From the NCBI RefSeq assembly GCF_900102075.1, contig NZ_FNAV01000012.1:124001-188000 (forward strand): a stretch of DNA of 64,000 nt, in the 5' to 3' direction. The notes beneath the pieces were generated by a model. It did no database searches, was not told where the DNA came from, and was given only the letters and a program-made list of their open reading frames with translations. This DNA comes from Salipiger thiooxidans. GTDB taxonomy: Bacteria > Pseudomonadota > Alphaproteobacteria > Rhodobacterales > Rhodobacteraceae. This document shows, one piece after another, positions 1 to 64,000 of this stretch (its first letter is position 1; each line of letters begins with the position of its first letter). The translations under genes were made by a program, and so were the position numbers.

Positions 1-157
1 TCGCTTGCGGGTGCAGCAGGTCGCCGGCGGCGTTCAGGACCTCGGCCCGGCGACCGGTGATGGTGACGGCAGCGCCGGCACCGGCGAGCGCGCGCGCGAT
101 GGCGAGACCGATGCCGGTGCCTCCGCCGGTGACGAGCGCGTGTTTTCCTTCGAGCAT
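1..157 (-). CDS. Short-chain dehydrogenase/reductase, N-terminal fragment (runs off left edge)
   Basis: Only the first 52 or so residues are in the window; the gene continues beyond base 1. The translation opens with a beta strand followed by TGGGTGIG, the glycine-rich cofactor loop of classical short-chain dehydrogenases. After the next helix comes a strand ending in TGRR, where the arginines suggest NADP(H) preference. The ATG at 155-157 is preceded by a good ribosome binding site (AAGGAAAGG on the minus strand). The substrate cannot be read from this fragment. It diverges from the metallo-beta-lactamase-fold gene that starts at 284, so the 126-nt gap must hold both promoters. Confidence 0.85.
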   Translation of the reverse strand, partial: MLEGKHALVTGGGTGIGLAIARALAGAGAAVTITGRRAEVLNAAGDLLHPQA

Positions 158-283
158 GCCGACCCTTTCCTTCCGGCAGAACCTGCCGCGCTTTCGCGTC
201 GCAGGCAAGCGGACGCTTCGTGCTGGACAGATGAATTCATGGGTGTGAATGTGTGGGCGGATGCTGTCGAGGGAGGGACAGGG

Positions 284-1231
284 ATGTGGAAACAGGCGAC
301 GATTGCGGCGGTGCTGGCGGCGGGGCCGGCGGTCGGGCACGAGGATATTGCGGATCAGTACCCGCAGTCCGAGCTTTACGACAAGCCGGTCGAGGTCATC
401 CCGCATGTCTGGAGTGCCATCGGCGCCACCGCGCCTCCGACCTACGAGAACAGCGGCCATAACAACAACCTGAGCTTCATCGAGACCGGCGACGGGGTGA
501 TCGTGATCAACGGCGGCGCCTCGGCCCGGCTGGCGGCGGCGCTGCATGACGAGATCCGCGCGGTCACCGACCAGCCGGTGAAGCTGGTGATCAACGAAAA
601 CGGGCAGGGGCACGCCATGCTCGGGAATTCCTACTGGGCGGATCAGGGCGTCGACATCCTTGCCCACGAGGACGCCATCGCGGTCTTCGAGAAGGACGGC
701 GATTTCATCCTGCAGGGCATGCAGGGCTACAACCGGGACAAGGCCGAGGGCACGCGGGTGGCGGTGCCGAACCGGTCGTTCTCGGACCGCGAGGTCATCG
801 AGATGGGCGACGTGACGGTCGAGGTGCTGCACCTCGGCCCCGCCCACGATCCGGGCGACACGCAGGTGTGGATCCCGCAATGGGGGATCGTGATCGCGGG
901 CGACATCGCCTTTCACGAGCGCATGCCGCCGATCTTCGCCGAGACCTGCACGAGCTGCTGGATCGAGACCTTCGACGGACCGTTCACCGGTCTCGGCGCG
1001 ACCTACGTGATCCCCGGCCACGGGCACCCGACGAACATGGCGCAGGTGACCCGCTACACCTCGGACTACCTCAAGGACATCCGGGCCAAGATCGGCGAGC
1101 ACATCGACGCGGGCGGGGACCTGGCCGGGGCCTTCTACGTGGACCAGTCGCGATGGTCGCGGCTCGACACCTTCGAGGAGCTGGCAACCAAGAACGCGGG
1201 CCGGGTCTTCGAGGAGATGGAGTGGGAGTGA
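284..1231 (+). CDS. Exported metallo-beta-lactamase-fold protein with atypical active site
   Basis: 315 residues. An open frame extends further upstream, but ATG 284 has a GAGGGAGGG ribosome site and begins a signal-like segment (Met-Trp-Lys, then an Ala/Leu/Val-rich core to about residue 18), so a periplasmic location is likely. The fold is recognised from the order of its loops: an ETGDGVIVINGG strand-turn near residue 67, HLGPAHDPGDTQVW (motif 3 histidine), AGDIAFHE (motif 4 aspartate) and VIPGHGHPT (motif 5 histidine). The HxHxDH metal site that should follow VKLVI near residue 104 reads N-E-N-G-Q-G-H instead, so most first-site zinc ligands are missing. It may be a divergent hydrolase of the quinoprotein-relay/SoxH-like type or a non-catalytic relative. 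Substrate unknown. Confidence 0.75.
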   Translation: MWKQATIAAVLAAGPAVGHEDIADQYPQSELYDKPVEVIPHVWSAIGATAPPTYENSGHNNNLSFIETGDGVIVINGGASARLAAALHDEIRAVTDQPVKLVINENGQGHAMLGNSYWADQGVDILAHEDAIAVFEKDGDFILQGMQGYNRDKAEGTRVAVPNRSFSDREVIEMGDVTVEVLHLGPAHDPGDTQVWIPQWGIVIAGDIAFHERMPPIFAETCTSCWIETFDGPFTGLGATYVIPGHGHPTNMAQVTRYTSDYLKDIRAKIGEHIDAGGDLAGAFYVDQSRWSRLDTFEELATKNAGRVFEEMEWE

Positions 1232-1373
1232 GCCACCGGCCCGCGCGTCGCGCGGGGGCCATCGGGGACGCGGCGTCGTGTCCCGGGCGGGCGCGGCTCT
1301 CTTGACCGCGCCGGCGCTTTGCCCCTTGCTGTCGTGACACCTGTTGCAACCTGCGGGAGCACGACCCTTCGCC

Positions 1374-1826
1374 ATGCGCAAACTGATCGACCTTCCCAAG
1401 GCCTGGCTGGCCGGCATGCTTCTGGTCGCGTGGTGGCAAGGCCGTTACCACCCGATGGGGCTGAGCTTCGGTACGGTCTGGGCCGATCTGCTGGGCGGTT
1501 TGCTGGTGGGCGGCGGGCTTCTGTTCATCGCGCTGGCGGTGGCGGAGATGCGCCGGGCGCGGACCACGGTGATGCCGAATGAAGAGGCCTCTCAGCTGGT
1601 GACGGGAAGCGTGTTCAAGCTGTCACGGAACCCCATCTACGTTGGCGATGCGATGATCCTGCTGGGGCTGATCCTATATTGGGATGCCGTTCCCTCGCTC
1701 GTGCTGCTTCCGATCTTTGTCTGGGTTGTGGAGAAGCGCTTTGTCGAGAAGGAAGAGAAGATGTTGCGCCGAAAGTTTCTTGCGCAGTATGCGAAGTATG
1801 CGCAACAAACGAGAAGATGGCTTTAA
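1374..1826 (+). CDS. Isoprenylcysteine carboxyl methyltransferase-like (phospholipid methyltransferase family) membrane protein
   Basis: 150 residues from ATG 1374; a TTG 30 nt upstream is in frame but less likely. Three to four hydrophobic helices are followed by the family signature SRNPIYVGD near residue 82. The C-terminal amphipathic part (VEKRFVEKEEKMLRRKF, then YAKYAQQTRRW) matches the usual ExxFxxEYxxYxxxVxRW ending of ICMT/PEMT-like bacterial enzymes. Such proteins transfer a methyl group from S-adenosylmethionine to a lipid or a prenylated or small-thiol substrate in the inner membrane. The bacterial substrate is usually unknown and cannot be inferred here. It stands alone between the MBL-fold gene and pntA. 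Confidence 0.75.
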   Translation: MRKLIDLPKAWLAGMLLVAWWQGRYHPMGLSFGTVWADLLGGLLVGGGLLFIALAVAEMRRARTTVMPNEEASQLVTGSVFKLSRNPIYVGDAMILLGLILYWDAVPSLVLLPIFVWVVEKRFVEKEEKMLRRKFLAQYAKYAQQTRRWL

Positions 1827-1869
1827 TTTCGCCACGGGTTGTGATTAACCGGCGCGATGCGATTGTGAG

Positions 1870-1896
1870 CACCGGGTCCGGACGCTAGACCCGGTG
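1870..1896 (+). terminator. Perfect 9-bp inverted repeat between the ICMT-like gene and pntA
   Basis: CACCGGGTC (1870-1878) and GACCCGGTG (1888-1896) form a perfect stem with a 9-nt loop, 64 nt before the pntA start. No T-run follows, so this is not a canonical intrinsic terminator. It may be a weak terminator of the upstream gene or a structured element in the pntA leader. Confidence 0.45.
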
Positions 1897-1960
1897 TCAG
1901 CCGGCGTGTGCCGTAACGTAACTGATCAATGGCTCAAAAGGACCAAGGGGGGCTACAAAC

Positions 1961-3538
1961 GTGAAGATAGGAACGCCAAAGGAGATTGCCGAGGGCGAGA
2001 ACCGGGTCGCGATGACTCCGGATTCGGCCAAGGCTCTCCAGAAACTGGGGTACGACTGCCTCGTGGAGGCCGGCGCCGGCGTGAAGGCCGGGTTTGCCGA
2101 CAGCGTCTACGAAGAGGCGGGCGTGACCGTGGTGGACGGGGCCGAGGCGCTCTGGGCGCAGGCGGACGTCATCGCCAAGGTGCGCATCCCCACGACGGAA
2201 GAGCTCGAGCGGCTGACGCCCGAGAAGACCCTCATCACCTTCTTCAACCCGGGCGGCAACACCGAGGGGCTGGAGCTGGCGAAGGCGAAGGGCGCCAACG
2301 TCATCGCCATGGAAATGGTGCCGCGGATCAGCCGCGCGCAGAAGATGGACGCACTGTCGTCGATGGCAAACATCGCGGGCTACCGCGCGGTGATCGAGGC
2401 GGGCAACAACTTCGGCCGCTTCTTCACCGGCCAGGTGACCGCCGCGGGCAAGGTGCCGCCGGCCAAGGTGCTGGTGGTGGGCGCGGGCGTCGCGGGTCTT
2501 GCCGCGATCGGCACCTCGACCTCGCTCGGCGCCATCACCTATGCCTTCGACGTGCGGCCCGAAGTGGCTGAGCAGGTCGAGTCGATGGGGGCGGAGTTCG
2601 TCTACCTCGACTTCGAGGAAGAGCAGGTGGATGGTGCGGCCACCGGCGGTTACGCCGCGGTGTCCTCGCCCGAATTCCGTGAGGCCCAGCTTGCCAAGTT
2701 CCGCGAGCTCGCGCCCGAGGTGGACATCGTCATCACCACGGCGCTGATCCCCAACCGCGAAGCGCCGAAGCTGTGGCTCGCGGACATGGTCGCGGCGATG
2801 AAGCCGGGCTCGGTGATCGTCGACCTCGCCGCCGAGCGTGGCGGCAACGTCGAGGGCACGGTCAAGGACGAGAAGGTCGTGACCGAGAACGGCGTGACCA
2901 TCGTCGGCTACACCGACTTCCCGTCGCGCATGGCGACCCAGTCGTCGACGCTCTACGCCACCAACATCCGTCACATGATGACCGACCTGACGCCCGGCAA
3001 GACCGACGGGCAGGTCGTGCACAACATGGAAGACGACGTGATCCGCGGCGCCACCGTGGCCTACCAGGGCGAGATCACCTTCCCGCCGCCGCCGCCCAAG
3101 ACCAAGGCGATCGCGGCGCAGAAGCCCAAGGAGAAGGCGCCCGAGCTGACGCCGGAAGAGAAGCGCGCGGCCGAGGTCGCGGCCTTCAAGGCGCAGACCA
3201 AACAGCAGGTCACCCTGCTGGGCGTGGGCGGCGTGCTGCTGCTGGCGGTGGGCCTCGTGGCACCCGCGAGCTTCATGCAGCACTTCATCGTCTTCGTGCT
3301 GTCGGTCTTCGTGGGCTTCCAGGTGATCTGGAACGTCAGCCATTCGCTGCACACCCCGCTGATGGCCGTCACCAACGCGATCTCGTCGATCATCATCCTC
3401 GGCGCGCTGATGCAGATCGGCTCGGGCTCGTGGCTGGTGATCATCCTCGCCGCGCTGTCGGTGTTCATGGCGGGAATCAACATCTTCGGCGGCTTCATGG
3501 TGACGCGGCGCATGCTCGCCATGTTCCAGAAGTCGTAA
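1961..3538 (+). CDS. pntA: NAD(P) transhydrogenase subunit alpha
   Basis: 525 residues, the normal length for a fused alpha subunit. The GTG start at 1961 has an AAGGGGGG ribosome site 9 nt upstream. With PntB it forms the proton-translocating transhydrogenase of the inner membrane, which moves hydride from NADH to NADP+ using the proton gradient and so supplies NADPH. The N-terminal alanine-dehydrogenase/PNT fold starts [20 protein letters not shown]. The RISRAQ mobile-loop region is at 122-127 and the NAD-binding GAGVAG at 174-179. A proline- and lysine-rich linker near 375-400 leads to three or four C-terminal membrane helices (about 413-515). pntB follows 15 nt downstream, so the two genes are an operon. 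Confidence 0.97.
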
Positions 3539-3553
3539 GGAGGGGAAAGAACC

Positions 3554-4975
3554 ATGGAATTCGGATTCACCACCGCGGCCTATGTGGTCGCAGCGGTCCT
3601 CTTCATCCTCTCGCTCGGCGGCCTCTCGGGGCAGGAAAGCGCCAAGCGGGCGGTGTGGTACGGCATCTTCGGCATGGCGCTGGCGGTGTTCGCGACGCTC
3701 ATCGGCCCTGGAACGGGCCTGTGGCTGCTGTCGATCATCCTGATCGCGGCGGGCGGCATCATCGGCATGTACGTGGCCAAGAAGGTCGAGATGACCGAGA
3801 TGCCGCAGCTGGTCGCGGCGATGCACTCGCTCGTCGGTCTGGCGGCGGTCTTCGTGGGCTACAACGCGCATTTCACCATGAAGGCGGTGACGAGCGGTCA
3901 TGACCCGCACGGCACCTTCGCCGAGCTCGTCGCCCACAAGACCTCGGTCGAGCTGTCGATCCTGTCGGTCGAGCTGTTCCTCGGTGTCTTCATCGGGGCG
4001 GTGACCTTCACCGGCTCGGTGATCGCCTACGGCAAGCTCGCGGGCAAGGTGACCTCGAAGGCCGAGAAGCTGCCGGGCGGGCACATCCTGAACGCGAGCG
4101 CCGCGGCGATCTCGGTGCTGGCGCTGTTCTGGTACATGGGCACCGGCGGCTTCTTCCCGCTGTTCCTGATGACGGTCTGCGCGCTGTTCATCGGCTACCA
4201 CCTGATCATGGGCATCGGCGGCGCCGACATGCCGGTGGTGGTGTCGATGCTGAACAGCTACTCGGGCTGGGCGGCGGCGGCCATCGGCTTCAGCCTCGGC
4301 AACGACCTGCTGATCGTGGTCGGCGCGCTGGTGGGCTCCTCCGGTGCGATCCTGTCCTACATCATGTGCAAGGCGATGAACCGGTCCTTCGTCTCGGTGA
4401 TCCTCGGCGGCTTCGGCAGCACGGGAGGCCCCGCGATGGAGGTCGAGGGCGAGCAGATCGCCATCGACGCCGACGGCGTGGCCGGTGCGCTCGAGGATGC
4501 GGACAGCATCATCATCGTGCCGGGCTACGGCATGGCGGTGGCGCAGGCGCAGCAGAACGTGGCCGAACTGACCCGGCGCCTGCGGGCCAAGGGCAAGGAA
4601 GTGCGTTTCGCGATCCACCCCGTGGCGGGCCGTCTGCCGGGGCACATGAACGTGCTGCTGGCCGAGGCCAAGGTGCCCTACGACATCGTGCTCGAGATGG
4701 ACGAGATCAACGAGGACTTCCCGGAAACGGACGTGGTCATCGTGATCGGCTCGAACGACATCGTGAACCCCGCCGCACAGGAGGACCCGAACTCGCCGAT
4801 CGCGGGGATGCCGGTTCTCGAGGTGTGGAAGGCCAAGCAGGTCTTCGTCTCCAAGCGCGGCCAGGGCACGGGCTACTCGGGCATCGAGAACCCGCTGTTC
4901 TACAAGGACAACACCCGCATGTTCTACGGCGACGCCAAAGCCTCCGTGGGTGAGCTGCTCAACCGCATCAGCTGA
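3554..4975 (+). CDS. pntB: NAD(P) transhydrogenase subunit beta
   Basis: 473 residues; ATG 3554 has an AAGGAGGGG ribosome site. This is the partner of PntA. The N-terminal two thirds is a bundle of hydrophobic helices forming the proton channel. The C-terminal domain III binds NADP(H) and contains the characteristic [13 protein letters not shown] turn (about residue 318), followed by [23 protein letters not shown] and [14 protein letters not shown]. These are near-invariant PntB motifs that make the call secure. A strong terminator at 5017-5050 closes the pntAB operon before the gene transfer agent cluster. Confidence 0.97.
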
Positions 4976-5016
4976 GCGGACGCAGGGAAATGGACGGGCC
5001 CCAGGGCCCGTCCGCA

Positions 5017-5050
5017 GGGCGCGACACCGATGGGTGCCGCGCCCTTTTTT
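5017..5050 (+). terminator. Rho-independent terminator of pntAB
   Basis: A 12-bp stem with one A/C mismatch (5017-5028 with 5033-5044), a 4-nt loop and six T at 5045-5050. A second perfect GACGGGCCC/GGGCCCGTC palindrome sits just upstream (about 4993-5012). Confidence 0.9.
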
Positions 5051-5140
5051 GTGCCGGGAACATGTCGGGAACGCACGGTGGAAACGAGATTTTCGTATTT
5101 ATTAACAGTCGTTTATGAAGCATGCGTTCGGTGCTCGGAT

Positions 5141-5169
5141 TTGACTTGAAGGGCTGCAGGGCGTAGCCT
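5141..5169 (+). promoter_or_regulatory. Candidate promoter of the gene transfer agent cluster (sigma-70-like)
   Basis: TTGACT (5141-5146) and TAGCCT (5164-5169) are separated by exactly 17 nt. The predicted start near 5176 gives a 120-nt leader to g1. It is the only good hexamer pair in the 323-nt gap between pntB and the cluster (4976-5298). The rest of that gap holds the pntB terminator and an AT-rich stretch at 5090-5118. In Rhodobacter capsulatus this promoter region is controlled by the GTA activator GafA, but I cannot recognise a binding site here. Confidence 0.45.
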
Positions 5170-5298
5170 TTCCTCATGCTGGACAGATCGGGCGGACGGC
5201 CCCCGGGAACAGGCACCCGGAGGTACGACAACAAAAAAGGCCCCTGATCGGCCCCGCTGCCTCGGGCGGAGAACCTACAGGCAAGAAAGGTATCGAGC

Positions 5299-5640
5299 AT
5301 GATCCTCATCCACCTCGAAGAGGAAATGTCGCGTCTCGAAGACGAGCGTGACGAGATCGTCGGCGTTCTCAAGGAACTCGGCGAGGAAATCAGACGCCTC
5401 AAGGCGCAGATCGAGGACGGGGAGGGAGTTTCGAAGACGGAGACGGGCAAGCTGATGAGCGACGTGCGCTACTGGATGCGCGCGTCGCATGAAACGGAGG
5501 CTCAGATCGCCAATGTCAGACGAAAACAGAAAGGACTCGCCGGGGACTGGGCTCTCGATCTCGAACGCGCACGCGATGAGATCGGGTGCCGCATGGCTCG
5601 CCTCCGCCGGTGCTGCGGTGCGGGACGACTTCCTGAATGA
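5299..5640 (+). CDS. GTA small terminase subunit (g1)
   Basis: 113 residues, ATG 5299. The first 45 residues are a charged, heptad-like helix (LEEEMSRLEDERDEIVGVLK onward), followed by a DVRYWMRASHETEAQI segment. Position, size and helical character match g1 of RcGTA, a small terminase that recognises DNA for packaging without sequence specificity and oligomerises as a ring on the large subunit. The frame overlaps the start of the large terminase gene by about 128 nt, an unusually long overlap for the cluster. The last 40 residues are therefore dual-coded and compositionally biased (Arg/Cys-rich end), so the true functional end could be less conserved. Function is assigned mainly from synteny. 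Confidence 0.75.
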   Translation: MILIHLEEEMSRLEDERDEIVGVLKELGEEIRRLKAQIEDGEGVSKTETGKLMSDVRYWMRASHETEAQIANVRRKQKGLAGDWALDLERARDEIGCRMARLRRCCGAGRLPE

Positions 5641-6922
5641 GCTGACCGAGGGGGAGTGCCTGGCACTCCCCTTTCTCTTCGAGTTCTGGGCGATGGAGCA
5701 CCAGCTGCCACCCGGGGGAGACTGGCGCTCGTGGGTCATCATGGGCGGTCGTGGCGCGGGCAAGACCCGGGCCGGGGCCGAATGGGTGCGCGCCTGCGTC
5801 GAGGGCGCGATGCCGCTGTCGCCGGGGCGCTGCAAGCGCGTGGCGCTGATCGGCGAGACCATGGACCAGGTGCGCGAGGTGATGGTGTTCGGCGAGAGCG
5901 GCATCATGAACTGTTCGCCGCCCGACCGCCGGCCCGAGTGGCAGGCAACGCGGCGCTGTCTCGTGTGGCCCAACGGAGCCGAGGCCATGGTGTTCTCGGC
6001 CCACGATCCCGAGGGGCTGCGCGGCCCGCAGTTCGATGCGGCCTGGGTCGACGAACTGGCGAAATGGAAGAAGGCGCGCGAGACCTGGGACATGCTGCAG
6101 TTCGCGCTGCGGCTCGGGGAGCACCCGCAGGTCTGCGTCACCACGACCCCGCGCAACGTGGGCATCCTGAAGGAGCTGCTGGACCTGCCGTCAACCGTGG
6201 TAACCCGGGCGAAGACCGAGGCCAACCGCGCCAACCTCGCCGAGAGCTTCCTCGAGGAGGTGCGGGCGCGCTACGGCAATTCGCGGCTGGCGCGGCAGGA
6301 GCTGGACGGCCTCCTCGTGACGGACGTGGACGGCGCGCTCTGGACCGGCGAGACGCTCGATCGGGCGCAGGCGCTGGCCCCGCCGGCGACGTTCGACCGG
6401 ATCGTGGTCGCGGTGGATCCGCCCGCGGGCGACGGCAAGGCCTCGGACGCCTGCGGTATCGTGGTGGCGGGCGTGGTCTGCGAGGGACCGCCGCAGGCGT
6501 GGCGGGCCTGGGTGCTCGAGGATGCCTCGGTGCAGGGCGTGTCACCCACCGGCTGGGCGCAGGCGGCGGCGGCGGCCTACGAGCGCTGGCAGGCGGACCG
6601 GGTCGTGGCCGAGGTCAACCAGGGCGGCGCGATGGTCGAGACCGTGCTGCGGCAGGTCTCGCCGCAGGTGCCCCTGCGCAGGGTCCACGCCACGCGCGGC
6701 AAGGCGGCGCGGGCAGAGCCCGTCGCGGCGCTTTACGAGCAGGGCCGGATCGGCCACGCGGCGGGGCTTGCCGGGCTCGAGGAGCAGATGGGGCTGATGA
6801 CTTCGGCGGGCTACCAGGGGCAGGGCTCGCCCGACCGGGTGGACGCGCTGGTCTGGGCACTGACCGAGCTGGTCGTGGCGCCGATGGACAGCTGGAAGCG
6901 GCCGCAGCTGCGGGTGATCTGA
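5513..6922 (+). CDS. GTA large terminase, DNA-packaging ATPase/nuclease (g2)
   Basis: 469 residues from ATG 5513 (ACGGAGG 12 nt upstream); an in-frame ATG at 5489 would add eight residues. This is the motor that threads DNA into the prohead and cuts it at headful. Walker A is GGRGAGKT at 78-85 and Walker B is AAWVDE at 176-181. The C-terminal RNase H-like nuclease is marked by VVAVDPPAGDGK (Asp302), VVAEVNQGGAMVE and SPDRVDALVWALTEL. Length and motif order fit the Terminase_6/GTA TerL family. A 49-nt gap and then an antisense GNAT gene separate it from the portal gene, so transcription to g3 must cross the antisense insert or restart. Confidence 0.93.
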   Translation: MSDENRKDSPGTGLSISNAHAMRSGAAWLASAGAAVRDDFLNELTEGECLALPFLFEFWAMEHQLPPGGDWRSWVIMGGRGAGKTRAGAEWVRACVEGAMPLSPGRCKRVALIGETMDQVREVMVFGESGIMNCSPPDRRPEWQATRRCLVWPNGAEAMVFSAHDPEGLRGPQFDAAWVDELAKWKKARETWDMLQFALRLGEHPQVCVTTTPRNVGILKELLDLPSTVVTRAKTEANRANLAESFLEEVRARYGNSRLARQELDGLLVTDVDGALWTGETLDRAQALAPPATFDRIVVAVDPPAGDGKASDACGIVVAGVVCEGPPQAWRAWVLEDASVQGVSPTGWAQAAAAAYERWQADRVVAEVNQGGAMVETVLRQVSPQVPLRRVHATRGKAARAEPVAALYEQGRIGHAAGLAGLEEQMGLMTSAGYQGQGSPDRVDALVWALTELVVAPMDSWKRPQLRVI

Positions 6923-6971
6923 ATCAAGAACGGGGTCTTCGCCGGTTGCGGGGGCCTCGTGCCGTGCCGCG

Positions 6972-7454
6972 TCAGAGCGGCTTGCGCATGACGTAGTTCC
7001 TCAGCGCCACGCCGCGGCGGACGACGCTCTGTTCGCGCACCAGCTCGAAGCCGTTGCGCTCGAAGAACGGGCGGGCGGCCTTGCTGACATCGGCGGTGAG
7101 CTTGGTGGCGCCGCTGGCCCTTGCGATCATCGTCAGCGACTCGAGCAGCGCGGTGCCGACACCGCTGCCGGCGGCGGAGGGGCGCACGAAGGCCAGGTCG
7201 ATGTGATCGGGTGCCACCAGCGTCATCAGCCCCACGGGCACGCCATTGCGCTCGGCCATCAGGCCGACCGACCCGCCGATCCGGTCGCGCCAGCGTTCCG
7301 GGTCGGGGCGGGGTCCGGCCCAGGCGCGGCGCTCTTCCTCGGAACAGTGGTTCGTTGTCCCGTTCATCACCGCGTCGACGAAGATCTCGGCCGCGACCTC
7401 GGCGTCTTTGGCAAGCAGGGGGCGCAGGTCGATGGTCGTCTTCGTCGTGGTCAT
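6972..7454 (-). CDS. GNAT family N-acetyltransferase, antisense inside the GTA cluster
   Basis: 160 residues. The open frame runs 62 codons further upstream, but ATG 7454 begins MTTTKTTIDLRPLLAKDAEV, a normal GNAT start. The acetyl-CoA signature is IDLAFVRPSAAGSGVGTALLESL, with the conserved V-R-P then G-x-G-x-G/A. It is followed by LTADVSKAARPFFERNGFELV, the usual strand-helix end. Substrate unknown (small molecule or N-terminal amine). It lies between g2 and g3 on the opposite strand, 49 nt after g2, and is not part of the virion set of RcGTA. It could be a cargo gene or an insertion carried neutrally; an effect on GTA expression is speculation. Confidence 0.88.
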   Translation of the reverse strand: MTTTKTTIDLRPLLAKDAEVAAEIFVDAVMNGTTNHCSEEERRAWAGPRPDPERWRDRIGGSVGLMAERNGVPVGLMTLVAPDHIDLAFVRPSAAGSGVGTALLESLTMIARASGATKLTADVSKAARPFFERNGFELVREQSVVRRGVALRNYVMRKPL

Positions 7455-7692
7455 TCGGGCAGTTCCGGGCAGTGAAGGGGAGGGGCTCGATTTGGTGGCG
7501 GAGCCTAACCCGGAGAAGGCTGGGCGAGCTAGAGCGTTCAGCGCATAGCTGCCTTTCGAGGCCACGTCGCAAGCGTTGCGCGATCCCCGAACGGTGCGGG
7601 CAGAGTGGCTTAATCTTCTGTTCCTAGGGTTCATCCTCAACGCGATGCGGGTCGGTGCGGCCCGGCGGGAACGGATGAAGGAGCATCAGGCG

Positions 7693-8883
7693 ATGGTACT
7701 CGATTTTCTGCGAAAGGGCCGTGACGCGGCACCGGAGCTGGAGGAGAAGGCCTCGGCCACCGGGCCGCTGGTGGCCTATGCCAATGCGGGCCGGGTGACC
7801 TGGACCGCGCGGGACACCGGCTCACTGACGCGCTTGGGTTTTGCCGGCAACCCGGTGGGGTTCCGCGCGGTGAAGCTGATCGCCGAGGCCGCCGCCGCGC
7901 TGCCGCTGGTGCTGCAGGACGAGGGCCAGCGCTACGGGCAGCACCCGATGCTTTCGCTGATCCACGAGCCCAACACGGCGCAGGGCAAGGCGGAACTCTT
8001 CGAGGCGCTCTACGGCCACTTGCTGCTCGCGGGCGATGCCTATGTCGAGGCGGTGGGGGCAGGGGCAGGACTGCCGACCGAGCTGCACGTGCTGCGCTCG
8101 GACCGGATGCGGGTGATCCCCGGGGCGGACGGCTGGCCGGTGGCCTACGACTACCTCGTGGACGGCCGCCGTCACCGCTTTGACGCGACGGGGCCGGTGT
8201 CGCCGGTCTGCCATGTGCGGGCCTTCCATCCGCAGGACGATCACTATGGCCTTTCCCCGATCCAGGCAGCGGCACAGGCGGTCGACGTGCACAACAGCGC
8301 GTCGCGCTGGTCGAAGGGGCTGCTGGACAACGCCGCGCGGCCCTCGGGCGCCATCGTCTGGACCGGCGGCGACGGGCAGGGCTCGATGAGCAACGACCAG
8401 TTCGAGCGGCTGCGCGACGAGATGGAGAGCCTGCACCAGGGGGCGCGCAATGCCGGGCGGCCGATGCTGCTGGAGGGTGGGCTCGACTGGAAACCGATGG
8501 GCTTCTCGCCTTCCGACATGGAGTTCCAGCAAACCAAGGAGGCCGCGGCGCGCGAGATCGCGGTGGCTTTCGGGGTGCCGCCGATGCTGCTGGGCATCCC
8601 CGGCGAGGCGACCTTCGCCAACTACCAGGAGGCGCACCGGGCGTTCTATCGCCTGACCGTGCTGCCGCTGGCGACGCGGGTGACGGCTGCGGTGGGGCGC
8701 TGGCTTTCGGCGCATCTGGGCGAGGAGGTCGAGCTGAAGCCCGACCTTGACCAGGTGCCGGCGCTCTCGGCTGAGCGTGACGCACAGTGGGCGCGGGTGG
8801 CGCAGGCCGATTTCCTGACCGCTGCCGAGAAGCGCCGCATGCTCGGCCTGCCGGACCTGCCGCAGGGTGAAGACGGTGAGTGA
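7693..8883 (+). CDS. GTA portal protein, HK97-type (g3)
   Basis: 396 residues. The open frame begins earlier, but ATG 7693 has an AAGGAG site 9 nt upstream and starts MVLDFLRKGRD. The portal is the dodecameric ring at the capsid vertex through which DNA enters and leaves, and onto which the terminase and then the connectors dock. Portal-family features include GFAGNPVGFRAVKLIAEAAAALPLVL, the LLLAGDAYVEAV strand, HVRAFHPQDDHYGLSPIQAA and the FGVPPMLLGIPGEATFANYQEA loop, all typical of HK97/GTA portals. It overlaps g3.5 by a few nucleotides. Confidence 0.95.
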   Translation: MVLDFLRKGRDAAPELEEKASATGPLVAYANAGRVTWTARDTGSLTRLGFAGNPVGFRAVKLIAEAAAALPLVLQDEGQRYGQHPMLSLIHEPNTAQGKAELFEALYGHLLLAGDAYVEAVGAGAGLPTELHVLRSDRMRVIPGADGWPVAYDYLVDGRRHRFDATGPVSPVCHVRAFHPQDDHYGLSPIQAAAQAVDVHNSASRWSKGLLDNAARPSGAIVWTGGDGQGSMSNDQFERLRDEMESLHQGARNAGRPMLLEGGLDWKPMGFSPSDMEFQQTKEAAAREIAVAFGVPPMLLGIPGEATFANYQEAHRAFYRLTVLPLATRVTAAVGRWLSAHLGEEVELKPDLDQVPALSAERDAQWARVAQADFLTAAEKRRMLGLPDLPQGEDGE

Positions 8884-9103
8884 CCGGCGGCTGGAGTACG
8901 AGCCTTTCGCCTGTGCGCCGGCGCTGAAGCTGGAGGCGCATGAGCGGGTGAGCCGGTTGCAGGTGGAGGCGCTGAACGCGCGGCTCGACCGGCTGGAAGT
9001 GGTGCTGGAGCGGCTCGAGAAGCGGCTCTGGCTGGCGGCCTACGGCGTCGCCGGGGTCATTCTCGCACAGGCGTTTCAGGGCGTGATGGCGGTGACCCCG
9101 TGA
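8876..9103 (+). CDS. GTA head-formation protein g3.5
   Basis: 75 residues if started at GTG 8876; a second in-frame GTG at 8867 adds three. The gene overlaps the portal gene end. The sequence begins SDRRLEYEPFACAPALKLEAHERVSRL, then has a leucine-rich heptad helix (RLDRLEVVLERLEKRLWL) and a C-terminal hydrophobic helix (AYGVAGVILAQAFQGVMAV) that looks like a membrane segment. In RcGTA the corresponding small gene lies in the same place and is needed for head formation; its molecular role is not settled. The assignment rests on position, size and the conserved start. Confidence 0.75.
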   Translation: MSDRRLEYEPFACAPALKLEAHERVSRLQVEALNARLDRLEVVLERLEKRLWLAAYGVAGVILAQAFQGVMAVTP

Positions 9104-9126
9104 CGGGTTTCGGGAAAGGGACTGTT

Positions 9127-9669
9127 ATGGATCTGGAGCACAAGTTCTGCCGTTTCGACGCGGAGGTGACGGTGACCGAGGGCACGCGGATCGAGGGGTA
9201 TGCCTCGCTCTTCGGGGCCTGCGATCAGGGCGGCGACATCGTGACGACCGGCGCCTACGACGCCTCGCTGCAGCGGCTGGCGGCCGAGGGGCGGGCGGTG
9301 AAGATGCTCTGGCAGCACGACCCCGCCCAGCCCATCGGCGTCTGGGACGAGGTCCGCGCCGACGGCCGCGGGCTCTGGGTCCGCGGGCGTCTTCTCGAGA
9401 CCATCGAGAAGGGCCGGGAGGCTGCGGCGCTGATCGCGGCGGGTGCCATCGACGGGCTGTCGATCGGGTATCGCACGCTGAAGGCGGCGAAGGACGAGAA
9501 GGGGCGCAGGCTCCTCAAGGAACTGGAGCTTTGGGAGGTGTCGCTGGTGACCTTCCCGATGCTGCCCAGTGCGCGGGTGGCGGCCAAGGGGGAGACCCCG
9601 GAAGAGGCCATCATGCGCGAGTTGGCGCAGGCGCTGGAGGGCGCGCGCCTGGACCTGGCGGGCGGCTGA
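9127..9669 (+). CDS. GTA prohead protease, HK97 (S78) family (g4)
   Basis: 180 residues from ATG 9127 (GGGAAAGGG 6 nt upstream); a GTG at 9100 is in frame and would add nine residues. It cleaves scaffold or capsid N-termini during head maturation. The catalytic triad of the S78 family is readable: His64 in KMLWQHDPAQPIG, Ser112 in IDGLSIGY and Glu137 in LELWEVSLVTFPM. The 180-residue length is normal. It precedes the capsid gene by 30 nt, as in HK97-type phages. Confidence 0.93.
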   Translation: MDLEHKFCRFDAEVTVTEGTRIEGYASLFGACDQGGDIVTTGAYDASLQRLAAEGRAVKMLWQHDPAQPIGVWDEVRADGRGLWVRGRLLETIEKGREAAALIAAGAIDGLSIGYRTLKAAKDEKGRRLLKELELWEVSLVTFPMLPSARVAAKGETPEEAIMRELAQALEGARLDLAGG

Positions 9670-9699
9670 CGCGCGCCATTCACGAACGGGATCGAGATC

Positions 9700-10884
9700 A
9701 TGACCAACTCCGAGACTGTTTCTCGGACCGGGGAAGACGTGTCCCCGGTCGCCCGGGTGAGCGCCGCGGTTGCGGGACTCGTCGGGGATATCAGGGCCTT
9801 GCAGGCCGATTTCCAGCTGAAGCTTCAAAAACAGGAAGAGCGACTGACCATGCTTGACGCCAAGATGACCACCCACCGCGCGCGCCCCGCGCTGGCCACC
9901 ACGGCCGAGACCATTGCGCCGCACCAGAAGGCCTTCGACGCCTATCTGCGCACCGGCGACGACGACGGGCTGCGCGGCCTCGTGCTCGAGGGCAAGGCGC
10001 TGTCGACCGCGGTTGCCGGCGATGGCGGCTATCTCGTCGATCCGGTGACCTCGGAGACGGTGAAGTCGGTGCTCGACAGCACCGCCTCGATCCGGGCCAT
10101 CGCCAGCGTCGTGACGGTCGAGGCGACCTCCTACGACGTGCTGATCGACCAGGGCGAGACCGGCGCCGGCTGGGCGGACGAGTCGTCGACCTCGTCCGAG
10201 ACCGGCACCCCCACCATCGACCGGATCTCGATCAAGCTGCACGAGCTCTCGGCCATGCCGAAGGCGAGCCAGCGCCTGCTGGACGACAGTGCCTTCGACA
10301 TCGAGACCTGGCTCGCGGGGCGCATCGCCGACAAGTTTTCGCGCGCCGAGGCCGCGGCCTTCGTCAACGGTGACGGCGTCGACAAGCCCATGGGGTTCCT
10401 GACCCACGACACCGTCGACAACGAGATCTGGACCTGGGGCAACATCGGCTACGTGCCGAGCGGCACCTCCGGCGGGCTCGGCGACGGCGACGCGATCATC
10501 GACCTTGTCTATGCGCTGGGCGCCGAGTACCGCGCCAAGGCGTGCTTCGTGATGAACTCGAAGACCGCGGGTGCGCTGCGCAAGCTCAAGGACGCGGACG
10601 GTCGGCATCTCTGGTCCGACGGCATCGCCGCGGCGCAGCCCGCCCGCCTGCTGGGCTATCCGGTGCTGATCGCCGAGGACATGCCGGACATCGGCGCCGA
10701 CGCGGATGCCATCGCCTTCGGTGATTTCGCCGCCGGCTACACCATCGCCGAGCGCCCGGACCTGCGCGTCCTGCGCGACCCGTTCAGCGCCAAGCCGCAC
10801 GTGCTGTTCTATGCCACCAAGCGGGTCGGCGGCGACGTGAGCGACTTCGCGGCGATCAAGCTGCTGCGCTGCGCCACGGCCTGA
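9700..10884 (+). CDS. GTA major capsid protein, HK97 fold (g5)
   Basis: 394 residues, ATG 9700. Residues 1-60 form a helical delta/scaffold domain (VARVSAAVAGLVGDIRALQADFQLKLQKQEERL) that the g4 protease would remove. The HK97 shell domain follows from about residue 100 (GGYLVDPVTSETVKSVLDSTASIRAIA), with the E-loop region, the GAGWADESSTSSETGTPT strand and a typical end (DPFSAKPHVLFYATKRVGGDVSDFAAIKLLRCA). In RcGTA this protein makes the oblate head. The gene is followed by a hairpin and the longest gap inside the cluster, 162 nt before g6. Confidence 0.96.
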   Translation: MTNSETVSRTGEDVSPVARVSAAVAGLVGDIRALQADFQLKLQKQEERLTMLDAKMTTHRARPALATTAETIAPHQKAFDAYLRTGDDDGLRGLVLEGKALSTAVAGDGGYLVDPVTSETVKSVLDSTASIRAIASVVTVEATSYDVLIDQGETGAGWADESSTSSETGTPTIDRISIKLHELSAMPKASQRLLDDSAFDIETWLAGRIADKFSRAEAAAFVNGDGVDKPMGFLTHDTVDNEIWTWGNIGYVPSGTSGGLGDGDAIIDLVYALGAEYRAKACFVMNSKTAGALRKLKDADGRHLWSDGIAAAQPARLLGYPVLIAEDMPDIGADADAIAFGDFAAGYTIAERPDLRVLRDPFSAKPHVLFYATKRVGGDVSDFAAIKLLRCATA

Positions 10885-10901
10885 GCCTGACACGGACATG
10901 G

Positions 10902-10920
10902 GGGCGGAGATGATCCGCCC
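10902..10920 (+). other. Perfect 7-bp hairpin after the capsid gene
   Basis: GGGCGGA (10902-10908) and TCCGCCC (10914-10920) with a 5-nt loop, 18 nt after the capsid stop. There is no T-run, so full termination is unlikely. Its position after the most abundantly needed structural gene suggests a partial terminator or a 3'-end stabiliser of capsid mRNA. Confidence 0.5.
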
Positions 10921-11046
10921 TCGTGGGGCGCGTGCCGGAACTGATTGCGTTGTCCAGCTGCTCCCCTCCGTCCGAGCAACGTGTGCGGCGCGCGCCCGCC
11001 CTGGCCCCAGGCCGATCCGACCGGCAGAGGATTGCGGAGAGAGATC

Positions 11047-11640
11047 ATGATGTTGATGGAAGAAAATCAGGTGCCCGAAGCGGCGCTTCCGGTTGCCGCG
11101 CTGCGTCGCCATCTTCGGCTCGGCAGCGGGTTTGCCGAAGGAGACGTGCAGGACGAGGTGCTGTCATCCTTCCTGCGGGCGGCGCTGGCGGCGATCGAGG
11201 GACGCACCGGCAAGGCGCTGATCCGGCGCAATTTCATCTGGACGCTGCACCGCTGGCGCGACCCGGACGGCGCGTTGTTTCCGCTGGCGCCGGTCACCGA
11301 TGTGGCGCAGATCTTCCTGTCCGACCGCAACGGGATCGCCGAGGAGCTCGAGGCCTCGCGCTACCGGCTCGAGGCCGATGCCCATGCGCCGGTGTTGCGC
11401 CCGATGAGCGCGGCGCTGCCGCAGATCCGGGATGGCGGCAAGGTCGAGATCCGCTTCACTGCGGGCTTCGCCGAGAGCTTCGACGAGGTACCCGCCGATC
11501 TTGCGCAGGCGGTGCTGTTGCTGGCGGCACATTACTACGAATACCGCGACGAGACCTCGCTCGGACAGGGCTGCATGCCGTTCGGCGTGACCGCGCTTAT
11601 CGCGCGCTACCGCCCGCTGCGCGTGGGCTTCGGCGCATGA
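11047..11640 (+). CDS. GTA head-tail adaptor (g6)
   Basis: 197 residues from ATG 11047 (GCGGAG 7 nt upstream; ATG codons at 11050 and 11056 are alternatives). The all-helical N-terminus (VAALRRHLRL, then EVLSSFLRAALAAIEGRTGKALIRR) and the later WTLHRWRDPDG, VEIRFTAGFAE and DLAQAVLLLAAHYYEYRDE segments are those of phiE125 gp8/HK97 gp6-like connector proteins. It forms the ring between portal and tail. The stop overlaps g7 in an ATGA. Confidence 0.88.
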   Translation: MMLMEENQVPEAALPVAALRRHLRLGSGFAEGDVQDEVLSSFLRAALAAIEGRTGKALIRRNFIWTLHRWRDPDGALFPLAPVTDVAQIFLSDRNGIAEELEASRYRLEADAHAPVLRPMSAALPQIRDGGKVEIRFTAGFAESFDEVPADLAQAVLLLAAHYYEYRDETSLGQGCMPFGVTALIARYRPLRVGFGA

Positions 11641-11975
11641 GCGCGCCGGTCCTGAACCGCCGCCTGCTGCTGGAGGCGCCGCAGACGGTGTCCGACGGTG
11701 CGGGAGGGCTGGCCGAGACCTGGACGCTGCTCGGCACGCTCTGGGGCGAGATCCGGCCACGCAGCGGGCGCGAGGCGCTGGGCGAGGCCGGGCCGGTTGC
11801 GGTCGGCATGTTCCGCATCACGCTGCGGGGGGCGCCGCAGGGCGCGCCCGAGCGGCCTGTGCCCGGCCAGCGGCTGCGCCATGGCGCCCGCATCTTCCGC
11901 GTTCTCGCGGTGACCGAGCGCGAGCCGGGTGGCATGTATCTGACCTGCGAGACCCGCGAGGAGGTGGCGGCATGA
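11637..11975 (+). CDS. GTA head-tail stopper/closure protein (g7)
   Basis: 112 residues. ATG 11637 overlaps the g6 stop by 4 nt. It has the short beta-barrel pattern of the SPP1 gp16/HK97 head-closure family: RRLLLEAPQTVSDGAGG, then LLGTLWGEIRPRSGRE, FRITLRGAP, RLRHGARIFRVLAVTEREP and MYLTCETREE. This protein seals DNA in the head and joins the tail terminator. Its stop in turn overlaps g8 by 4 nt, so translation of g6-g7-g8 is very likely coupled. Confidence 0.87.
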   Translation: MSAPVLNRRLLLEAPQTVSDGAGGLAETWTLLGTLWGEIRPRSGREALGEAGPVAVGMFRITLRGAPQGAPERPVPGQRLRHGARIFRVLAVTEREPGGMYLTCETREEVAA

Positions 11976-12379
11976 GCTACGCGATGTCGGCGGCGCTTCA
12001 GGCCGCGGTGTTCCAGCAGCTCTCGGGCGATGGCGGCGTGGCTGCGCTTGTGGGCAGCGACATCTACGATGCGCTGCCGCCCGGCGCGCTGCCGGGGCTC
12101 TACATCACGCTGGGTGCCGAGACCGCGCGCGACGCTTCGGACGTCAGCGGAGCCGGCGCCTGGCACGACCTGACGGTTGCCGTGGTGAGCGATGCGGCGG
12201 GGTTCCAGAGCGCCAAGACCGTCGCCGCCGCAGCCTGCGACGCGCTGAACGACGCGCCGCTGGCGCTGCAGCGCGGGCGGCTGGTGAGCCTGCGCTTCCT
12301 CAAGGCGCGGGCGAAGCGCGAGAGCGGCGGGCTGCGGCGGATCGACATGACCTTCCGCGCCCGCGTCGAAGACGACTGA
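11972..12379 (+). CDS. GTA tail terminator/completion protein, DUF3168 family (g8)
   Basis: 135 residues. ATG 11972 overlaps g7 by 4 nt. The N-terminal helix (SAALQAAVFQQLSGD), VAALVGSDIYDALPPGALPGLYITLG, the HDLTVAVVSDAAGFQSAKTVAAAACDAL helix region and the closing FRARVEDD strand are those of DUF3168 tail-completion proteins, which cap the tail tube and attach it to the head. g9 begins 25 nt after the stop with its own AAGGAGAG site. Confidence 0.88.
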   Translation: MSYAMSAALQAAVFQQLSGDGGVAALVGSDIYDALPPGALPGLYITLGAETARDASDVSGAGAWHDLTVAVVSDAAGFQSAKTVAAAACDALNDAPLALQRGRLVSLRFLKARAKRESGGLRRIDMTFRARVEDD

Positions 12380-12404
12380 TCCCTTCATTCAAGGAGAGAA
12401 CGAG

Positions 12405-12827
12405 ATGGGTGCCCAGAACGGCAAGGATCTTCTGATCAAGGTGGACCTGACCGGCGACGGTCAGTTCGAGACCATGGCGGGGCTGCGCGCCACGCGGGTG
12501 AGCTTCAATGCCGAGAGCGTCGACGTGACGACGCTTGAGAGCCAGGGCGGGTGGCGCGAGCTGCTGGCCGGTGCGGGCGTCAAGTCGGCCAGCATAAGCG
12601 GCTCGGGGGTGTTCAAGGATGCGGGGACGGACGAGCGTGCCCGGCAGATCTTCTTCGACGGCGAAACCCCCGATTTCCAGGTCATCATCCCCGATTTCGG
12701 CACCGTCGCGGGACCGTTCCAGGTGACCTCGATCGAGTACGCGGGGTCGCACGACGGCGAGGCCACCTACGAGGTGTCCTTGGCCTCGGCCGGGGCGCTG
12801 CAGTTCGTGCCGGTTCCGGTGACCTGA
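12405..12827 (+). CDS. GTA major tail (tube) protein, TP901-1 type (g9)
   Basis: 140 residues, ATG 12405 with a strong AAGGAGAG site. The opening MGAQNGKDLLIKVDLTGDGQFETMAGLRATRVSF is the standard start of phage TP901-1-type major tail proteins. It is followed by VDVTTLESQGGWRELLAGAGVKSASISGSGVFKD and a beta-rich end. It polymerises into the tail tube, short in GTAs because the tape measure is short. The stop overlaps g10 by one base (TGATG). Confidence 0.93.
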   Translation: MGAQNGKDLLIKVDLTGDGQFETMAGLRATRVSFNAESVDVTTLESQGGWRELLAGAGVKSASISGSGVFKDAGTDERARQIFFDGETPDFQVIIPDFGTVAGPFQVTSIEYAGSHDGEATYEVSLASAGALQFVPVPVT

Positions 12828-13147
12828 TGGCCAATCCGTGGCGGGGAGAGGTGGCGCTGCAGATCGACGGCGAGCGCCACCTGATGCGGCTGACGCTGGG
12901 GGCGCTGGCCGAGCTCGAGGCGGGGCTCGAGGAGGGCTCGCTGGTCGAACTGGTCCGCCGCTTCGAGGAGGGCCGTTGCAGCACCCGCGATGTGCTGGCG
13001 CTGATCGTGGCGGGGCTGCGCGGCGGTGGCTGGCGCGGCACCGCGAAGGACCTGCTCTCGGCCGAGATCGCCGGCGGCCCGATGGCGGCGGCGCGGGCGG
13101 CGGCCGAGCTTCTGGCGCGCGCCTTCATGCTGCCGGAGGAGAGCTGA
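12827..13147 (+). CDS. GTA tail assembly chaperone-like protein (g10)
   Basis: 106 residues; TGATG junctions at both ends tie it to g9 and g10.1. The protein is a beta hairpin (WRGEVALQIDGERHLMRLTLGALAELE) followed by helices and an alanine-rich tail. This is the GTA gp10 family, equivalent in place to the tail chaperone G of long-tailed phages that coats the tape measure before tail assembly. The assignment is by synteny and pattern. Together with the overlapping g10.1 it recalls the G/GT pair, but here the two are separate overlapping genes rather than a frameshift product. Confidence 0.82.
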   Translation: MANPWRGEVALQIDGERHLMRLTLGALAELEAGLEEGSLVELVRRFEEGRCSTRDVLALIVAGLRGGGWRGTAKDLLSAEIAGGPMAAARAAAELLARAFMLPEES

Positions 13148-13344
13148 TGCAGGGCTTCGACTGGCCGAAGCTGCTGCGCGCGGGGCTCCGCGGGTTGGGG
13201 CTCCGGCCGGACGAATTCTGGGCGCTCACGCCCGCCGAGCTGCGGCTGATGCTGGGCGAGGACAGCGGCGAGGTGCCGATGGGACGGTCCCGGCTCGAGG
13301 AGCTGATCGCGGCCTTCCCGGATGAGGTGAAAGGAGAGGTTTAA
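13147..13344 (+). CDS. GTA phage tail assembly chaperone (g10.1, TIGR02216-like)
   Basis: 65 residues, easily missed because it is short and its frame opens far upstream inside g10. ATG 13147 overlaps the g10 stop by one base. The sequence MQGFDWPKLLRAGLRGLGLRPDEFWALTPAEL, then EELIAAF, is the compact pattern of the small phage chaperone family that sits just before the tape measure in GTAs. Its stop TAATG overlaps the tape measure start, which also has an AAGGAGAG site. Confidence 0.85.
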   Translation: MQGFDWPKLLRAGLRGLGLRPDEFWALTPAELRLMLGEDSGEVPMGRSRLEELIAAFPDEVKGEV

Positions 13345-14006
13345 TGAGCGAATTCGAGAGGCTCGACGATCTCGATACGGAGATCGCGGCGCTGGAGACA
13401 AGCCTTGGCTCGGCGGCGGGCATGGCGGCGCAGTTCGACGCCGAGATGAAGCGCATCCACCAGACCTTCTCGGCCACCGGGCGCAACGTGACGCGGCTGG
13501 AAAGCTCGCTGAGCAAGGGGCTGGGCCGGGCCATAGACGGGGTCGTGCTGGACGGCATGAAGCTGTCCGAGGCGCTGGACGTGGTGGCGCGCTCGATGAT
13601 CGACGCGGCCTACAAGGCGGCGGTGCAGCCGGTGACGCAGCACGTGGGCGGTATGCTGGCAGGCTCGCTTGCGGGCATGTTCGGGGGGCTGTCGCTCTTC
13701 GCCAGGGGCGGCGCGTTCACGCAGGGCAAGGTGATGCCCTTCGCCAACGGCGGCGTGGTGTCGGGGCCGGTGAGCTTTCCGATGCGCGGCGGCACCGGCC
13801 TGATGGGCGAGGCGGGCCCCGAGGCGATCATGCCTCTCACGCGTGGGGCCGACGGCAGGCTCGGGGTGCGGGCGCAGGGCAGCGGCCAGCCGGTGCAGGT
13901 CGTCATGAACATCAGCACGCCCGACGTGCAGGGCTTCCAGCGCAGCCAGTCCCAGATCGCGGCCAAGATGAGCCGGGCGCTGGGGCAGAGTGCGCGCAAC
14001 AGGTGA
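13344..14006 (+). CDS. GTA tape measure protein (g11)
   Basis: 220 residues, ATG 13344. The N-terminal half is a helical rod (LDDLDTEIAALETSLG through VTRLESSLSKGLGRAI). It is followed by a hydrophobic helix (HVGGMLAGSLAGMFGGLSLF) and a glycine-rich end with FANGGVVSGPVSFPM and LMGEAGPEAIMPLTRG, the signature of phage tape measure C-termini. It sets tail length and is probably ejected into the recipient. It is far shorter than siphophage tape measures (typically 600 residues or more), as expected for the short RcGTA tail. Confidence 0.92.
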   Translation: MSEFERLDDLDTEIAALETSLGSAAGMAAQFDAEMKRIHQTFSATGRNVTRLESSLSKGLGRAIDGVVLDGMKLSEALDVVARSMIDAAYKAAVQPVTQHVGGMLAGSLAGMFGGLSLFARGGAFTQGKVMPFANGGVVSGPVSFPMRGGTGLMGEAGPEAIMPLTRGADGRLGVRAQGSGQPVQVVMNISTPDVQGFQRSQSQIAAKMSRALGQSARNR

Positions 14007-14016
14007 GGTATGACAG

Positions 14017-14649
14017 ATGAGCTTTCACGAGGTGAGATTTCCGGCGGACCTCAGCTTCGGCGCGCTCGGCGGTCCCGAGCGTCGCACCGACGTGGTGGAG
14101 CTGACCAGCGGCTACGAGGAGCGCAACAGCCCCTGGGCCCATTCGCGCCGGCGCTACGACGCGGGGCTGGGGCTGCGCAGCCTCGATGACATCGAGAAGC
14201 TGCTGGCATTCTACGAAGCCCGCCGCGGTCAGCTCTACGGCTTCCGCTGGAAGGACTGGGCCGACTACCGTTCATGCAAGCCGAGCGGGACGATCTTGCC
14301 CACCGACCAGGTGATCGCGCGGGGCGACGGTGCCACGCGGGCCTTCCAGCTGGTCAAGGTCTACCGCTCCGGCACGGCCTCCTACGCGCGGCCGATTTCG
14401 AAGCCGGTGGCGGGCACGGTGGTGGCCGCGGTGCAGGACGTCGAGATGCGCGAGGGCGTGCATTTCGAGCTCGACCTGACCACCGGGATCATCACCTTCG
14501 CCGACGCGCCGATGACCGGGGTCGAGATCTCGGCGGGCTACGAGTTCGACGTGCCGGTGCGTTTCGACACGCCGGGCATCAACGTCAGCGTCGCGAGCTT
14601 CCAGGCGGGGCAGGCGCCCGACGTGCCGGTGGTGGAGGTGCGGGTCTGA
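14017..14649 (+). CDS. GTA distal tail protein, DUF2460 family (g12)
   Basis: 210 residues, ATG 14017. It opens MSFHEVRFPADLSFGALGGPERRTDVVELTSGYEERN, the hallmark of DUF2460 (phage TIGR02217) proteins, followed by LLAFYEARRGQLYGFRWKDWADY. In RcGTA this protein forms the hexameric ring at the end of the tube where the baseplate hub docks. The stop overlaps g13 by one base (TGATG). Confidence 0.92.
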   Translation: MSFHEVRFPADLSFGALGGPERRTDVVELTSGYEERNSPWAHSRRRYDAGLGLRSLDDIEKLLAFYEARRGQLYGFRWKDWADYRSCKPSGTILPTDQVIARGDGATRAFQLVKVYRSGTASYARPISKPVAGTVVAAVQDVEMREGVHFELDLTTGIITFADAPMTGVEISAGYEFDVPVRFDTPGINVSVASFQAGQAPDVPVVEVRV

Positions 14650-15536
14650 TGGGCATCGCGGAGCTTCACGACCACCTCGCGACCGGGCTCACCACGGTGT
14701 CGCGCTGCTGGGGGGTGACCCGGACCGACGGGCTGCGGCTGGGCTTCACCGACCATGACCGGGACCTGTCTTTCGACGGGCTGGTGTTCCGCGCAGACAC
14801 CGGGCTCAGCGCCAAGGCGTTGCAGCAGGCGACCGGGCTCGCGGTCGACAACACCGAGGCCATGGGCGCGCTGCGCGACGACGCGCTCTCGGACGCGGAT
14901 ATCGAGGCCGGGCGCTTTGACGGCGCAGAGGTGGTGTCGTGGCTGGTCAACTGGCAGGAGGTGTCGCAGCGCAAGATGCTGTTCCGCGGCACCATCGGCC
15001 AGATCCGGCGGGCGGGTGGCGCCTTTCACGCCGAGCTGCGCGGGCTCACCGAGATGCTCAACCGGCCCATCGGGCGCGCCTACCAGCGGCCCTGCTCGGC
15101 GGTGCTGGGCGATGCCATGTGCCGCGCCGACCTCACCGAGCCGGGCTATTTCCACGAGGGCGCGGTGCTGAGCGCCAGCGAAAACCGCTCGTTCGGCTTC
15201 GGCCCGCTGGTGGGGTTCGAGGAGGGCTGGTTCCAGCGCGGTCGGCTGGTGGTGGTGAGCGGCGCGGCCGCGGGTCTCACGGGCCACATCAAGCGCGACC
15301 GGCTCTGGAACGGCGAGCGGCTCATCGAGCTGTGGGAGCCGCTGGGCGCCGCGGTGGTGCCGGGCGACGTGCTGCGGATCCAGGCCGGTTGCGACAAGCG
15401 CTTCGAGACCTGCCGGCTCAAGTTCAACAACGCGCTGAATTTCCAGGGCTTTCCGGACATCCCCGAGGAGGACTGGATGATCGTGCATCCCACTGCCGCC
15501 AAGAAGACCAGTGGCGGGAGCCGCCGCAATGGCTAG
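14649..15536 (+). CDS. GTA baseplate hub protein, DUF2163 family, probable Fe-S cluster (g13)
   Basis: 295 residues. The DUF2163 pattern is clear: GLTTVSRCWGVTRTDGLRLGFTDHDRDL, then LRGLTEMLNRPIGRAYQRPCS, and the end AGCDKRFETCRLKFNNALNFQGFPDIP. Four cysteines lie in two pairs, Cys149/Cys158 and Cys248/Cys255. They are well placed to hold the iron-sulfur cluster described for the RcGTA hub. The protein links the distal tail ring to the megatron. It overlaps g12 by one base and g14 by 8 nt. Confidence 0.92.
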   Translation: MGIAELHDHLATGLTTVSRCWGVTRTDGLRLGFTDHDRDLSFDGLVFRADTGLSAKALQQATGLAVDNTEAMGALRDDALSDADIEAGRFDGAEVVSWLVNWQEVSQRKMLFRGTIGQIRRAGGAFHAELRGLTEMLNRPIGRAYQRPCSAVLGDAMCRADLTEPGYFHEGAVLSASENRSFGFGPLVGFEEGWFQRGRLVVVSGAAAGLTGHIKRDRLWNGERLIELWEPLGAAVVPGDVLRIQAGCDKRFETCRLKFNNALNFQGFPDIPEEDWMIVHPTAAKKTSGGSRRNG

Positions 15537-15969
15537 GCCCGAGGTGGTGACGGCAGCGCGGGGCTGGATCGGCACACCCTACGTGCACCAGGCCTCGGTG
15601 CGGGGCGCGGGCTGCGATTGCCTCGGCCTCTTGCGCGGGGTCTGGCGCGAACTCATCGGCCCCGAGCCCGAGGTGGTGCCGCCCTACACCATGGACTGGT
15701 CCGAGCCGCAGGGCGACGAGGCCCTGCTGCGGGTGGGGCTGCGCCACCTGCACCGCAAGCCCCCGGGCGACGAGGCCCCTGGCGACGTTCTGCTCTTCCG
15801 CATGCGCGAGGGCGCCGTCGCCAAGCATCTCGGGCTGCAGGCCCGCACCGGGGCCGCGGCGAGCTTCATCCACGCCTACACCGGACACGGCGTGATCGAG
15901 AGCCCGCTCAGCCTGCCATGGCGCCGCCGCATCGCGGCGCGCTTTGCCATTCCAACGGAGAAGACCTGA
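15529..15969 (+). CDS. GTA cell-wall peptidase, NlpC/P60 family (g14)
   Basis: 146 residues from ATG 15529 (GGGAG 9 nt upstream); the open frame starts slightly earlier. The catalytic cysteine is Cys31 in GCDCLGLLRGVWRELIG and the histidine is His100 in GAVAKHLGL. The opening VTAARGWIGTPYVHQASVRGAGCDC is the classic NlpC/P60 start used by phage tail proteins. It opens recipient peptidoglycan during DNA delivery. It overlaps g13 by 8 nt and g15 by one base. Confidence 0.93.
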   Translation: MARPEVVTAARGWIGTPYVHQASVRGAGCDCLGLLRGVWRELIGPEPEVVPPYTMDWSEPQGDEALLRVGLRHLHRKPPGDEAPGDVLLFRMREGAVAKHLGLQARTGAAASFIHAYTGHGVIESPLSLPWRRRIAARFAIPTEKT

Positions 15970-18900
15970 TGGCGACGATCCTTTTCTCGGCCGTGGGGGC
16001 TGCGGTCGGCAGCGCTTTCGGCGGCTCGATCCTTGGCCTGTCGATGACCGCTGTGGGCCGCTTCATCGGTGCCAGCTTCGGGCGCGCGCTCGACCAGCGG
16101 CTGATGGGGCAGGGCTCGGAAACCATCGAGACCGGCAAGGTCGAACGGTTCCGGCTCAGCGCCTCGGGCGAGGGGGCGGCGATTGCGCAGGTCTACGGGC
16201 GGATGCGCATCGGCGGGCACGTGATCTGGTCGACCGAGTTCACCGAGCGGGTGCGTACAAAGAAGGCGGGTGGCGGCGGCAAGGGCACGCCCTCGGGGCC
16301 CACTGTGAAGAGCTACAGCTATTCTCTGAGCCTTGCGGTGGCGCTTTGCGAGGGCGAGATCAGCGGCGTGAACCGGGTCTGGGCGGATGGCGCCGAGGTG
16401 CCGGTCAGCGATCTGAACATGCGCGTCTATACCGGCTCCATGGACCAGCTGCCCGACCCGCAGATGGAGGCGATCGAGGGCGTGGGCATGGTGCCCGCCT
16501 ATCGCGGCACCGCCTACGTGGTGTTCGAGGATCTCGCGCTCGAACCTTTCGGCAACCGCGTGCCGCAGTTCAGCTTCGAGGTCACCCGGCCGGTGCAGGA
16601 AGACCCCGAGGACGTGCCCCACGCCATCAGCGGCGTCGCGATGATCCCGGGCACCGGGGAATACTCGCTGGCGACCGAACCGGTGTACCTGAAGTACGGG
16701 CAGGGGTCCTCGGGGGTGGTCAACGTCAACACGCCCTCGGAGCAGCCGGATTTCAACACCTCGCTCAAGCAGCTCACCGACGAGATGCCGGGCTGCCGCG
16801 CGGTGTCGCTGGTGGTGAGCTGGTTCGGTGACGATCTGCGCTGCGGGTCCTGCACCATCCGCCCCAAGATCGAGCAGAACGAGTTCGAGGCGAAGAACGG
16901 CATGGCGTGGCGGGTCTCGGACCTGACGCGAGACGAGGCTCTGCTGGTGCCCCGGCAGGACAACCGCCCGGTCTACGGCGGCACGCCCTCGGATGCCTCG
17001 GTGGTGATGGCGATCCGGCGCATGGCCGAGCAGGGGATGGAGGTGCTCTACTACCCGTTCATCCTGATGGACCAGATGGCGGGCAACGGCAGGCCCAACC
17101 CCTGGACCGGCGAGGCGGATCAGCCGGCGCTGCCGTGGCGCGGCCGGATCACGCTTGACGTGGCGCCGGGGCGCGACGGCTCGAGCGATGGCAGTGCGGC
17201 GGCGGCGGCCGAGGTCGCAGCCTTCATCGGCACCGCCTCGGCGGCGGATTTCACCGTGGGCGACGGCACCGTCTCCTATTCCGGCCCCGACGAGTGGTCC
17301 TATCGCCGCTTCATCCTTCACCAGGCGGCGCTCTGTGCGGCGGCGGGCGGGGTCGAGGCCTTCTGCATCGGCTCCGAGATGCGGGCGCTGACGCAGATCC
17401 GCTCGGACGCGGGCTTCCCGGCGGTGGACGCGCTGCGGGCGCTGGCGGCGGAGTGCCGCGCGCTGCTCGGGCCGGACGTGAAGCTCAGCTACGCCGCCGA
17501 CTGGTCGGAGTATTTCGGCTACCACCCGCAGGACGGTTCGGGCGACCTGTATTTCCACCTCGACCCGCTCTGGGCCGACCCCGAGATCGACTTTATCGGC
17601 ATCGACAACTACATGCCGCTCTCGGACTGGCGCGATGGCGAAGACCACGCGGATGCGGGCTGGGGGACAATCTACAACCCCGAGTACCTCGCCTCGAACG
17701 TCGCCGGGGGCGAGGGCTACGACTGGTACTACCCGACGCCGGAATCCCGCGCCGCGCAACGCCGCGAGCCGATCACCGACGGCGTCCACGGCGAGCCATG
17801 GGTCTGGCGCTACAAGGACATCCGCAACTGGTGGCAGAACGCCCACCACGAGCGGGTGGGCGGCGTGCGCTCGGAGATCCCCACCGCCTGGCAGCCCGCC
17901 TCGAAACCGATCCGCTTCACCGAGCTGGGCTGCGCGGCGCTCGACAAGGGCACCAACCAACCGAACAAGTTCCTCGACCCCAAGAGCTCGGAAAGCCGGT
18001 TGCCGCGCTATTCGAACGGGCTGCGCGACGAGGTCATCCAGCGCCAGTACCTGCGGGTGATGCACAGCTTCTGGCGCGACCCGGCCAACAACCCGGTGTC
18101 CGAGGAATACGGCGCCCCGATGCTCGACATGGACCACGCCTATGTCTGGGCGTGGGACGCTCGGCCGTACCCATGGTTCCCGGGGCTGACCGAGCTCTGG
18201 GCGGACGGCGACAACTACCGGCGCGGGCACTGGCTCAACGGGCGGGTGTCGTCGCGCACGCTCGCCTCGGTGGTGGACGAGATCTGCCGGAAGGCCGGGC
18301 TGCGCCATCACGACGTCAGTGCACTGCACGGCTGGGTGCGGGGCTACGTGGTCGACCAGACCGGCGATGCGCGCCGGGCGCTGCAGCCCTTGATGCTCGC
18401 CCATGGTTTCGACGCCATCGAGCGCGACGGGCGGCTGGTGTTCCTGCCACGGGTCGGGCGCGGGGCGGTCGAGATCGACCCCGAGCGGCTTGCCGTGTCC
18501 GACGAGCTGGACGGCGATCTCGTGCGCATCCGCGCCAGCGAAGCCGAGATGGCGGGTCGGGTGCGGTTGCGCTTCGTCGAGGCCGATGGCGACCACGGCA
18601 TCGCCGCCGAAGAGACCGTGCTTCCCGATGAGAGCACCCATGCGGTTGCCGAGACCGAGCTTCTGATGTCGCTGACCCGGCGCGAGGGGCGGCTCACGGT
18701 CGAGCGCTGGCTGGCCGAGGGGCGGGTCGCGCGCGAGTCGCTGCGCTTTGCCCTGCCGCCCTCGCGCATGGACATCGCCGCGGGCGACGTGGTGTCGCTG
18801 CCCTCGAAGGCCGGGCGGGTGCTGGCGCGCATCGACAGCGTCGAGATCGGCACGCAGCAGATCGTCGACGCGGTGCGCATCGAGCCCGACATCTACCTGC

Positions 18901-19874
18901 CCTCGGACTTCCCCGACGACAGCCCGACCCTGCGCGGCTTCGTGCCCGCGGTCGAGGTGCTGCCGCTGTTCCTCGACCTGCCGCTGATGACCGGCGATGA
19001 GACCGAGCACGCGCCACATCTGGCGCTGACCGCCGATCCCTGGCCGGGCACGGTGGCGGTCTACGACGCGGGCTCGGACGAGGGCTACGTGCTCAACGAG
19101 ATCATCGCCGCGCGGGCCGCCATCGGGGTCACCGAGACGGCGCTTTACGCCGCCCCGGCGGGGCTCGTGGATCAGGGGGCCGCGCTTCAGGTGCGGATGC
19201 TCTCGGGGGCGCTGCAGTCGATCGACGATGCGACGCTGCTCTCGGGCGGCAACCTCGTGGCCATCGGTGACGGCAGCCCCGGCAACTGGGAGATCCTGCA
19301 GTTCCGCGACGCTCAGATGCTGAGCGACCGCACGTGGCTGCTCGGTCACCGGCTGCGCGGTCAGTTCGGCAGCGACGGGCTGATGCCCACGGTCTGGCCG
19401 CCCGGCTCGTGGCTGGTGGCGCTCGACGGCACTCCGCAGCAGATCGCGCTGGCAGCGGCGCTGCGGCGCCAGCAGCGGCACTACCGCATCGGCCCGGCCC
19501 GGCGCGGCTACGACGACCCGAGCTACGTGCACGAGGTTCACGCCTTCGACGGCAACGGGTTGCGGCCCTACCGCCCGGCGCATCTGCGCGCCGCGCCGCT
19601 GGGATCGGGGCTCGCAGTCAGCTGGGTGCGGCGCACCCGCATCGACGGCGACGACTGGGACCTGGCGGAGGTGCCGCTGGGCGAGGAGCTCGAAAGCTAT
19701 GCGGTGCGCGTGGTGCAGGATGGCAGCGTGCTGCGCGAGGCGCAGGTCTCGCAGCCGTCGTGGAACTACACCCCGGCACAGGACGGGCTGAGCGGCGTCT
19801 TTGCCATCGAGGTCGCGCAGATCTCGGCGCGTTACGGACCAGGGCCCTTTGCCCGGCTGGAACTGGTCGCATGA
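15969..19874 (+). CDS. GTA megatron / host-contact baseplate protein with TIM-barrel domain (g15)
   Basis: 1301 residues, ATG 15969, the usual length for GTA g15. It opens with a glycine-rich hydrophobic stretch (FSAVGAAVGSAFGGSILGLSMTAVGRFIGASFGRALDQRLMG), then AQVYGRMRIGGHVIW and KSYSYSLSLAVALCEGEI of the tail-tip hub domain. A glycoside hydrolase-like TIM barrel lies around residues 360-760 (DEWSYRRFILHQAALCAAAGG, FIGIDNYMPLSDWRDGEDH, RFTELGCAALDKGTNQPNKF, and DMDHAYVWAWDARPYPWFP). Phage-tail and C-terminal domains follow. It forms the tail tip that contacts the recipient and pierces the envelope. The TIM barrel may bind or cleave capsule. Confidence 0.95.
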   Translation: MATILFSAVGAAVGSAFGGSILGLSMTAVGRFIGASFGRALDQRLMGQGSETIETGKVERFRLSASGEGAAIAQVYGRMRIGGHVIWSTEFTERVRTKKAGGGGKGTPSGPTVKSYSYSLSLAVALCEGEISGVNRVWADGAEVPVSDLNMRVYTGSMDQLPDPQMEAIEGVGMVPAYRGTAYVVFEDLALEPFGNRVPQFSFEVTRPVQEDPEDVPHAISGVAMIPGTGEYSLATEPVYLKYGQGSSGVVNVNTPSEQPDFNTSLKQLTDEMPGCRAVSLVVSWFGDDLRCGSCTIRPKIEQNEFEAKNGMAWRVSDLTRDEALLVPRQDNRPVYGGTPSDASVVMAIRRMAEQGMEVLYYPFILMDQMAGNGRPNPWTGEADQPALPWRGRITLDVAPGRDGSSDGSAAAAAEVAAFIGTASAADFTVGDGTVSYSGPDEWSYRRFILHQAALCAAAGGVEAFCIGSEMRALTQIRSDAGFPAVDALRALAAECRALLGPDVKLSYAADWSEYFGYHPQDGSGDLYFHLDPLWADPEIDFIGIDNYMPLSDWRDGEDHADAGWGTIYNPEYLASNVAGGEGYDWYYPTPESRAAQRREPITDGVHGEPWVWRYKDIRNWWQNAHHERVGGVRSEIPTAWQPASKPIRFTELGCAALDKGTNQPNKFLDPKSSESRLPRYSNGLRDEVIQRQYLRVMHSFWRDPANNPVSEEYGAPMLDMDHAYVWAWDARPYPWFPGLTELWADGDNYRRGHWLNGRVSSRTLASVVDEICRKAGLRHHDVSALHGWVRGYVVDQTGDARRALQPLMLAHGFDAIERDGRLVFLPRVGRGAVEIDPERLAVSDELDGDLVRIRASEAEMAGRVRLRFVEADGDHGIAAEETVLPDESTHAVAETELLMSLTRREGRLTVERWLAEGRVARESLRFALPPSRMDIAAGDVVSLPSKAGRVLARIDSVEIGTQQIVDAVRIEPDIYLPSDFPDDSPTLRGFVPAVEVLPLFLDLPLMTGDETEHAPHLALTADPWPGTVAVYDAGSDEGYVLNEIIAARAAIGVTETALYAAPAGLVDQGAALQVRMLSGALQSIDDATLLSGGNLVAIGDGSPGNWEILQFRDAQMLSDRTWLLGHRLRGQFGSDGLMPTVWPPGSWLVALDGTPQQIALAAALRRQQRHYRIGPARRGYDDPSYVHEVHAFDGNGLRPYRPAHLRAAPLGSGLAVSWVRRTRIDGDDWDLAEVPLGEELESYAVRVVQDGSVLREAQVSQPSWNYTPAQDGLSGVFAIEVAQISARYGPGPFARLELVA

Positions 19875-20251
19875 GGCCGGTGCTGCACACCGACCTGATC
19901 ACCGCCGCCAGCGCGCTGCTGACGGTGCCGCGGGGCCAGCGCTGGCGCGCCGCGCGGGATCTGGTAATGCAGGCGGACGCCGCCGACCGCTACCGCCAGC
20001 GCACCGGCAAGGCGCACGCGGACTGGGGCAACGGCACGCTCATGGCGGCGGCGCTGGCGCGCGGCGTGGCGCCCGAGCGGCGCCCCGACGATCCGGACTA
20101 TGCCGAGGCGCTGATCCTCGTGCTCGAGGCGCTGCGGATCTGGCGCCTGCGCAAACGGCTCCGCCGCGAGGGGCGGCTCGGCCCGCTGCGGTTCTCGGCG
20201 CCCGAGATGATGCCGGGCGGGGATGCGGCGGGCGAAAGCCGCCCGGCCTGA
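19871..20251 (+). CDS. Conserved hypothetical protein coupled to the end of the GTA cluster
   Basis: 126 residues. ATG 19871 overlaps the g15 stop by 4 nt (ATGA). It is basic and helical: MRPVLHTDLITAASALLTVPRGQRW, then ADAADRYRQRTGKAHADWGNGTLMAAAL, a helix LILVLEALRIWRLRKRLRRE and a short tail. There is no signal peptide or known catalytic motif. The overlap means it is translated with g15, but it is not one of the named RcGTA virion genes. I do not recognise a function. The alternative is a host gene that merely follows the cluster. Confidence 0.8.
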   Translation: MRPVLHTDLITAASALLTVPRGQRWRAARDLVMQADAADRYRQRTGKAHADWGNGTLMAAALARGVAPERRPDDPDYAEALILVLEALRIWRLRKRLRREGRLGPLRFSAPEMMPGGDAAGESRPA

Positions 20252-20298
20252 CGCCGCTAACGACAAGCGGCGGCCCCGGCCACGATCCCGGCCGCCGC
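20252..20298 (+). other. Two mutually exclusive hairpins between the GTA operon and cysE
   Basis: CGCCGCT (20252-20258) pairs with AGCGGCG (20266-20272). The segment GGCGGCC (20269-20275) can instead pair with the GGCCGCC near 20292. Neither is followed by a T-run. This is the only structure I see that could end GTA transcription before cysE. Confidence 0.35.
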
Positions 20299-20406
20299 CT
20301 GCAGTGGCGCGGATCCCCTCGGTTCCGTCATTCACCGCATCACGGTTTTGCGTTTCAAGCCCCACGGCCTATCTGCTATAAGAAGCGGATCGAACGGAGG
20401 GAACCA

Positions 20407-21225
20407 ATGCCCGAAACCCGCGCCCGGATCGCAGAGTTTGACCCCGTATGGGATCGTATCACCCGCGAGGCTGAAGATGCCGTCGCCGCCGAGCCTCTGC
20501 TGGGCGGCATGGTGCACGTATCGGTGCTGCACCACGCCACGATCGAGGGGGCCCTGGCCTTCCGGATCTCGATGAAGCTCTCCAACGGCGAGATGTCCGA
20601 GCAGATCCTGCGCGAGATCTGCGACGAGGCCTATTCCTCGGACCCATCGCTGGCCCGCGCCGCGCGCGCCGACATCCGCGCGACGTTCGAGCGCGATCCG
20701 GCCTGCCACCGCTTCCTGCAGCCGCTGCTCTACTTCAAGGGCTTCCAGGCGGTGCAGAGCCAGCGCGTGGCGCATTGGCTCTGGGGGCAGGGGCGCAAGG
20801 ATCTCGCGTTCTTCTTCCAGATGCGGGCCTCCGAGCTTTTCGGCGTCGACATCCACCCGGCCGCGAAGATCGGGCAGGGGATCATGATCGACCACGCCCA
20901 CTCCATCGTGATCGGCGAGACCGCGGTGGTCGGCAACGACGTGTCGATCCTGCACTCGGTTACGCTCGGCGGCACCGGCAAGGAGGACGAGGACCGTCAC
21001 CCCAAGATCGGCGACGGCGTGCTGATCGGGGCCGGGGCCAAGGTGCTCGGCAATATCCGCATCGGCAACGGCTCGCGGATCGCGGCGGGCTCGGTGGTGC
21101 TGGAAGAGGTGCCGCCCTGCAAGACCGTCGCGGGCGTGCCCGCCAAGATCGTCGGCGATGCGGGCTGCGACCAGCCCTCGCGCAGCATGGATCAGAAGCT
21201 CACCGGTTGTAACTGCTCGTCCTGA
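20407..21225 (+). CDS. cysE: Serine O-acetyltransferase
   Basis: 272 residues. The open frame starts far upstream inside the preceding gene, but ATG 20407 has a GGAGGG site 6 nt away. It transfers acetyl from acetyl-CoA to L-serine, the first step of cysteine synthesis. The N-terminal helical domain includes DPVWDRITREAEDAVAAEP and RADIRATFERDPACHRFLQPLLYFKGFQA. The left-handed beta-helix hexapeptide domain follows: FGVDIHPAAKIGQGIMIDHAHSIVIGETAVVGNDVSILHSVTLGGTGK. The end CNCSS and GVPAKIVG are typical. Confidence is very high. A perfect terminator follows at 21252-21284. Confidence 0.97.
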   Translation: MPETRARIAEFDPVWDRITREAEDAVAAEPLLGGMVHVSVLHHATIEGALAFRISMKLSNGEMSEQILREICDEAYSSDPSLARAARADIRATFERDPACHRFLQPLLYFKGFQAVQSQRVAHWLWGQGRKDLAFFFQMRASELFGVDIHPAAKIGQGIMIDHAHSIVIGETAVVGNDVSILHSVTLGGTGKEDEDRHPKIGDGVLIGAGAKVLGNIRIGNGSRIAAGSVVLEEVPPCKTVAGVPAKIVGDAGCDQPSRSMDQKLTGCNCSS

Positions 21226-21251
21226 CGGGCGCACCGGAGACCGGACATGAA

Positions 21252-21284
21252 AACGCCGGGCGCGAGACGCGCCCGGCGTTTTTT
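21252..21284 (+). terminator. Strong intrinsic terminator of cysE (likely bidirectional)
   Basis: A perfect 13-bp stem (21252-21264 with 21268-21280), 3-nt loop, then TTTT. It lies between the convergent cysE and MFS genes, and an A-run on the other side makes it usable from both strands. Confidence 0.92.
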
Positions 21285-21319
21285 CGTTTCGGGGTCCGGG
21301 GCGTGCGGGCCGCGGAAGC

Positions 21320-22507
21320 TCAGGCCTGCGCGGGCCGCAGGGTGCGGCGCGGGCGGCCGTCGAGCCATGCCAGCGCCAGCGCCACGATGCCGGCCGCCGA
21401 CAGCGCCGCACCGACGTAGCCGGTGGCGCTCCAGCCGTAGCCTGCCGCAAGCGCCATCCCCGCCAGCCATGGCCCCAGGGCGTTGGCGGCGTTGAAGGCG
21501 GCGTGGTTCAGCGCGGCGGCAAGGGTCTGGCCGTCGCCGGCCACATCCATCAGGCGCATCTGCAGCGGGATCACGAGGCCCGCGGTCAGCCCGAGCGCCA
21601 TCACCGTGAGGCTCATGGCGATCCAGTCGCCCATCACCAGCGCGTAGACCAGCGTCACCGCGACCATGCCAACGAGCAGCACAAGCGTGCCGCCGAAATG
21701 CGACCAGTTGGCAAGGCGTCCGGCCCAGTAGTTGCCGAGCGTGGCGCCGATGCCGAAGCCCGAGAGCGCGAAGGGGATCACCCATTCCGGGGCGCCCGCC
21801 GCGTTGATCAGGGCGGCGGAGAAAAACGAGTAGACCGCGAAGACGCCGCCGAAGCCGATCGCGCCCACCAGCAGGGTCAGCCAGACCGCGCGGTTGGCCA
21901 GCGCCGAGAGCTCGCCCAGCGGGTTCGGCGCGGGGCCGTCCTGTGGCTGCGGCGCAACGCGGGCGATCATCAGCGCCGAGCCGGCCGCGATCACCGCCAC
22001 CAGTACGAAGCACCAGCGCCAGCCGAAGGCCTGCCCGATCGCGCCCGCTGCCGGCACGCCGATGATGTTGGCGACGGTCAGCCCCATCAGCACCTGCGCG
22101 ACCCCCGCGGCCTTGCGGCCCGCGGGCATCATCTCGGCGGCGAAGAGCATGCCGATGCCGAGGAAGGCCCCGTGCGGCAGCCCCGAGAGCACGCGCGAGA
22201 TCACCAGTGTCTCGATCGAGGTGGCCATGGAGCTCAGCAGGTTGGCGAGCATGAAGAAGGTCATCAGCAGCACCAGCAGGAGCTTGCGCGGCAGGAAGCT
22301 GCCCAGCACCGCGAGCACCGGGGCACCCACCACCACGCCGATGGCATAGGCGCTCACCGCGTGGCTGGCGGTGGGTTCGCCCACGCCGAGATCGGCCGCG
22401 TAGTAGGGCAGCAGGCCCATGGCGGCAAACTCCGTCACCCCGATGGCGAAGGCGCCAAGCGCGAGGGACAGGATCGTCAGGCGGGCCTGGCGGTCGGTGT
22501 AGACCAT
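21320..22507 (-). CDS. MFS transporter, AraJ/SotB-like drug or sugar exporter (DHA1 family)
   Basis: 395 residues with twelve predicted membrane helices. The first helix carries ALGAFAIGVTEFAAMGLLP, the diagnostic opening of the AraJ/YdhP/SotB group of the major facilitator superfamily. Loop 2-3 reads LGSFLPRKLLLVLLM. The loop after helix 4 (VISRVLSGLPHGAFLGIG) and GVPAAGAIGQAFGWRW (antiporter motif C region) support proton-driven export. Substrate unknown. It is a single gene converging on cysE, with no regulator next to it. Confidence 0.88.
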   Translation of the reverse strand: MVYTDRQARLTILSLALGAFAIGVTEFAAMGLLPYYAADLGVGEPTASHAVSAYAIGVVVGAPVLAVLGSFLPRKLLLVLLMTFFMLANLLSSMATSIETLVISRVLSGLPHGAFLGIGMLFAAEMMPAGRKAAGVAQVLMGLTVANIIGVPAAGAIGQAFGWRWCFVLVAVIAAGSALMIARVAPQPQDGPAPNPLGELSALANRAVWLTLLVGAIGFGGVFAVYSFFSAALINAAGAPEWVIPFALSGFGIGATLGNYWAGRLANWSHFGGTLVLLVGMVAVTLVYALVMGDWIAMSLTVMALGLTAGLVIPLQMRLMDVAGDGQTLAAALNHAAFNAANALGPWLAGMALAAGYGWSATGYVGAALSAAGIVALALAWLDGRPRRTLRPAQA

Positions 22508-22721
22508 GGATCAGCTCCGGAATTGCAGGGGACTCGGAACGCGGCAGACGTGGGAAATCCTGCCGCGTTGCAGCATGTCCTACGCTAACGGAGAGGGAGG
22601 GCGCGGCACAAGCCATGCTCTTTGCAAGGGTGCCATTCCGCGAAAACATGAGTGGCGGATAAAGGAAACGCCCGCCGGTGGGCGGCGGGCGTCTCAGACG
22701 ATGCGGTCCTGACAGACAGGG

Positions 22722-24044
22722 TCAGGCGAGCATCACCATGGGGTTCTCGAGGTTCTCGACGATGGCCTGCAGCAGCTCGGCCCCGAGCGCGCCGTCGATG
22801 ACCCGGTGGTCGACCGAGAGCGTCACCGACATCACCGTGGCCACGGTCAGCTCGCCATCGGCACCGACGACTGGCTTCTTGACGCCCGCACCCACGGCGA
22901 GGATGGCGCCGTGCGGCGGGTTGATCACCGCGTCGAAGTTGTCGATGCCGAACATGCCGAGGTTGGAGATCGCGAAGCTGCCGCCGACGTATTCATGCGG
23001 CGCGAGCTTGCGGTTCCGGGCCCGGCCCGCGAGGTCCTTCATCTCTGCCGAGAGGGCGGAGAGCGACTTCATCTCGGCGTCCTTGAGCACCGGGGTGAAG
23101 AGCCCGCCGTCCACCGCCACGGCGACCGCCACGTCCGAGGGCTTGAGCTTGAGCATCCGGTCGCCGGCCCAGACCGCGTTCGCGTCCGGCACCGACTGCA
23201 GCGCCAGCGCGCAGGCCTTGATGATGAAGTCGTTGACCGAGAGCTTCACGCCGCGGCCCTCGAGCTGCTTGTTCAGCTGCGAGCGGAACTTGAGCAGCGC
23301 GTCGAGCTTGATGTCGCGGCGCAGGTAGAAATGCGGGATGGTCTGCTTGGCCTCGGTGAGGCGGGCAGCCACGGTCTTGCGCATGCCGTCGAGCTTGACC
23401 TCTTCGTAGTCGCGCCCCTCGTACATCTTCATGACCTGCTCGGCGCCGGGGCCCGCGGGCATCGCGGCGGCGGCGGGCTTGGCCGCGGGGGCCTCGGCGG
23501 CGGCTGCCGCGGGTTTCGCCGCAGGGGCCGCGGAAGCCCCTTCGACGTCTGCCTTGACGATGCGGCCATGCGGGCCCGAGCCCTTGATCGCCGCGAGGTC
23601 CAGCCCCTTGTCGGCGGCGATGCGGCGCGCCAGCGGGGTGGCGAAGATGCGCTTGCCATCGGCGCCCTGCGGTGCGGCGGGCGCCGCGGCGGGGGCGGCC
23701 TTCTCGGAGCCCCCTTCGGGGGCCGCCTCGGCGGCCGGCTCGGACGCCTTCGGCGCCTCCGGTGCGGACGAGGAGGTGTCAGAGATGTCGGAGGCCGACT
23801 CGCCCTCTTCGAGGAGCACCGCGATGGGGGTGTTGACCTTCACCCCCTCTGAGCCCTCGGAGATGAGGATCTTGCCGATGGTGCCCTCGTCGACGGCCTC
23901 GAACTCCATCGTGGCCTTGTCGGTCTCGATCTCGGCGAGGATGTCGCCCGAGGACACGGTGTCACCCTCTTTCACCAGCCACTTGGCCAGCGTGCCCTCT
24001 TCCATGGTCGGAGACAGGGCGGGCATCAGGATTTCGGTGGGCAT
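22722..24044 (-). CDS. pdhC: Pyruvate dehydrogenase E2, dihydrolipoamide acetyltransferase
   Basis: 440 residues; the last gene of the pdhA-pdhB-pdhC operon. The lipoyl domain occupies residues 1-80, with the lipoylated lysine in [12 protein letters not shown]. An Ala/Pro-rich linker follows, then the peripheral-subunit-binding domain ([36 protein letters not shown], about 135-170). A second Ala/Pro linker leads to the catalytic domain, ending in [16 protein letters not shown] with the HxxxDG active site. It transfers acetyl from lipoamide to CoA. The spacing to pdhB is 13 nt. Its lipoyl domain is nearly identical to that of PdhB. Confidence 0.97.
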
Positions 24045-24057
24045 TGGTCTCGCTCCC

Positions 24058-25434
<1,377 letters not shown>

Positions 25435-25452
25435 TGCTTCGTCTCTCCTGCC

Positions 25453-26475
25453 TCAGGCCTCGATCGCGTCGCCCTGGGGCACGTCGTCGGAGTAGATGTC
25501 GGTCCAGAGCTCGTCGAGCGCAGGTTCCGGGCTCTCCTTGGCGAACTCGGCCGAGGCGTTCACGATGTCCTTGATTTCCTTGTCGATCGCCTTGAGGTCG
25601 TCCTCGGTGGCGTGCTTGCCCTGAAGCAGCAGGTCACGGACGTTCTGGATGCAGTCGCGCTCTTCGCGCATCTTCTGCACCTCCTCGCGGGTCCGGTACT
25701 TGGCCGGGTCCGACATGGAGTGACCGCGGTAGCGGTAGGTCTTGATCTCGAGGATGTAGGGGCCCTTGCCCGCGCGGCAGTGCGCGACGGCCTTATCGCC
25801 CGCTTCCTTCACCGCCAGCACGTCCATGCCGTCGACGATCTCGCCCTGGATGCCGAAGGGCGCGCCGCGGGTGTGGATGTCGTCGGTCGAGGTCGAGCGC
25901 TTCTGCGAGGTGCCCATGGCGTACTGGTTGTTCTCGATCACGAACACCACCGGCAGCTTCCAGAGGGCGGCCATGTTGAAGGTCTCGTAGACCTGGCCCT
26001 GGTTGGCGGCGCCGTCCCCGAAATACGTGAAGGTCACGCGCTTGTTCTCGAGGTAGTTGTCGGCGAAGGCGAGACCCGCGCCCAGCGGCACCTGCGCGCC
26101 GACGATGCCGTGACCGCCGTAGAAGTGCTTCTCGCGGCTGAACATGTGCATCGAGCCGCCCTTGCCCTTCGAGTAACCGCCTTCGCGGCCCGTGAGCTCG
26201 GCCATGACGCCGTTGGGGTCCATGCCGCAGGCCAGCATGTGGCCGTGGTCGCGATAAGAGGTGATGCGCTTGTCGCCCTCTTCCGCCGCGGCTTCGAGCC
26301 CGACGACGACGGCCTCCTGGCCGATGTAAAGGTGACAAAAGCCTCCGATGAGCCCCATACCGTAGAGCTGACCCGCCTTCTCTTCGAAGCGGCGGATGAG
26401 CAGCATATCACGGTAGTATTGCTTGAGCTCCTCGGGCGAGACGTTCGGCTTGGCAGCGGCTTTTCGGGCGGCCAT
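25453..26475 (-). CDS. pdhA: Pyruvate dehydrogenase E1 component alpha subunit
   Basis: 340 residues from ATG 26475, which has a GGGGAGGAA site; the open frame extends five codons further. First gene of the operon. It binds thiamine diphosphate: SRDHGHMLACG, then GHGIVGAQVPLGAGLAFADNY, and the ThDP motif GDGAANQGQVYETFNMAALW (GDG with the downstream N). The phosphorylation-loop-like YRYRGHSMSDPAKYR is also present. The upstream region holds a TTGACA-17-TAGGCT promoter and a palindrome at the start site (see 26493-26544). Confidence 0.97.
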   Translation of the reverse strand: MAARKAAAKPNVSPEELKQYYRDMLLIRRFEEKAGQLYGMGLIGGFCHLYIGQEAVVVGLEAAAEEGDKRITSYRDHGHMLACGMDPNGVMAELTGREGGYSKGKGGSMHMFSREKHFYGGHGIVGAQVPLGAGLAFADNYLENKRVTFTYFGDGAANQGQVYETFNMAALWKLPVVFVIENNQYAMGTSQKRSTSTDDIHTRGAPFGIQGEIVDGMDVLAVKEAGDKAVAHCRAGKGPYILEIKTYRYRGHSMSDPAKYRTREEVQKMREERDCIQNVRDLLLQGKHATEDDLKAIDKEIKDIVNASAEFAKESPEPALDELWTDIYSDDVPQGDAIEA

Positions 26476-26492
26476 GCGATTCCTCCCCAACT

Positions 26493-26508
26493 AGTTTAGT
26501 GTTAAACT
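26493..26508 (-). promoter_or_regulatory. Palindromic candidate operator at the pdhA transcription start
   Basis: AGTTTA-GTGT-TAAACT is a perfect 6-bp inverted repeat with a 4-nt spacer. It lies at about +1 to +16 relative to the start predicted from the promoter at 26516-26544, and 18 nt before the pdhA ATG. A repressor bound here would block initiation. Confidence 0.55.
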
Positions 26509-26515
26509 TTCCGGC

Positions 26516-26544
26516 AGCCTAACTAGAGCGGGCGCGGGTGTCAA
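26516..26544 (-). promoter_or_regulatory. Sigma-70 promoter of the pdhABC operon
   Basis: On the minus strand, TTGACA (26544-26539) and TAGGCT (26521-26516) are separated by 17 nt. The -35 is consensus and the -10 matches TAnnnT. The predicted start is near 26509, a 34-nt leader. Confidence 0.65.
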
Positions 26545-26651
26545 AGGGCTCGGACCACCTCGGCGGGAAAAATCGCACGCGGCGTCGCCGCGCGTTTGCC
26601 GGGCCCCCGGCCGGGGAGGGGCGAAAACCCTTGCATGGTGGGCGTTCAAGG

Positions 26652-26688
26652 CGCATATCTCGAATCCGGGAATAATTCCCGATATGCG
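26652..26688 (+). promoter_or_regulatory. Candidate operator/promoter of the XRE regulator gene
   Basis: GGGAAT-A-ATTCCC (26668-26680) is a perfect palindrome, and CGCATATC (26652-26659) is repeated inverted as GATATGCG (26681-26688). TTGCAT (26631-26636) and CATATC (26654-26659) at 17-nt spacing could be the promoter. The palindrome would then cover the start site, as in an autoregulated XRE gene. Confidence 0.5.
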
Positions 26689-26698
26689 TTGAGGCCCC

Positions 26699-27253
26699 AT
26701 GTCCGACACCCTCACCTCCCGCCTGTCGCGCCGTCTTGCGCAGTTGCGCGCCGAGCGAGGCCTGACCCTCGACCAGCTCGCGTCGGCCAGCGGCGTCAGC
26801 CGCGCGGCGCTGTCGCGGCTGGAAAAGGCCGAGGTCAGCCCCACCGCCGAGGTGCTGGGCAAGCTCTGTACCGCCTACGGGCTCACCATGTCGCGGCTGC
26901 TGGCGATGGTCGAGGAAAGCGTCACGCCGCTGGTACCCCGGGACGCGCAGGCGGTCTGGCAGGACGCGGGCTTCACCCGCCGGGTGGTCTCGCCCGGCAG
27001 CGCGGCACTCGCGGCGGAGGTGCTGGAGTGCCGGCTCGACCCCGCCACCCGCATCGCCTACGACGCCGCGCCGGTGCCGGGGCTCGAGCATCACCTGGTG
27101 CTGCTCTCGGGGCGGCTTCAGGTCACGCTGGAGGGGCAGCTGCACGATCTGAGGCCCGGCGACGCGCTGCGCTACCGGCTGAGCGGCGGCTCCTGCTTCG
27201 AGACCCCGCCGGACGAGGGCGCACGCTACATGCTCGTGCTGGTGACGCCATGA
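26699..27253 (+). CDS. XRE-family transcriptional regulator with C-terminal cupin domain
   Basis: 184 residues, ATG 26699. An N-terminal helix-turn-helix (residues 6-60) reads LSRRLAQLRAERGLTLDQLASASGVSRAALSRLEKAEVSPTAEVLGKLC, a textbook Cro/C1 type. A small beta-barrel (cupin-like) sensor domain follows: YDAAPVPGLEHHLVLLSGRLQVTLEGQLHDLRPGDALRYRLSGGSCFETP. Such HTH-cupin proteins sense small ligands and often control the next gene, here a GNAT gene overlapping by 4 nt. A palindrome sits just upstream and suggests autoregulation. Ligand unknown. Confidence 0.92.
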   Translation: MSDTLTSRLSRRLAQLRAERGLTLDQLASASGVSRAALSRLEKAEVSPTAEVLGKLCTAYGLTMSRLLAMVEESVTPLVPRDAQAVWQDAGFTRRVVSPGSAALAAEVLECRLDPATRIAYDAAPVPGLEHHLVLLSGRLQVTLEGQLHDLRPGDALRYRLSGGSCFETPPDEGARYMLVLVTP

Positions 27254-27777
27254 GCCTCGTGATCCGCGAGCTGGGCCCGGACGAGGCCGAGGCGCTTGCC
27301 GCCGAGCTGGGCGCGCTCTTGCGCAACTGTGTCGAAGACGGCGCCAGCGTGGGCTTCGTGATGCCCTTCACCCAGGCCGAGGCCGAGGCGTTCTGGACCG
27401 CGAGCGTGTTTCCCTCGCTGCGCCGGGGGGGCCGGGTGCTCTGGGCTGCCTTCGAGGGCGGGGTGCTGGTGGGCACCGTGCAGCTGGCGCTCGAGATGAT
27501 GCCGAACCAGGTTCACCGCGCCGAGGTCTCGAAGATGCTCGTCGCCCCCGCCCACCGCCGCCGCGGCCACGCGCGGGCCCTGATGTCCGCACTCCTCGCC
27601 CGCGCTACCGTGGAAGGGCGCAGCCTCGTCACCCTCGACACCCGCAGCGGCGACGCGGCGCAGCTCCTCTATGCCAGCCTCGGCTTCGAGGTGGCGGGCG
27701 AGATCCCCGGCTTCGCCCTCGCCCCCGAGGGCAGCGACCGGCGGGACGCCACCACCTACATGTATCGTCTGGGCTGA
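27250..27777 (+). CDS. GNAT family N-acetyltransferase coupled to the XRE regulator
   Basis: 175 residues. ATG 27250 overlaps the regulator stop in an ATGA. The GNAT core is visible: LVIRELGPDEAEALAAELGALL at the start, then LVGTVQLALEMMPNQVHRAEVSKMLVAPAHRRRGHARALMSALL. The V-A-P-A-H-R-R-R-G-H acetyl-CoA loop is followed by LLYASLGFEVAGEIPGFAL. The TVQLALEMMPNQVHRAEV segment resembles acetyltransferases acting on antibiotics or small amines, but the substrate is not readable. Overlap and shared regulation with the XRE/cupin gene suggest a ligand-inducible detoxification pair; this is inference. Confidence 0.9.
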   Translation: MSLVIRELGPDEAEALAAELGALLRNCVEDGASVGFVMPFTQAEAEAFWTASVFPSLRRGGRVLWAAFEGGVLVGTVQLALEMMPNQVHRAEVSKMLVAPAHRRRGHARALMSALLARATVEGRSLVTLDTRSGDAAQLLYASLGFEVAGEIPGFALAPEGSDRRDATTYMYRLG

Positions 27778-27810
27778 GCGCCTGACGTTGCGCCCGTGGC
27801 GGGCGGTGCA

Positions 27811-28124
27811 GGGGGCGCTGCCCCCGTCCCTGCGGGACTCCCCCGGAGTTTGTCTGGCAAGATGAAGGGTGGGGTTTGTGGTGTGGTTTCGGGGCGTGGA
27901 TCGGGGGGAGTGTGTGTTGGGAGGTTAGCAGGGGGCGCTGCCCCCTCGGCGCGGTGCGCCTCACCCCCGGAGTTTATCTGGCAAGATGAAGGGGAGGGGC
28001 TGCCCTGGTGTTGGGGATCGCGAGGGGCGCGCGGACGGGTCGGTTTGGGCGGGGGCGCTGCCCCCCGCGGTGCGTGCGCGCCTCACCCCCGGAGTTTGCT
28101 GGCCAAGATGAAAGAGAGGGGCTG
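27811..28124. repeat. Three-copy intergenic repeat with a 120-bp period
   Basis: The 453-nt gap 27778-28230 contains no gene. GGGGGCGCTGCCCCC occurs at 27811, 27931 and 28051, exactly 120 nt apart. Each copy is followed 14-20 nt later by a second block, CCCCCGGAGTTT then a variable 4-5 nt, GGC-AAGATGAA and a purine tail (27840-27869, 27964-28002, 28086-28124). Between the blocks the copies diverge. The first block is a self-complementary 15-mer able to form a hairpin. Similar gene-end elements are common in roseobacter genomes as I recall them, but I could not check this. Confidence 0.8.
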
Positions 28125-28176
28125 TGCCTGGGGTGGGGAGGTGCGGGAGGTTTGAGGTCGGGGCTGGAATGGGAAA

Positions 28177-28206
28177 CGCCCGGGCTGTGGGGCCCGGGCG
28201 GTGTTT
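28177..28206. terminator. Terminator-like hairpin between the repeat array and gatB
   Basis: A perfect 9-bp stem, CGCCCGGGC (28177-28185) with GCCCGGGCG (28192-28200), 6-nt loop, followed on the plus strand by GTGTTTTG and on the minus strand by TTTCCC. It probably ends gatB transcription (minus strand, stop at 28231) and any rightward read-through. Confidence 0.7.
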
Positions 28207-28230
28207 TGTTGGGATAATGGATCGGGAGGC

Positions 28231-29745
28231 TCAGAGGCCGAGGCGGGCGGCGACGATCTCGTTCACGGCCTTGGGGTTGGCCTTGCCGCCGGTGGCCTTC
28301 ATCACCTGGCCCACGAACCAGCCCGCGAGCTTGGGGTTCTGCTTGGCCTTCTCGACCTGCGCCGGGTTGGCGGCGATGATCTCGTCCACCGCGGTCTCGA
28401 TGGCGCCGGTGTCGGTCACCTGCTTCATGCCGCGCTCTTCGACGATCTTCTCGGGGTCGCCACCCTCGGTGTAGACGATCTCGAACAGGTCCTTGGCGAT
28501 CTTGCCCGAGATGGCGTCCGAGGTGATCAGGCGGATGATGCCCGCGAGCTGCGTCGGCGTGACCGGGCTGTCCTCGATCGAGTGGTCTTCCTTCTTGAGG
28601 CGGCCGAAGAGCTCGTTGATGACCCAGTTGGCGGCCAGCTTGCCGTCGCCCGCATCGCCCGCGACCTGCTCGAAATAGGCGGCGTTCGCCACTTCGGCGG
28701 TCAGCACGCCCGCGTCGTATTCCGACAGGCCGAACTCGGTGACGAAGCGCGCCTTCTTGGCGTCGGGCAGCTCGGGCAGGGAGGCGGCGATGTCGTCCAC
28801 CCAAGCCTGCTCGATCTCGAGCGGCAGCAGGTCGGGGTCGGGGAAGTAGCGGTAGTCGTGCGCCTCTTCCTTGGAGCGCATCGAGCGCGTCTCGCCCTTG
28901 TCCGGATCGTAGAGACGGGTTTCCTGGTCGATGGAGCCGCCGGCCTCGAGGATGGCGATCTGGCGCTTCGCCTCGTAGTCGATGGCCTGCTGGATGAAGC
29001 GCATCGAGTTCATGTTCTTGATCTCGCAGCGGGTGCCGAGATGGCCGAAGTCCTGCGTCTCCTGGTAGCGCTCGTAGGCGCCGGGCAGGCAGACCGAGAC
29101 GTTCACGTCGGCGCGCAGGTTGCCGTTCTGCATGTTGCCGTCGCAGGTGCCGAGATAGCGCAGGATCTGGCGCAGCTTGCCGACATAGGCGGCGGCCTCT
29201 TCGGGGCCGCGGATGTCGGGGCGCGAGACGATCTCCATCAGCGCCACGCCGGTGCGGTTGAGATCGACGAAGGACATGTTCGGATCCATGTCGTGGATCG
29301 ACTTGCCGGCGTCCTGCTCGATGTGGATGCGCTCGATGCGCACCAGCCGCGCGATGCCTGGCTCCATGTCCACCAGCACCTCGCCCTCGCCCACGATCGG
29401 GTGATAGAGCTGGCTGATCTGGTAGCCCTGTGGAAGGTCCGGGTAGAAGTAGTTCTTGCGGTCGAATGCGGATTTCAGGTTGATCTGCGCCTTCAGGCCC
29501 AGCCCGGTGCGCACCGCCTGCTCGACGCAGTACTCGTTGATGACCGGCAGCATGCCGGGCATGGCCGCGTCCACGAAGGACACGTTGGAGTTCGGCTCGG
29601 CGCCGAACCGGGTCGAGGCGCCGGAAAACAGCTTGGCCTGGGACGAGACCTGGGCATGGATCTCCATCCCGATCACCAGTTCCCAGTCGTGTTTGGCCCC
29701 GGCAATGACCTTGGGTTTGGGGGCCTCGTAGCTCAGGTCAAGCAT
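28231..29745 (-). CDS. gatB: Aspartyl/glutamyl-tRNA(Asn/Gln) amidotransferase subunit B
   Basis: 504 residues. It starts [43 protein letters not shown], with the family signature [26 protein letters not shown] and [17 protein letters not shown] are diagnostic, and [24 protein letters not shown] completes the kinase-like domain. The C-terminal YqeY-like helical tail follows from about residue 400. With GatA and GatC it converts Glu-tRNA(Gln) to Gln-tRNA(Gln). The start overlaps by 13 nt the end of the upstream unknown gene, so the two are co-transcribed. Confidence 0.97.
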
Positions 29746-31127
29746 GGCGTATCCTCGTCTCGCTGATCGCGACGGGGATACGCCAGAGCGGAACAGGGGG
29801 CAAGGGTGCAGGAGGAACAGGGCGTGGGGGTGAGGGCGATCCCCGCCTCGGAGAAGCGGACCTGCCGTCCAAGGCGCAACTGATGGGCGAAATGCTCCGC
29901 CAGCGCCGAGAGCGCGCGCGACTTGCCGCGGCGCAGGCGCTCGCCGGCGTCAACGCTGCCGGGGATGGGCCGGGCGCGGGCCCAGAGGTCGGGGTGGATC
30001 TCGCGCAGGTGGTTGTGGACGATCCAGCCGAAGCAGCCGGCGATGCGCGCCTGCGCCGAGCGCGGCGCCGCGGCGCCCGAAAGCGAGAGGCCGCAGAAGG
30101 CGGCGAGCTGGTTGGCCATGTGCTGGTCGGGGCGGCGCGCGAGGATGTCGTGCAGCGCCTCGGCGAAAAGCTCGCCGTCGACCGCCGCGAAGGCGCCGGC
30201 CTCGCCGCTGGCCAGCGCGTCGAACCAGACCCAGGCGTAGGCGCCGCTGCCCCAGAGGTCGGCGGTGCGCCCGGCGGTGCGGCGCGCCTCGTGGTCGAGT
30301 CGGTCCCAGTTGCCGAAGCGCGAGGGCCGCAGGTCGCGCCCCAGCGCGCGCATGTGGTCGGGGCAGGCCGGGTCGAGGTCGATGAGGTCCTCGTAATCGT
30401 CGATCACCCGCGCCTCGGGGCGGGGCTCGAGCTCGAGCAGGGCGCAGCGCACGGCGGCAAGCGCGGGCGAGTCGCATTCCAGCGGATCGAAGCGCGCCAC
30501 CAGCCGCTGTGCCGCCTCGAGATGCTGGGCGCGGGCGTCGCGGCGCAGGGCGCCGGGCACGGGGGCGCCGGGGCGTCCGGCCCAGCCGCGCGCCACCGCG
30601 AGATGCGCCAGCGCCGGCACCAGCGCCAGCCACGGGTCGCGCTCGACGTGGTCGATGGCGTCGCGCAGGGCGAAGAGGCTGGCGCGGGCGGCGGTGGGAT
30701 CGTTGCGCCCGGCCGCGGCCAGCGCGCTTTCCACCGCGTCGGAATGCGCGCCCTCGGCCAGCAGCCGCGCCACCGGGGTGCCGCCCAAGGTGGCGGCGCG
30801 ATCGATGTCGGCCTCGCGCAGGCCGCGGGCCAGCGTCTCCCAGTCGTCCTGCCGGGCGAGGAAGCGGCCCTGCGTGCGCAGCCTCCCGCGCTCGGCGGAC
30901 TCGGGCGGGCTGTCGCGGAAGGGGATGTCGATCTGCCGGGGGTGACGGCCATCGCGACAGGCCTCGGGAAGCTCCTCGTCGGCGGGGACGGGGCGGGGCT
31001 GGGGACGGGCGGCCGAGCGGGGGCGGGCACGCCATCCGGCCAGCTGCGCAGAGAGCGCGCGGACGGCCGGAAGTACCGATGGAAGTACGGACGGACGTAC
31101 GGTGGAGGGCTTGTCGGAGTTGATCAT
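29733..31127 (-). CDS. Conserved hypothetical protein, alpha-helical, overlapping gatB
   Basis: 464 residues from ATG 31127 ([12 protein letters not shown]); an in-frame ATG at 31199 would add 24. Neither has a clear ribosome site. The N-terminus is proline- and arginine-rich. The body is helical with TPR-like alternation ([58 protein letters not shown]). It continues with [33 protein letters not shown] and ends in a cysteine cluster ([12 protein letters not shown]). I do not recognise the family. Its 3' end overlaps gatB by 13 nt, indicating translational coupling. Confidence 0.75.
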
Positions 31128-31330
31128 GGCCACGAAACTGACCGTGGATTCGGGCACCTTGAGGGCGGGCTCGCGAACAAGCGGCGGCAATCCGCCCATG
31201 GCCGCAGGGGGCTCGCCTTATTGAGTCCCAATGGGTTAACGCAGGTTCCTGCGGAGAGGTTCCCGGGTCGGCCGATTTCGCAGGCGCAGAAAACTTTACC
31301 GGAAAGCGCCCGTATGGCATGGGTTCAGCC

Positions 31331-32182
31331 ATGCTGCCACGTCTGTTTTCCATACTGGCGGCGCTGCTGATCGCAAGCGCTGCACATTCGGACCCGCTTC
31401 CGTTTCCGCTTCCCCCGACCGAGTCGGTGCACGCGGTGTCTTCCTCGGTGCGCCCGCTCGCCCGCCGGACGACCATCCCCGAAGCCCGCTGGGGCACCAA
31501 GGGCGGGCGCAACACCTGGTCGCTCGCGGCGCTCTCGGCGCTGCGCGGGCCGGCGAGCCGGCTGCCCGAGATCGTTCCCGACGACATCGCGACCTGGTGC
31601 CCGGCCTACCCGAGCGCCGGCCGCGAGGACCGCGAGGCGTTCTGGCTTGGGCTGGTCTCGGCGCTGGCCAAACACGAGAGCACCTATCGCCCCACCGCGG
31701 TGGGCGGCGGCGGGCTCTGGTACGGGCTGCTGCAGATCCTGCCCTCGACCGCGCGGCTCTACGGCTGCCAGGCGGGCAGCGGCGACGCGCTCAAGGATCC
31801 GCGCCTGAACCTTGCCTGCGGGCTGCGCATCATGGCCAAGACCGTGTCGCGTGACCGCGTGGTGAGCCGCAACATGCGCGGCGTGGCCGCCGACTGGGGC
31901 CCGTTCCACAGCCGCACCAAGCGCGAGGATATGATCGCATGGACCCGCGCGCAGCCCTATTGCGCCGGCCTGCCGCGCTCGCTGAAGCCGGTTGCCCGGC
32001 CCGACGCCTGGGGCGCGCCCGCCGTCATGGCCTCGGCCGAGCTGCCGCAGTCGGACATGGTCATTGCGCTGAGCGAGAACGGCACCATCCTGCGCCCGGT
32101 CGACCACTCGGCCGAGCCTGTGATCGCCACCTCGGGCCACGACCACCGTGCGCCCGCCGGGGCCTACAGCCGGTTCGAATGA
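31331..32182 (+). CDS. Exported lytic transglycosylase (SLT domain)
   Basis: 283 residues from ATG 31331; ATG 31319 is a less likely alternative. A signal peptide (MLPRLFSILAALLIASAAHS, cut near residue 20) sends it to the periplasm. The SLT catalytic core is seen in FWLGLVSALAKHESTYRPTAVGGGGLWYGLLQILPSTARLYGC, where the glutamate of KHES is the expected acid and GLLQILPSTA the lysozyme-like loop. DPRLNLACGLRIM follows. It cleaves peptidoglycan glycan strands. The 50-residue C-terminal tail has no known motif. Terminator at 32255-32280. Confidence 0.9.
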   Translation: MLPRLFSILAALLIASAAHSDPLPFPLPPTESVHAVSSSVRPLARRTTIPEARWGTKGGRNTWSLAALSALRGPASRLPEIVPDDIATWCPAYPSAGREDREAFWLGLVSALAKHESTYRPTAVGGGGLWYGLLQILPSTARLYGCQAGSGDALKDPRLNLACGLRIMAKTVSRDRVVSRNMRGVAADWGPFHSRTKREDMIAWTRAQPYCAGLPRSLKPVARPDAWGAPAVMASAELPQSDMVIALSENGTILRPVDHSAEPVIATSGHDHRAPAGAYSRFE

Positions 32183-32254
32183 GCCGGGGCTGAGGTTCCG
32201 CCGGGCGCCCTCAGGCCCGGTCTGCAAGACGATACCGGACGCCACTCACGGAGC

Positions 32255-32285
32255 GCCGGGGGCCCAGCCCCCGGCGTTTTTCTTT
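32255..32285 (+). terminator. Intrinsic terminator after the transglycosylase gene
   Basis: GCCGGGGGC (32255-32263) pairs with GCCCCCGGC (32267-32275) around a 3-nt loop, followed by G-TTTT-TCTTT. It separates the convergent transglycosylase and pepN genes. Confidence 0.9.
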
Positions 32286-32295
32286 GGTGCCGGGT

Positions 32296-34845
32296 TCAGC
32301 CCAGCAGGCGGGTGACCATCTCGGTCACGTCCCGCGACAGGCCGGGCCGGGCGGCGATGCGCTCGAGCGCGGCCTTCATCAGCGCCTGCCGGTCGGCGTC
32401 GTAGCGCTTCCACGTCTGGAAGACCGAGCACATGCGGGCGGTGGTCTGCGGGTTCTTCTCGTCGAGCTTGATGAGCCAGTCGGCAAGGAACCGGTAGCCG
32501 CTGCCGTCCCTGGCGTGGAAACCCGCGTGGTTCATCGCCAGAGAGCCCATCACCGCGCGGAAGCGATTGGGGTTCTTCCAGTCGAAATCGGCCCGCTCGG
32601 TGAGCGCGGCGGCACGGGCGACGGCCTTTTCCGGTGCGGTGGCGGCGACCTGCAGCGCGAACCACTTGTCCATCACCAGCCGGTCGTCCTTCCACTGCGC
32701 CTCGAAGGCGGCAAGGGCGGCATCCTCGGCCCCGGCGGTGATCAGGCAGGAGAGCGCGCTCAGCTGCATGGTCATGTTGTCGGCGGCGTCGTACTGCGCC
32801 TGCGCCGCCTTGCCGCCATCGAGCCGGGTCTGCAGCGACAGCACCGCGTTGCCGAGCGTGCGCTTGCCGGACTGTTCGGCGTCGGGCGCGTAGGGGGCAT
32901 CGACCTGCGCCTCGGCCATCAGCTCGGGCAGCAGCGCCGACCAGCGCGTCGCCATGGCGTCGCGCAGGGTCTCGGTGGCGGCATAGATCGCGTCGGGATC
33001 CGGGGTCACACCACGGGCGTGCAGCATCTGCGCCAGCTCCGCCTGCGTCGGCAGCGCCAGCATCAGCGCCCGGAACGCCGGGTCGAGCGTCGTGTCGCGC
33101 AGCACCTGCTCAAGCGCGTCGATCCATGCCAGATCCGGCCCCGCGCCCTCGGTGATCATCGCCAGGAGACAGGCCCGGGCCAGATCGCGGCTCGCTTCCC
33201 AGCGGTTGAAGGCGTCGGTGTCATGGGCCAGCAGGAAGCTCTTTTCCTCGGCCGTGCTTTCGCGCATCAGCACCACCGGCGCCGAGAAGCCGCGCAGGAT
33301 CGACGGTACGGGCTTCGCGTTCAGCCCCTCGAAGGTGAAGCTCTGGGTGGCCTCGGTCATCTCGAGCATGGTTGTCGGGACCACCTCGTCGCCATTGGGG
33401 TTCAGCAGGCCCACGGCGATCGGCAGCACCTGCGGCGCCTTCTCGGGCTGGCCGGGGGTGGGGGGCGTCTCCTGCGTGAAGGTCAGCGTGTAGGTGCCAT
33501 CGGTGTAGTCGTCGCTGACCTTGAGATGCGGCGTGCCCGACTGCGAGTACCAGCGCTTGAACTGGGTGAGATCGCGGCCGGTGGAATCCTCGAAGACCTT
33601 CAGCCAGTCCTCGATGGTGCAGGCCTGACCGTCGTGCCGTTCGAAATAGAGGTCGAGCGCCTTGCCATAGGCCTCGGCCCCGACCAGACGGCGCAGCATC
33701 CCGATCACCTCGGCGCCCTTCTCGTAGACCGTGGCGGTGTAGAAGTTGTTGATCTCCTGGAAGCTCTCGGGCCGCACCGGGTGCGACAGCGGACCCTGGT
33801 CCTCGGGGAACTGGCGGGCGCGCAGGTCGATCACGTCCGAGATCCGCTTCACCTCGGCCGAGCGCATGTCCGAGGTGAACTGGCTGTCGCGGAACACCGT
33901 CAGCCCTTCCTTCAGGCAGAGCTGGAACCAGTCGCGGCAGGTGATGCGGTTGCCGGTCCAGTTGTGGAAATACTCGTGTGCGATGATCGCCTCGATGCGC
34001 TCGAAATTGGCGTCGGTCGAGGTCTCGGGCGACGCCAGAACGCAGGAGCTGTTGAAGACGTTGAGCCCCTTGTTCTCCATCGCGCCCATGTTGAAGTCGT
34101 CGACGGCCACGATATTGAAGATGTCGAGATCGTATTCCCGGCCGTAGACCTCTTCGTCCCAGCGCATGGAATCCTTCAGCGCCTGCATGCCGAAGGCGCA
34201 TTTGCCCTCGTCGCCGGGGCGCACGTAGATGTTCAGCTCGACCTCGCGGCCGGACATGGTGGTGAAGCTGCCCGGGTGGTTCAGCAGCTCGCCCGCCACC
34301 AGCGCGAAGAGATAGGCGGGCTTGGGCCACGGATCGTGCCACTCGGCCCAGCCCTCGCCCTGCGCCACCGGGTTGCCGTTCGACAGCTTGACGGGCTCGT
34401 CGCCCTCGATGCGCACGGTGAAGACCGACATCACGTCGGGGCGGTCGGGGTAGTAGGTGATCTTGCGGAAGCCCTCGGCCTCGCATTGCGTGCAGTACAT
34501 GCCGTTCGACATGTAGAGCCCCTCGAGCGCGGTGTTGGCGGCGGGGGCGATCTCGACCTCGCTCTCCCACAGGAAGCCGCCCTCGGGCACGTCGCATTCG
34601 AGCCCCTCGGCGGTCAGCACCGGCGTGACCTCGGTGCCGTCGATGCTGGCCCGGATCAGCCGCAGGTCCTCGCCATGCAGGAAGAAGCGCTGCGCGGGGG
34701 CGTCCGGGTTGGGCTCGAAGCGGATGCGCGAGCGGACGCGGGTCGCGTCGGGCGACAGCGCCACCGTGAGGTGCACGTCGGCCACCTGCCAGCCGAAGGG
34801 GGTGTAATCCTTGAGATAGATGGTCTGGGGGCTTGCGTCTTTCAT
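32296..34845 (-). CDS. pepN: Aminopeptidase N
   Basis: 849 residues from ATG 34845; the open frame continues 56 codons upstream but those residues are low complexity. M1-family zinc aminopeptidase releasing N-terminal residues in the cytoplasm. The substrate-recognition motif GAMEN is at 254-258, the zinc site HEYFH at 290-294, and the second glutamate lies in KEGLTVFRDSQF near 312. The N-terminal KDYTPFGWQVADVHLTVAL, the C-terminal helical DUF3458-type domains and the overall length all fit the E. coli PepN subfamily. Confidence 0.96.
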   Translation of the reverse strand: MKDASPQTIYLKDYTPFGWQVADVHLTVALSPDATRVRSRIRFEPNPDAPAQRFFLHGEDLRLIRASIDGTEVTPVLTAEGLECDVPEGGFLWESEVEIAPAANTALEGLYMSNGMYCTQCEAEGFRKITYYPDRPDVMSVFTVRIEGDEPVKLSNGNPVAQGEGWAEWHDPWPKPAYLFALVAGELLNHPGSFTTMSGREVELNIYVRPGDEGKCAFGMQALKDSMRWDEEVYGREYDLDIFNIVAVDDFNMGAMENKGLNVFNSSCVLASPETSTDANFERIEAIIAHEYFHNWTGNRITCRDWFQLCLKEGLTVFRDSQFTSDMRSAEVKRISDVIDLRARQFPEDQGPLSHPVRPESFQEINNFYTATVYEKGAEVIGMLRRLVGAEAYGKALDLYFERHDGQACTIEDWLKVFEDSTGRDLTQFKRWYSQSGTPHLKVSDDYTDGTYTLTFTQETPPTPGQPEKAPQVLPIAVGLLNPNGDEVVPTTMLEMTEATQSFTFEGLNAKPVPSILRGFSAPVVLMRESTAEEKSFLLAHDTDAFNRWEASRDLARACLLAMITEGAGPDLAWIDALEQVLRDTTLDPAFRALMLALPTQAELAQMLHARGVTPDPDAIYAATETLRDAMATRWSALLPELMAEAQVDAPYAPDAEQSGKRTLGNAVLSLQTRLDGGKAAQAQYDAADNMTMQLSALSCLITAGAEDAALAAFEAQWKDDRLVMDKWFALQVAATAPEKAVARAAALTERADFDWKNPNRFRAVMGSLAMNHAGFHARDGSGYRFLADWLIKLDEKNPQTTARMCSVFQTWKRYDADRQALMKAALERIAARPGLSRDVTEMVTRLLG

Positions 34846-35078
34846 GCTCTCTCTCTCGTCCTCTCGCTGCGCGGGCCCGGGACCCGCGCCGTTTGGCCAA
34901 GTGTTAGGCCCAGCGGGGGCGGGCGGCAACCGCGCCGCCGGAATTTCCCTGAAGGCCCCTTTGGCCGGGGGCGTCGCCGCGCCGGGGCGGCCTGTCGCGA
35001 GGCCACGGTTCACAATGTGTTCTTTACCTCGCGCCGCTCCTCCGGCAGTCTTCGCCCGAGCCGTACGCGGAGAGCCCC

Positions 35079-35747
35079 ATGCGCCGTTTCGAAGAGATCC
35101 TCGCCATCGCCATCGACCGCAAGGGCAGCCGCGAGGCGGTGCTGGGCGATGCCCCGGTGCCCCGCTCTGCCGACGAGATCGCCGCCATCCCCGACGACCG
35201 CTGGCTCGCGGGCATGGCGCGCGGCATCTTCCAGGCAGGCATCAGCTGGACCGTGGTCGAAAGCAAGTGGCCCGGCATCGAAGAGGCCTTCCACGGCTTC
35301 GACACCGGGCGCTGCGCGATGATGTCGGACGACTGGTTCGACGCGCTGCTGGGCGACCGGCGGGTGATCCGCTCGGGTCCCAAGATCGCCGCCATCCGCG
35401 ACAACGCCGTCTTCATCCGCGAGACCGCCGCCGCCTCGGGCAGCTTCGGGCGGCGGGTTGGGGACTGGCCGGCGGGCGATTTCATCGGCCTGCTCGACTG
35501 GCTCAAGCGCGAGGGCGCGCGGCTCGGTGGCAACACCGGCGCCTACCTGCTGCGCGGCATGGGCAAGGACGGCTTCCTGCTGAGCCGCGACGTGGTCGCC
35601 CGCCTCGTGGCCGAGGGGGTGATCGACAAGGCCCCGGGCTCGCGCAAGGCCATGGTGCCGGTGCAGGAGGCCTTCGACCGCTGGGCGGCGGAAAGCGGCG
35701 AGAGCTTCACCACCATCAGCCGGGTGCTGGCGCGCAGCATCGGCTGA
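35079..35747 (+). CDS. DNA-3-methyladenine glycosylase I family protein
   Basis: 222 residues, ATG 35079. The Tag-type pattern is present but divergent: MRRFEEILAIAIDRKGSREAVL, DDRWLAGMARGIFQAGISWTVVESKWPGIEEAFHGFD, IRSGPKIAAIRDNAVFIRE and LLDWLKREGARLGGNTGAYLLRGMGKDGFLLSRDVVARLV. The NxxK-like block I-R-S-G-P-K-I-A-A-I-R-D-N is characteristic of the family. It excises alkylated adenine in base excision repair. Some relatives lack demonstrated activity, so substrate is by family only. Single gene, divergent from pepN. Confidence 0.87.
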   Translation: MRRFEEILAIAIDRKGSREAVLGDAPVPRSADEIAAIPDDRWLAGMARGIFQAGISWTVVESKWPGIEEAFHGFDTGRCAMMSDDWFDALLGDRRVIRSGPKIAAIRDNAVFIRETAAASGSFGRRVGDWPAGDFIGLLDWLKREGARLGGNTGAYLLRGMGKDGFLLSRDVVARLVAEGVIDKAPGSRKAMVPVQEAFDRWAAESGESFTTISRVLARSIG

Positions 35748-35762
35748 GCCGCCCGGCCTGCG

Positions 35763-36638
35763 TCAGTCGGGGATCAGCGCCGCCGCAGCGGTCCGCCGCA
35801 CCGAGGCGGTGAGCCCCGAAAGCGCCCCTGCCACCAGCCGGTTCACCTGCCAGTAAAGCGCCACGTCGCGCGGCGCGGTGGGCATCAGCGGCACCAGCAG
35901 ACCCTTGGCAATCGCCTTCACCACCAGCGGCTTGGGGTTCAGCCCCCAGCCGAGCCCCAGCCGCGCAGCCTCGACGAAGCCCTGCGACGAGGGCAGGCGG
36001 TGGACCGGCGGCAACAGGTTCTCGCCGGTGACCTCGCGCAGCCAGTCGTGCTGCATCCGGTCCTTGGCGTTGAACTGCAGCATCGGCGCGCGGGTGAGGG
36101 CGGCGGCGGTGACGCCCTCGGCGAAAAAGCGGCGATGGAAGGACGGCGCACAGGTCGCGACGTAGCGCAGCCGTCCCAGCGGATGGACGTCACAGCCCTG
36201 TACGGCGCGGCCATGGGCGGTGATCGCAGCCGAGACCTCGCCCCGCCGCAGCCAGTCGGCGGAGTGGGTCTCGTCGTCGAGCGCGATGTCGAAGAGCAGG
36301 TCCTGCCCGGCCAGCGCCGGCAGGAACCACGTCGAAAGGCTGTCGGCATTCACCGCCAGCCGCAGCCGTGCCGGGGCGGCGGGCAGCAGCAGATCCCGCG
36401 CCAACGCCGCATCCAGCAGCGCGATGTCCGAGGCGTGCCGCGCCAGCCGCGCACCGGCGGGGGTGGCGGTGCAGGGGGCGCCGCGCAGCACCAGCGCGGT
36501 GCCGACGCGGTCTTCGAGCGCCTTGATCCGCTGCGAGATCGCCGAGGGCGTGACATGCAGCGCACCGGCGGCGGCGTCGAAGCTGCCGAGACGCAGCACC
36601 GCGTCGAGCGCGGCCAGCTGGGCGGGGTCGTGTGACAT
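35763..36638 (-). CDS. argP: LysR-family regulator ArgP
   Basis: 291 residues. N-terminal winged helix: DPAQLAALDAVLRLGSFDAAAGALHVTPSAISQRIKALEDRVGTALVLRG. The order of motifs, including PMLQFNAKDRMQHDWL and LGLGWGLNPKPLVVKAIAKGLLVPL, matches ArgP/IciA. In enterobacteria this protein activates the arginine exporter gene argO in response to arginine and lysine. Here it is divergently transcribed from an argO homologue across a 99-nt gap with an inverted repeat, the expected arrangement. Confidence 0.92.
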   Translation of the reverse strand: MSHDPAQLAALDAVLRLGSFDAAAGALHVTPSAISQRIKALEDRVGTALVLRGAPCTATPAGARLARHASDIALLDAALARDLLLPAAPARLRLAVNADSLSTWFLPALAGQDLLFDIALDDETHSADWLRRGEVSAAITAHGRAVQGCDVHPLGRLRYVATCAPSFHRRFFAEGVTAAALTRAPMLQFNAKDRMQHDWLREVTGENLLPPVHRLPSSQGFVEAARLGLGWGLNPKPLVVKAIAKGLLVPLMPTAPRDVALYWQVNRLVAGALSGLTASVRRTAAAALIPD

Positions 36639-36658
36639 TAGCAGAACTTATCCAGATA

Positions 36659-36683
36659 CAGATCGTTTAACTAGCCTGATCTG
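36659..36683. promoter_or_regulatory. Inverted repeat in the argP-argO intergenic region, candidate ArgP site
   Basis: CAGATC (36659-36664) and GATCTG (36678-36683) flank a 13-nt AT-rich core, centred between the two divergent starts. Location and spacing suit a LysR-type operator, but the sequence alone does not prove it. Confidence 0.4.
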
Positions 36684-36737
36684 AAGCCGGCTGCTACCTC
36701 CGCCGGCACCACGAGTGCAAGGGCAGGAGAGAGACAC

Positions 36738-37334
36738 ATGCAGGCGGCACTGGCGGGCTTTTCACTGGGGATGTCGCTGATCGTGGCGATCGGCGCGCAG
36801 AACGCCTTCGTGCTGCGGCAGGGCATCGTGCGGGCGCATGTCTTCCCGGTGGCGGCGATCTGCGCCGCCTCGGACGCGGTGCTGATCGCGGCGGGGGTCG
36901 CGGGCTTCGGCGCGCTCACCGGCGCGCTGCCGTGGCTCGAGACCGCGATGCGCTGGGTCGGCGCCGCCTTCCTGCTCTGGTACGGCCTGCGCAGCTGGCG
37001 CGCGGCATGGCTGGGCGAGGGCGCGCTTCGGGCCGGGGCCGCCGCCGGCAGCCTGCGCGCCGCGGTGCTGACCTGCCTCGCGCTGACATGGCTCAACCCG
37101 CATGTCTACCTCGACACGGTGATGCTGCTGGGTGCGGTCTCGGCCCAGTACGAGGACCGCACCGGCTTTGCGCTGGGCGCGATGGCGGCCTCGGTGCTGT
37201 TCTTCTTCACGCTGGCCTATGCGGCGAGGCTGCTGGCGCCGGTTTTCGCGCGCCCGGCGGCGTGGCGGGTGCTCGACCTCGGCATCGGGGCGGTGATGCT
37301 GGCACTGGCGGCGCGGCTGGCCTCGGGGCAGTGA
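36738..37334 (+). CDS. argO: LysE/ArgO family amino-acid exporter
   Basis: 198 residues, ATG 36738 with GGCAGGAGAGAG upstream. About six membrane helices. The family opening MQAALAGFSLGMSLIVAIGAQNAFVLRQGI is nearly invariant in LysE/ArgO, and LTCLALTWLNPHVYLDTVMLLGAVSAQY carries the conserved N-P-H. It exports arginine or lysine from the cytoplasm. The divergent argP gene is the likely activator. Confidence 0.93.
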   Translation: MQAALAGFSLGMSLIVAIGAQNAFVLRQGIVRAHVFPVAAICAASDAVLIAAGVAGFGALTGALPWLETAMRWVGAAFLLWYGLRSWRAAWLGEGALRAGAAAGSLRAAVLTCLALTWLNPHVYLDTVMLLGAVSAQYEDRTGFALGAMAASVLFFFTLAYAARLLAPVFARPAAWRVLDLGIGAVMLALAARLASGQ

Positions 37335-37351
37335 TCCGGGGAGAGACCTCC

Positions 37352-37499
37352 GCCAGAACGCGCGTGCAGCAGGGTTGCCGCAGGCCGCCCGCCAAATCCC
37401 GTGCCGCGCGGCTCACGCAAGCCCCGCGCCAAAACGCGCGTGCCTGACGGTTCCCGCTGACCGCCCGCCACATCCCCGTGCCGCGCGGTTCCCGCTTGC
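37352..37499. repeat. Imperfect 76-bp tandem repeat (two copies)
   Basis: GCCAGAACGCGCGTGC at 37352 recurs as GCCAAAACGCGCGTGC at 37428. The segment CCGCCCGCCAAATCCC... at 37385 recurs at 37461 (CCGCCCGCCACATCCCC...), both 76 nt apart. Each copy includes a CCGTGCCGCGCGG-type self-complementary stretch. The repeat fills nearly the whole argO/DMT-gene gap (37335-37531). Confidence 0.8.
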
Positions 37500-37531
37500 A
37501 CCCCTTCGTTGGCAGGCTAATGGTCCTCGCC

Positions 37532-38431
37532 ATGACACGCGACGCTCAATCCCCTGTCAGGGGTGTTCTCTGGATGGTCGTGACGGGGCTTTGCTTCGTT
37601 GCGGTGACCGCGCTCGTGAAGATGCTGGGCGGTCGCGTTCCGGCGGCGGAATCCGCCTTCCTGCGCTACCTGCTGGGCCTCGTTCTGCTGTTGCCGGCGT
37701 GGCGCGATCTGCGCGGGCTGCAGATGACGCCGCGGCTCTGGGGCCTGACGGCGGTGCGCGGAGCGGCGCAGACCGTGGGCGTGATCTGCTGGTTCTTCGC
37801 GATGACCCGCATCCCGCTGGCCGAGGTCACGGCGATGAACTACCTGGCGCCGGTCTACATCACCATCCTCGCGGTCTTCGTCCTTGGCGAGCGCCTCGCC
37901 ATCCGCCGCATGATGGCCATCGCCGCGGCCTTTGCCGGCGCGCTGCTGATCCTGCGCCCGGGCTTCCGCGAGCTCGACCCCGGCCATTTCGCCATGCTGG
38001 CGACGGCGGCGCTGTTCTCGGTCTCCTACCTCGTGGCCAAGATCGTCTCGGCCGAGCTGCCGGCGGCGGTGGTCGTGGCGCTCCTGTCGGTGTCGGTGAC
38101 GCTGGGGCTCTTGCCCTTCGCGCTGGCGGTCTGGGTTACACCCTCGCTGACGGATTTCGGCATCCTCGTGGGCGTTGCCTGCTTCGCGACCGGCGGGCAT
38201 TACGCCATGACGCTGGCCTTCGCGGCGGCGCCGGTGACCGTCACCCAGCCGGTGACCTTCCTGCAGCTGATCTGGGCGGTGCTCCTCGGCGCGGTGTTCT
38301 TCGGCGAACCGGCGGACGTCTGGGTGATGGCAGGCGGCGCCGTGATCATGGGCTCGGTGCTTTTCATCACCTGGCGCGAGGCGGTGCTGAAGCGCCGCAT
38401 CGCCACCGCCGCGCCGCCGCCGCAGGGGTGA
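37532..38431 (+). CDS. DMT-superfamily transporter, EamA domains
   Basis: 299 residues from ATG 37532; ATG 37520 is in frame too. Ten hydrophobic helices in two EamA repeats: first repeat GVLWMVVTGLCFVAVTALVKMLG, ending NYLAPVYITILAVFVLGERLAIRRMMAIAAAFAGALLILRP; second repeat FAMLATAALFSVSYLVAKIVSAELP, ending PVTFLQLIWAVLLGAVFFGEPADVWVMAGGAVIMGS. The paired P-V-x-x-x-L-A-V-x-x-x-G-E motif marks drug/metabolite exporters. Substrate unknown. It follows argO on the same strand but the 76-bp repeats in between argue against one operon. Confidence 0.88.
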   Translation: MTRDAQSPVRGVLWMVVTGLCFVAVTALVKMLGGRVPAAESAFLRYLLGLVLLLPAWRDLRGLQMTPRLWGLTAVRGAAQTVGVICWFFAMTRIPLAEVTAMNYLAPVYITILAVFVLGERLAIRRMMAIAAAFAGALLILRPGFRELDPGHFAMLATAALFSVSYLVAKIVSAELPAAVVVALLSVSVTLGLLPFALAVWVTPSLTDFGILVGVACFATGGHYAMTLAFAAAPVTVTQPVTFLQLIWAVLLGAVFFGEPADVWVMAGGAVIMGSVLFITWREAVLKRRIATAAPPPQG

Positions 38432-38542
38432 AGTGGGGAAACGCAGTGTTTCCCGTCCCACAAAAATCCCCGTCCTGAGCGCAGTTTCGCCCCAATTGGC
38501 CCGCAGCCTTCCCGGCATGCGAGGAGACGATTGGAGCGTGAC

Positions 38543-38740
38543 ATGTATCCCGAGACCAAGCCCGCCGAAGACCTGACCGAGATCCGCAGCTTCCTGCTGA
38601 GCGAGCGTGACAAGTCGCTTTCCGAAACCGAATGGCGGTTCCGGATGCGCGGCTACGGCTACAACCTCCGCCGCACCGAGCGCGGCATGGAGATCGCCCG
38701 CCTGCCGCAGAACGCGGTGTTGGGCACGCTCGAGATCTGA
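38543..38740 (+). CDS. Small conserved hypothetical protein
   Basis: 65 residues from ATG 38543 (GGAG 6 nt upstream); a TTG at 38531 is in frame. The sequence MYPETKPAEDLTEIRSFLLSERDKSL, then a charged SETEWRFRMRGYGYNLRRTERGMEIARLPQNAVLGTLEI, is highly charged with no membrane segment or cysteine. The pattern looks like a short DNA- or protein-binding helix-strand fold, but I do not recognise a family. It stands alone. Good ribosome site and codon usage support it as real. Confidence 0.65.
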   Translation: MYPETKPAEDLTEIRSFLLSERDKSLSETEWRFRMRGYGYNLRRTERGMEIARLPQNAVLGTLEI

Positions 38741-39079
38741 GCAGGGCACGCGGGCTGCGCCGGTGACCGGGCGCGGGTGACGGAGCGGGGGCTGCTCTTG
38801 GGCTGTGCCACCCTTCGGAGCCCGCGCCCTGGTCGCCGCCGGCGTGTCGCCGTGACGTCCGCGCCAGGGTACCCAATGGCGTGTCGCCAGTAAGCCAGCG
38901 GGCGCGTGGTCCAGAGGCGGCGCCCGGCTCCTGCCAGCGCGTCGCCCAACGGCAGGGCCACCGTGGCGCGATTGCCCGCACGCAAGATTACGGTGCGGGC
39001 TGTCGCAATCCTTGTAGCCTTGTCCGCAATCCGACGTATCATCCGGCAACATGCGCTTGTCTTCACTCGGATTCTCGGA
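38741..39079. other. 339-nt GC-rich gap with one inverted repeat
   Basis: No convincing gene. GCCCGCAC (38974-38981) and GTGCGGGC (38993-39000) make a perfect 8-bp stem, with ATTGC and GCAAT as an outer pair (38971 and 39005). GGCGTGTCGCC occurs twice, near 38842 and 38878. An AT-richer segment before 39060 probably holds the promoter of the next gene. Confidence 0.5.
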
Positions 39080-39925
39080 ATGGACGTTGTGGACCCCGTC
39101 TCTCTCTACAACCAGATCGCCATGCCTGCGCTGTCGCTGCCGGAGGTCGCCCTGCTGCTGTTCCTGTCGCTGCCCGCGGCGGCGGTGATCGGCTTCCGCA
39201 CCGGCGCCCACCGGCGCCGGAGGTTGCTGGCGGCAGACAACAAGATCGAGCACGTGGTGGGCGAGACCACGCTCGGTGCCATCCTCGCGCTCCTGGGTCT
39301 GCTGCTGGCGTTCAGCTTCGGCAATGCCCTGAACCTCGCGCAGGCCCGGAAGGCGGCGGTGGTGGGCGAGGCCGCGGCCATCGGCACCGCCTTCCTGCGC
39401 GCCGATTACGTCGCCGAGCCCGCCCGGACCGAGCTGCAGAAGGCGCTGCTCGACTATGGCCGCAGCCGCATTCTGCCGATGGACGGCAGCCTTGCCACCA
39501 CCGAGCAGGCCCGCGCCTTCCTCAAGGAGACGCTGACAGCGCAGGAGAAGCTCTGGCCGCTGACGCTGGAGGCCACCGCCGACCCGATGCCCGCGCCGCT
39601 GAAGGGATTCGTCGCGGGGGCGATGAACGACGCGCTCGACGCCCATCTCTACCGGGTCGAGCACCTGTCGAATCCGGTCTCGGACGTGGTGCTGAGCATG
39701 TTGCTGGCGGCGGCGCTGATGTCGCTGTTCCTGCTCGGCAACCGCAACGGCAGCAACGGCCGCGACCTTACGTGGCGAACCTTCGTGCTGTCGGGCTTCC
39801 TCTTCGTGGTGATGCTGACCATCGTCGACACCCAGCGCTCGGCCGAGGGGCTGGTGCGCACCGACGAGACCGCGCTGCTGGTCACGGTGCACGACATGGA
39901 ACTGGCGCTCGCGGGGCGGAACTGA
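39080..39925 (+). CDS. DUF4239-like (bestrophin-like) integral membrane protein
   Basis: 281 residues from ATG 39080; the open frame extends upstream without a good start. Topology is two N-terminal helices (PEVALLLFLSLPAAAVIGF and TLGAILALLGLLLAFSFGNAL), a long soluble middle (about 100-230) and two C-terminal helices (SDVVLSMLLAAALMSLFLLG and TFVLSGFLFVVMLTIVD). The GLLLAFSFGNALNLAQARKAAVVGEAAAIGTAFLRADYV block is the DUF4239 signature. Function is unknown; a channel-like role is only suggested by weak similarity of the family to bestrophins. Confidence 0.78.
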   Translation: MDVVDPVSLYNQIAMPALSLPEVALLLFLSLPAAAVIGFRTGAHRRRRLLAADNKIEHVVGETTLGAILALLGLLLAFSFGNALNLAQARKAAVVGEAAAIGTAFLRADYVAEPARTELQKALLDYGRSRILPMDGSLATTEQARAFLKETLTAQEKLWPLTLEATADPMPAPLKGFVAGAMNDALDAHLYRVEHLSNPVSDVVLSMLLAAALMSLFLLGNRNGSNGRDLTWRTFVLSGFLFVVMLTIVDTQRSAEGLVRTDETALLVTVHDMELALAGRN

Positions 39926-39998
39926 ACGTGCGCCGGGACGGGTTGCGCGTGGCCCTGCGATAGGCTGTTAACCTTTCTTAACGGATCCCCTAGACCGC

Positions 39999-40022
39999 GC
40001 CGGAGTTATCGAGGACTCCGGC
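39999..40022 (+). other. Hairpin over the ribosome binding site of the nuclease gene
   Basis: GCCGGAGT (39999-40006) and ACTCCGGC (40015-40022) pair perfectly, and the GAGGA ribosome site (40011-40015) lies in the loop and 3' arm. The ATG is at 40026, so this could lower translation initiation. Confidence 0.5.
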
Positions 40023-40025
40023 ACC

Positions 40026-40694
40026 ATGATCCGTATTGCCCTGTTTTTCCTGGCCCTCACCGCGGCCCAGCCGCTGCTGGCCGGCCCGTCGGGGTCGGTG
40101 CACGTGGTCGATGGCGACACTTTCGACGTCGGCGGCACGCGGGTGCGGCTGCATGGCATCGACGCCCCCGAGGCCGAGCAGATGTGCGGCGGCGACGGCG
40201 TGCCGATGTGGGCCTGCGGGGCCTGGGTCTCGGACGAGGTCCGGGTCCGCTACGAGGGCCGCGTCGCCCGCTGCGAACAGCGCGACACCGACCGCTACGG
40301 CCGGGTGGTGGCGACCTGCGTGATCGATGGCGAGGACGTGGGCCGGGCGTTGGTGCGCGACGGGCTGGCCTTCGCCTACCGGCGCTACGGCATGGACTAC
40401 GACCTCGACGAGAAGGGCGCGGCGGTGCAGGAGCGCGGGCTGCACGGCGCGGGCGTGCAGTCGCCGGCGGCGTTCCGGGCGGCGGCACGTGCCGGCGCCG
40501 CGCAGGCCAATGCCGCCAGTGCTCCGGCGGGCTGCGTGATCAAGGGCAACGTTTCGCGCGATGGCAAACGCATCTACCACGTGCCCGGGCAGCAGTATTA
40601 CGACGACACCCGCATCAGCCTCTCGAAGGGCGAGCGCTGGTTCTGCTCCGGGGCGGAAGCAGAAGCCGCGGGCTGGCGCAAGGCGCGCCGGTAG
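40026..40694 (+). CDS. Exported thermonuclease-like (SNase) protein
   Basis: 222 residues. Signal peptide MIRIALFFLALTAAQPLLAG, cut near residue 19. The staphylococcal-nuclease fold reads SVHVVDGDTFDVGGTRVRLHGIDAPEAEQMC with catalytic Arg and Glu in RLHGIDAPE, then RCEQRDTDRYGRVVATCVIDG with the second arginine. The usual C-terminal AKxxxxGLW motif appears as AAVQERGLHGAG. A 60-residue extension with two cysteines (GCVIKGNVSRDGKRIYHVPGQQYYDDT, FCSGAEAEAAGWRKA) follows, as in many alphaproteobacterial relatives. Periplasmic or secreted nuclease. A hairpin covers its ribosome site. Confidence 0.9.
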   Translation: MIRIALFFLALTAAQPLLAGPSGSVHVVDGDTFDVGGTRVRLHGIDAPEAEQMCGGDGVPMWACGAWVSDEVRVRYEGRVARCEQRDTDRYGRVVATCVIDGEDVGRALVRDGLAFAYRRYGMDYDLDEKGAAVQERGLHGAGVQSPAAFRAAARAGAAQANAASAPAGCVIKGNVSRDGKRIYHVPGQQYYDDTRISLSKGERWFCSGAEAEAAGWRKARR

Positions 40695-40791
40695 GGACCT
40701 GATGCGGGGCTGGACGGGGCCCTTGCCTGGCGGGGGGCCGGGACGTGCCGGGTGATTTGCCGGGGTGGCCCGCGCGGGAAGCGCCCGGGGT

Positions 40792-41331
40792 TCAGTCGAG
40801 CAGCGGCTCGATTTCCGAGACGATGGCCTCGGACATCGGCCGCGTGGTCGCGCCCCAGTCGGCGACGAATGTGCCGTCGGGTCCGATCAGTGCCTTGTTG
40901 AAGTTCCACGAGGGCTCGAACCCCTGCTCGGCGAGCCAGAGATAGAGCGGATGCGCCGCGTCGCCGCGCACCCGGGTGATCGTGGTCATCGGGATGTCGA
41001 GCCCGAAGGTCAGCTCGCAGAACTCCTTGACCTCGGCCTTGCTGCCGAGCTCCTGGCGGAAGTCGTTCGAGGGCACGGCGAGCACCACGAGCCCGCGCTC
41101 GCGGTAGCGGTCGTAGAGCTCCTGCAGCCCGTCGTACTGCGGGGTGAAACCGCAGCGCGAGGCGGTGTTGACCACCAGCACCGGGCGGCCCCGCCACTGG
41201 TCCAGCGACAGCGTGCCGCCGTCGATGTTGTCGAAGGTGAAGGGCTGGGCGGCGGCCAGCGGCGCCGCCGCGATGCGCGAGGCGATCAGGGGGAGGAGAA
41301 GCGTGGCGAGGGCGAACTGTCTGCGATGCAT
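40792..41331 (-). CDS. Exported glutathione peroxidase-like protein (cysteine type)
   Basis: 179 residues from ATG 41331. The open frame is longer, but this start gives a signal peptide (MHRRQFALATLLLPLIASRIAAA, with an R-R pair). The peroxidatic cysteine is Cys60 in VNTASRCGFTPQYDGLQELYDRY. The codon there is an ordinary Cys codon, so it is not a selenoprotein. LAVPSNDFRQE and PSWNFNKALIGPDGTF supply the conserved Asn/Gln and Trp-Asn-Phe. It reduces hydroperoxides, probably with thioredoxin-type donors, in the periplasm. Confidence 0.92.
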   Translation of the reverse strand: MHRRQFALATLLLPLIASRIAAAPLAAAQPFTFDNIDGGTLSLDQWRGRPVLVVNTASRCGFTPQYDGLQELYDRYRERGLVVLAVPSNDFRQELGSKAEVKEFCELTFGLDIPMTTITRVRGDAAHPLYLWLAEQGFEPSWNFNKALIGPDGTFVADWGATTRPMSEAIVSEIEPLLD

Positions 41332-41497
41332 GGCGGCGGGTCCTTTCCAGCCAAGATAGCACGGATGGCGCCGGGTCAATGGGCGGGATCGGTGGTGCGG
41401 CGTGGGTGGCATGGGCGCGGCGCTGCGTGCGGGCGGGCGCATCGGTACTGGTCAGCGCGGGCGCGGGGGCGTAATCTGGTCCGTCAGGAGGTGCGCC

Positions 41498-41767
41498 ATG
41501 GCCGGAGGCTGGAGCCGCGACGGAGCGGTGAACGAACAGATCGAGGCGTCGATCTCGGACGAGCTCGAACGCATGCGGGCGCGCAAGGCGCCGGTGGGCG
41601 AGAGCCTCATGGAATGCGCCGAGTGCGGCGAGGAGATCCCCGAGAAGCGGCGGCTCGCCATTCCCGGGGTGAAGCTCTGCATCGACTGCCAGCAGGAGCA
41701 CGACGGCACCTACCGCGCGCGCTCGGGCATCAACCGGCGCGGCTCGAAGGATTCCCAGCTCAAGTGA
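41498..41767 (+). CDS. DksA/TraR-type C4 zinc-finger protein
   Basis: 89 residues from ATG 41498 with CAGGAG 7 nt upstream. A short helical region (NEQIEASISDELERMRA) precedes the zinc finger MECAECGEEIPEKRRLAIPGVKLCIDCQQE, with four cysteines as CxxC-x17-CxxC, exactly the TraR/DksA finger. It is about half the length of DksA and lacks the coiled-coil tip Asp-x-x-Asp-Ala motif, so it resembles TraR/YbiI-like small proteins that may bind the RNA polymerase secondary channel. Function inferred from the family only. Confidence 0.9.
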   Translation: MAGGWSRDGAVNEQIEASISDELERMRARKAPVGESLMECAECGEEIPEKRRLAIPGVKLCIDCQQEHDGTYRARSGINRRGSKDSQLK

Positions 41768-42085
41768 CGCCCCGGATGGCGTGACGTGATCGCGTGCCCC
41801 GATCTGGCGGTGCGGGCGCGAGGCGCGCCCGCGCAGGTCGTCTCGTCCCCGGCCTGTGGCCGTGTCCTCGGGTTGGCTCCCGTGGCGGGTGTTGGTGTGA
41901 TACGGGTTGGTTTGGCAGGGTGTGGTTGGGGATGGCGCGAGTTGCCGAGAGGCGGCTGAGGGGCAGGTCTGCCCTCAGCGCGCCTTTCCGATGGTCGGGG
42001 GCGATTCCCCGCCGCCTCAAGGACGCACTGTGCGCGCCGCGCGGGGCGCGCGGTGGCCTGCGGCCATCCTTGACCCGCCGCGGAA
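41768..42085. other. 318-nt gap with an inverted-repeat element and a hairpin
   Basis: No gene seen. CTGAGGGGCAG and CTGCCCTCAG make a hairpin near 41957-41979. A 21-nt inverted repeat spans 42003-42087 (listed separately). The rest is GC-rich with a G/T-biased stretch near 41880-41930. Confidence 0.5.
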
Positions 42086-42087
42086 TC
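42003..42087. repeat. 85-bp element with 21-nt imperfect terminal inverted repeats
   Basis: The left arm 42003-42023 starts GATTCC and ends TCAAGGA. The right arm 42067-42087 starts TCCTTGA and ends GGAATC. About 17 of 21 positions are complementary. The interior is very GC-rich (GCGCGCCGCGCGGGGCGCGC). The right arm reaches the stop codon of the next gene. It could be a REP/MITE-like element or a strong stem-loop. Confidence 0.6.
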
Positions 42088-42397
42088 ACCGGTTTTCGGA
42101 GGGCGGGTGCGGCTCGTCGGTTTCTTCCTCGGGAAGGGGTCGCGAGCCCGCGCCGATGCCGGCGCGGCGCAGGCCGGCGCGGTAGAGTGGCACGAGGTCC
42201 AGCATCGCCACCGCGAAGCCCAGCGGGATCATCCAGAATCCGAGGATCGGCAGGAAGCCGAGGATGCCGCCGCAGATCAGCAGCAGCCCCAGGACCAGCC
42301 GCAGGCCCGGCGGAACCCGCCGCCGGACATGCACGAGCATGCGGCGCAGTCTGGTTCTGAACGAGCGACCCTTGGAGGACGCCCCTGGGAGTTTCAT
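42086..42397 (-). CDS. Small inner-membrane protein, conserved hypothetical
   Basis: 103 residues, ATG 42397. A basic N-terminus (KGRSFRTRLRRMLVHVRRRVPPG) precedes one long or two short hydrophobic helices (LRLVLGLLLICGGILGFLPILGFWMIPLGFAVAMLDLVPLYRAG). A charged, glutamate-rich tail follows. The L-G-F-x-P-I-L-G-F-W-M-x-P-L-G pattern is common in uncharacterised alphaproteobacterial proteins. Positive residues before the helix place the N-terminus in the cytoplasm. Function unknown. Confidence 0.75.
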   Translation of the reverse strand: MKLPGASSKGRSFRTRLRRMLVHVRRRVPPGLRLVLGLLLICGGILGFLPILGFWMIPLGFAVAMLDLVPLYRAGLRRAGIGAGSRPLPEEETDEPHPPSENR

Positions 42398-42519
42398 CTC
42401 TCGTCTGCCTCGGTTTCGTCCACGCGAACGTGCGACGGGAAGCTCATGTCGGGTCGGCCGGTCTGTCTGTCAAGGAATCGGGGCAGGCGCCGCCACGGAT
42501 TGGACTCCAAAAAAGACCT

Positions 42520-42960
42520 CTAAGACAGCCGGGCATCACCAGAGAGATAACGGTAATCGCTCTGATGCACCCAGAATGCGAATTGTTCGCCTTTCTCGGC
42601 AAGATACCCTTCGACCCGGTCGATGCTCGTCTGGGGCGTTTCGCCAAAATATCCTGCAGTGCTCAGGGCATAAGCGCGCAAAGCCGCATCGAACCCCGGC
42701 GCGCCGAGCTTCAGCTTCGAATAGTCGAGCTCGGTCAGACCGAGCTCGAGGCTTGCTCGCGCCGCTGAACTGGCTGTTTGGCTGCTACTGTCAAGGGATG
42801 CAGGGTTTTCCAGGACCGATGCGATCCAGCCAGTCGATACGAAGTGCTGTCTCGGGCCTTCGCGCCAATGCACGACGGAAAAGTTGTATTTCGCGATCCC
42901 GGGCCATTTCGGAGCGGCCAGGATTGTCCTGACCGCGCCGACGAGATCCTCTTCCGTCAC
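42520..42960 (-). CDS. Hypothetical protein translationally coupled to pepF
   Basis: 146 residues from GTG 42960, which overlaps the pepF stop in a GTGA and has GGAGG 10 nt upstream inside pepF. A soluble, cysteine-free, aromatic-rich sequence: VTEEDLVGAVRTILAAPKWPGIAKYNF, SVVHWREGPRQHFVSTGWIASVLENP, LGLTELDYSKLKLGAPGFDAALRAYALSTAGYFGETP, and an end EGYLAEKGEQFAFWVHQSDYRYLSGDARLS. I do not recognise the family. Base composition looks lower in GC than the neighbours, so recent acquisition is possible. The overlap indicates expression with the peptidase. Confidence 0.7.
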   Translation of the reverse strand: MTEEDLVGAVRTILAAPKWPGIAKYNFSVVHWREGPRQHFVSTGWIASVLENPASLDSSSQTASSAARASLELGLTELDYSKLKLGAPGFDAALRAYALSTAGYFGETPQTSIDRVEGYLAEKGEQFAFWVHQSDYRYLSGDARLS

Positions 42961-44786
42961 TCTTCCATCGCCTCCAGCTCGTCGATGAAGCCCTCGATCA
43001 TCGACAGGCCCTTGTCCCAGAATGTGGGATCGGACGCGTCGAGGCCGAAGGGCGCGAGCAGCGCCTTGTGGTGTTTCGAGCCGCCCGCCTTGAGCATGTC
43101 GAAATACTTGTCCTCGAAGCCTTCCGGGCTTTCCTGGTAGACCGCGTATAGCGCGTTCACGAGGCCGTCGCCGAAGGCATAGGCGTAGACGTAGAAGGGC
43201 GAGTGCACGAAATGCGGGATGTAGGCCCAGAACGTCTCGTAGCCCGGCATGTACTCGAAGGCCGGCCCGAGGCTCTCGGCCTGCACCGACATCCACAGCG
43301 CGTTGATGTCGTCCGGGGTCAGCTCGCCGCCGCGACGCGCCTCGTGCAGCTTGCACTCGAAGTCGTAGAAGGCGATCTGGCGCACCACCGTGTTGATCAT
43401 GTCCTCGACCTTGCCGGCGAGCATGACCTTGCGCTCCTTCTGGTCCTTGGCGGTGTCGAGCATGGCGCGGAAGGTCAGCATCTCGCCGAAGACCGACGCC
43501 GTCTCGGCCAGGGTCAGCGGCGTCGAGGCCAGCATCTCGCCCTGGCCCGCCGCCAGCACCTGGTGCACGCCGTGGCCGAGCTCGTGGGCGAGGGTCATCA
43601 CGTCGCGCGGTTTGCCGAGGTAGTTCAGCATCACGTAGGGGTGGACCTCGGTCACCGTCGGGTGAGCGAAGGCGCCCGGCGCCTTGCCGGGTTTCACCGC
43701 GGCGTCGATCCAGCCCTTGGTGAAGAACGGCTCGGCGATCTCGGCCATGCGCGGGTCAAAGCCTGCATAGGCGTCGGTCACGGTCTTGCGCGCCTCGTCC
43801 CAGCCGACGATGCGGTCGCTCTCCATCGGCAGCGGCGCGTTGCGGTCCCAGACCTGCATGACGTCGAGACCCAGCCACTTGCGCTTGAGCTCGTAGTAGC
43901 GGTGCGACAGCCGCGGGTAGGCGGCGACCACCGCGTCGCGCAGCGCCTCGACCACCTCGGGCTCGACGTCGTTGCTGAGGTGCCGGCCCATCTGGGCCGA
44001 CGGCATGCCGCGCCAGCGGTCCATGATCTCCTTTTCCTTGGCCTGGGTGTTGTGGACCCGGGCGAAGGTGCGGATGTTCTCGCCGAAGACACGGGCCAGC
44101 TCGTGCGCCGCGGCCTCCCGCTTGGAGCGGTCCTGCTCGGTCAGCAGGGTGAGGGTGCTCTCGATCGGTAGCTCCTCGCCGTCGATGGTGAAGCTGAGCC
44201 CGGCAATGGTCTCGTCGAAAAGCTTCATCCACGCGTCGCCGACCACGCCCATGTCGTGCAGGAAGCGCTCGAGCTCGTCGGAGAGCTGGTAGGGCTTCAT
44301 CGCGCGGATGCGGTCGAAGGCGGGCTTGTAGCGGGCGAGCTCGTCGCTGGCGGTGAAGAGCGCGGCGTAGGCGTCATCCTCGATGGTGTTGAGTTCGAGG
44401 GTGAAGAACACCAGCGGCGTGGTGTAGATCGTCACCTTCTCCTGCAGGTCCGAGAGGAACTTGGCGCGCTCGGCGTCGGTGGTCGCCTGGTAGTAGCGCA
44501 GCCCGGCGTAGGACATGAGCCGCCCGCCCACGGTCTCGATCTTCTCGTGGCGTTGCACCATCTCGAGGAAGCCCGCGGCGTCGAGCCCGGCGAGCTGGCT
44601 CTCGTAGTCGGCCGCGAACCGGGCGCAGGCGTCCTCGAGCCAGTCGAGGTCGCGCTTCAGCTCGGGCGCGTCGGGGGCGGTGTAGAGATCGCTCAGGTCC
44701 CACTCCGGCAGGTCGCCGAGATCGCGGCCCTTGGCCGAGGCGTTTGCGTCGAAGACGGGGAGGGAACGGGGAAAGGCGGTCGTCAT
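42957..44786 (-). CDS. pepF: Oligoendopeptidase F, M3 family
   Basis: 609 residues from ATG 44786; the open frame extends 34 codons upstream without support. The M3 zinc site HELGH is at 401-405 in VMTLAHELGHGVHQVLA, with the downstream glutamate in LAETASVFGEML. The PepF/M3B pattern LPEWDLSDLYTAPDAPELKRDLDWLEDACARFAADYE at the N-terminus and HFVHSPFYVYAYAFGDGLVNALYAVYQ near the end are characteristic. It degrades oligopeptides in the cytoplasm. An unknown gene overlaps its stop codon. Confidence 0.95.
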   Translation of the reverse strand: MTTAFPRSLPVFDANASAKGRDLGDLPEWDLSDLYTAPDAPELKRDLDWLEDACARFAADYESQLAGLDAAGFLEMVQRHEKIETVGGRLMSYAGLRYYQATTDAERAKFLSDLQEKVTIYTTPLVFFTLELNTIEDDAYAALFTASDELARYKPAFDRIRAMKPYQLSDELERFLHDMGVVGDAWMKLFDETIAGLSFTIDGEELPIESTLTLLTEQDRSKREAAAHELARVFGENIRTFARVHNTQAKEKEIMDRWRGMPSAQMGRHLSNDVEPEVVEALRDAVVAAYPRLSHRYYELKRKWLGLDVMQVWDRNAPLPMESDRIVGWDEARKTVTDAYAGFDPRMAEIAEPFFTKGWIDAAVKPGKAPGAFAHPTVTEVHPYVMLNYLGKPRDVMTLAHELGHGVHQVLAAGQGEMLASTPLTLAETASVFGEMLTFRAMLDTAKDQKERKVMLAGKVEDMINTVVRQIAFYDFECKLHEARRGGELTPDDINALWMSVQAESLGPAFEYMPGYETFWAYIPHFVHSPFYVYAYAFGDGLVNALYAVYQESPEGFEDKYFDMLKAGGSKHHKALLAPFGLDASDPTFWDKGLSMIEGFIDELEAMEE

Positions 44787-45040
44787 GGGGTCCTCACAGG
44801 CGAATGTCCCAATGACATAGGGCTCGGGGTGGGGGCATGGCAACCTCTGGCACCGGAATCGCCTGTTTCGGGGCACATCGGGCCGCATCGGGCGGGGTCC
44901 GGGCAGTTACGACGGAAGTATCGCCACCGCCGACCGGGAAAGCCGTGGATCGCTCGCGGGAATTGGCTAAGCTCGGGGAAGGGCCCGCCTGGGAGGGGAC
45001 GGTGCCAGCATTTTTTCAATGGTCGGAGGGGAATTGAACA

Positions 45041-46123
45041 ATGTCACATGCACCATTTCTATTCGGAGCAGGCGGGATCATCCTGGGATTCATCGGCGGC
45101 ATCGCCATCGGCAGTGCCACCAGTGGGAGCCGCATCAACGAGGCGGTGGCCGACGCGCTGGCGCCGGGCCGGGAGGCCGCCCAGCAGGCCGCATCGACCC
45201 AGCAGGAGGCGCTCGCGGCGCTGTCCGAGCGGATCGGCGCGCTGGAGGCTCGTCTCGCCGAGTCCTCGGGCAGCGACGATCTCGCCGCCAGGCTGGGCGA
45301 GCGCATGGAGGCGATGAAGGCCGAGATGGCCTCGCGCATGGAGGCGATGTCGGACAGCGCCAAAACCCAGGCGGACACGCTGCGCTCGGCGCTGTCGGAG
45401 CTTTCGGGCGGGATGCAGGAGGCGGCGCAGATGGCCGCCGCGGCGGTGGCAGCCAAGGCCGGGGGCAGCGGCGCAGGCGAGGCCGCGGGCGGCATGACGG
45501 TGACCGAGCCGCTGGCGGTGGGGCAGACCGCGATGTTCGCCGATGGCGCGGTTCGGGCCTTCGTCGCTCGGCTCGACGGGCAGGGCGGCGCGGTGCGGCT
45601 GGTGGTGAACGGCACCACGGCCGAGCTGGGCTCGGGCGGCACGGCGCGGGTGCCGCAGGGCGAGGGCAGCTGTTCGGTCTCGGTCCTGGGGCTGAGTGAC
45701 GGCAAGGTCACGCTGGGCTCGGATTGCGGCAGCGCGCCGGAGGCCGGGGCAGAGACCCCAGGGGCCGAGGGCGATGCCGCCGGGGCCGGGGGCGATGCCG
45801 CAGGGGCCGAGGGCGATGCCGCCGAGGCCGGGGCAGAGGGCGCAGGGGCCGCAGGCGGCGGCGAGGCCGGGGGCGAGACGGCAGCGCCCGAGAACGGCAC
45901 CCGCCCTGGCGCGGTGGCGGTGCTGGCGGACGGCAAGCTGCGGGTCTTCGTGTCGGGCGTGGCATCCGACGGCAGCTCAGCGCGGATCGCGGTGAACGGG
46001 GTGCAGACCCAGACCGTCGAGCCCGGCGCCTCGGTCGAGGTCAAGGCGGGCGACGCCGCCTGCACCCTCACGGTGACCGGGATCGGCGGCGGCATGGTCG
46101 GCCTCGAGGCCTCCTGCGGCTGA
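45041..46123 (+). CDS. Membrane-anchored coiled-coil protein with duplicated C-terminal domain, unknown function
   Basis: 360 residues. One N-terminal membrane helix (FLFGAGGIILGFIGGIAIGSATSG), then a helical coiled coil (about 30-140: LAALSERIGALEARLAES, then MEAMKAEMASRMEAMSDSAKTQADTLRSALSELSGGMQ). Two copies of a roughly 65-residue beta domain follow. The first spans about 155-230, from AVGQTAMFADGAVRAFVARLDG to VLGLSDGKVTLGSDC. The second spans about 290-360, from GAVAVLADGKLRVFVSGVASDG to VTGIGGGMVGLEASC. Each ends in a C-x-V/L-x-V ... Cys pair that could form a disulfide. They are joined by an Ala/Gly/Glu repeat, three 7-residue GAEGDAA units. Probably periplasmic. No family recognised. 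Confidence 0.8.
   Translation: MSHAPFLFGAGGIILGFIGGIAIGSATSGSRINEAVADALAPGREAAQQAASTQQEALAALSERIGALEARLAESSGSDDLAARLGERMEAMKAEMASRMEAMSDSAKTQADTLRSALSELSGGMQEAAQMAAAAVAAKAGGSGAGEAAGGMTVTEPLAVGQTAMFADGAVRAFVARLDGQGGAVRLVVNGTTAELGSGGTARVPQGEGSCSVSVLGLSDGKVTLGSDCGSAPEAGAETPGAEGDAAGAGGDAAGAEGDAAEAGAEGAGAAGGGEAGGETAAPENGTRPGAVAVLADGKLRVFVSGVASDGSSARIAVNGVQTQTVEPGASVEVKAGDAACTLTVTGIGGGMVGLEASCG
45761..45823 (+). repeat. Coding minisatellite, three 21-bp units
   Basis: Units at 45761-45781, 45782-45802 and 45803-45823 each begin GGGGCCG and end GATGCCGC followed by C or A. They encode G-A-E/G-G-D-A-A. One base differs in the middle unit and one at the unit end. Copy number could vary by slippage. 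Confidence 0.85.
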
Positions 46124-46135
46124 CGACCCGACCGG

Positions 46136-46163
46136 AAGGCGCGCCGCAATGGCGCGTCTTTGC
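46136..46163 (+). terminator. Terminator-like hairpin after the coiled-coil gene
   Basis: AAGGCGCGCC (46136-46145) pairs with GGCGCGTCTT (46151-46160), with one G-T wobble, a 5-nt loop and a short T stretch. Confidence 0.6.
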
Positions 46164-46259
46164 TGTGTTCGGTGTCATGGTGGCGGGCGCGTTCTCCTTG
46201 TGCCCGTTGCCCTCGCGGCGGATGGCGGCAGGTTGCCCTTGAGGGTGTCTCTTGGGCCG

Positions 46260-47852
46260 TCACCCCCACGCGGCGAGCAGGTCGCGCAGGTCGGTCAGCG
46301 TGTTGGCCTCCTGCGCGGGCTTGTCGCGGCGCCAGCGGGCCATGCGGGGGAAGCGCAGGGCGAGGCCGGACTTGTGGCGGGGGCTCGGCTGGATGCCCTC
46401 GAAGGCGATTTCGAAGACCAGCTCGGGCCGCACCTGCCGCACCGGGCCGAAACGCTGCAGCGTGTTGCGGCGCACCCAGCTGGTGATCTCGTTGAACTCG
46501 GCGTCGGTGAGGCCGGAATAGGCCTTGGTGAAGGGCACGAGCTCGTTGCCGTCCCACGCCGCGAAGGTGAAGTCGGTGAAGAGGTTCGCGCGTCGTCCAT
46601 GGCCCTGCTGGGCGTAGATCATCACCGCGTCGACGCTGAGCGGGTCAAGCTTCCACTTCCACCAGTCGCCCTTCTTGCGCCCGGCGAGGTAGGGCGCGTC
46701 GAGGCGTTTCAGCATCAGCCCCTCGGCGCGCCGCTCGCGGGCGGTGGCGCGGGTCTCGGCCAGCGCCTGCCAGTTGTCGAAGGCCACGCGGGGCGAGGGC
46801 AGCACGGGGGCGTCGGCGGGCAGCCCCTCGAGCAGCGCATCCAGTCGCGCGCGGCGCTCGGAGAGCGGCCGGTCGCGGATGTCGAGACCATCGGCCTCGA
46901 GCAGGTCGTAGGCCAGCATCACCACCGGCGCCTCGCGCAGCAGCTTCTTGGGCACCGTCTTGCGCCCGATGCGCTGCTGGAGCGTGTTGAAGGGCAGCGG
47001 CCGGGTGCCGTCCCAGGTCACCAGCTCGCCGTCGAAGACATGGCCCGGCGGCAGGAAGTCGAGAGCGCGGGCGAGCTCGGGGAAGCGGTCGGTCATCAGC
47101 TCCTCGCCGCGCGACCAGACGTGGTGGCTGCCGCCGCGCAGGATGAGCTGGCCGCGGATGCCGTCCCATTTCCACTCGGCCAGCCAGTCGCGGGGAGCGC
47201 CCAGCGTCTCGGGGCCGGCGTCGATCTGGTAGGCGAGGTAGAACGGGTAGGGGCGGCTGTCGTCGGCCTCGGGCGTGTCGGCCGCCACCAGCCGGTCCCA
47301 CGTGGTGCCCTGCGGGGTCCAGTCGCCCATCAGCCGCAGCGCCATCGCCGGTTCGTCCTGCCCGGTGGCCTGCGCCAGCGCGCGGGTCATCAGCTTGCGG
47401 CTGACGCCGATGCGGAAACCGCCGGTGATCAGCTTGTTGAAGAGGAAGCGCTCGGTCTCGTCGAGCCCGTCCCACGCCTCGAGAATGAAGGCCTTACGGG
47501 CCTCGAGGTCGCGGTTCGGCAGGTCCGAGAGCGCCTCGAGCATGGCGGTGAGCGTGCGGTCCCTGCCGCGCCCGGGCGGCGGCAGCAGAAGCGCGATGGT
47601 CTCGGCGAGATCGCCCACGATGGGGTAGCATTCCTCGAGCAGCCAGAGCGGCACGCCGGCGCGCTCTGCCGCCCATTCCCGAAGCTGTGTCGTGGTCACC
47701 GCGCGCTTGGGGCGGCGGCCGGAGAACAGGGCCACGGTCCAGAGCCGGTCGGGCTCGGGCGCGGTGCGGAAATACTCGGCCAGCGCCGCGGTCTTCACCG
47801 TGGTCTTTGTGCTCTGGTCGATGGCGGTGAAAAGCTCGGCGAAGGCCTTCAT
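46260..47852 (-). CDS. ATP-dependent DNA ligase (ligase-associated repair operon type)
   Basis: 530 residues from ATG 47852; the open frame runs much further upstream but through the next gene. N-terminal DNA-binding domain MKAFAELFTAIDQSTKTTVKTAALAEYF. The nucleotidyltransferase motif I is K-W-D-G at 228-231 in LAEWKWDGIRGQLI. Motifs III/IV lie in HVFDGELVTWDG, motif V in EGLMLKRLDAPYLAGRKKGDWWKWK, and the OB fold at the C-terminus. This is the ATP-dependent family found beside the ligase-associated exonuclease, DEXH helicase and PdeM phosphoesterase. Here only the exonuclease is adjacent. It overlaps that gene by 4 nt. Confidence 0.95.
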   Translation of the reverse strand: MKAFAELFTAIDQSTKTTVKTAALAEYFRTAPEPDRLWTVALFSGRRPKRAVTTTQLREWAAERAGVPLWLLEECYPIVGDLAETIALLLPPPGRGRDRTLTAMLEALSDLPNRDLEARKAFILEAWDGLDETERFLFNKLITGGFRIGVSRKLMTRALAQATGQDEPAMALRLMGDWTPQGTTWDRLVAADTPEADDSRPYPFYLAYQIDAGPETLGAPRDWLAEWKWDGIRGQLILRGGSHHVWSRGEELMTDRFPELARALDFLPPGHVFDGELVTWDGTRPLPFNTLQQRIGRKTVPKKLLREAPVVMLAYDLLEADGLDIRDRPLSERRARLDALLEGLPADAPVLPSPRVAFDNWQALAETRATARERRAEGLMLKRLDAPYLAGRKKGDWWKWKLDPLSVDAVMIYAQQGHGRRANLFTDFTFAAWDGNELVPFTKAYSGLTDAEFNEITSWVRRNTLQRFGPVRQVRPELVFEIAFEGIQPSPRHKSGLALRFPRMARWRRDKPAQEANTLTDLRDLLAAWG

Positions 47853-48856
47853 GCGGCGTCCTCGGCGTCGTCCTCGGCGGTGCCGAACTCGGTCGGGACA
47901 ACCTGTGCGTCGAAGCCTTGCGTGACCAGCCAGCGGGCGAAGATCTCGGTGTAGCCGTGGGTGGCGAAGATCCTCTCGGCGCCGGTCTCGCGGATGGCTG
48001 TGTGCAACTCGTCCCAGTCGGCGTGATCCGAGAGCACGAAGCCCCGATCGGCGCCGCGCCGCCTGCGCACCCCGCGCAGCCGCATCCAGCCCGAGGCGAC
48101 GGCGGTGCGGGCGGGGCCGAAGCGCCGCGCCCAGTTCGAGCCGAGCGCCGAGGGCGGGGCGATGACCATGGCGCCGGGATGGGCCTTGAGGTCGAGCTCG
48201 GGCGTCACGTGGGTGGTGTCGGGCAGCGCGTAGCCCTGGGCCCGCAGCACCGCGTTGGTGTTCTCGACCGCGCCATGGGTGAGGATCGGACCGGTCGCCG
48301 GATCGAGCAGCGCCAGCAGCCGCTGCGCCTTGCCCAGCGAATAGGCGCCGAGGATCGAGGCCCGGCACTCGGCGGCGTTGGCGGCCCACCAGCGGTTGAT
48401 GTCGGCGGCGACCTCGCGCTGCGGGCGCCACTTGAAGACCGGAAGCCCGAAGGTGCACTCGGTGATGAAGGCGTGGCAGCGCACCGGCTCGAAGGTCTCG
48501 CAGAGCCCGTCGGGGGCGAGCTTGTAGTCGCCCGAGACCACCCAGACCTCGCCGCCGACCTCGACCCGGACCTGCGCCGAGCCGGGGATGTGGCCGGCGG
48601 GGTGGAAGCTGACCGTGGCACTTCCGATGCGCCGGGTCTCGCCGAAGCGGATGGTGTCGATGGCGATCTCGCCCAGCCGGTGGCGGATCACCGGGGTGGC
48701 GGCATCGGTGGCGAGATAGGCGCCATGGCCGGGGCGGGCGTGGTCGGAATGGCCGTGGGTGATGAGCGCGCGCGCCACCGGGCGCCAGGGGTCGATGTGG
48801 AAATCCCCTGCCGGGCAGTAGATGCCCCTGTCGGTGAAGGTCAGAACGTCGCCCAT
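47849..48856 (-). CDS. Ligase-associated DNA exonuclease, metallo-beta-lactamase fold
   Basis: 335 residues from ATG 48856. The metal site THGHSDHARPGH (HxHxDH) is intact. SGDYKLAPDG and HAFITECTFGLP, plus the beta-CASP-like VLSDHADWDELHTAIRETGAERIFATHGY, match the ligase-associated exonuclease family (TIGR04122-like, related to CPSF/Artemis nucleases). It probably trims DNA ends for the ligase encoded downstream, with which it shares a 4-nt ATGA overlap. The usual helicase and PdeM genes of this module are not next to it. Confidence 0.93.
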   Translation of the reverse strand: MGDVLTFTDRGIYCPAGDFHIDPWRPVARALITHGHSDHARPGHGAYLATDAATPVIRHRLGEIAIDTIRFGETRRIGSATVSFHPAGHIPGSAQVRVEVGGEVWVVSGDYKLAPDGLCETFEPVRCHAFITECTFGLPVFKWRPQREVAADINRWWAANAAECRASILGAYSLGKAQRLLALLDPATGPILTHGAVENTNAVLRAQGYALPDTTHVTPELDLKAHPGAMVIAPPSALGSNWARRFGPARTAVASGWMRLRGVRRRRGADRGFVLSDHADWDELHTAIRETGAERIFATHGYTEIFARWLVTQGFDAQVVPTEFGTAEDDAEDAA

Positions 48857-48893
48857 GCAGCCGAAGCTAGCGCGGCGCGCCGGGCGGGAAAGC

Positions 48894-49865
48894 TCAGGCC
48901 GAGCGGGCGGCGGCGTCCGCACTGCGGGCGGCGTCCTCGAAGACCTGCGCCATCTGGCTGAGGATGCGGCCGCGGGTCACCGCGTCCTCCATCAGCACCT
49001 CGTGCTCGCCGCCCTGCACCCTCTCGAGCCGTCCGCCGGGCCAGGCGGTCATGCGGGCGACGATGCGGGGCACGTCGACGATGCGCTCGTTGCTGCCGAC
49101 GAAGGCGATGGCGGGCAGGTCGGGGGCGGGCAGGCGGGCGAGCGCCAGGCATTCCGCCAGCGCCTGGTGCAGCCAGCGCAGCGACGGCCCGCCAAGCTGC
49201 AGCTCGGGGATCTCGGTCACCTGGCGCTGCATGTAGGTCCAGCCGCCGCGGTCGGTGGTCAGCAGGTTGCCCTCGTAGAGCCCGGTGGCGACATAGCTGT
49301 CGGGGCCGGTGGAGGGCGCATAGATATGGTCGAGCCCGACCCGCGCGCTGCCCCAGCCAAGCGCCCAGGCGGCGGGGCGCAGGGCGGCGGCAAGGCGGAT
49401 GCCCCACATCGGGCCGGTGAAGCCCGCAGCGGCCACGGGCAGGCCCTCGACCAGCGCGCGCAGGCCGATACAGCCGCCCATGGAATGCGCCGCAAGGAAC
49501 AGCGGCTGTGGCAGCTCGAGCAGGTCGACCGCGTCGAGCATGGCCGAGACGTCATACTGGTAGTCCTGGAACAGGTTCACGTGCCCGGCGCGCGGGTCCT
49601 CGTGCATGCGGTCCGCCAGCCCCTGGCCGCGCCAGTCGATGGTCAGCGTGTGAAAGCCGCGCTCGGCGAAATCGGCGGCGACGCGGCCGTATTTCTCGCA
49701 ATATTCGGTGCGGCCGGGGAACATCAGGACGGTGCCCTGTGCATCCCCGGGGCCGGGGTAGTGGGCGATACGGACACGCAGGTTGTCCTGCGTGCCGATC
49801 CAGTAGGCGCGCGCGCCCTCGGGGCCTTCGGCGAGCTCGGCGTAGAAGGGCGCGTCCAGAAGCAT
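48894..49865 (-). CDS. Alpha/beta hydrolase, monoglyceride lipase/lysophospholipase-like
   Basis: 323 residues from ATG 49865; an ATG at 49883 in frame would overlap the upstream gene. The hydrolase fold is marked by VLMFPGRTEYCEKYGRVAADFAERGFHTLTIDWRGQGLADR, the nucleophile elbow FLAAHSMGGCIGLRAL (Ser in H-S-M-G-G), the acid strand IAFVGSNERIVDVPRI and the terminal histidine in VQGGEHEVLMED. This arrangement fits the PldB/MGL group acting on lysophospholipids or monoglycerides. Translated with the SCP2 gene one base upstream, hinting at lipid handling. Confidence 0.9.
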   Translation of the reverse strand: MLLDAPFYAELAEGPEGARAYWIGTQDNLRVRIAHYPGPGDAQGTVLMFPGRTEYCEKYGRVAADFAERGFHTLTIDWRGQGLADRMHEDPRAGHVNLFQDYQYDVSAMLDAVDLLELPQPLFLAAHSMGGCIGLRALVEGLPVAAAGFTGPMWGIRLAAALRPAAWALGWGSARVGLDHIYAPSTGPDSYVATGLYEGNLLTTDRGGWTYMQRQVTEIPELQLGGPSLRWLHQALAECLALARLPAPDLPAIAFVGSNERIVDVPRIVARMTAWPGGRLERVQGGEHEVLMEDAVTRGRILSQMAQVFEDAARSADAAARSA

Positions 49866-49866
49866 G

Positions 49867-50157
49867 TTACGAAAGCACTCCACCCAGGCGCATCGCGGCG
49901 CCCATGTCCCCGTCGATCGAGAGCCGGCCCGACATGAAGGCCGCGGTCGGGTTCAGGTCGCCCTCGATGATCTGCTGGAAGGTGTCGGTGTCGGCGCTGA
50001 GCGTCACGTCGGCATCGTCGTCACCCGCACGGGCGCCGTTCTCGTCCACGATGATGCTGCCCTCGTCTTCAATGACGAACTTGGCCACGCCGTCGAATCC
50101 CTCTCCGTCCAGCTTTGCGTTCAGGGCCTCCACGGCCTTGCTGACAACTTCGCTCAT
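49867..50157 (-). CDS. SCP2 sterol-binding domain protein
   Basis: 96 residues, a single SCP2 domain. It starts MSEVVSKAVEALNAKLDGEGFDGVAKFVIEDEGSIIVDENG and contains DADVTLSADTDTFQQIIEGDLNPTAAFMSGRLSIDGDMGAAMRLGGVL, where the M-S-G-R/K-L-x-I-x-G-D block is the domain signature. The domain is a hydrophobic pocket that binds lipids or acyl-CoA. It is adjacent to and upstream of the hydrolase gene with a 1-nt gap, so one operon. Divergent from the TPR gene. Confidence 0.93.
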   Translation of the reverse strand: MSEVVSKAVEALNAKLDGEGFDGVAKFVIEDEGSIIVDENGARAGDDDADVTLSADTDTFQQIIEGDLNPTAAFMSGRLSIDGDMGAAMRLGGVLS

Positions 50158-50228
50158 AGTGTTCCTTCCTTCACGAAATCCTGTGCTGGCTTTCCAGCAG
50201 ACTCGGGTTACACTTGGAAGCTATGAGC

Positions 50229-50789
50229 ATGCGTCGACCCTTTCGCAAATGTATCGTGGCGGCATTCGCGGCCACAGTCATGTTTTCCTTACCCGACACC
50301 GCGCTTGCGCAGGATCGTGCCGGTGAGCTTCTCGAGGAACTCGCCGCGTCCGAGTCCGCCGCGCAGGCCGAGCGGCTGGAAAAGGCCCTTTACATGGAGT
50401 GGTCCAAATCCGGCTCGGCCGCGATGGACCTGCTGCTGAAGCGGGGCCGCGACGCGCTCGAGGTCAACGAGACCGATGCCGCCATCGGCCATCTCACCGC
50501 GCTCACCGATCATGCGCCGCAATTCGCCGAGGGCTGGCACGCGCTGGCGCTCGCCTATTACCAGGTCGAGATGTTCGGCCCGGCGATGGACGCGCTCGAG
50601 CATGTTCTGGCGCTGAACCCGGTGCATTTCGGGGCCCTGCGCGGTGTCGCCGCGATCCACGACCAGCTTGGCAACGATGCGCTTGCGTACGAGGCCTATG
50701 CGAAGGTACTGGAGCTTCGACCGTTCGATGAAGAGGTGACCGGGGCGCTCGAGCGTCTCGCTGGCAAGGTCCAGGGCATCTCCATCTGA
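50229..50789 (+). CDS. Exported tetratricopeptide repeat protein
   Basis: 186 residues from ATG 50229 (GGAAG 8 nt upstream); ATG 50223 would sit too close to the ribosome site. Signal peptide MRRPFRKCIVAAFAATVMFSLPDTALAQ. Two to three TPR units follow: GRDALEVNETDAAIGHLTALTDHAPQFAEGWHALALAYYQVEMFGPAMDALEHVLALNPVHFGALRGVAAIHDQLGNDALAYEAYAKVLELRPF. A periplasmic protein-protein interaction role is expected; partners unknown. It lies 29 nt before the helicase gene on the same strand. Confidence 0.88.
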   Translation: MRRPFRKCIVAAFAATVMFSLPDTALAQDRAGELLEELAASESAAQAERLEKALYMEWSKSGSAAMDLLLKRGRDALEVNETDAAIGHLTALTDHAPQFAEGWHALALAYYQVEMFGPAMDALEHVLALNPVHFGALRGVAAIHDQLGNDALAYEAYAKVLELRPFDEEVTGALERLAGKVQGISI

Positions 50790-50818
50790 ACGCCTGACAG
50801 AAAGAACAGGGCGGCAAC

Positions 50819-53809
<2,991 letters not shown>

Positions 53810-54196
53810 GTGACGGGCGGTCCCGCAAAGCTGCGCATCGACAAGTGGCTCTGGCAGGCCCGCTTCTTCAAGACGCGGAGCCTGGCGGCCAAGGTCGTTG
53901 CCTCGGGGCTGCGGGTGAACGGGACGTCGGTGGCGAAGCCCGCCTTCGCCGTCGGCCCCGGGGACGTGCTCACCTTCGCCCAGGGACGCGACGTACGGGT
54001 CATCCGTGTCGTGGCGCTGGGGGAGCGGCGCGGCCCCGCGCCGGAGGCGCAGACGCTCTACGAGGACCTCGATCCGCCGCGGCCCCGTGGCACCGACGAG
54101 GCCCCGATGGCCGCCACCCCGCGCTACGAGGGCGGGGGGCGTCCGACGAAACGTGACCGCCGCGCGCTCGACAAGCAGCGGGATGTGCTTGAATGA
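53810..54196 (+). CDS. RNA-binding S4 domain protein, Hsp15-like
   Basis: 128 residues; GTG 53810 immediately follows the helicase stop. The S4 domain occupies residues 5-65: KLRIDKWLWQARFFKTRSLAAKVVASGLRVNGTSVAKPAFAVGPGDVLTFAQG. The R-x-D-K-W-L-W-x-A-R-x-x-K-T-R-S-x-A motif is that of Hsp15, which binds stalled 50S subunits carrying nascent chains. The tail ends in a basic KRDRRALDKQR. Translational coupling with the helicase suggests a shared role in ribosome or RNA quality control. Confidence 0.93.
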   Translation: MTGGPAKLRIDKWLWQARFFKTRSLAAKVVASGLRVNGTSVAKPAFAVGPGDVLTFAQGRDVRVIRVVALGERRGPAPEAQTLYEDLDPPRPRGTDEAPMAATPRYEGGGRPTKRDRRALDKQRDVLE

Positions 54197-54253
54197 TCGC
54201 GCGCCGTGGTCTAGCTAGGCCGGATATCGCAAGACCCTGACGGATGGACTGCC

Positions 54254-54592
54254 ATGACTTACGTGGTCACTGAGAACTGCATCGCCTGCAAGTACACCGA
54301 CTGTGTCGAAGTGTGCCCGGTCGACTGTTTCTACGAGGGCGAGAACACGCTCGTCATCCATCCCGACGAGTGCATCGACTGCGGTGTCTGCGAGCCCGAG
54401 TGCCCCGCAGACGCGATCCGGCCCGATACCGAGCCGGACATGGACAAGTGGGTCGAGTTCAACCGCAAGTACGCCGAAATGTGGCCGGTCATCATCTCGA
54501 AGAAAGAGCCGATGCCCGGATACGAGGACCGCGACGGCGAACCCGGCAAGCTCGACAAGTACTTCTCCGAGGCGCCCGGCGAGGGCGGCTGA
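54254..54592 (+). CDS. fdxA: Seven-iron ferredoxin FdxA
   Basis: 112 residues. N-terminal cluster ligands are in [20 protein letters not shown] ([3Fe-4S]/[4Fe-4S] arrangement). The second cluster motif is [17 protein letters not shown]. The central W-x-x-x-N-R-K-Y-A and the C-terminal extension are typical of FdxA (7Fe, Azotobacter FdI-like). Cytoplasmic electron carrier; partner unknown. It lies 57 nt after the S4 gene. Confidence 0.95.
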
Positions 54593-54884
54593 GAACCGAT
54601 TCGCGCATTCGTCGGGAAATTGGTTGCGTTTGCGTTAACACGTAGAGGCAACTTGTTGAATTTCCCGGGTTTCCCTGTTTCCGCCAAGATTCTGGGAAAC
54701 GAGGCGCAAATGTGGTAAAGTGTATAACACACATGACAAGGCCACACACACGGGGCAAGGGATACCTGCGCCCGATGACATAATCGAATACCAGTCGGTT
54801 CCAGGCGAACGGAATGCACCGCATATCCGTCCGTCTTTTCTGTCGCTGTGTGGTGTGGTTTGGCTGCTGAGGACTCTGTTGCAT
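54593..54884. other. 292-nt AT-richer leader upstream of carD
   Basis: No gene. GTTTCCC (54669-54675) and GGGAAAC (54694-54700) form a perfect 7-bp stem with an 18-nt loop. A TATAAC (54723-54728) inside GTGTATAACAC is a possible -10, but I see no matching -35. The length suggests a long 5' leader or several promoters for carD. Confidence 0.4.
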
Positions 54885-55397
54885 ATGACGACCAAGACCA
54901 AGAAGAACGAATTCCGCCCGAACGACTACGTGGTCTATCCCGCTCATGGCGTGGGTCAGATCGTGTTGATCGAAGAGCAGGAAATTGCCGGCATCAAGCT
55001 GGAACTGTTTGTGATCTCCTTCGAGAAGGACAAGATGACCCTGCGGGTTCCGACCCACAAGGCCAGCGAAATCGGCATGCGCTCGCTGAGCTCGCCGGAC
55101 GTCGTGAGCCAGGCCATGAAGACCCTCAAGGGCAAGGCCAAGGTGAAGCGCGCCATGTGGTCCCGCCGCGCGCAGGAATATGAACAGAAGATCAATTCTG
55201 GCGACCTGATCGCCATCGCCGAGGTCGTGCGCGACCTGCACCGCGCCGACGACCAGCGCGAGCAGAGCTATTCCGAGCGTCAGCTCTACGAGGCCGCGCT
55301 CGAGCGTCTGACCCGCGAAGTCGCGGCCGTCAGCGGCGGCGACGAGGTTGCCGCCGCACGCCAGGTGGACGAGGTTCTCGGCCTGCGCGCCGCCTGA
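54885..55397 (+). CDS. CarD-family transcriptional regulator
   Basis: 170 residues from ATG 54885; an earlier in-frame ATG would add an unsupported 55. The N-terminal RNA-polymerase-interacting Tudor-like domain reads FRPNDYVVYPAHGVGQIVLIEEQEIAGIKLELFVISFEKDKMTLRVPTHKASEIGMRSL, the CarD/TRCF-RID signature. The helical C-terminal DNA-binding domain is KAKVKRAMWSRRAQEYEQKINSGDLIAIAEVVRDLHR. CarD binds RNAP beta and stabilises open complexes, notably at rRNA promoters. In alphaproteobacteria it commonly follows fdxA. Confidence 0.95.
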   Translation: MTTKTKKNEFRPNDYVVYPAHGVGQIVLIEEQEIAGIKLELFVISFEKDKMTLRVPTHKASEIGMRSLSSPDVVSQAMKTLKGKAKVKRAMWSRRAQEYEQKINSGDLIAIAEVVRDLHRADDQREQSYSERQLYEAALERLTREVAAVSGGDEVAAARQVDEVLGLRAA

Positions 55398-55431
55398 GCC
55401 GACTCACCGGCACGGCATCGAAGATCGAAGG

Positions 55432-55460
55432 AAGCGGGCCCCGGGGTCCGCTTTTTTCTT
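55432..55460 (+). terminator. Intrinsic terminator of carD
   Basis: AAGCGGGCCCC pairs with GGGG-TCCGCTT (one bulge), followed by TTTTTT at 55452-55457. Confidence 0.88.
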
Positions 55461-55676
55461 GTCCGCGTGGTCGGGGCCGGGGCAGGCTCCGACTGTCCGC
55501 CCCGGGGCTGCGGGCACGGGCCGGTTGCCCACGCCGGGGCCAAGGCAGACAGTTGCCCGGTGCCCGGTCCACAGGCTTCAGTCTCCGGGCTTCAAGCGTC
55601 CCACGTATGACCTCGGGCCCGTTCGTCGGCCCGGCCGCAAGCCCATCCGTCCATCCGGGCGGGGCCGCGCAGGGGC

Positions 55677-57551
55677 TCAGGCCACGTCGTCGCGCTTTTC
55701 CGAGAGGGCGGTGTAGAGCGCGGTCTCGAGCTCCTTCTCGAGCTCGCGGGCGCGCGTGATGTAGGCCTCGTTCTCGGAAGACGGCATGTTCGGATCCCAG
55801 AGCTTCGCCAGTTCCTGCACTGTGGTGCGGTCGTGGCGGTAGAAGGTCTCCTCGGCGATGGCGGCCTCGTAGTCGGTCATCCCGACCTCCTCCAGCACGT
55901 AGCGACCGGCGCGCAGCGAGCTGTCGAACATCTCGCGTACGATCTTGTCGGCGCCCGCCTGGTAGAGCTCGTAGACGTGGGTGCGGTCATGCGCCCGCGC
56001 TACGATGAAGACGTCGTCGCGCATCCGGCGGGCGAAGCGCACCAGCTTGGTGGTGGCCTTGGGGTCGTCGAGCGCCGCCACGATCACCTTGGCATCCTTG
56101 ATCCCCGCCGCGTGCAGCAGCTCGGGCCGGGTGGGGTCGCCGAAGAAGCCGCGGTAGCCGAAGCGCCGCATCAGCTCGATGGTCTTCATGTCGTGGTCGA
56201 TCACCACGGTGCGGAAGCCCGAGCTCTGCACCAGCCGGTTGACGATCTGCCCGAAGCGCCCGATGCCCGCGATGATGATCGGGCCCTCGGCCTCGACCTT
56301 GTCGGCGGCGGGCTGGGCGTCGCGGGTTTCCTCGACCCGGGTGGAGAGCCAGTCGAAGAGGATGAAGAGCAGCGGCGTGATCAGCATCGACAGCGCGACC
56401 ACGAGCAGCAGGCGCTGGCCCATTTCCTCGCTGAAGATGTTGAGGTTCAGCGAGAAGGAGATCAGCACGAAGCCGAATTCCCCGGCCTGCGCCAGCGACA
56501 GCGCGAACAGCCAGCGGCTGCGCGGCTTGAGGCGGAACACATGCGCGAGGCCGAAGAGGATCGCGCCCTTGAGCAGCATCATCCCCAGCGCCAGCCCGAG
56601 GAGTGTCAGCGGCTCGCGCATGAAGGCGCCGAGGTCCACGCCCGCGCCCACGGTGATGAAGAAGAGCCCCAGCAGCAAGCCCTTGAAGGGCTCGATGTCC
56701 GACTCGAGCTGGTGTCGGAACTCGGAGTTGGCAAGCACCACGCCCGCGAGGAAGGTGCCGAGCGCGGGCGAGAGGCCGACGAGCTCCATCAGGAAGGCGA
56801 TGCCCGCGACGATCAGCAGGGCCACGGCGGTGAACATCTCGGGCAGGCGGGCGGAGTTGATGTGCCGGAACAGCGGCCGGGCGCCGTAGATGCCCGCCAC
56901 GATGATCAGCGCCACCGCCGCCAGCGTGACCAGCGCCACGCCCCAGCCGGGCAGCCCGTCGACCAGCGACAGGCCGTGGTGGCCGTCGAGCTCGGTCTCG
57001 GGGCGCTGGATCGAGCCGTCGGGCGAGAGCGTCATCACCGCCTCGCCGGCGAGCAGCGGCAGCACGATCAGCATTGGGATCACCGCGATGTCCTGCGTCA
57101 GCAGCACCGAGAAGGCGGACCTGCCCCCCGAGGACTGCATCAGCCCCTTCTCGCTGAGGCTCTGCAGCACGATCGCGGTGGATGAGAGCGCGAAGATCAT
57201 CCCCGAGGCCAGCGCCGGTTTCCAGCCGAGCCCCAGCGCCATGGCCGCGGCCATCACCGCCAGCGTGGTCAGCAGGATCTGCGACCCGCCCAGCCCCACC
57301 AGCCGGTGGCGCATGTCCCACAGCGCCCTCGGCTCAAGCTCGAGCCCGATGATGAAGAGCATCATCACCACCCCGAACTCGGCGAAGTGGCGCAGGTCCT
57401 CGGTGGCGGCGACGAGGTGCAGCACCGGGCCGATCATGATCCCCGCCAGCAGGTAGCCCAGCACCGAGCCGAGACCGAGTCGCGCGGCGATCGGCACCGC
57501 GATCACCGCAGCCGCCAGATACACCGAGGCCTGGAAGAGGAATCCGTCCAT
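55677..57551 (-). CDS. Cation:proton antiporter with TrkA-N regulatory domain, KefB/KefC-like (CPA2 family)
   Basis: 624 residues from ATG 57551. The N-terminal part (1-390) has about 12 membrane helices, including SVLGYLLAGIMIGP, GVVMMLFIIGLELEPRALWDMRH and SAFSVLLTQDIAVIPMLIVLP. The loop VGLSPALGTFLAGVVLANSEFRHQLESDIEPFKGLLLGLFFITVGAGVD is diagnostic of KefB/C. The TrkA-N domain (about 410-530) starts GPIIIAGIGRFGQIVNRLVQSSG with the Rossmann GxGxxG and VVIDHDMKTIELMRRFGYRGFFGDPTRPELL. It is a potassium/proton efflux system gated by a bound nucleotide or glutathione adduct; the ligand cannot be confirmed. Confidence 0.92.
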   Translation of the reverse strand: MDGFLFQASVYLAAAVIAVPIAARLGLGSVLGYLLAGIMIGPVLHLVAATEDLRHFAEFGVVMMLFIIGLELEPRALWDMRHRLVGLGGSQILLTTLAVMAAAMALGLGWKPALASGMIFALSSTAIVLQSLSEKGLMQSSGGRSAFSVLLTQDIAVIPMLIVLPLLAGEAVMTLSPDGSIQRPETELDGHHGLSLVDGLPGWGVALVTLAAVALIIVAGIYGARPLFRHINSARLPEMFTAVALLIVAGIAFLMELVGLSPALGTFLAGVVLANSEFRHQLESDIEPFKGLLLGLFFITVGAGVDLGAFMREPLTLLGLALGMMLLKGAILFGLAHVFRLKPRSRWLFALSLAQAGEFGFVLISFSLNLNIFSEEMGQRLLLVVALSMLITPLLFILFDWLSTRVEETRDAQPAADKVEAEGPIIIAGIGRFGQIVNRLVQSSGFRTVVIDHDMKTIELMRRFGYRGFFGDPTRPELLHAAGIKDAKVIVAALDDPKATTKLVRFARRMRDDVFIVARAHDRTHVYELYQAGADKIVREMFDSSLRAGRYVLEEVGMTDYEAAIAEETFYRHDRTTVQELAKLWDPNMPSSENEAYITRARELEKELETALYTALSEKRDDVA

Positions 57552-57704
57552 GATCGTCCCGTTGAAACCAAAGTCGTCGCAATCCACCACATGATGGGCT
57601 GCTGCACGGTGGAAAGACAACAGCCGGTGCGCGGCCACCGGCGTGTTATGGCCGCAAAGCTGTAACGGACGCTTGAATGCGCGGCCGCCGCCCGCACCCC
57701 CAGC

Positions 57705-57733
57705 TTGACGTGAGGGGCTTCGCGGCGTAATGG
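57705..57733 (+). promoter_or_regulatory. Promoter of the metZ riboswitch leader
   Basis: TTGACG (57705-57710) and TAATGG (57728-57733) with a 17-nt spacer. The predicted start near 57740 coincides with the first base of riboswitch stem P1, which supports both calls. The remaining gap back to the antiporter start (57552-57704) shows no other clear element. Confidence 0.75.
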
Positions 57734-57737
57734 CCGC

Positions 57738-57794
57738 TGCGTGGCGCTTTGTTACCGGATTGCGGGCCACGTTAAACATTCCGCTAAAGAGGTC
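57738..57794 (+). ncRNA. SAM-II riboswitch aptamer in the metZ leader
   Basis: Stem P1 is CGTGGC (57740-57745) with GCCACG (57766-57771), a perfect 6-bp match. The loop contains the conserved ACCGG-ATTGC. The 3' part, GTTAAACATT then CCGCTAAAGAGG, matches the pseudoknot strand of SAM-II. I aligned it by eye with the known SAM-II aptamer: the P1 register, loop and 3' segment all correspond. SAM-II is typical of alphaproteobacterial metA/metX/metZ leaders. It represses methionine synthesis when S-adenosylmethionine is high. Confidence 0.9.
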
Positions 57795-57798
57795 AGCC

Positions 57799-57836
57799 GA
57801 AAGCCCCTTTCGCTTGACCGCGTTCGGGGCTTTTTC
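57799..57836 (+). terminator. Regulated intrinsic terminator downstream of the SAM-II aptamer
   Basis: AAAGCCCC (57800-57807) pairs with GGGGCTTT (57826-57833), 18-nt loop, in a TTTTT run (57831-57835). It lies 38 nt before metZ. The 5' arm overlaps a sequence that can pair with the aptamer 3' strand (57783-57792 with 57804-57813), an alternative antiterminator. Confidence 0.8.
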
Positions 57837-57874
57837 AATTTGCGGCGAGGGGCGCCGCACAGAGGAACGAGACG

Positions 57875-59056
57875 ATGACGACCAAGGGCAAACGCACGCA
57901 GGCGGTTCACGGCGGCACCCAGCGCAGCCAGTGGGGCGAACTGAGCGAAGCGATCTTTCTCACCCAGGGCTTTGCCTACGACAGCGCCGAGCAGGCCGAG
58001 GCGCGGTTCATCCAGGCGGGGCCCGACGAGTACATCTATGCCCGCTACGGCAACCCGACCGTGGCGATGTTCGAGAAGCGCATCGCGCTGCTTGAGGGTG
58101 CCGAGGACGCCTTTGCCACCGCCTCTGGCATGGCGGCGGTCAACGGTGCGCTGAGTTCGTGCCTCAAGGCCGGTGACCGGGTGGTCGCGGCCCGCGCGCT
58201 CTTCGGCTCGTGTCTCTACATCCTCGAGACCATCCTGCCGCGCTTCGGCGTCGAGGTGGTCTTCGTCGACGGCGCCGACCGCGCCCAGTGGGAAGAGGCG
58301 CTGGCCCCCGGCGCCCGCGCGGTGTTCTTCGAGAGCATGGCCAACCCGTCGCTCGAGATGGTCGACATCGAGGCCGTCGCGACGCTCGCCCATGCGGCCG
58401 GTGCCGTGGTGATCGTGGACAACGTGTTCTCGACCCCGGTGTTCTCGCGCGCCATCGAGCAGGGCGCCGACGTGGTGGTCTACTCGGCCACCAAGCACAT
58501 CGACGGCCAGGGCCGGGCGCTTGGCGGGGTGATCCTCGGCAGCCGCGAGTTCATCCGCGGCACGGTCGAGCCCTACCTCAAGCACACTGGCGCGGCCATG
58601 AGCCCCTTCACCGCCTGGATCATGCTCAAGGGTCTCGAGACCATGGACCTGCGGGTGCGCGCGCAGGCATCCTCGGCCCGCGCCATCGCCGAGGCGGTGA
58701 GCGAGCATCCCAAGGTCACCGCGGTGAGCTACCCGGGCCTGCCCACCCATCCGCAATACGATCTGGCGCAGCGCCAGCTCGGCGGGGCAGGGGGCACGAT
58801 GGTCTCCTTCGTGATCGAGGGCGGCAAGGAGGCGGCCTTCGCCTTCTGCAACGCGCTCGAAATCGTGCTGATCTCGAACAACCTCGGGGACGCGAAATCC
58901 ATCGCCACGCACCCGGCGACGACCACGCACCAGCGGCTCAAGCCCGAGCAACGGGCCTCGCTCGGAATCTCGGACGGGATGATCCGCCTGTCGGTGGGGA
59001 TCGAGGCGACCGAGGACCTCGTGGCGGACATTCTCGGGGCGCTCTCGGCGGTCTGA
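57875..59056 (+). CDS. metZ: O-succinylhomoserine sulfhydrylase
   Basis: 393 residues, ATG 57875 with GAGGAACGAG. PLP-dependent Cys/Met metabolism family; it makes homocysteine from O-succinyl- (or O-acetyl-)homoserine and sulfide. The PLP lysine is Lys207 in YSATKHIDGQG. Also YARYGNPTVAMFEKRIALLEGAEDAFATASGMAAVN near 57-90, and the end LSVGIEATEDLVADI. The N-terminus KTKGKRTQAVHGGTQRSQWGELSEAIFLTQGFAYDSAEQAEARF fits MetZ rather than cystathionine lyases. Its leader is a SAM-II riboswitch with a terminator, so it is repressed by S-adenosylmethionine. Confidence 0.95.
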   Translation: MTTKGKRTQAVHGGTQRSQWGELSEAIFLTQGFAYDSAEQAEARFIQAGPDEYIYARYGNPTVAMFEKRIALLEGAEDAFATASGMAAVNGALSSCLKAGDRVVAARALFGSCLYILETILPRFGVEVVFVDGADRAQWEEALAPGARAVFFESMANPSLEMVDIEAVATLAHAAGAVVIVDNVFSTPVFSRAIEQGADVVVYSATKHIDGQGRALGGVILGSREFIRGTVEPYLKHTGAAMSPFTAWIMLKGLETMDLRVRAQASSARAIAEAVSEHPKVTAVSYPGLPTHPQYDLAQRQLGGAGGTMVSFVIEGGKEAAFAFCNALEIVLISNNLGDAKSIATHPATTTHQRLKPEQRASLGISDGMIRLSVGIEATEDLVADILGALSAV

Positions 59057-59163
59057 GACAATTTCGCAAAAAGATGCGGGCGACTTACAACTTCCGGAAG
59101 AAAATGTTGGAAAAACGTTTGTTCGTACCCTATCTCATCGGTGTCAAGGACTAGGCCCGAAGG

Positions 59164-60270
59164 ATGGCTGAAATGAACGTGTTTACCCCCGAAATCGACC
59201 GCAAACCCAGCAAGGAAGAGGCGGCGAAGGCGCTCGAAGTGCTTCGCAGCTTTGCAGAAAAGGCGCTGGACTACGAGATCGACGCGCTGGATCCCGGCAT
59301 TGCCGCCCTGCGCGACGGTGGTGTGCCATATCCTGATCTCTCCCGGGTCTACCCGACCGCCTTCCGTGCGGACGAAGCTTATCGTGAAACCCTGCCTGAC
59401 CTTCAGAACGGGCCGTCCTCGCTCATCAAGGGCGAGAATCGCCTGATCCAGCACGTCGGGATCTCGAACTTCCGTCTGCCGATTCACTACCGCACCCGCG
59501 ACCATGGCGAGCTCACGCTCGAGACCTCGGTCACCGGCACGGTCAGCCTCGAGGCGGACAAGAAGGGCATCAACATGTCGCGCATCATGCGCAGCTTCTA
59601 TGCCCACGCCGAGAAGACCTTCTCGTTCGAGGTGATCGAGGCGGCGCTCGACGACTACAAATCGGATCTCGAGAGCTTCGATGCCCGGATCATGATGCGC
59701 CTGTCCTTCCCGGTGCGGCGCGACAGCCTGCGCTCGGGCCTGTCGGGCTACCAGTATTACGACATCGCGCTCGAGCTGGTCGAACTCGATGGGGTCCGCC
59801 GCAAGATCCTGCACCTCGACTACGTCTACAGCTCGACCTGCCCGTGCTCGCTCGAGCTGTCCGAGCACGCGCGCCGCACCCGCGGCCAGCTCGCCACGCC
59901 GCATTCGCAGCGCTCGGTGGCCCGCGTCTCGGCGGTGCTGGCGAACGAGGGCGACTGCCTGTGGTTCGAGGACCTGATCGGGCTCTGCCGAAAGGCCGTG
60001 CCGACCGAGACGCAGGTCATGGTCAAGCGCGAGGACGAGCAGGCCTTCGCCGAGCTCAACGCCGCCAACCCGATTTTCGTCGAGGACGCGGCCCGGCTCT
60101 TTGCTGAGCAACTTCAGGCAGACCCGCGGATCGGCGACTTCCGCGTGCTGGCCAGCCACCAGGAGAGCCTGCACTCGCACGATGCGGTGTCGGTTCTGAC
60201 CGAGGGCACCACATTTGCCGATGACAGCCTCGATCCGAAGCTGTTCTCGACGCTGTTCCACGTCGGCTGA
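59164..60270 (+). CDS. folE2: GTP cyclohydrolase FolE2
   Basis: 368 residues, ATG 59164 (ATG 59173 also possible). It converts GTP to dihydroneopterin triphosphate for folate and queuosine synthesis, using a metal other than the zinc of FolE. Family motifs: QHVGISNFRLPIHYR, SLEADKKGINMSRIMRSFYAH, LDYVYSSTCPCSLELSEHARRTRG with Cys226/Cys228, and TPHSQRSVARVSA. Organisms with FolE2 often lack FolE or use FolE2 under zinc limitation. I saw no Zur-type palindrome in the 107-nt upstream gap. A terminator follows at 60296-60324. Confidence 0.95.
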   Translation: MAEMNVFTPEIDRKPSKEEAAKALEVLRSFAEKALDYEIDALDPGIAALRDGGVPYPDLSRVYPTAFRADEAYRETLPDLQNGPSSLIKGENRLIQHVGISNFRLPIHYRTRDHGELTLETSVTGTVSLEADKKGINMSRIMRSFYAHAEKTFSFEVIEAALDDYKSDLESFDARIMMRLSFPVRRDSLRSGLSGYQYYDIALELVELDGVRRKILHLDYVYSSTCPCSLELSEHARRTRGQLATPHSQRSVARVSAVLANEGDCLWFEDLIGLCRKAVPTETQVMVKREDEQAFAELNAANPIFVEDAARLFAEQLQADPRIGDFRVLASHQESLHSHDAVSVLTEGTTFADDSLDPKLFSTLFHVG

Positions 60271-60295
60271 CACCGCAAGACGCGCTGAATTACCC

Positions 60296-60324
60296 TGCGC
60301 CGCCCCTTCGGGCGGCGCATTTTT
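60296..60324 (+). terminator. Intrinsic terminator of folE2
   Basis: GCGCCGCCC (60297-60305) with GGGCGGCGC (60310-60318), CTTC loop, then A-TTTTT. Confidence 0.92.
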
Positions 60325-60332
60325 CATACACA

Positions 60333-60349
60333 TTGCTGCAATGCAGCAA
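60333..60349 (+). promoter_or_regulatory. 17-bp perfect palindrome, PhaR-type operator candidate
   Basis: TTGCTGCA-A-TGCAGCAA. The core CTGC-N3-GCAG is the site described for PhaR, the polyhydroxyalkanoate granule regulator. It lies 67 nt before the small gene at 60417. Confidence 0.65.
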
Positions 60350-60416
60350 ATCGTGATCGCCCGGTTCAGGATTGTTTTAGGTTTTGCCCTATCCTTGAGG
60401 CTGGGAGGAAACCGCA

Positions 60417-60665
60417 ATGACCGGAGGTTTCCGAATGAGCACGACCAACAACGTCCAGATCGGCATGGGGCGAACGTCCCTGAAGCAAAAGATCGACATC
60501 TATTTCGCCGGGCTCGGGATGGGGCTGAACCCCTACGGCCTGCGGCGCGCCCGGATGGGCGAGATCATCACGCTCGAGATGAAGAGCGATGCGCAGCTTG
60601 CAACCATGGGGCTGACCCGCGACGACATCCTGCCACACGTCTTTCGCGATCTTCTGACCGCCTGA
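60417..60665 (+). CDS. Small DUF1127-like protein
   Basis: 82 residues from ATG 60417 (GGGAGGAAA 8 nt upstream); ATG 60435 also has a GGAGG site 8 nt away, so the start is uncertain. The body SLKQKIDIYFAGLGMGLNPYGLRRARMGEIITLEMKSDAQLATMGLTRDDILPHVFRDLL has the L-x-x-M/I-G-L-T-R-x-D-I ending of DUF1127 proteins, small arginine-rich factors linked to RNA and phosphate or stress responses in alphaproteobacteria. The PhaR-type palindrome upstream suggests regulation by carbon storage. Assignment moderate. Confidence 0.7.
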   Translation: MTGGFRMSTTNNVQIGMGRTSLKQKIDIYFAGLGMGLNPYGLRRARMGEIITLEMKSDAQLATMGLTRDDILPHVFRDLLTA

Positions 60666-60720
60666 ACCACGGGCGGTGCTCCGGCTTGACAGCCGCGGCG
60701 GGGCGGGCCAACGCTGCCCC

Positions 60721-62169
60721 ATGTTCGATATCCGCCCTGTCGCCTATGTGATCGGCCTTCTGGTCGCCACGCTCGGTGCCACCATGTTCCTGCCGATGCT
60801 CGTGGATATCGCCGAAGGGCGGGGCGAGTGGCACGTCTTCCTGCAGACCGGGCTGGTCACCTTGCTCGCGGGGGGGCTGGTGTCGCTGTCCTGCGCCAAT
60901 GCGGTGCGCGCGGGGCTCTCGATCCAGCAGACCTTCCTGCTCACCGTGGGCGTCTGGGCGGTGCTGCCGGTCTTCGGCGGCATGCCCTTCATCTGGGGCG
61001 CCACCGAGGCGAGCTTCACCGACGCCTATTTCGAGGCCATGTCCGGGCTCACCACCACCGGCTCCACCGTCTTCGTCGGACTCGACACCCTGCCCAAGGG
61101 GCTGCTGCTGTGGCGCGGCATCCTGCAGTGGCTGGGCGGCATCGGCATCATCGTGGTGGCCATGGTGTTCCTGCCAGAACTGCGGGTGGGGGGGATGCAG
61201 GTGTTCCGCTCCGAGGCCTTCGAGACCATGGGCAAGATCCTGCCCCGCGCCACCGAGATCGCCTCGTCGATCTCGACCATCTACGTGGCGCTGACGCTGG
61301 CCTGCGCCCTGGCCTACATCTTCTGCGGCATGAACGCCTTCGACGCGTCGGTGCACGCGCTCACCACGATCTCGACCGGCGGGTTCGCCAATTACGACGC
61401 CAGCTTCGCCACCTTCTCGGGGCCGGCGGAATACGTGGCGTCGTTCTTCATGGTCGCCGCGGCGCTGCCCTTCGTACGCTATGTGCAAATGCTCAACGGC
61501 CACCACACGGCGCTCTGGCGCGACAGCCAGGTGCTGGTGTTCTTCGCCACCATCGGCACGCTCGTGCTGGTGATGGCGGTGACGCTGGTGTCGATCTTCC
61601 CGCACCACCCCGAGCAGGCGGTGCGCGAGGCGCTGTTCAACATCACCTCGATCATCTCGGGGACAGGATATGCCTCGGTCGACTACATGGGCTGGGGCTC
61701 GTTCATCATCACGATGTTCTTCTTCATCGGCCTGATCGGAGGCTGCGCGGGCTCGACCGCCTGCTCGGTGAAGATCTTCCGCTACCAGATCCTGTTCGCC
61801 TCGATCCGGGTGCAGCTTCGCCGGATCCGGGCGCCGCACGGCGTCTTCATCCCGCGCTTTCAGGGCCGGCCGGTGGATGACGAGACCATGTCCTCGGTGC
61901 TGGCCTTCTTCGCCTTCTTCGTGGTGTCGCTGGGGGTGTTGTCGGTGGGGCTCGGGATGACGGGTCTCGACTTCACCACCTCGATCTCGGGCGCGGCGAC
62001 GGCGCTGGCCAACGTGGGCCCGGGGCTGGGCGACATCATCGGGCCCGCCGGCAACTTCGCCACCATCAACGACACCGCGAAGTGGATGCTGGCCTTCGCC
62101 ATGCTGACCGGGCGGCTCGAGGTGATGATCGTCTTCACCCTCTTCACCATGCGCTTCTGGCGCGGCTGA
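60721..62169 (+). CDS. trkH: Trk-type potassium uptake protein TrkH
   Basis: 482 residues from ATG 60721. The four pore-loop repeats are recognisable: EAMSGLTTTGSTVF, HALTTISTGGFANYDASF, FNITSIISGTGYASVDYM and GAATALANVGPGLGDIIGPA, each with a TGY- or TGG-like filter sequence. FLQTGLVTLLAGGLVSL near the start and the ending LAFAMLTGRLEVMIVFTLFTMRFWRG are standard TrkH. It imports K+ with a TrkA partner encoded elsewhere. The neighbouring KefB-like antiporter gene 3 kb away is for the opposite, efflux, direction. Confidence 0.95.
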   Translation: MFDIRPVAYVIGLLVATLGATMFLPMLVDIAEGRGEWHVFLQTGLVTLLAGGLVSLSCANAVRAGLSIQQTFLLTVGVWAVLPVFGGMPFIWGATEASFTDAYFEAMSGLTTTGSTVFVGLDTLPKGLLLWRGILQWLGGIGIIVVAMVFLPELRVGGMQVFRSEAFETMGKILPRATEIASSISTIYVALTLACALAYIFCGMNAFDASVHALTTISTGGFANYDASFATFSGPAEYVASFFMVAAALPFVRYVQMLNGHHTALWRDSQVLVFFATIGTLVLVMAVTLVSIFPHHPEQAVREALFNITSIISGTGYASVDYMGWGSFIITMFFFIGLIGGCAGSTACSVKIFRYQILFASIRVQLRRIRAPHGVFIPRFQGRPVDDETMSSVLAFFAFFVVSLGVLSVGLGMTGLDFTTSISGAATALANVGPGLGDIIGPAGNFATINDTAKWMLAFAMLTGRLEVMIVFTLFTMRFWRG

Positions 62170-62176
62170 GGCGGTC

Positions 62177-62542
62177 CTAGCGCGGCGCGAAGGCCCGGCT
62201 CGACACCTGCACCGAGTTGCCCGACGGATCCCTGGCATTGGCGAAGACGTAGCCGTGAGCCTGATGGAGCGTGCCGAAGGTCAGCCCGTCGGCGGCGGCT
62301 GTCTCGCAGAACGCAGCCACGTCCTCAACATCGAACACCAGCTTGACCAGAGATTGCCCGGCCTTTTGCCCGGCGGAGGCGGGATGCAGGAGGATCGCGG
62401 CGCCCGCGCTGCGCGGGACCAGTTCGAGGATGCGGTCGCCTTCGGCCCGCACCGCGGTGAAGCCGAAATGACGGCAGTAGAACGCGGCCATCTCCTCGGT
62501 TTTCCTGGTGTAGATCACGATGCGCCCGAGAGGGGAGGTCAT
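62177..62542 (-). CDS. VOC-family (glyoxalase/bleomycin resistance) protein
   Basis: 121 residues. One beta-alpha-beta-beta-beta pair per half: GRIVIYTRKTEEMAAFYCRHFGFTAVRAEGDRILELVPRSAGAAILLHP, then SLVKLVFDVEDVAAFCETAAADGLTFGTLHQAHGYVFANARDPSGNSVQVSS. The F-Y-x-x-x-F-G-F and D-P-x-G-N motifs are those of vicinal oxygen chelate proteins. The likely metal or ligand pocket includes Glu in ILELV and Asp-Pro near the end. Function cannot be specified: dioxygenase, resistance or epimerase-like members share this fold. It converges on trkH. Confidence 0.9.
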   Translation of the reverse strand: MTSPLGRIVIYTRKTEEMAAFYCRHFGFTAVRAEGDRILELVPRSAGAAILLHPASAGQKAGQSLVKLVFDVEDVAAFCETAAADGLTFGTLHQAHGYVFANARDPSGNSVQVSSRAFAPR

Positions 62543-62565
62543 GGCAGCGCCCTTTGGTTGGCTCT

Positions 62566-62645
62566 CGGCCTGCAGGCTAGCAGCGAAGGCCCCGCGCTGT
62601 CATCCCGGCCCGCAGGCTGGCCGCGAGGGCCACGCGCTGTCATCC
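62566..62645. repeat. 40-bp tandem duplication
   Basis: Unit 1 at 62566-62605 and unit 2 at 62606-62645 both run from CGGCC-GCAGGCT to GCGCTGTCATCC. They differ at about five positions. Both lie between the VOC gene and the valS terminator. Confidence 0.85.
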
Positions 62646-62665
62646 CGGGCCACGGACGCCTGACA

Positions 62666-62702
62666 ACGAAAAGGGCGGCGCCCCTCGCGAGGCGCCGCCC
62701 TT
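62666..62702 (-). terminator. Intrinsic terminator of valS
   Basis: AAGGGCGGCGCC (62671-62682) and GGCGCCGCCCTT (62691-62702), a perfect 12-bp stem with an 8-nt loop. Read on the minus strand it is followed by TTTTCG. Confidence 0.9.
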
Positions 62703-62784
62703 GGTCTGTCCCTGGAACGCCTGCCCTCAGGCAGGGCAGCAGCAGGGCCCGGACGCTCCCGCCCGGGCGACCTGTGTGTCAGGC

Positions 62785-64000
62785 TCAGCCGATCTCCTGC
62801 AGACGCCCCAGCGCGTCCTTGAGCTTGGCTTCTTCCTCTTCGCGGGCGGCGAGGTTCTCGCGGGTCTCTTCCACGACTTCCTCGGGCGCGCTCTCGACGA
62901 ACTTGGGGTTCTTCAGGCGGCCACGCAGGCCGCCGAGCTCCTTGCCGAGCTTGGCGATGCCCTTCTCGAGACGCGCTTTCTCGGCCTCGACGTCGATGAT
63001 GTCCGCCAGCGGCAGGCCGAAGGTGGCGCCGCCCACGGGAACGGTGACGCAGCCCTTGGGGAAGCTGTCCACGCGGGTCAGGCTCTCGAGCCGGGCCAGC
63101 CGCATGATCAGCGCCTCGTTGTTGGCCCATGCGGCCTCGCCGGCGGCATCGATCTCGGTCACCAGCACCGGGACGTAAAGCCCCACCGGCACGCCCATCT
63201 GCGCCCGTGCCGAGCGCACACCCTCGATCAGCGAGATCGCCCAACGCATCTCGGCGTCGGCGGCAGAGTCCAGCAACTCGGTCGTGGTGTAGGTCGGCCA
63301 GTCGCCGTGCACCAGCATCTTCGAGCGCGTGCCCAGCGTGGCCCAGAGCTCTTCGGTGATGAAGGGCATGATCGGGTGCAGCAGGATCAGGCACTGGTCG
63401 ATGACCCAGGACATGGTGGCCTGCGTCTCGGCCTTGGCGGCGGCGTCTTCGCCCTGCAGCAGGGGCTTCGAGAACTCGACGTACCAGTCGCAGACCACGC
63501 CCCAGACGAAGGCATAGAGCGCCTGTGCCGCGTCGTTGAAACGGTACTCGGCCATCGCCGCATCCACCGCCTCGCGCACGCGGGCGGTCTCGCCGAGGAT
63601 CCACCTGTTGACCGTGGCCTGCGGGGCGGGGACGCCGCCGCCAAGACCCACGGCGCCGTTCATCTCGGCGAAGCGGGCGGCGTTCCAGAGCTTGGTGCCG
63701 AAGTTGCGGTAGCCGGCGATGCGCTGCATGTCGAGCTTCAGCACGCCGCCGAGCGAGGCCATGGCGGCGTTGGTGAAGCGCAGCGCGTCGGCGCCGTACT
63801 CGTCGATGATCTCGAGCGGATCGACCACGTTGCCGAGCGACTTGGACATCTTCTTGCCCTTGGCGTCCCGCACGAGGCCATGCAGGTAGACGGTGTGGAA
63901 CGGGATCTCGTCCACCACGGCCAGCTGCATCATCATCATGCGCGCGACCCAGAAGAACAGGATGTCCTGCCCGGTCACCAGCACGTCGGTGGGGAAGTAC
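62785..64000 (-). CDS. valS: Valine--tRNA ligase, C-terminal part (runs off right edge)
   Basis: The last 404 codons of valS; the start is beyond base 64000. It attaches valine to tRNA(Val) and edits misactivated threonine. The frame enters with [27 protein letters not shown] and contains [39 protein letters not shown], where K-M-S-K-S closes the class I active site. The anticodon-binding helices follow ([51 protein letters not shown]). The C-terminal coiled coil ([60 protein letters not shown]) is typical of ValRS. Confidence 0.96.

Follow-up and report, generated by a model that had tools for sequence, protein, structure and literature searches.

A SAM-II riboswitch predicted to control metZ by transcription attenuation in Salipiger thiooxidans

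The metZ locus and its leader

The window analysed here is a 64,000-nucleotide stretch of the Salipiger thiooxidans contig NZ_FNAV01000012.1 (positions 124,001 to 188,000 of the forward strand), in which metZ lies on the plus strand behind a structured leader. The gene is assigned by TIGR01325 (546.9 bits, cut-off 510.05), and among the best 80 of 518 MetZ relatives the nearest named ones belong to Salipiger and Alloyangia, with 83-84% identity, in keeping with the word roseobacter used when the locus was first described. The nearest upstream gene is divergent: a minus-strand open reading frame at 55677-57860, its start taken as 57551, encodes a KefB/KefC-like cation:proton antiporter (TIGR00932, 239.6 against a cut-off of 238.3; under both Kef equivalog cut-offs). 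The terminator in the metZ leader therefore does not mark the 3' end of an adjacent plus-strand gene. The features of the locus, all on the plus strand, are as follows.

57705..57733, plus strand: predicted promoter, TTGACG 57705-57710, 17 nt, TAATGG 57728-57733 (recurrence ahead of P1 in relatives)
57731..57808, plus strand: SAM-II aptamer as delimited by its Rfam match (RF00521, SAM_alpha; 57.6 bits, E 2.6e-10)
57740..57745, plus strand: P1, 5' strand CGUGGC, partner 57766-57771 (RF00521 alignment)
57754..57756, plus strand: P2 pseudoknot, 5' strand ACC (complementarity to GGU 57791-57793)
57766..57771, plus strand: P1, 3' strand GCCACG (RF00521 alignment)
57784..57793, plus strand: conserved CUAAAGAGGU, including the P2 3' strand GGU 57791-57793, common to the antiterminator (RF00521 alignment and folds)
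57791..57819, plus strand: antiterminator, GGUCAG 57791-57796/UUGACC 57814-57819 and CGAAAG 57798-57803/CUUUCG 57807-57812 (fold)
57799..57835, plus strand: intrinsic terminator, stem 57799-57807/57826-57834 (9-bp outer stem) and UUUUU 57831-57835 (fold, -18.5 kcal/mol)
57841..57859, plus strand: second hairpin, past the terminator and ahead of the ribosome site (region folds at -12.8 kcal/mol)
57861..57865, plus strand: AGAGG, probable ribosome-binding site of metZ, 9 nt upstream of its start codon (sequence)
57875..59056, plus strand: metZ, O-succinylhomoserine sulfhydrylase, 393 aa (open reading frame)

The original prediction had named a SAM-II aptamer and proposed a covariance-model search, which bears it out: the RF00521 match lies well over the gathering score of 36 bits, combines a P1 helix with an H-type pseudoknot P2, and stands upstream of a methionine gene. 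P1 is the perfect 6-bp helix that had been described, and the pseudoknot strand is likewise present, GGU 57791-57793 complementing ACC 57754-57756. By this complementarity P2 spans 3 bp with an adjoining mismatch, shorter than in the class sample. The 64 kb window holds no other Rfam match over its own cut-off, and the whole 5.87 Mb genome no second SAM-II copy. Beyond the window, but on its contig, the genome has a single SAM-SAH riboswitch (RF01727; C23 76142-76190, L142; 49.9 bits).

The folding program makes no pseudoknots. A plain fold of 57731-57808 returned neither P1 nor P2 and was less stable than most shuffles (z +1.4), and that of the whole leader (57738-57836) contained the terminator with P1 and P2 absent (z -0.9, 36 of 200 shuffles as stable). 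For 57785-57836 the corresponding values were z -1.85 and 10 of 200 shuffles. The terminator at 57799-57834, already noticed as a clear intrinsic terminator between aptamer and metZ, reaches z -3.7 at -18.5 kcal/mol, with none of 200 shuffles as stable; a rule-based terminator scan, whose stated rule covers loops of 3-8 nt, did not report it.

Folding also returned a competing hairpin. In the segment 57787-57822, where an additional outer pair forms, it has -14.2 kcal/mol and z -3.2, and one of 200 shuffles was as stable. The bare hairpin has -12.7 kcal/mol, and -5.9 when GGU is withheld, compared with -18.4 for the terminator, and the full-length plain fold favours the terminator over the antiterminator. 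The hairpin takes up the GGU of the P2 strand and, from the 5' side of the terminator stem, the six bases 57799-57803 and 57807; it therefore excludes both P2 and the terminator. The leader thus has the elements of an attenuator: an intrinsic terminator before the gene, and an antiterminator that excludes both an aptamer helix and that terminator.

The predicted promoter rests on its recurrence, TTGAC followed after 16-19 nt by TA being found ahead of P1 in 103/111 family leaders and 5/1110 shuffles, and TTGAC 15-60 nt before P1 in 104/111. A sigma-70 scan gave no site at this position, so that the -10 element TAATGG is weak by E. coli rules. Transcription would start near 57740, giving a terminated RNA of about 96 nt. 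Across 90 family leaders (L066 was left out), the region of the second hairpin has a mean z of -0.98, with z < -1 in 42.

Terminator and antiterminator in relatives

RF00521 matches were found in 236/295 genomes of the family (232 over the cut-off) and in 90/190 genomes across the class (78 over the cut-off; three of the 90 are of the family). From these sets 141 leader loci (L001-L141) were compared, comprising the window's own, 110 further family loci and 30 class loci; 140 could be anchored, and L130 was left out. The family sample is not random, consisting of the window's own leader, the 30 best-scoring matches and 80 hand-picked among the remaining matches listed. The next gene is metZ in all 110 family leaders placed (L054 fell outside this check), and 6 of the 25 class leaders placed had no downstream metZ match. 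Four class genomes (G327, G428, G455 and G477) each carry two weak SAM_alpha matches of 29.6-40.3 bits on a single contig, separated by 35 to about 1,280 bases, which are possibly tandem or related aptamers.

A terminator was called under a strict rule: a hairpin of -8 kcal/mol or lower running into TTTT, with at least five T in seven. Such a terminator follows the aptamer in 92/111 family leaders against 23/555 shuffles, and in 19/29 class leaders against 6/145 shuffles; a control stretch 250-400 nt further on, which is coding, gave 1/111 and 0/29. L066 counts among the 92, its best terminator lying inside coding sequence. Among 80 named metZ loci, the best 80 of 518, the aptamer's 3' motif is present in 80/80 and a strict terminator in 78/80; some of these loci apparently come from the same genomes as the family sample, and the two samples are therefore not independent. 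The strict test failed in 19/111 family leaders. A looser rule called 97/110, but was set aside in favour of the strict one because it also called 41/220 shuffles. Ten metZ SAM-II leaders of the family (L003, L005, L026, L034, L050, L056, L064, L077, L103 and L104) have a terminator under neither rule and may use another platform. In leaders without a terminator (9 of 13 computed), pairing of the ribosome site was 0.39-0.82, as against 0.56-0.67 with shuffled upstream sequence; these values are given no weight.

Recurrence of the antiterminator is modest evidence, because shuffled leaders and leaders with swapped halves often show the same joining of strands. When the RNA was folded as it stands before the terminator's 3' arm is made, the P2 strand joined the terminator region in 91/92 family and 18/19 class leaders with a terminator, and in 2815/4600 and 579/950 of their shuffles (at 3/3). 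At 4/4 the native count for the family was 88/92, against 2284/4600 family shuffles and 460/950 class shuffles. Leaders with swapped halves still joined in 2330/2760 (family) and 330/342 (class) cases, and the native fold was more stable than the swapped halves in 60/92 and 12/19. In the named loci, 73/78 native leaders and 818/1560 shuffles did so. The fold energies, with mean z of -1.5 in the family and -2.3 in the class, are more telling than this joining count. Covariation among the relatives' leaders, which had been put forward as a check, gave a divided answer. A P2 strand other than GGUC occurs in 23 leaders; there the strand's own partners were only weakly better than foreign ones (p 0.056), although the strand paired better than GGUCA would with the same partner (p 0.0002).

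The shortened pseudoknot and hairpin variants

Pairing in P2 was read ungapped from fixed anchors, in a single register. In family leaders with terminators the first two positions of P2 pair in 92/92 and the third in 75/92. The fourth position of the shared strand (57794 in the window) is paired in P2 in only 11/92 and in the antiterminator in 77/92, and is C in 76/92; in the class sample it pairs in 19/19 and 18/19, respectively. The fifth position is paired in P2 in 64/92 family leaders, G-U included. Over all leaders, with the groups pooled, the commonest P2 strands are UUACC/GGUCA (28), mismatched at the fourth position, and CGACC/GGUCG (15), which forms five pairs. The family P2 thus appears to span about 3 bp, and the C at position 4 appears to owe its conservation to the antiterminator rather more than to the aptamer. 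This pattern, in which leaders are counted regardless of shared descent, is the best evidence for selection on the antiterminator, and it marks 57794 as a base where the demands of the aptamer and those of the platform may be separable.

A second departure was seen at the foot of P1. Between the 3' strand of P1 and the base before GCUAAA, 23-46 nt replace the usual short linker in 13/80 named roseobacter metZ leaders. An insert of this kind occurs in at least 5/295 family genomes (by an exact pattern; one is identical to the insert of a named locus) and in at least 1/190 class genomes (by a looser pattern), all three counts being lower bounds obtained with fixed patterns. The leaders concerned are:

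L152, L153, L154, L156, L159, L163, L165, L166, L167, L172, L186, L197 and L210, at about 420-560 in each: named hairpin-variant leaders
L227-L231 (family) and L232 (another family): other hairpin-variant leaders

All 18 family inserts (17 distinct, some alike) fold to a hairpin of 5-14 bp, with a mean z of -2.6 and three between -0.5 and -1.0; their sequences vary, but they share a common position and shape. The 13 named variants all retain the strict terminator and score 22.3-32.5 bits with RF00521, under the gathering score, six of them being matched over the 5' half only. Among the 295 family genomes, G047 and G067 gave no RF00521 match, G240 is absent from the matched set, and the matches of G187 and G262 are weak. 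A literature search for variant forms of SAM-II or an added hairpin returned nothing to the point; the legend of a figure in PMC1273637 mentions optional insertions in motifs. These variants suggest that SAM-II is under-annotated and tolerant of an extra helix.

On balance we favour the view that the roseobacter-type SAM-II is a structural subtype, in which P2 has shrunk to about 3 bp, the next base of the shared strand has passed from aptamer to antiterminator, and the aptamer of some lineages has acquired a third helix, a hairpin of varied sequence at the P1 foot, so that the current Rfam model scores it under the cut-off. The window has the trimmed P2; the extra helix is absent from it.

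Proposed attenuation of metZ, rival readings and known systems

Computation supports a SAM-II riboswitch that very probably controls metZ by transcription attenuation: the gene is identified, its leader matches the aptamer model, a terminator and a hairpin competing with it follow, and all of these recur in relatives. We infer that the aptamer binds SAM, in which order the strands fold, where transcription starts and which way SAM shifts the outcome. RNA polymerase would start at the base of P1, near 57740, and make the aptamer before the rest of the leader. With SAM bound, P2 (57754-57756/57791-57793) would hold GGU, the antiterminator at 57791-57819 would lack its outer pairs, and the terminator at 57799-57834 would form, releasing an RNA of about 96 nt. 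When SAM is scarce, GGUCAG would pair with UUGACC, the hairpin at 57791-57819 would sequester the terminator's 5' arm, and the polymerase would continue into metZ. Transcriptional control by the terminator is what the original prediction had proposed; the recurrence of the terminator in 92/111 family leaders agrees with it, and the antiterminator at 57791-57819 supplies the competing structure.

Three other readings were weighed. In the metX SAM-II structure the pseudoknot hides the ribosome site, and the same could hold here, the terminator then being incidental. The AGAGG in the P2 strand resembles a ribosome site, passages of a 2024 review place SAM-II under direct occlusion (PMC10907184), and in Sinorhizobium metA a site within the aptamer is described, in part of PMC9373788, as serving a start 74 nt downstream. 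However, the aptamer's AGAGG (57788-57792) lies 83 positions upstream of the metZ ATG at 57875, the distance given when the locus was first described; metZ has its own AGAGG 9 nt before its start, and a strong terminator that recurs in relatives stands between the two. We consider occlusion highly improbable. A chance resemblance, or a decayed and functionless aptamer, can be practically dismissed: P2 has only 3 bp and an adjoining mismatch, but the score is 57.6 against 36 bits, the E value of 2.6e-10 by itself excludes chance, and matches occur in 236/295 family genomes, with metZ next in all 110 leaders placed.

It is somewhat easier to imagine, though still unlikely, that the terminator is largely independent of SAM and serves chiefly to produce a short leader RNA, the effect of SAM being exerted more through the promoter's activity or the stability of the RNA, in an incoherent dual control. 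Such a reading does not wholly exclude attenuation. It draws on the greater stability of the full-length terminator over the antiterminator, and on Sinorhizobium at high SAM, where, according to passages of PMC9373788, the short RNA and the metZ mRNA both gain in stability and the activity of the metZ promoter declines. Against it, the P2 strand is common to the hairpin that would block the terminator, and the base left unpaired in the family P2 is still paired in the antiterminator in 77/92 leaders. Attenuation by SAM remains our preferred reading.

A SAM-II aptamer and a terminator before metZ is a known type of switch in an ordinary arrangement. Surveys of 2005 and 2007 (Corbino, PMC1273637; Barrick and Breaker, PMC2258182) already noted terminators behind SAM-II, and their relevant passages describe the terminator platform as common for SAM-II in alpha-proteobacteria. 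The contrast first drawn between this leader and many other SAM-II leaders was therefore misplaced. With the SAM-II of those passages the window shares P1, the pseudoknot P2, the conserved core, a likely promoter just before P1 and a terminator before a methionine gene; it differs, in a comparison by description, in its P2 of 3 bp and a mismatch. What looks newer is the P2 of about 3 bp in the family and the next base, apparently kept for the antiterminator. The window gives a full three-strand picture of a SAM-II attenuator (P2, antiterminator and terminator); apart from this, base 57794 and the hairpin variants, the locus is a matter of routine annotation.

Our literature search brought up no recognised experimental study of SAM-II in Rhodobacteraceae, and a query combining the two returned no paper, which is no proof of absence. 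Within Rhodobacterales, Leyn (2014, PMC4239095) reports SAM_alpha in 14/15 genomes, with a sulfhydrylase gene, there named metY, as core target, in passages that carry no description of the SAM_alpha platform. In Sinorhizobium meliloti, Scheuer (2022, PMC9373788) describes, in the parts that concern metZ, a SAM-II leader RNA of about 100 nt, RZ, which rises with SAM as metZ mRNA falls; a SAM-induced terminator switch is predicted there, part of the mRNA change being due to promoter activity and part of the rise in short RNA to stabilisation. RZ was measured in that organism, whereas the leader RNA of the window is predicted and belongs to another. By these passages the two leaders have in common the gene, the riboswitch class, a predicted SAM-induced terminator and a leader RNA of about 100 nt.
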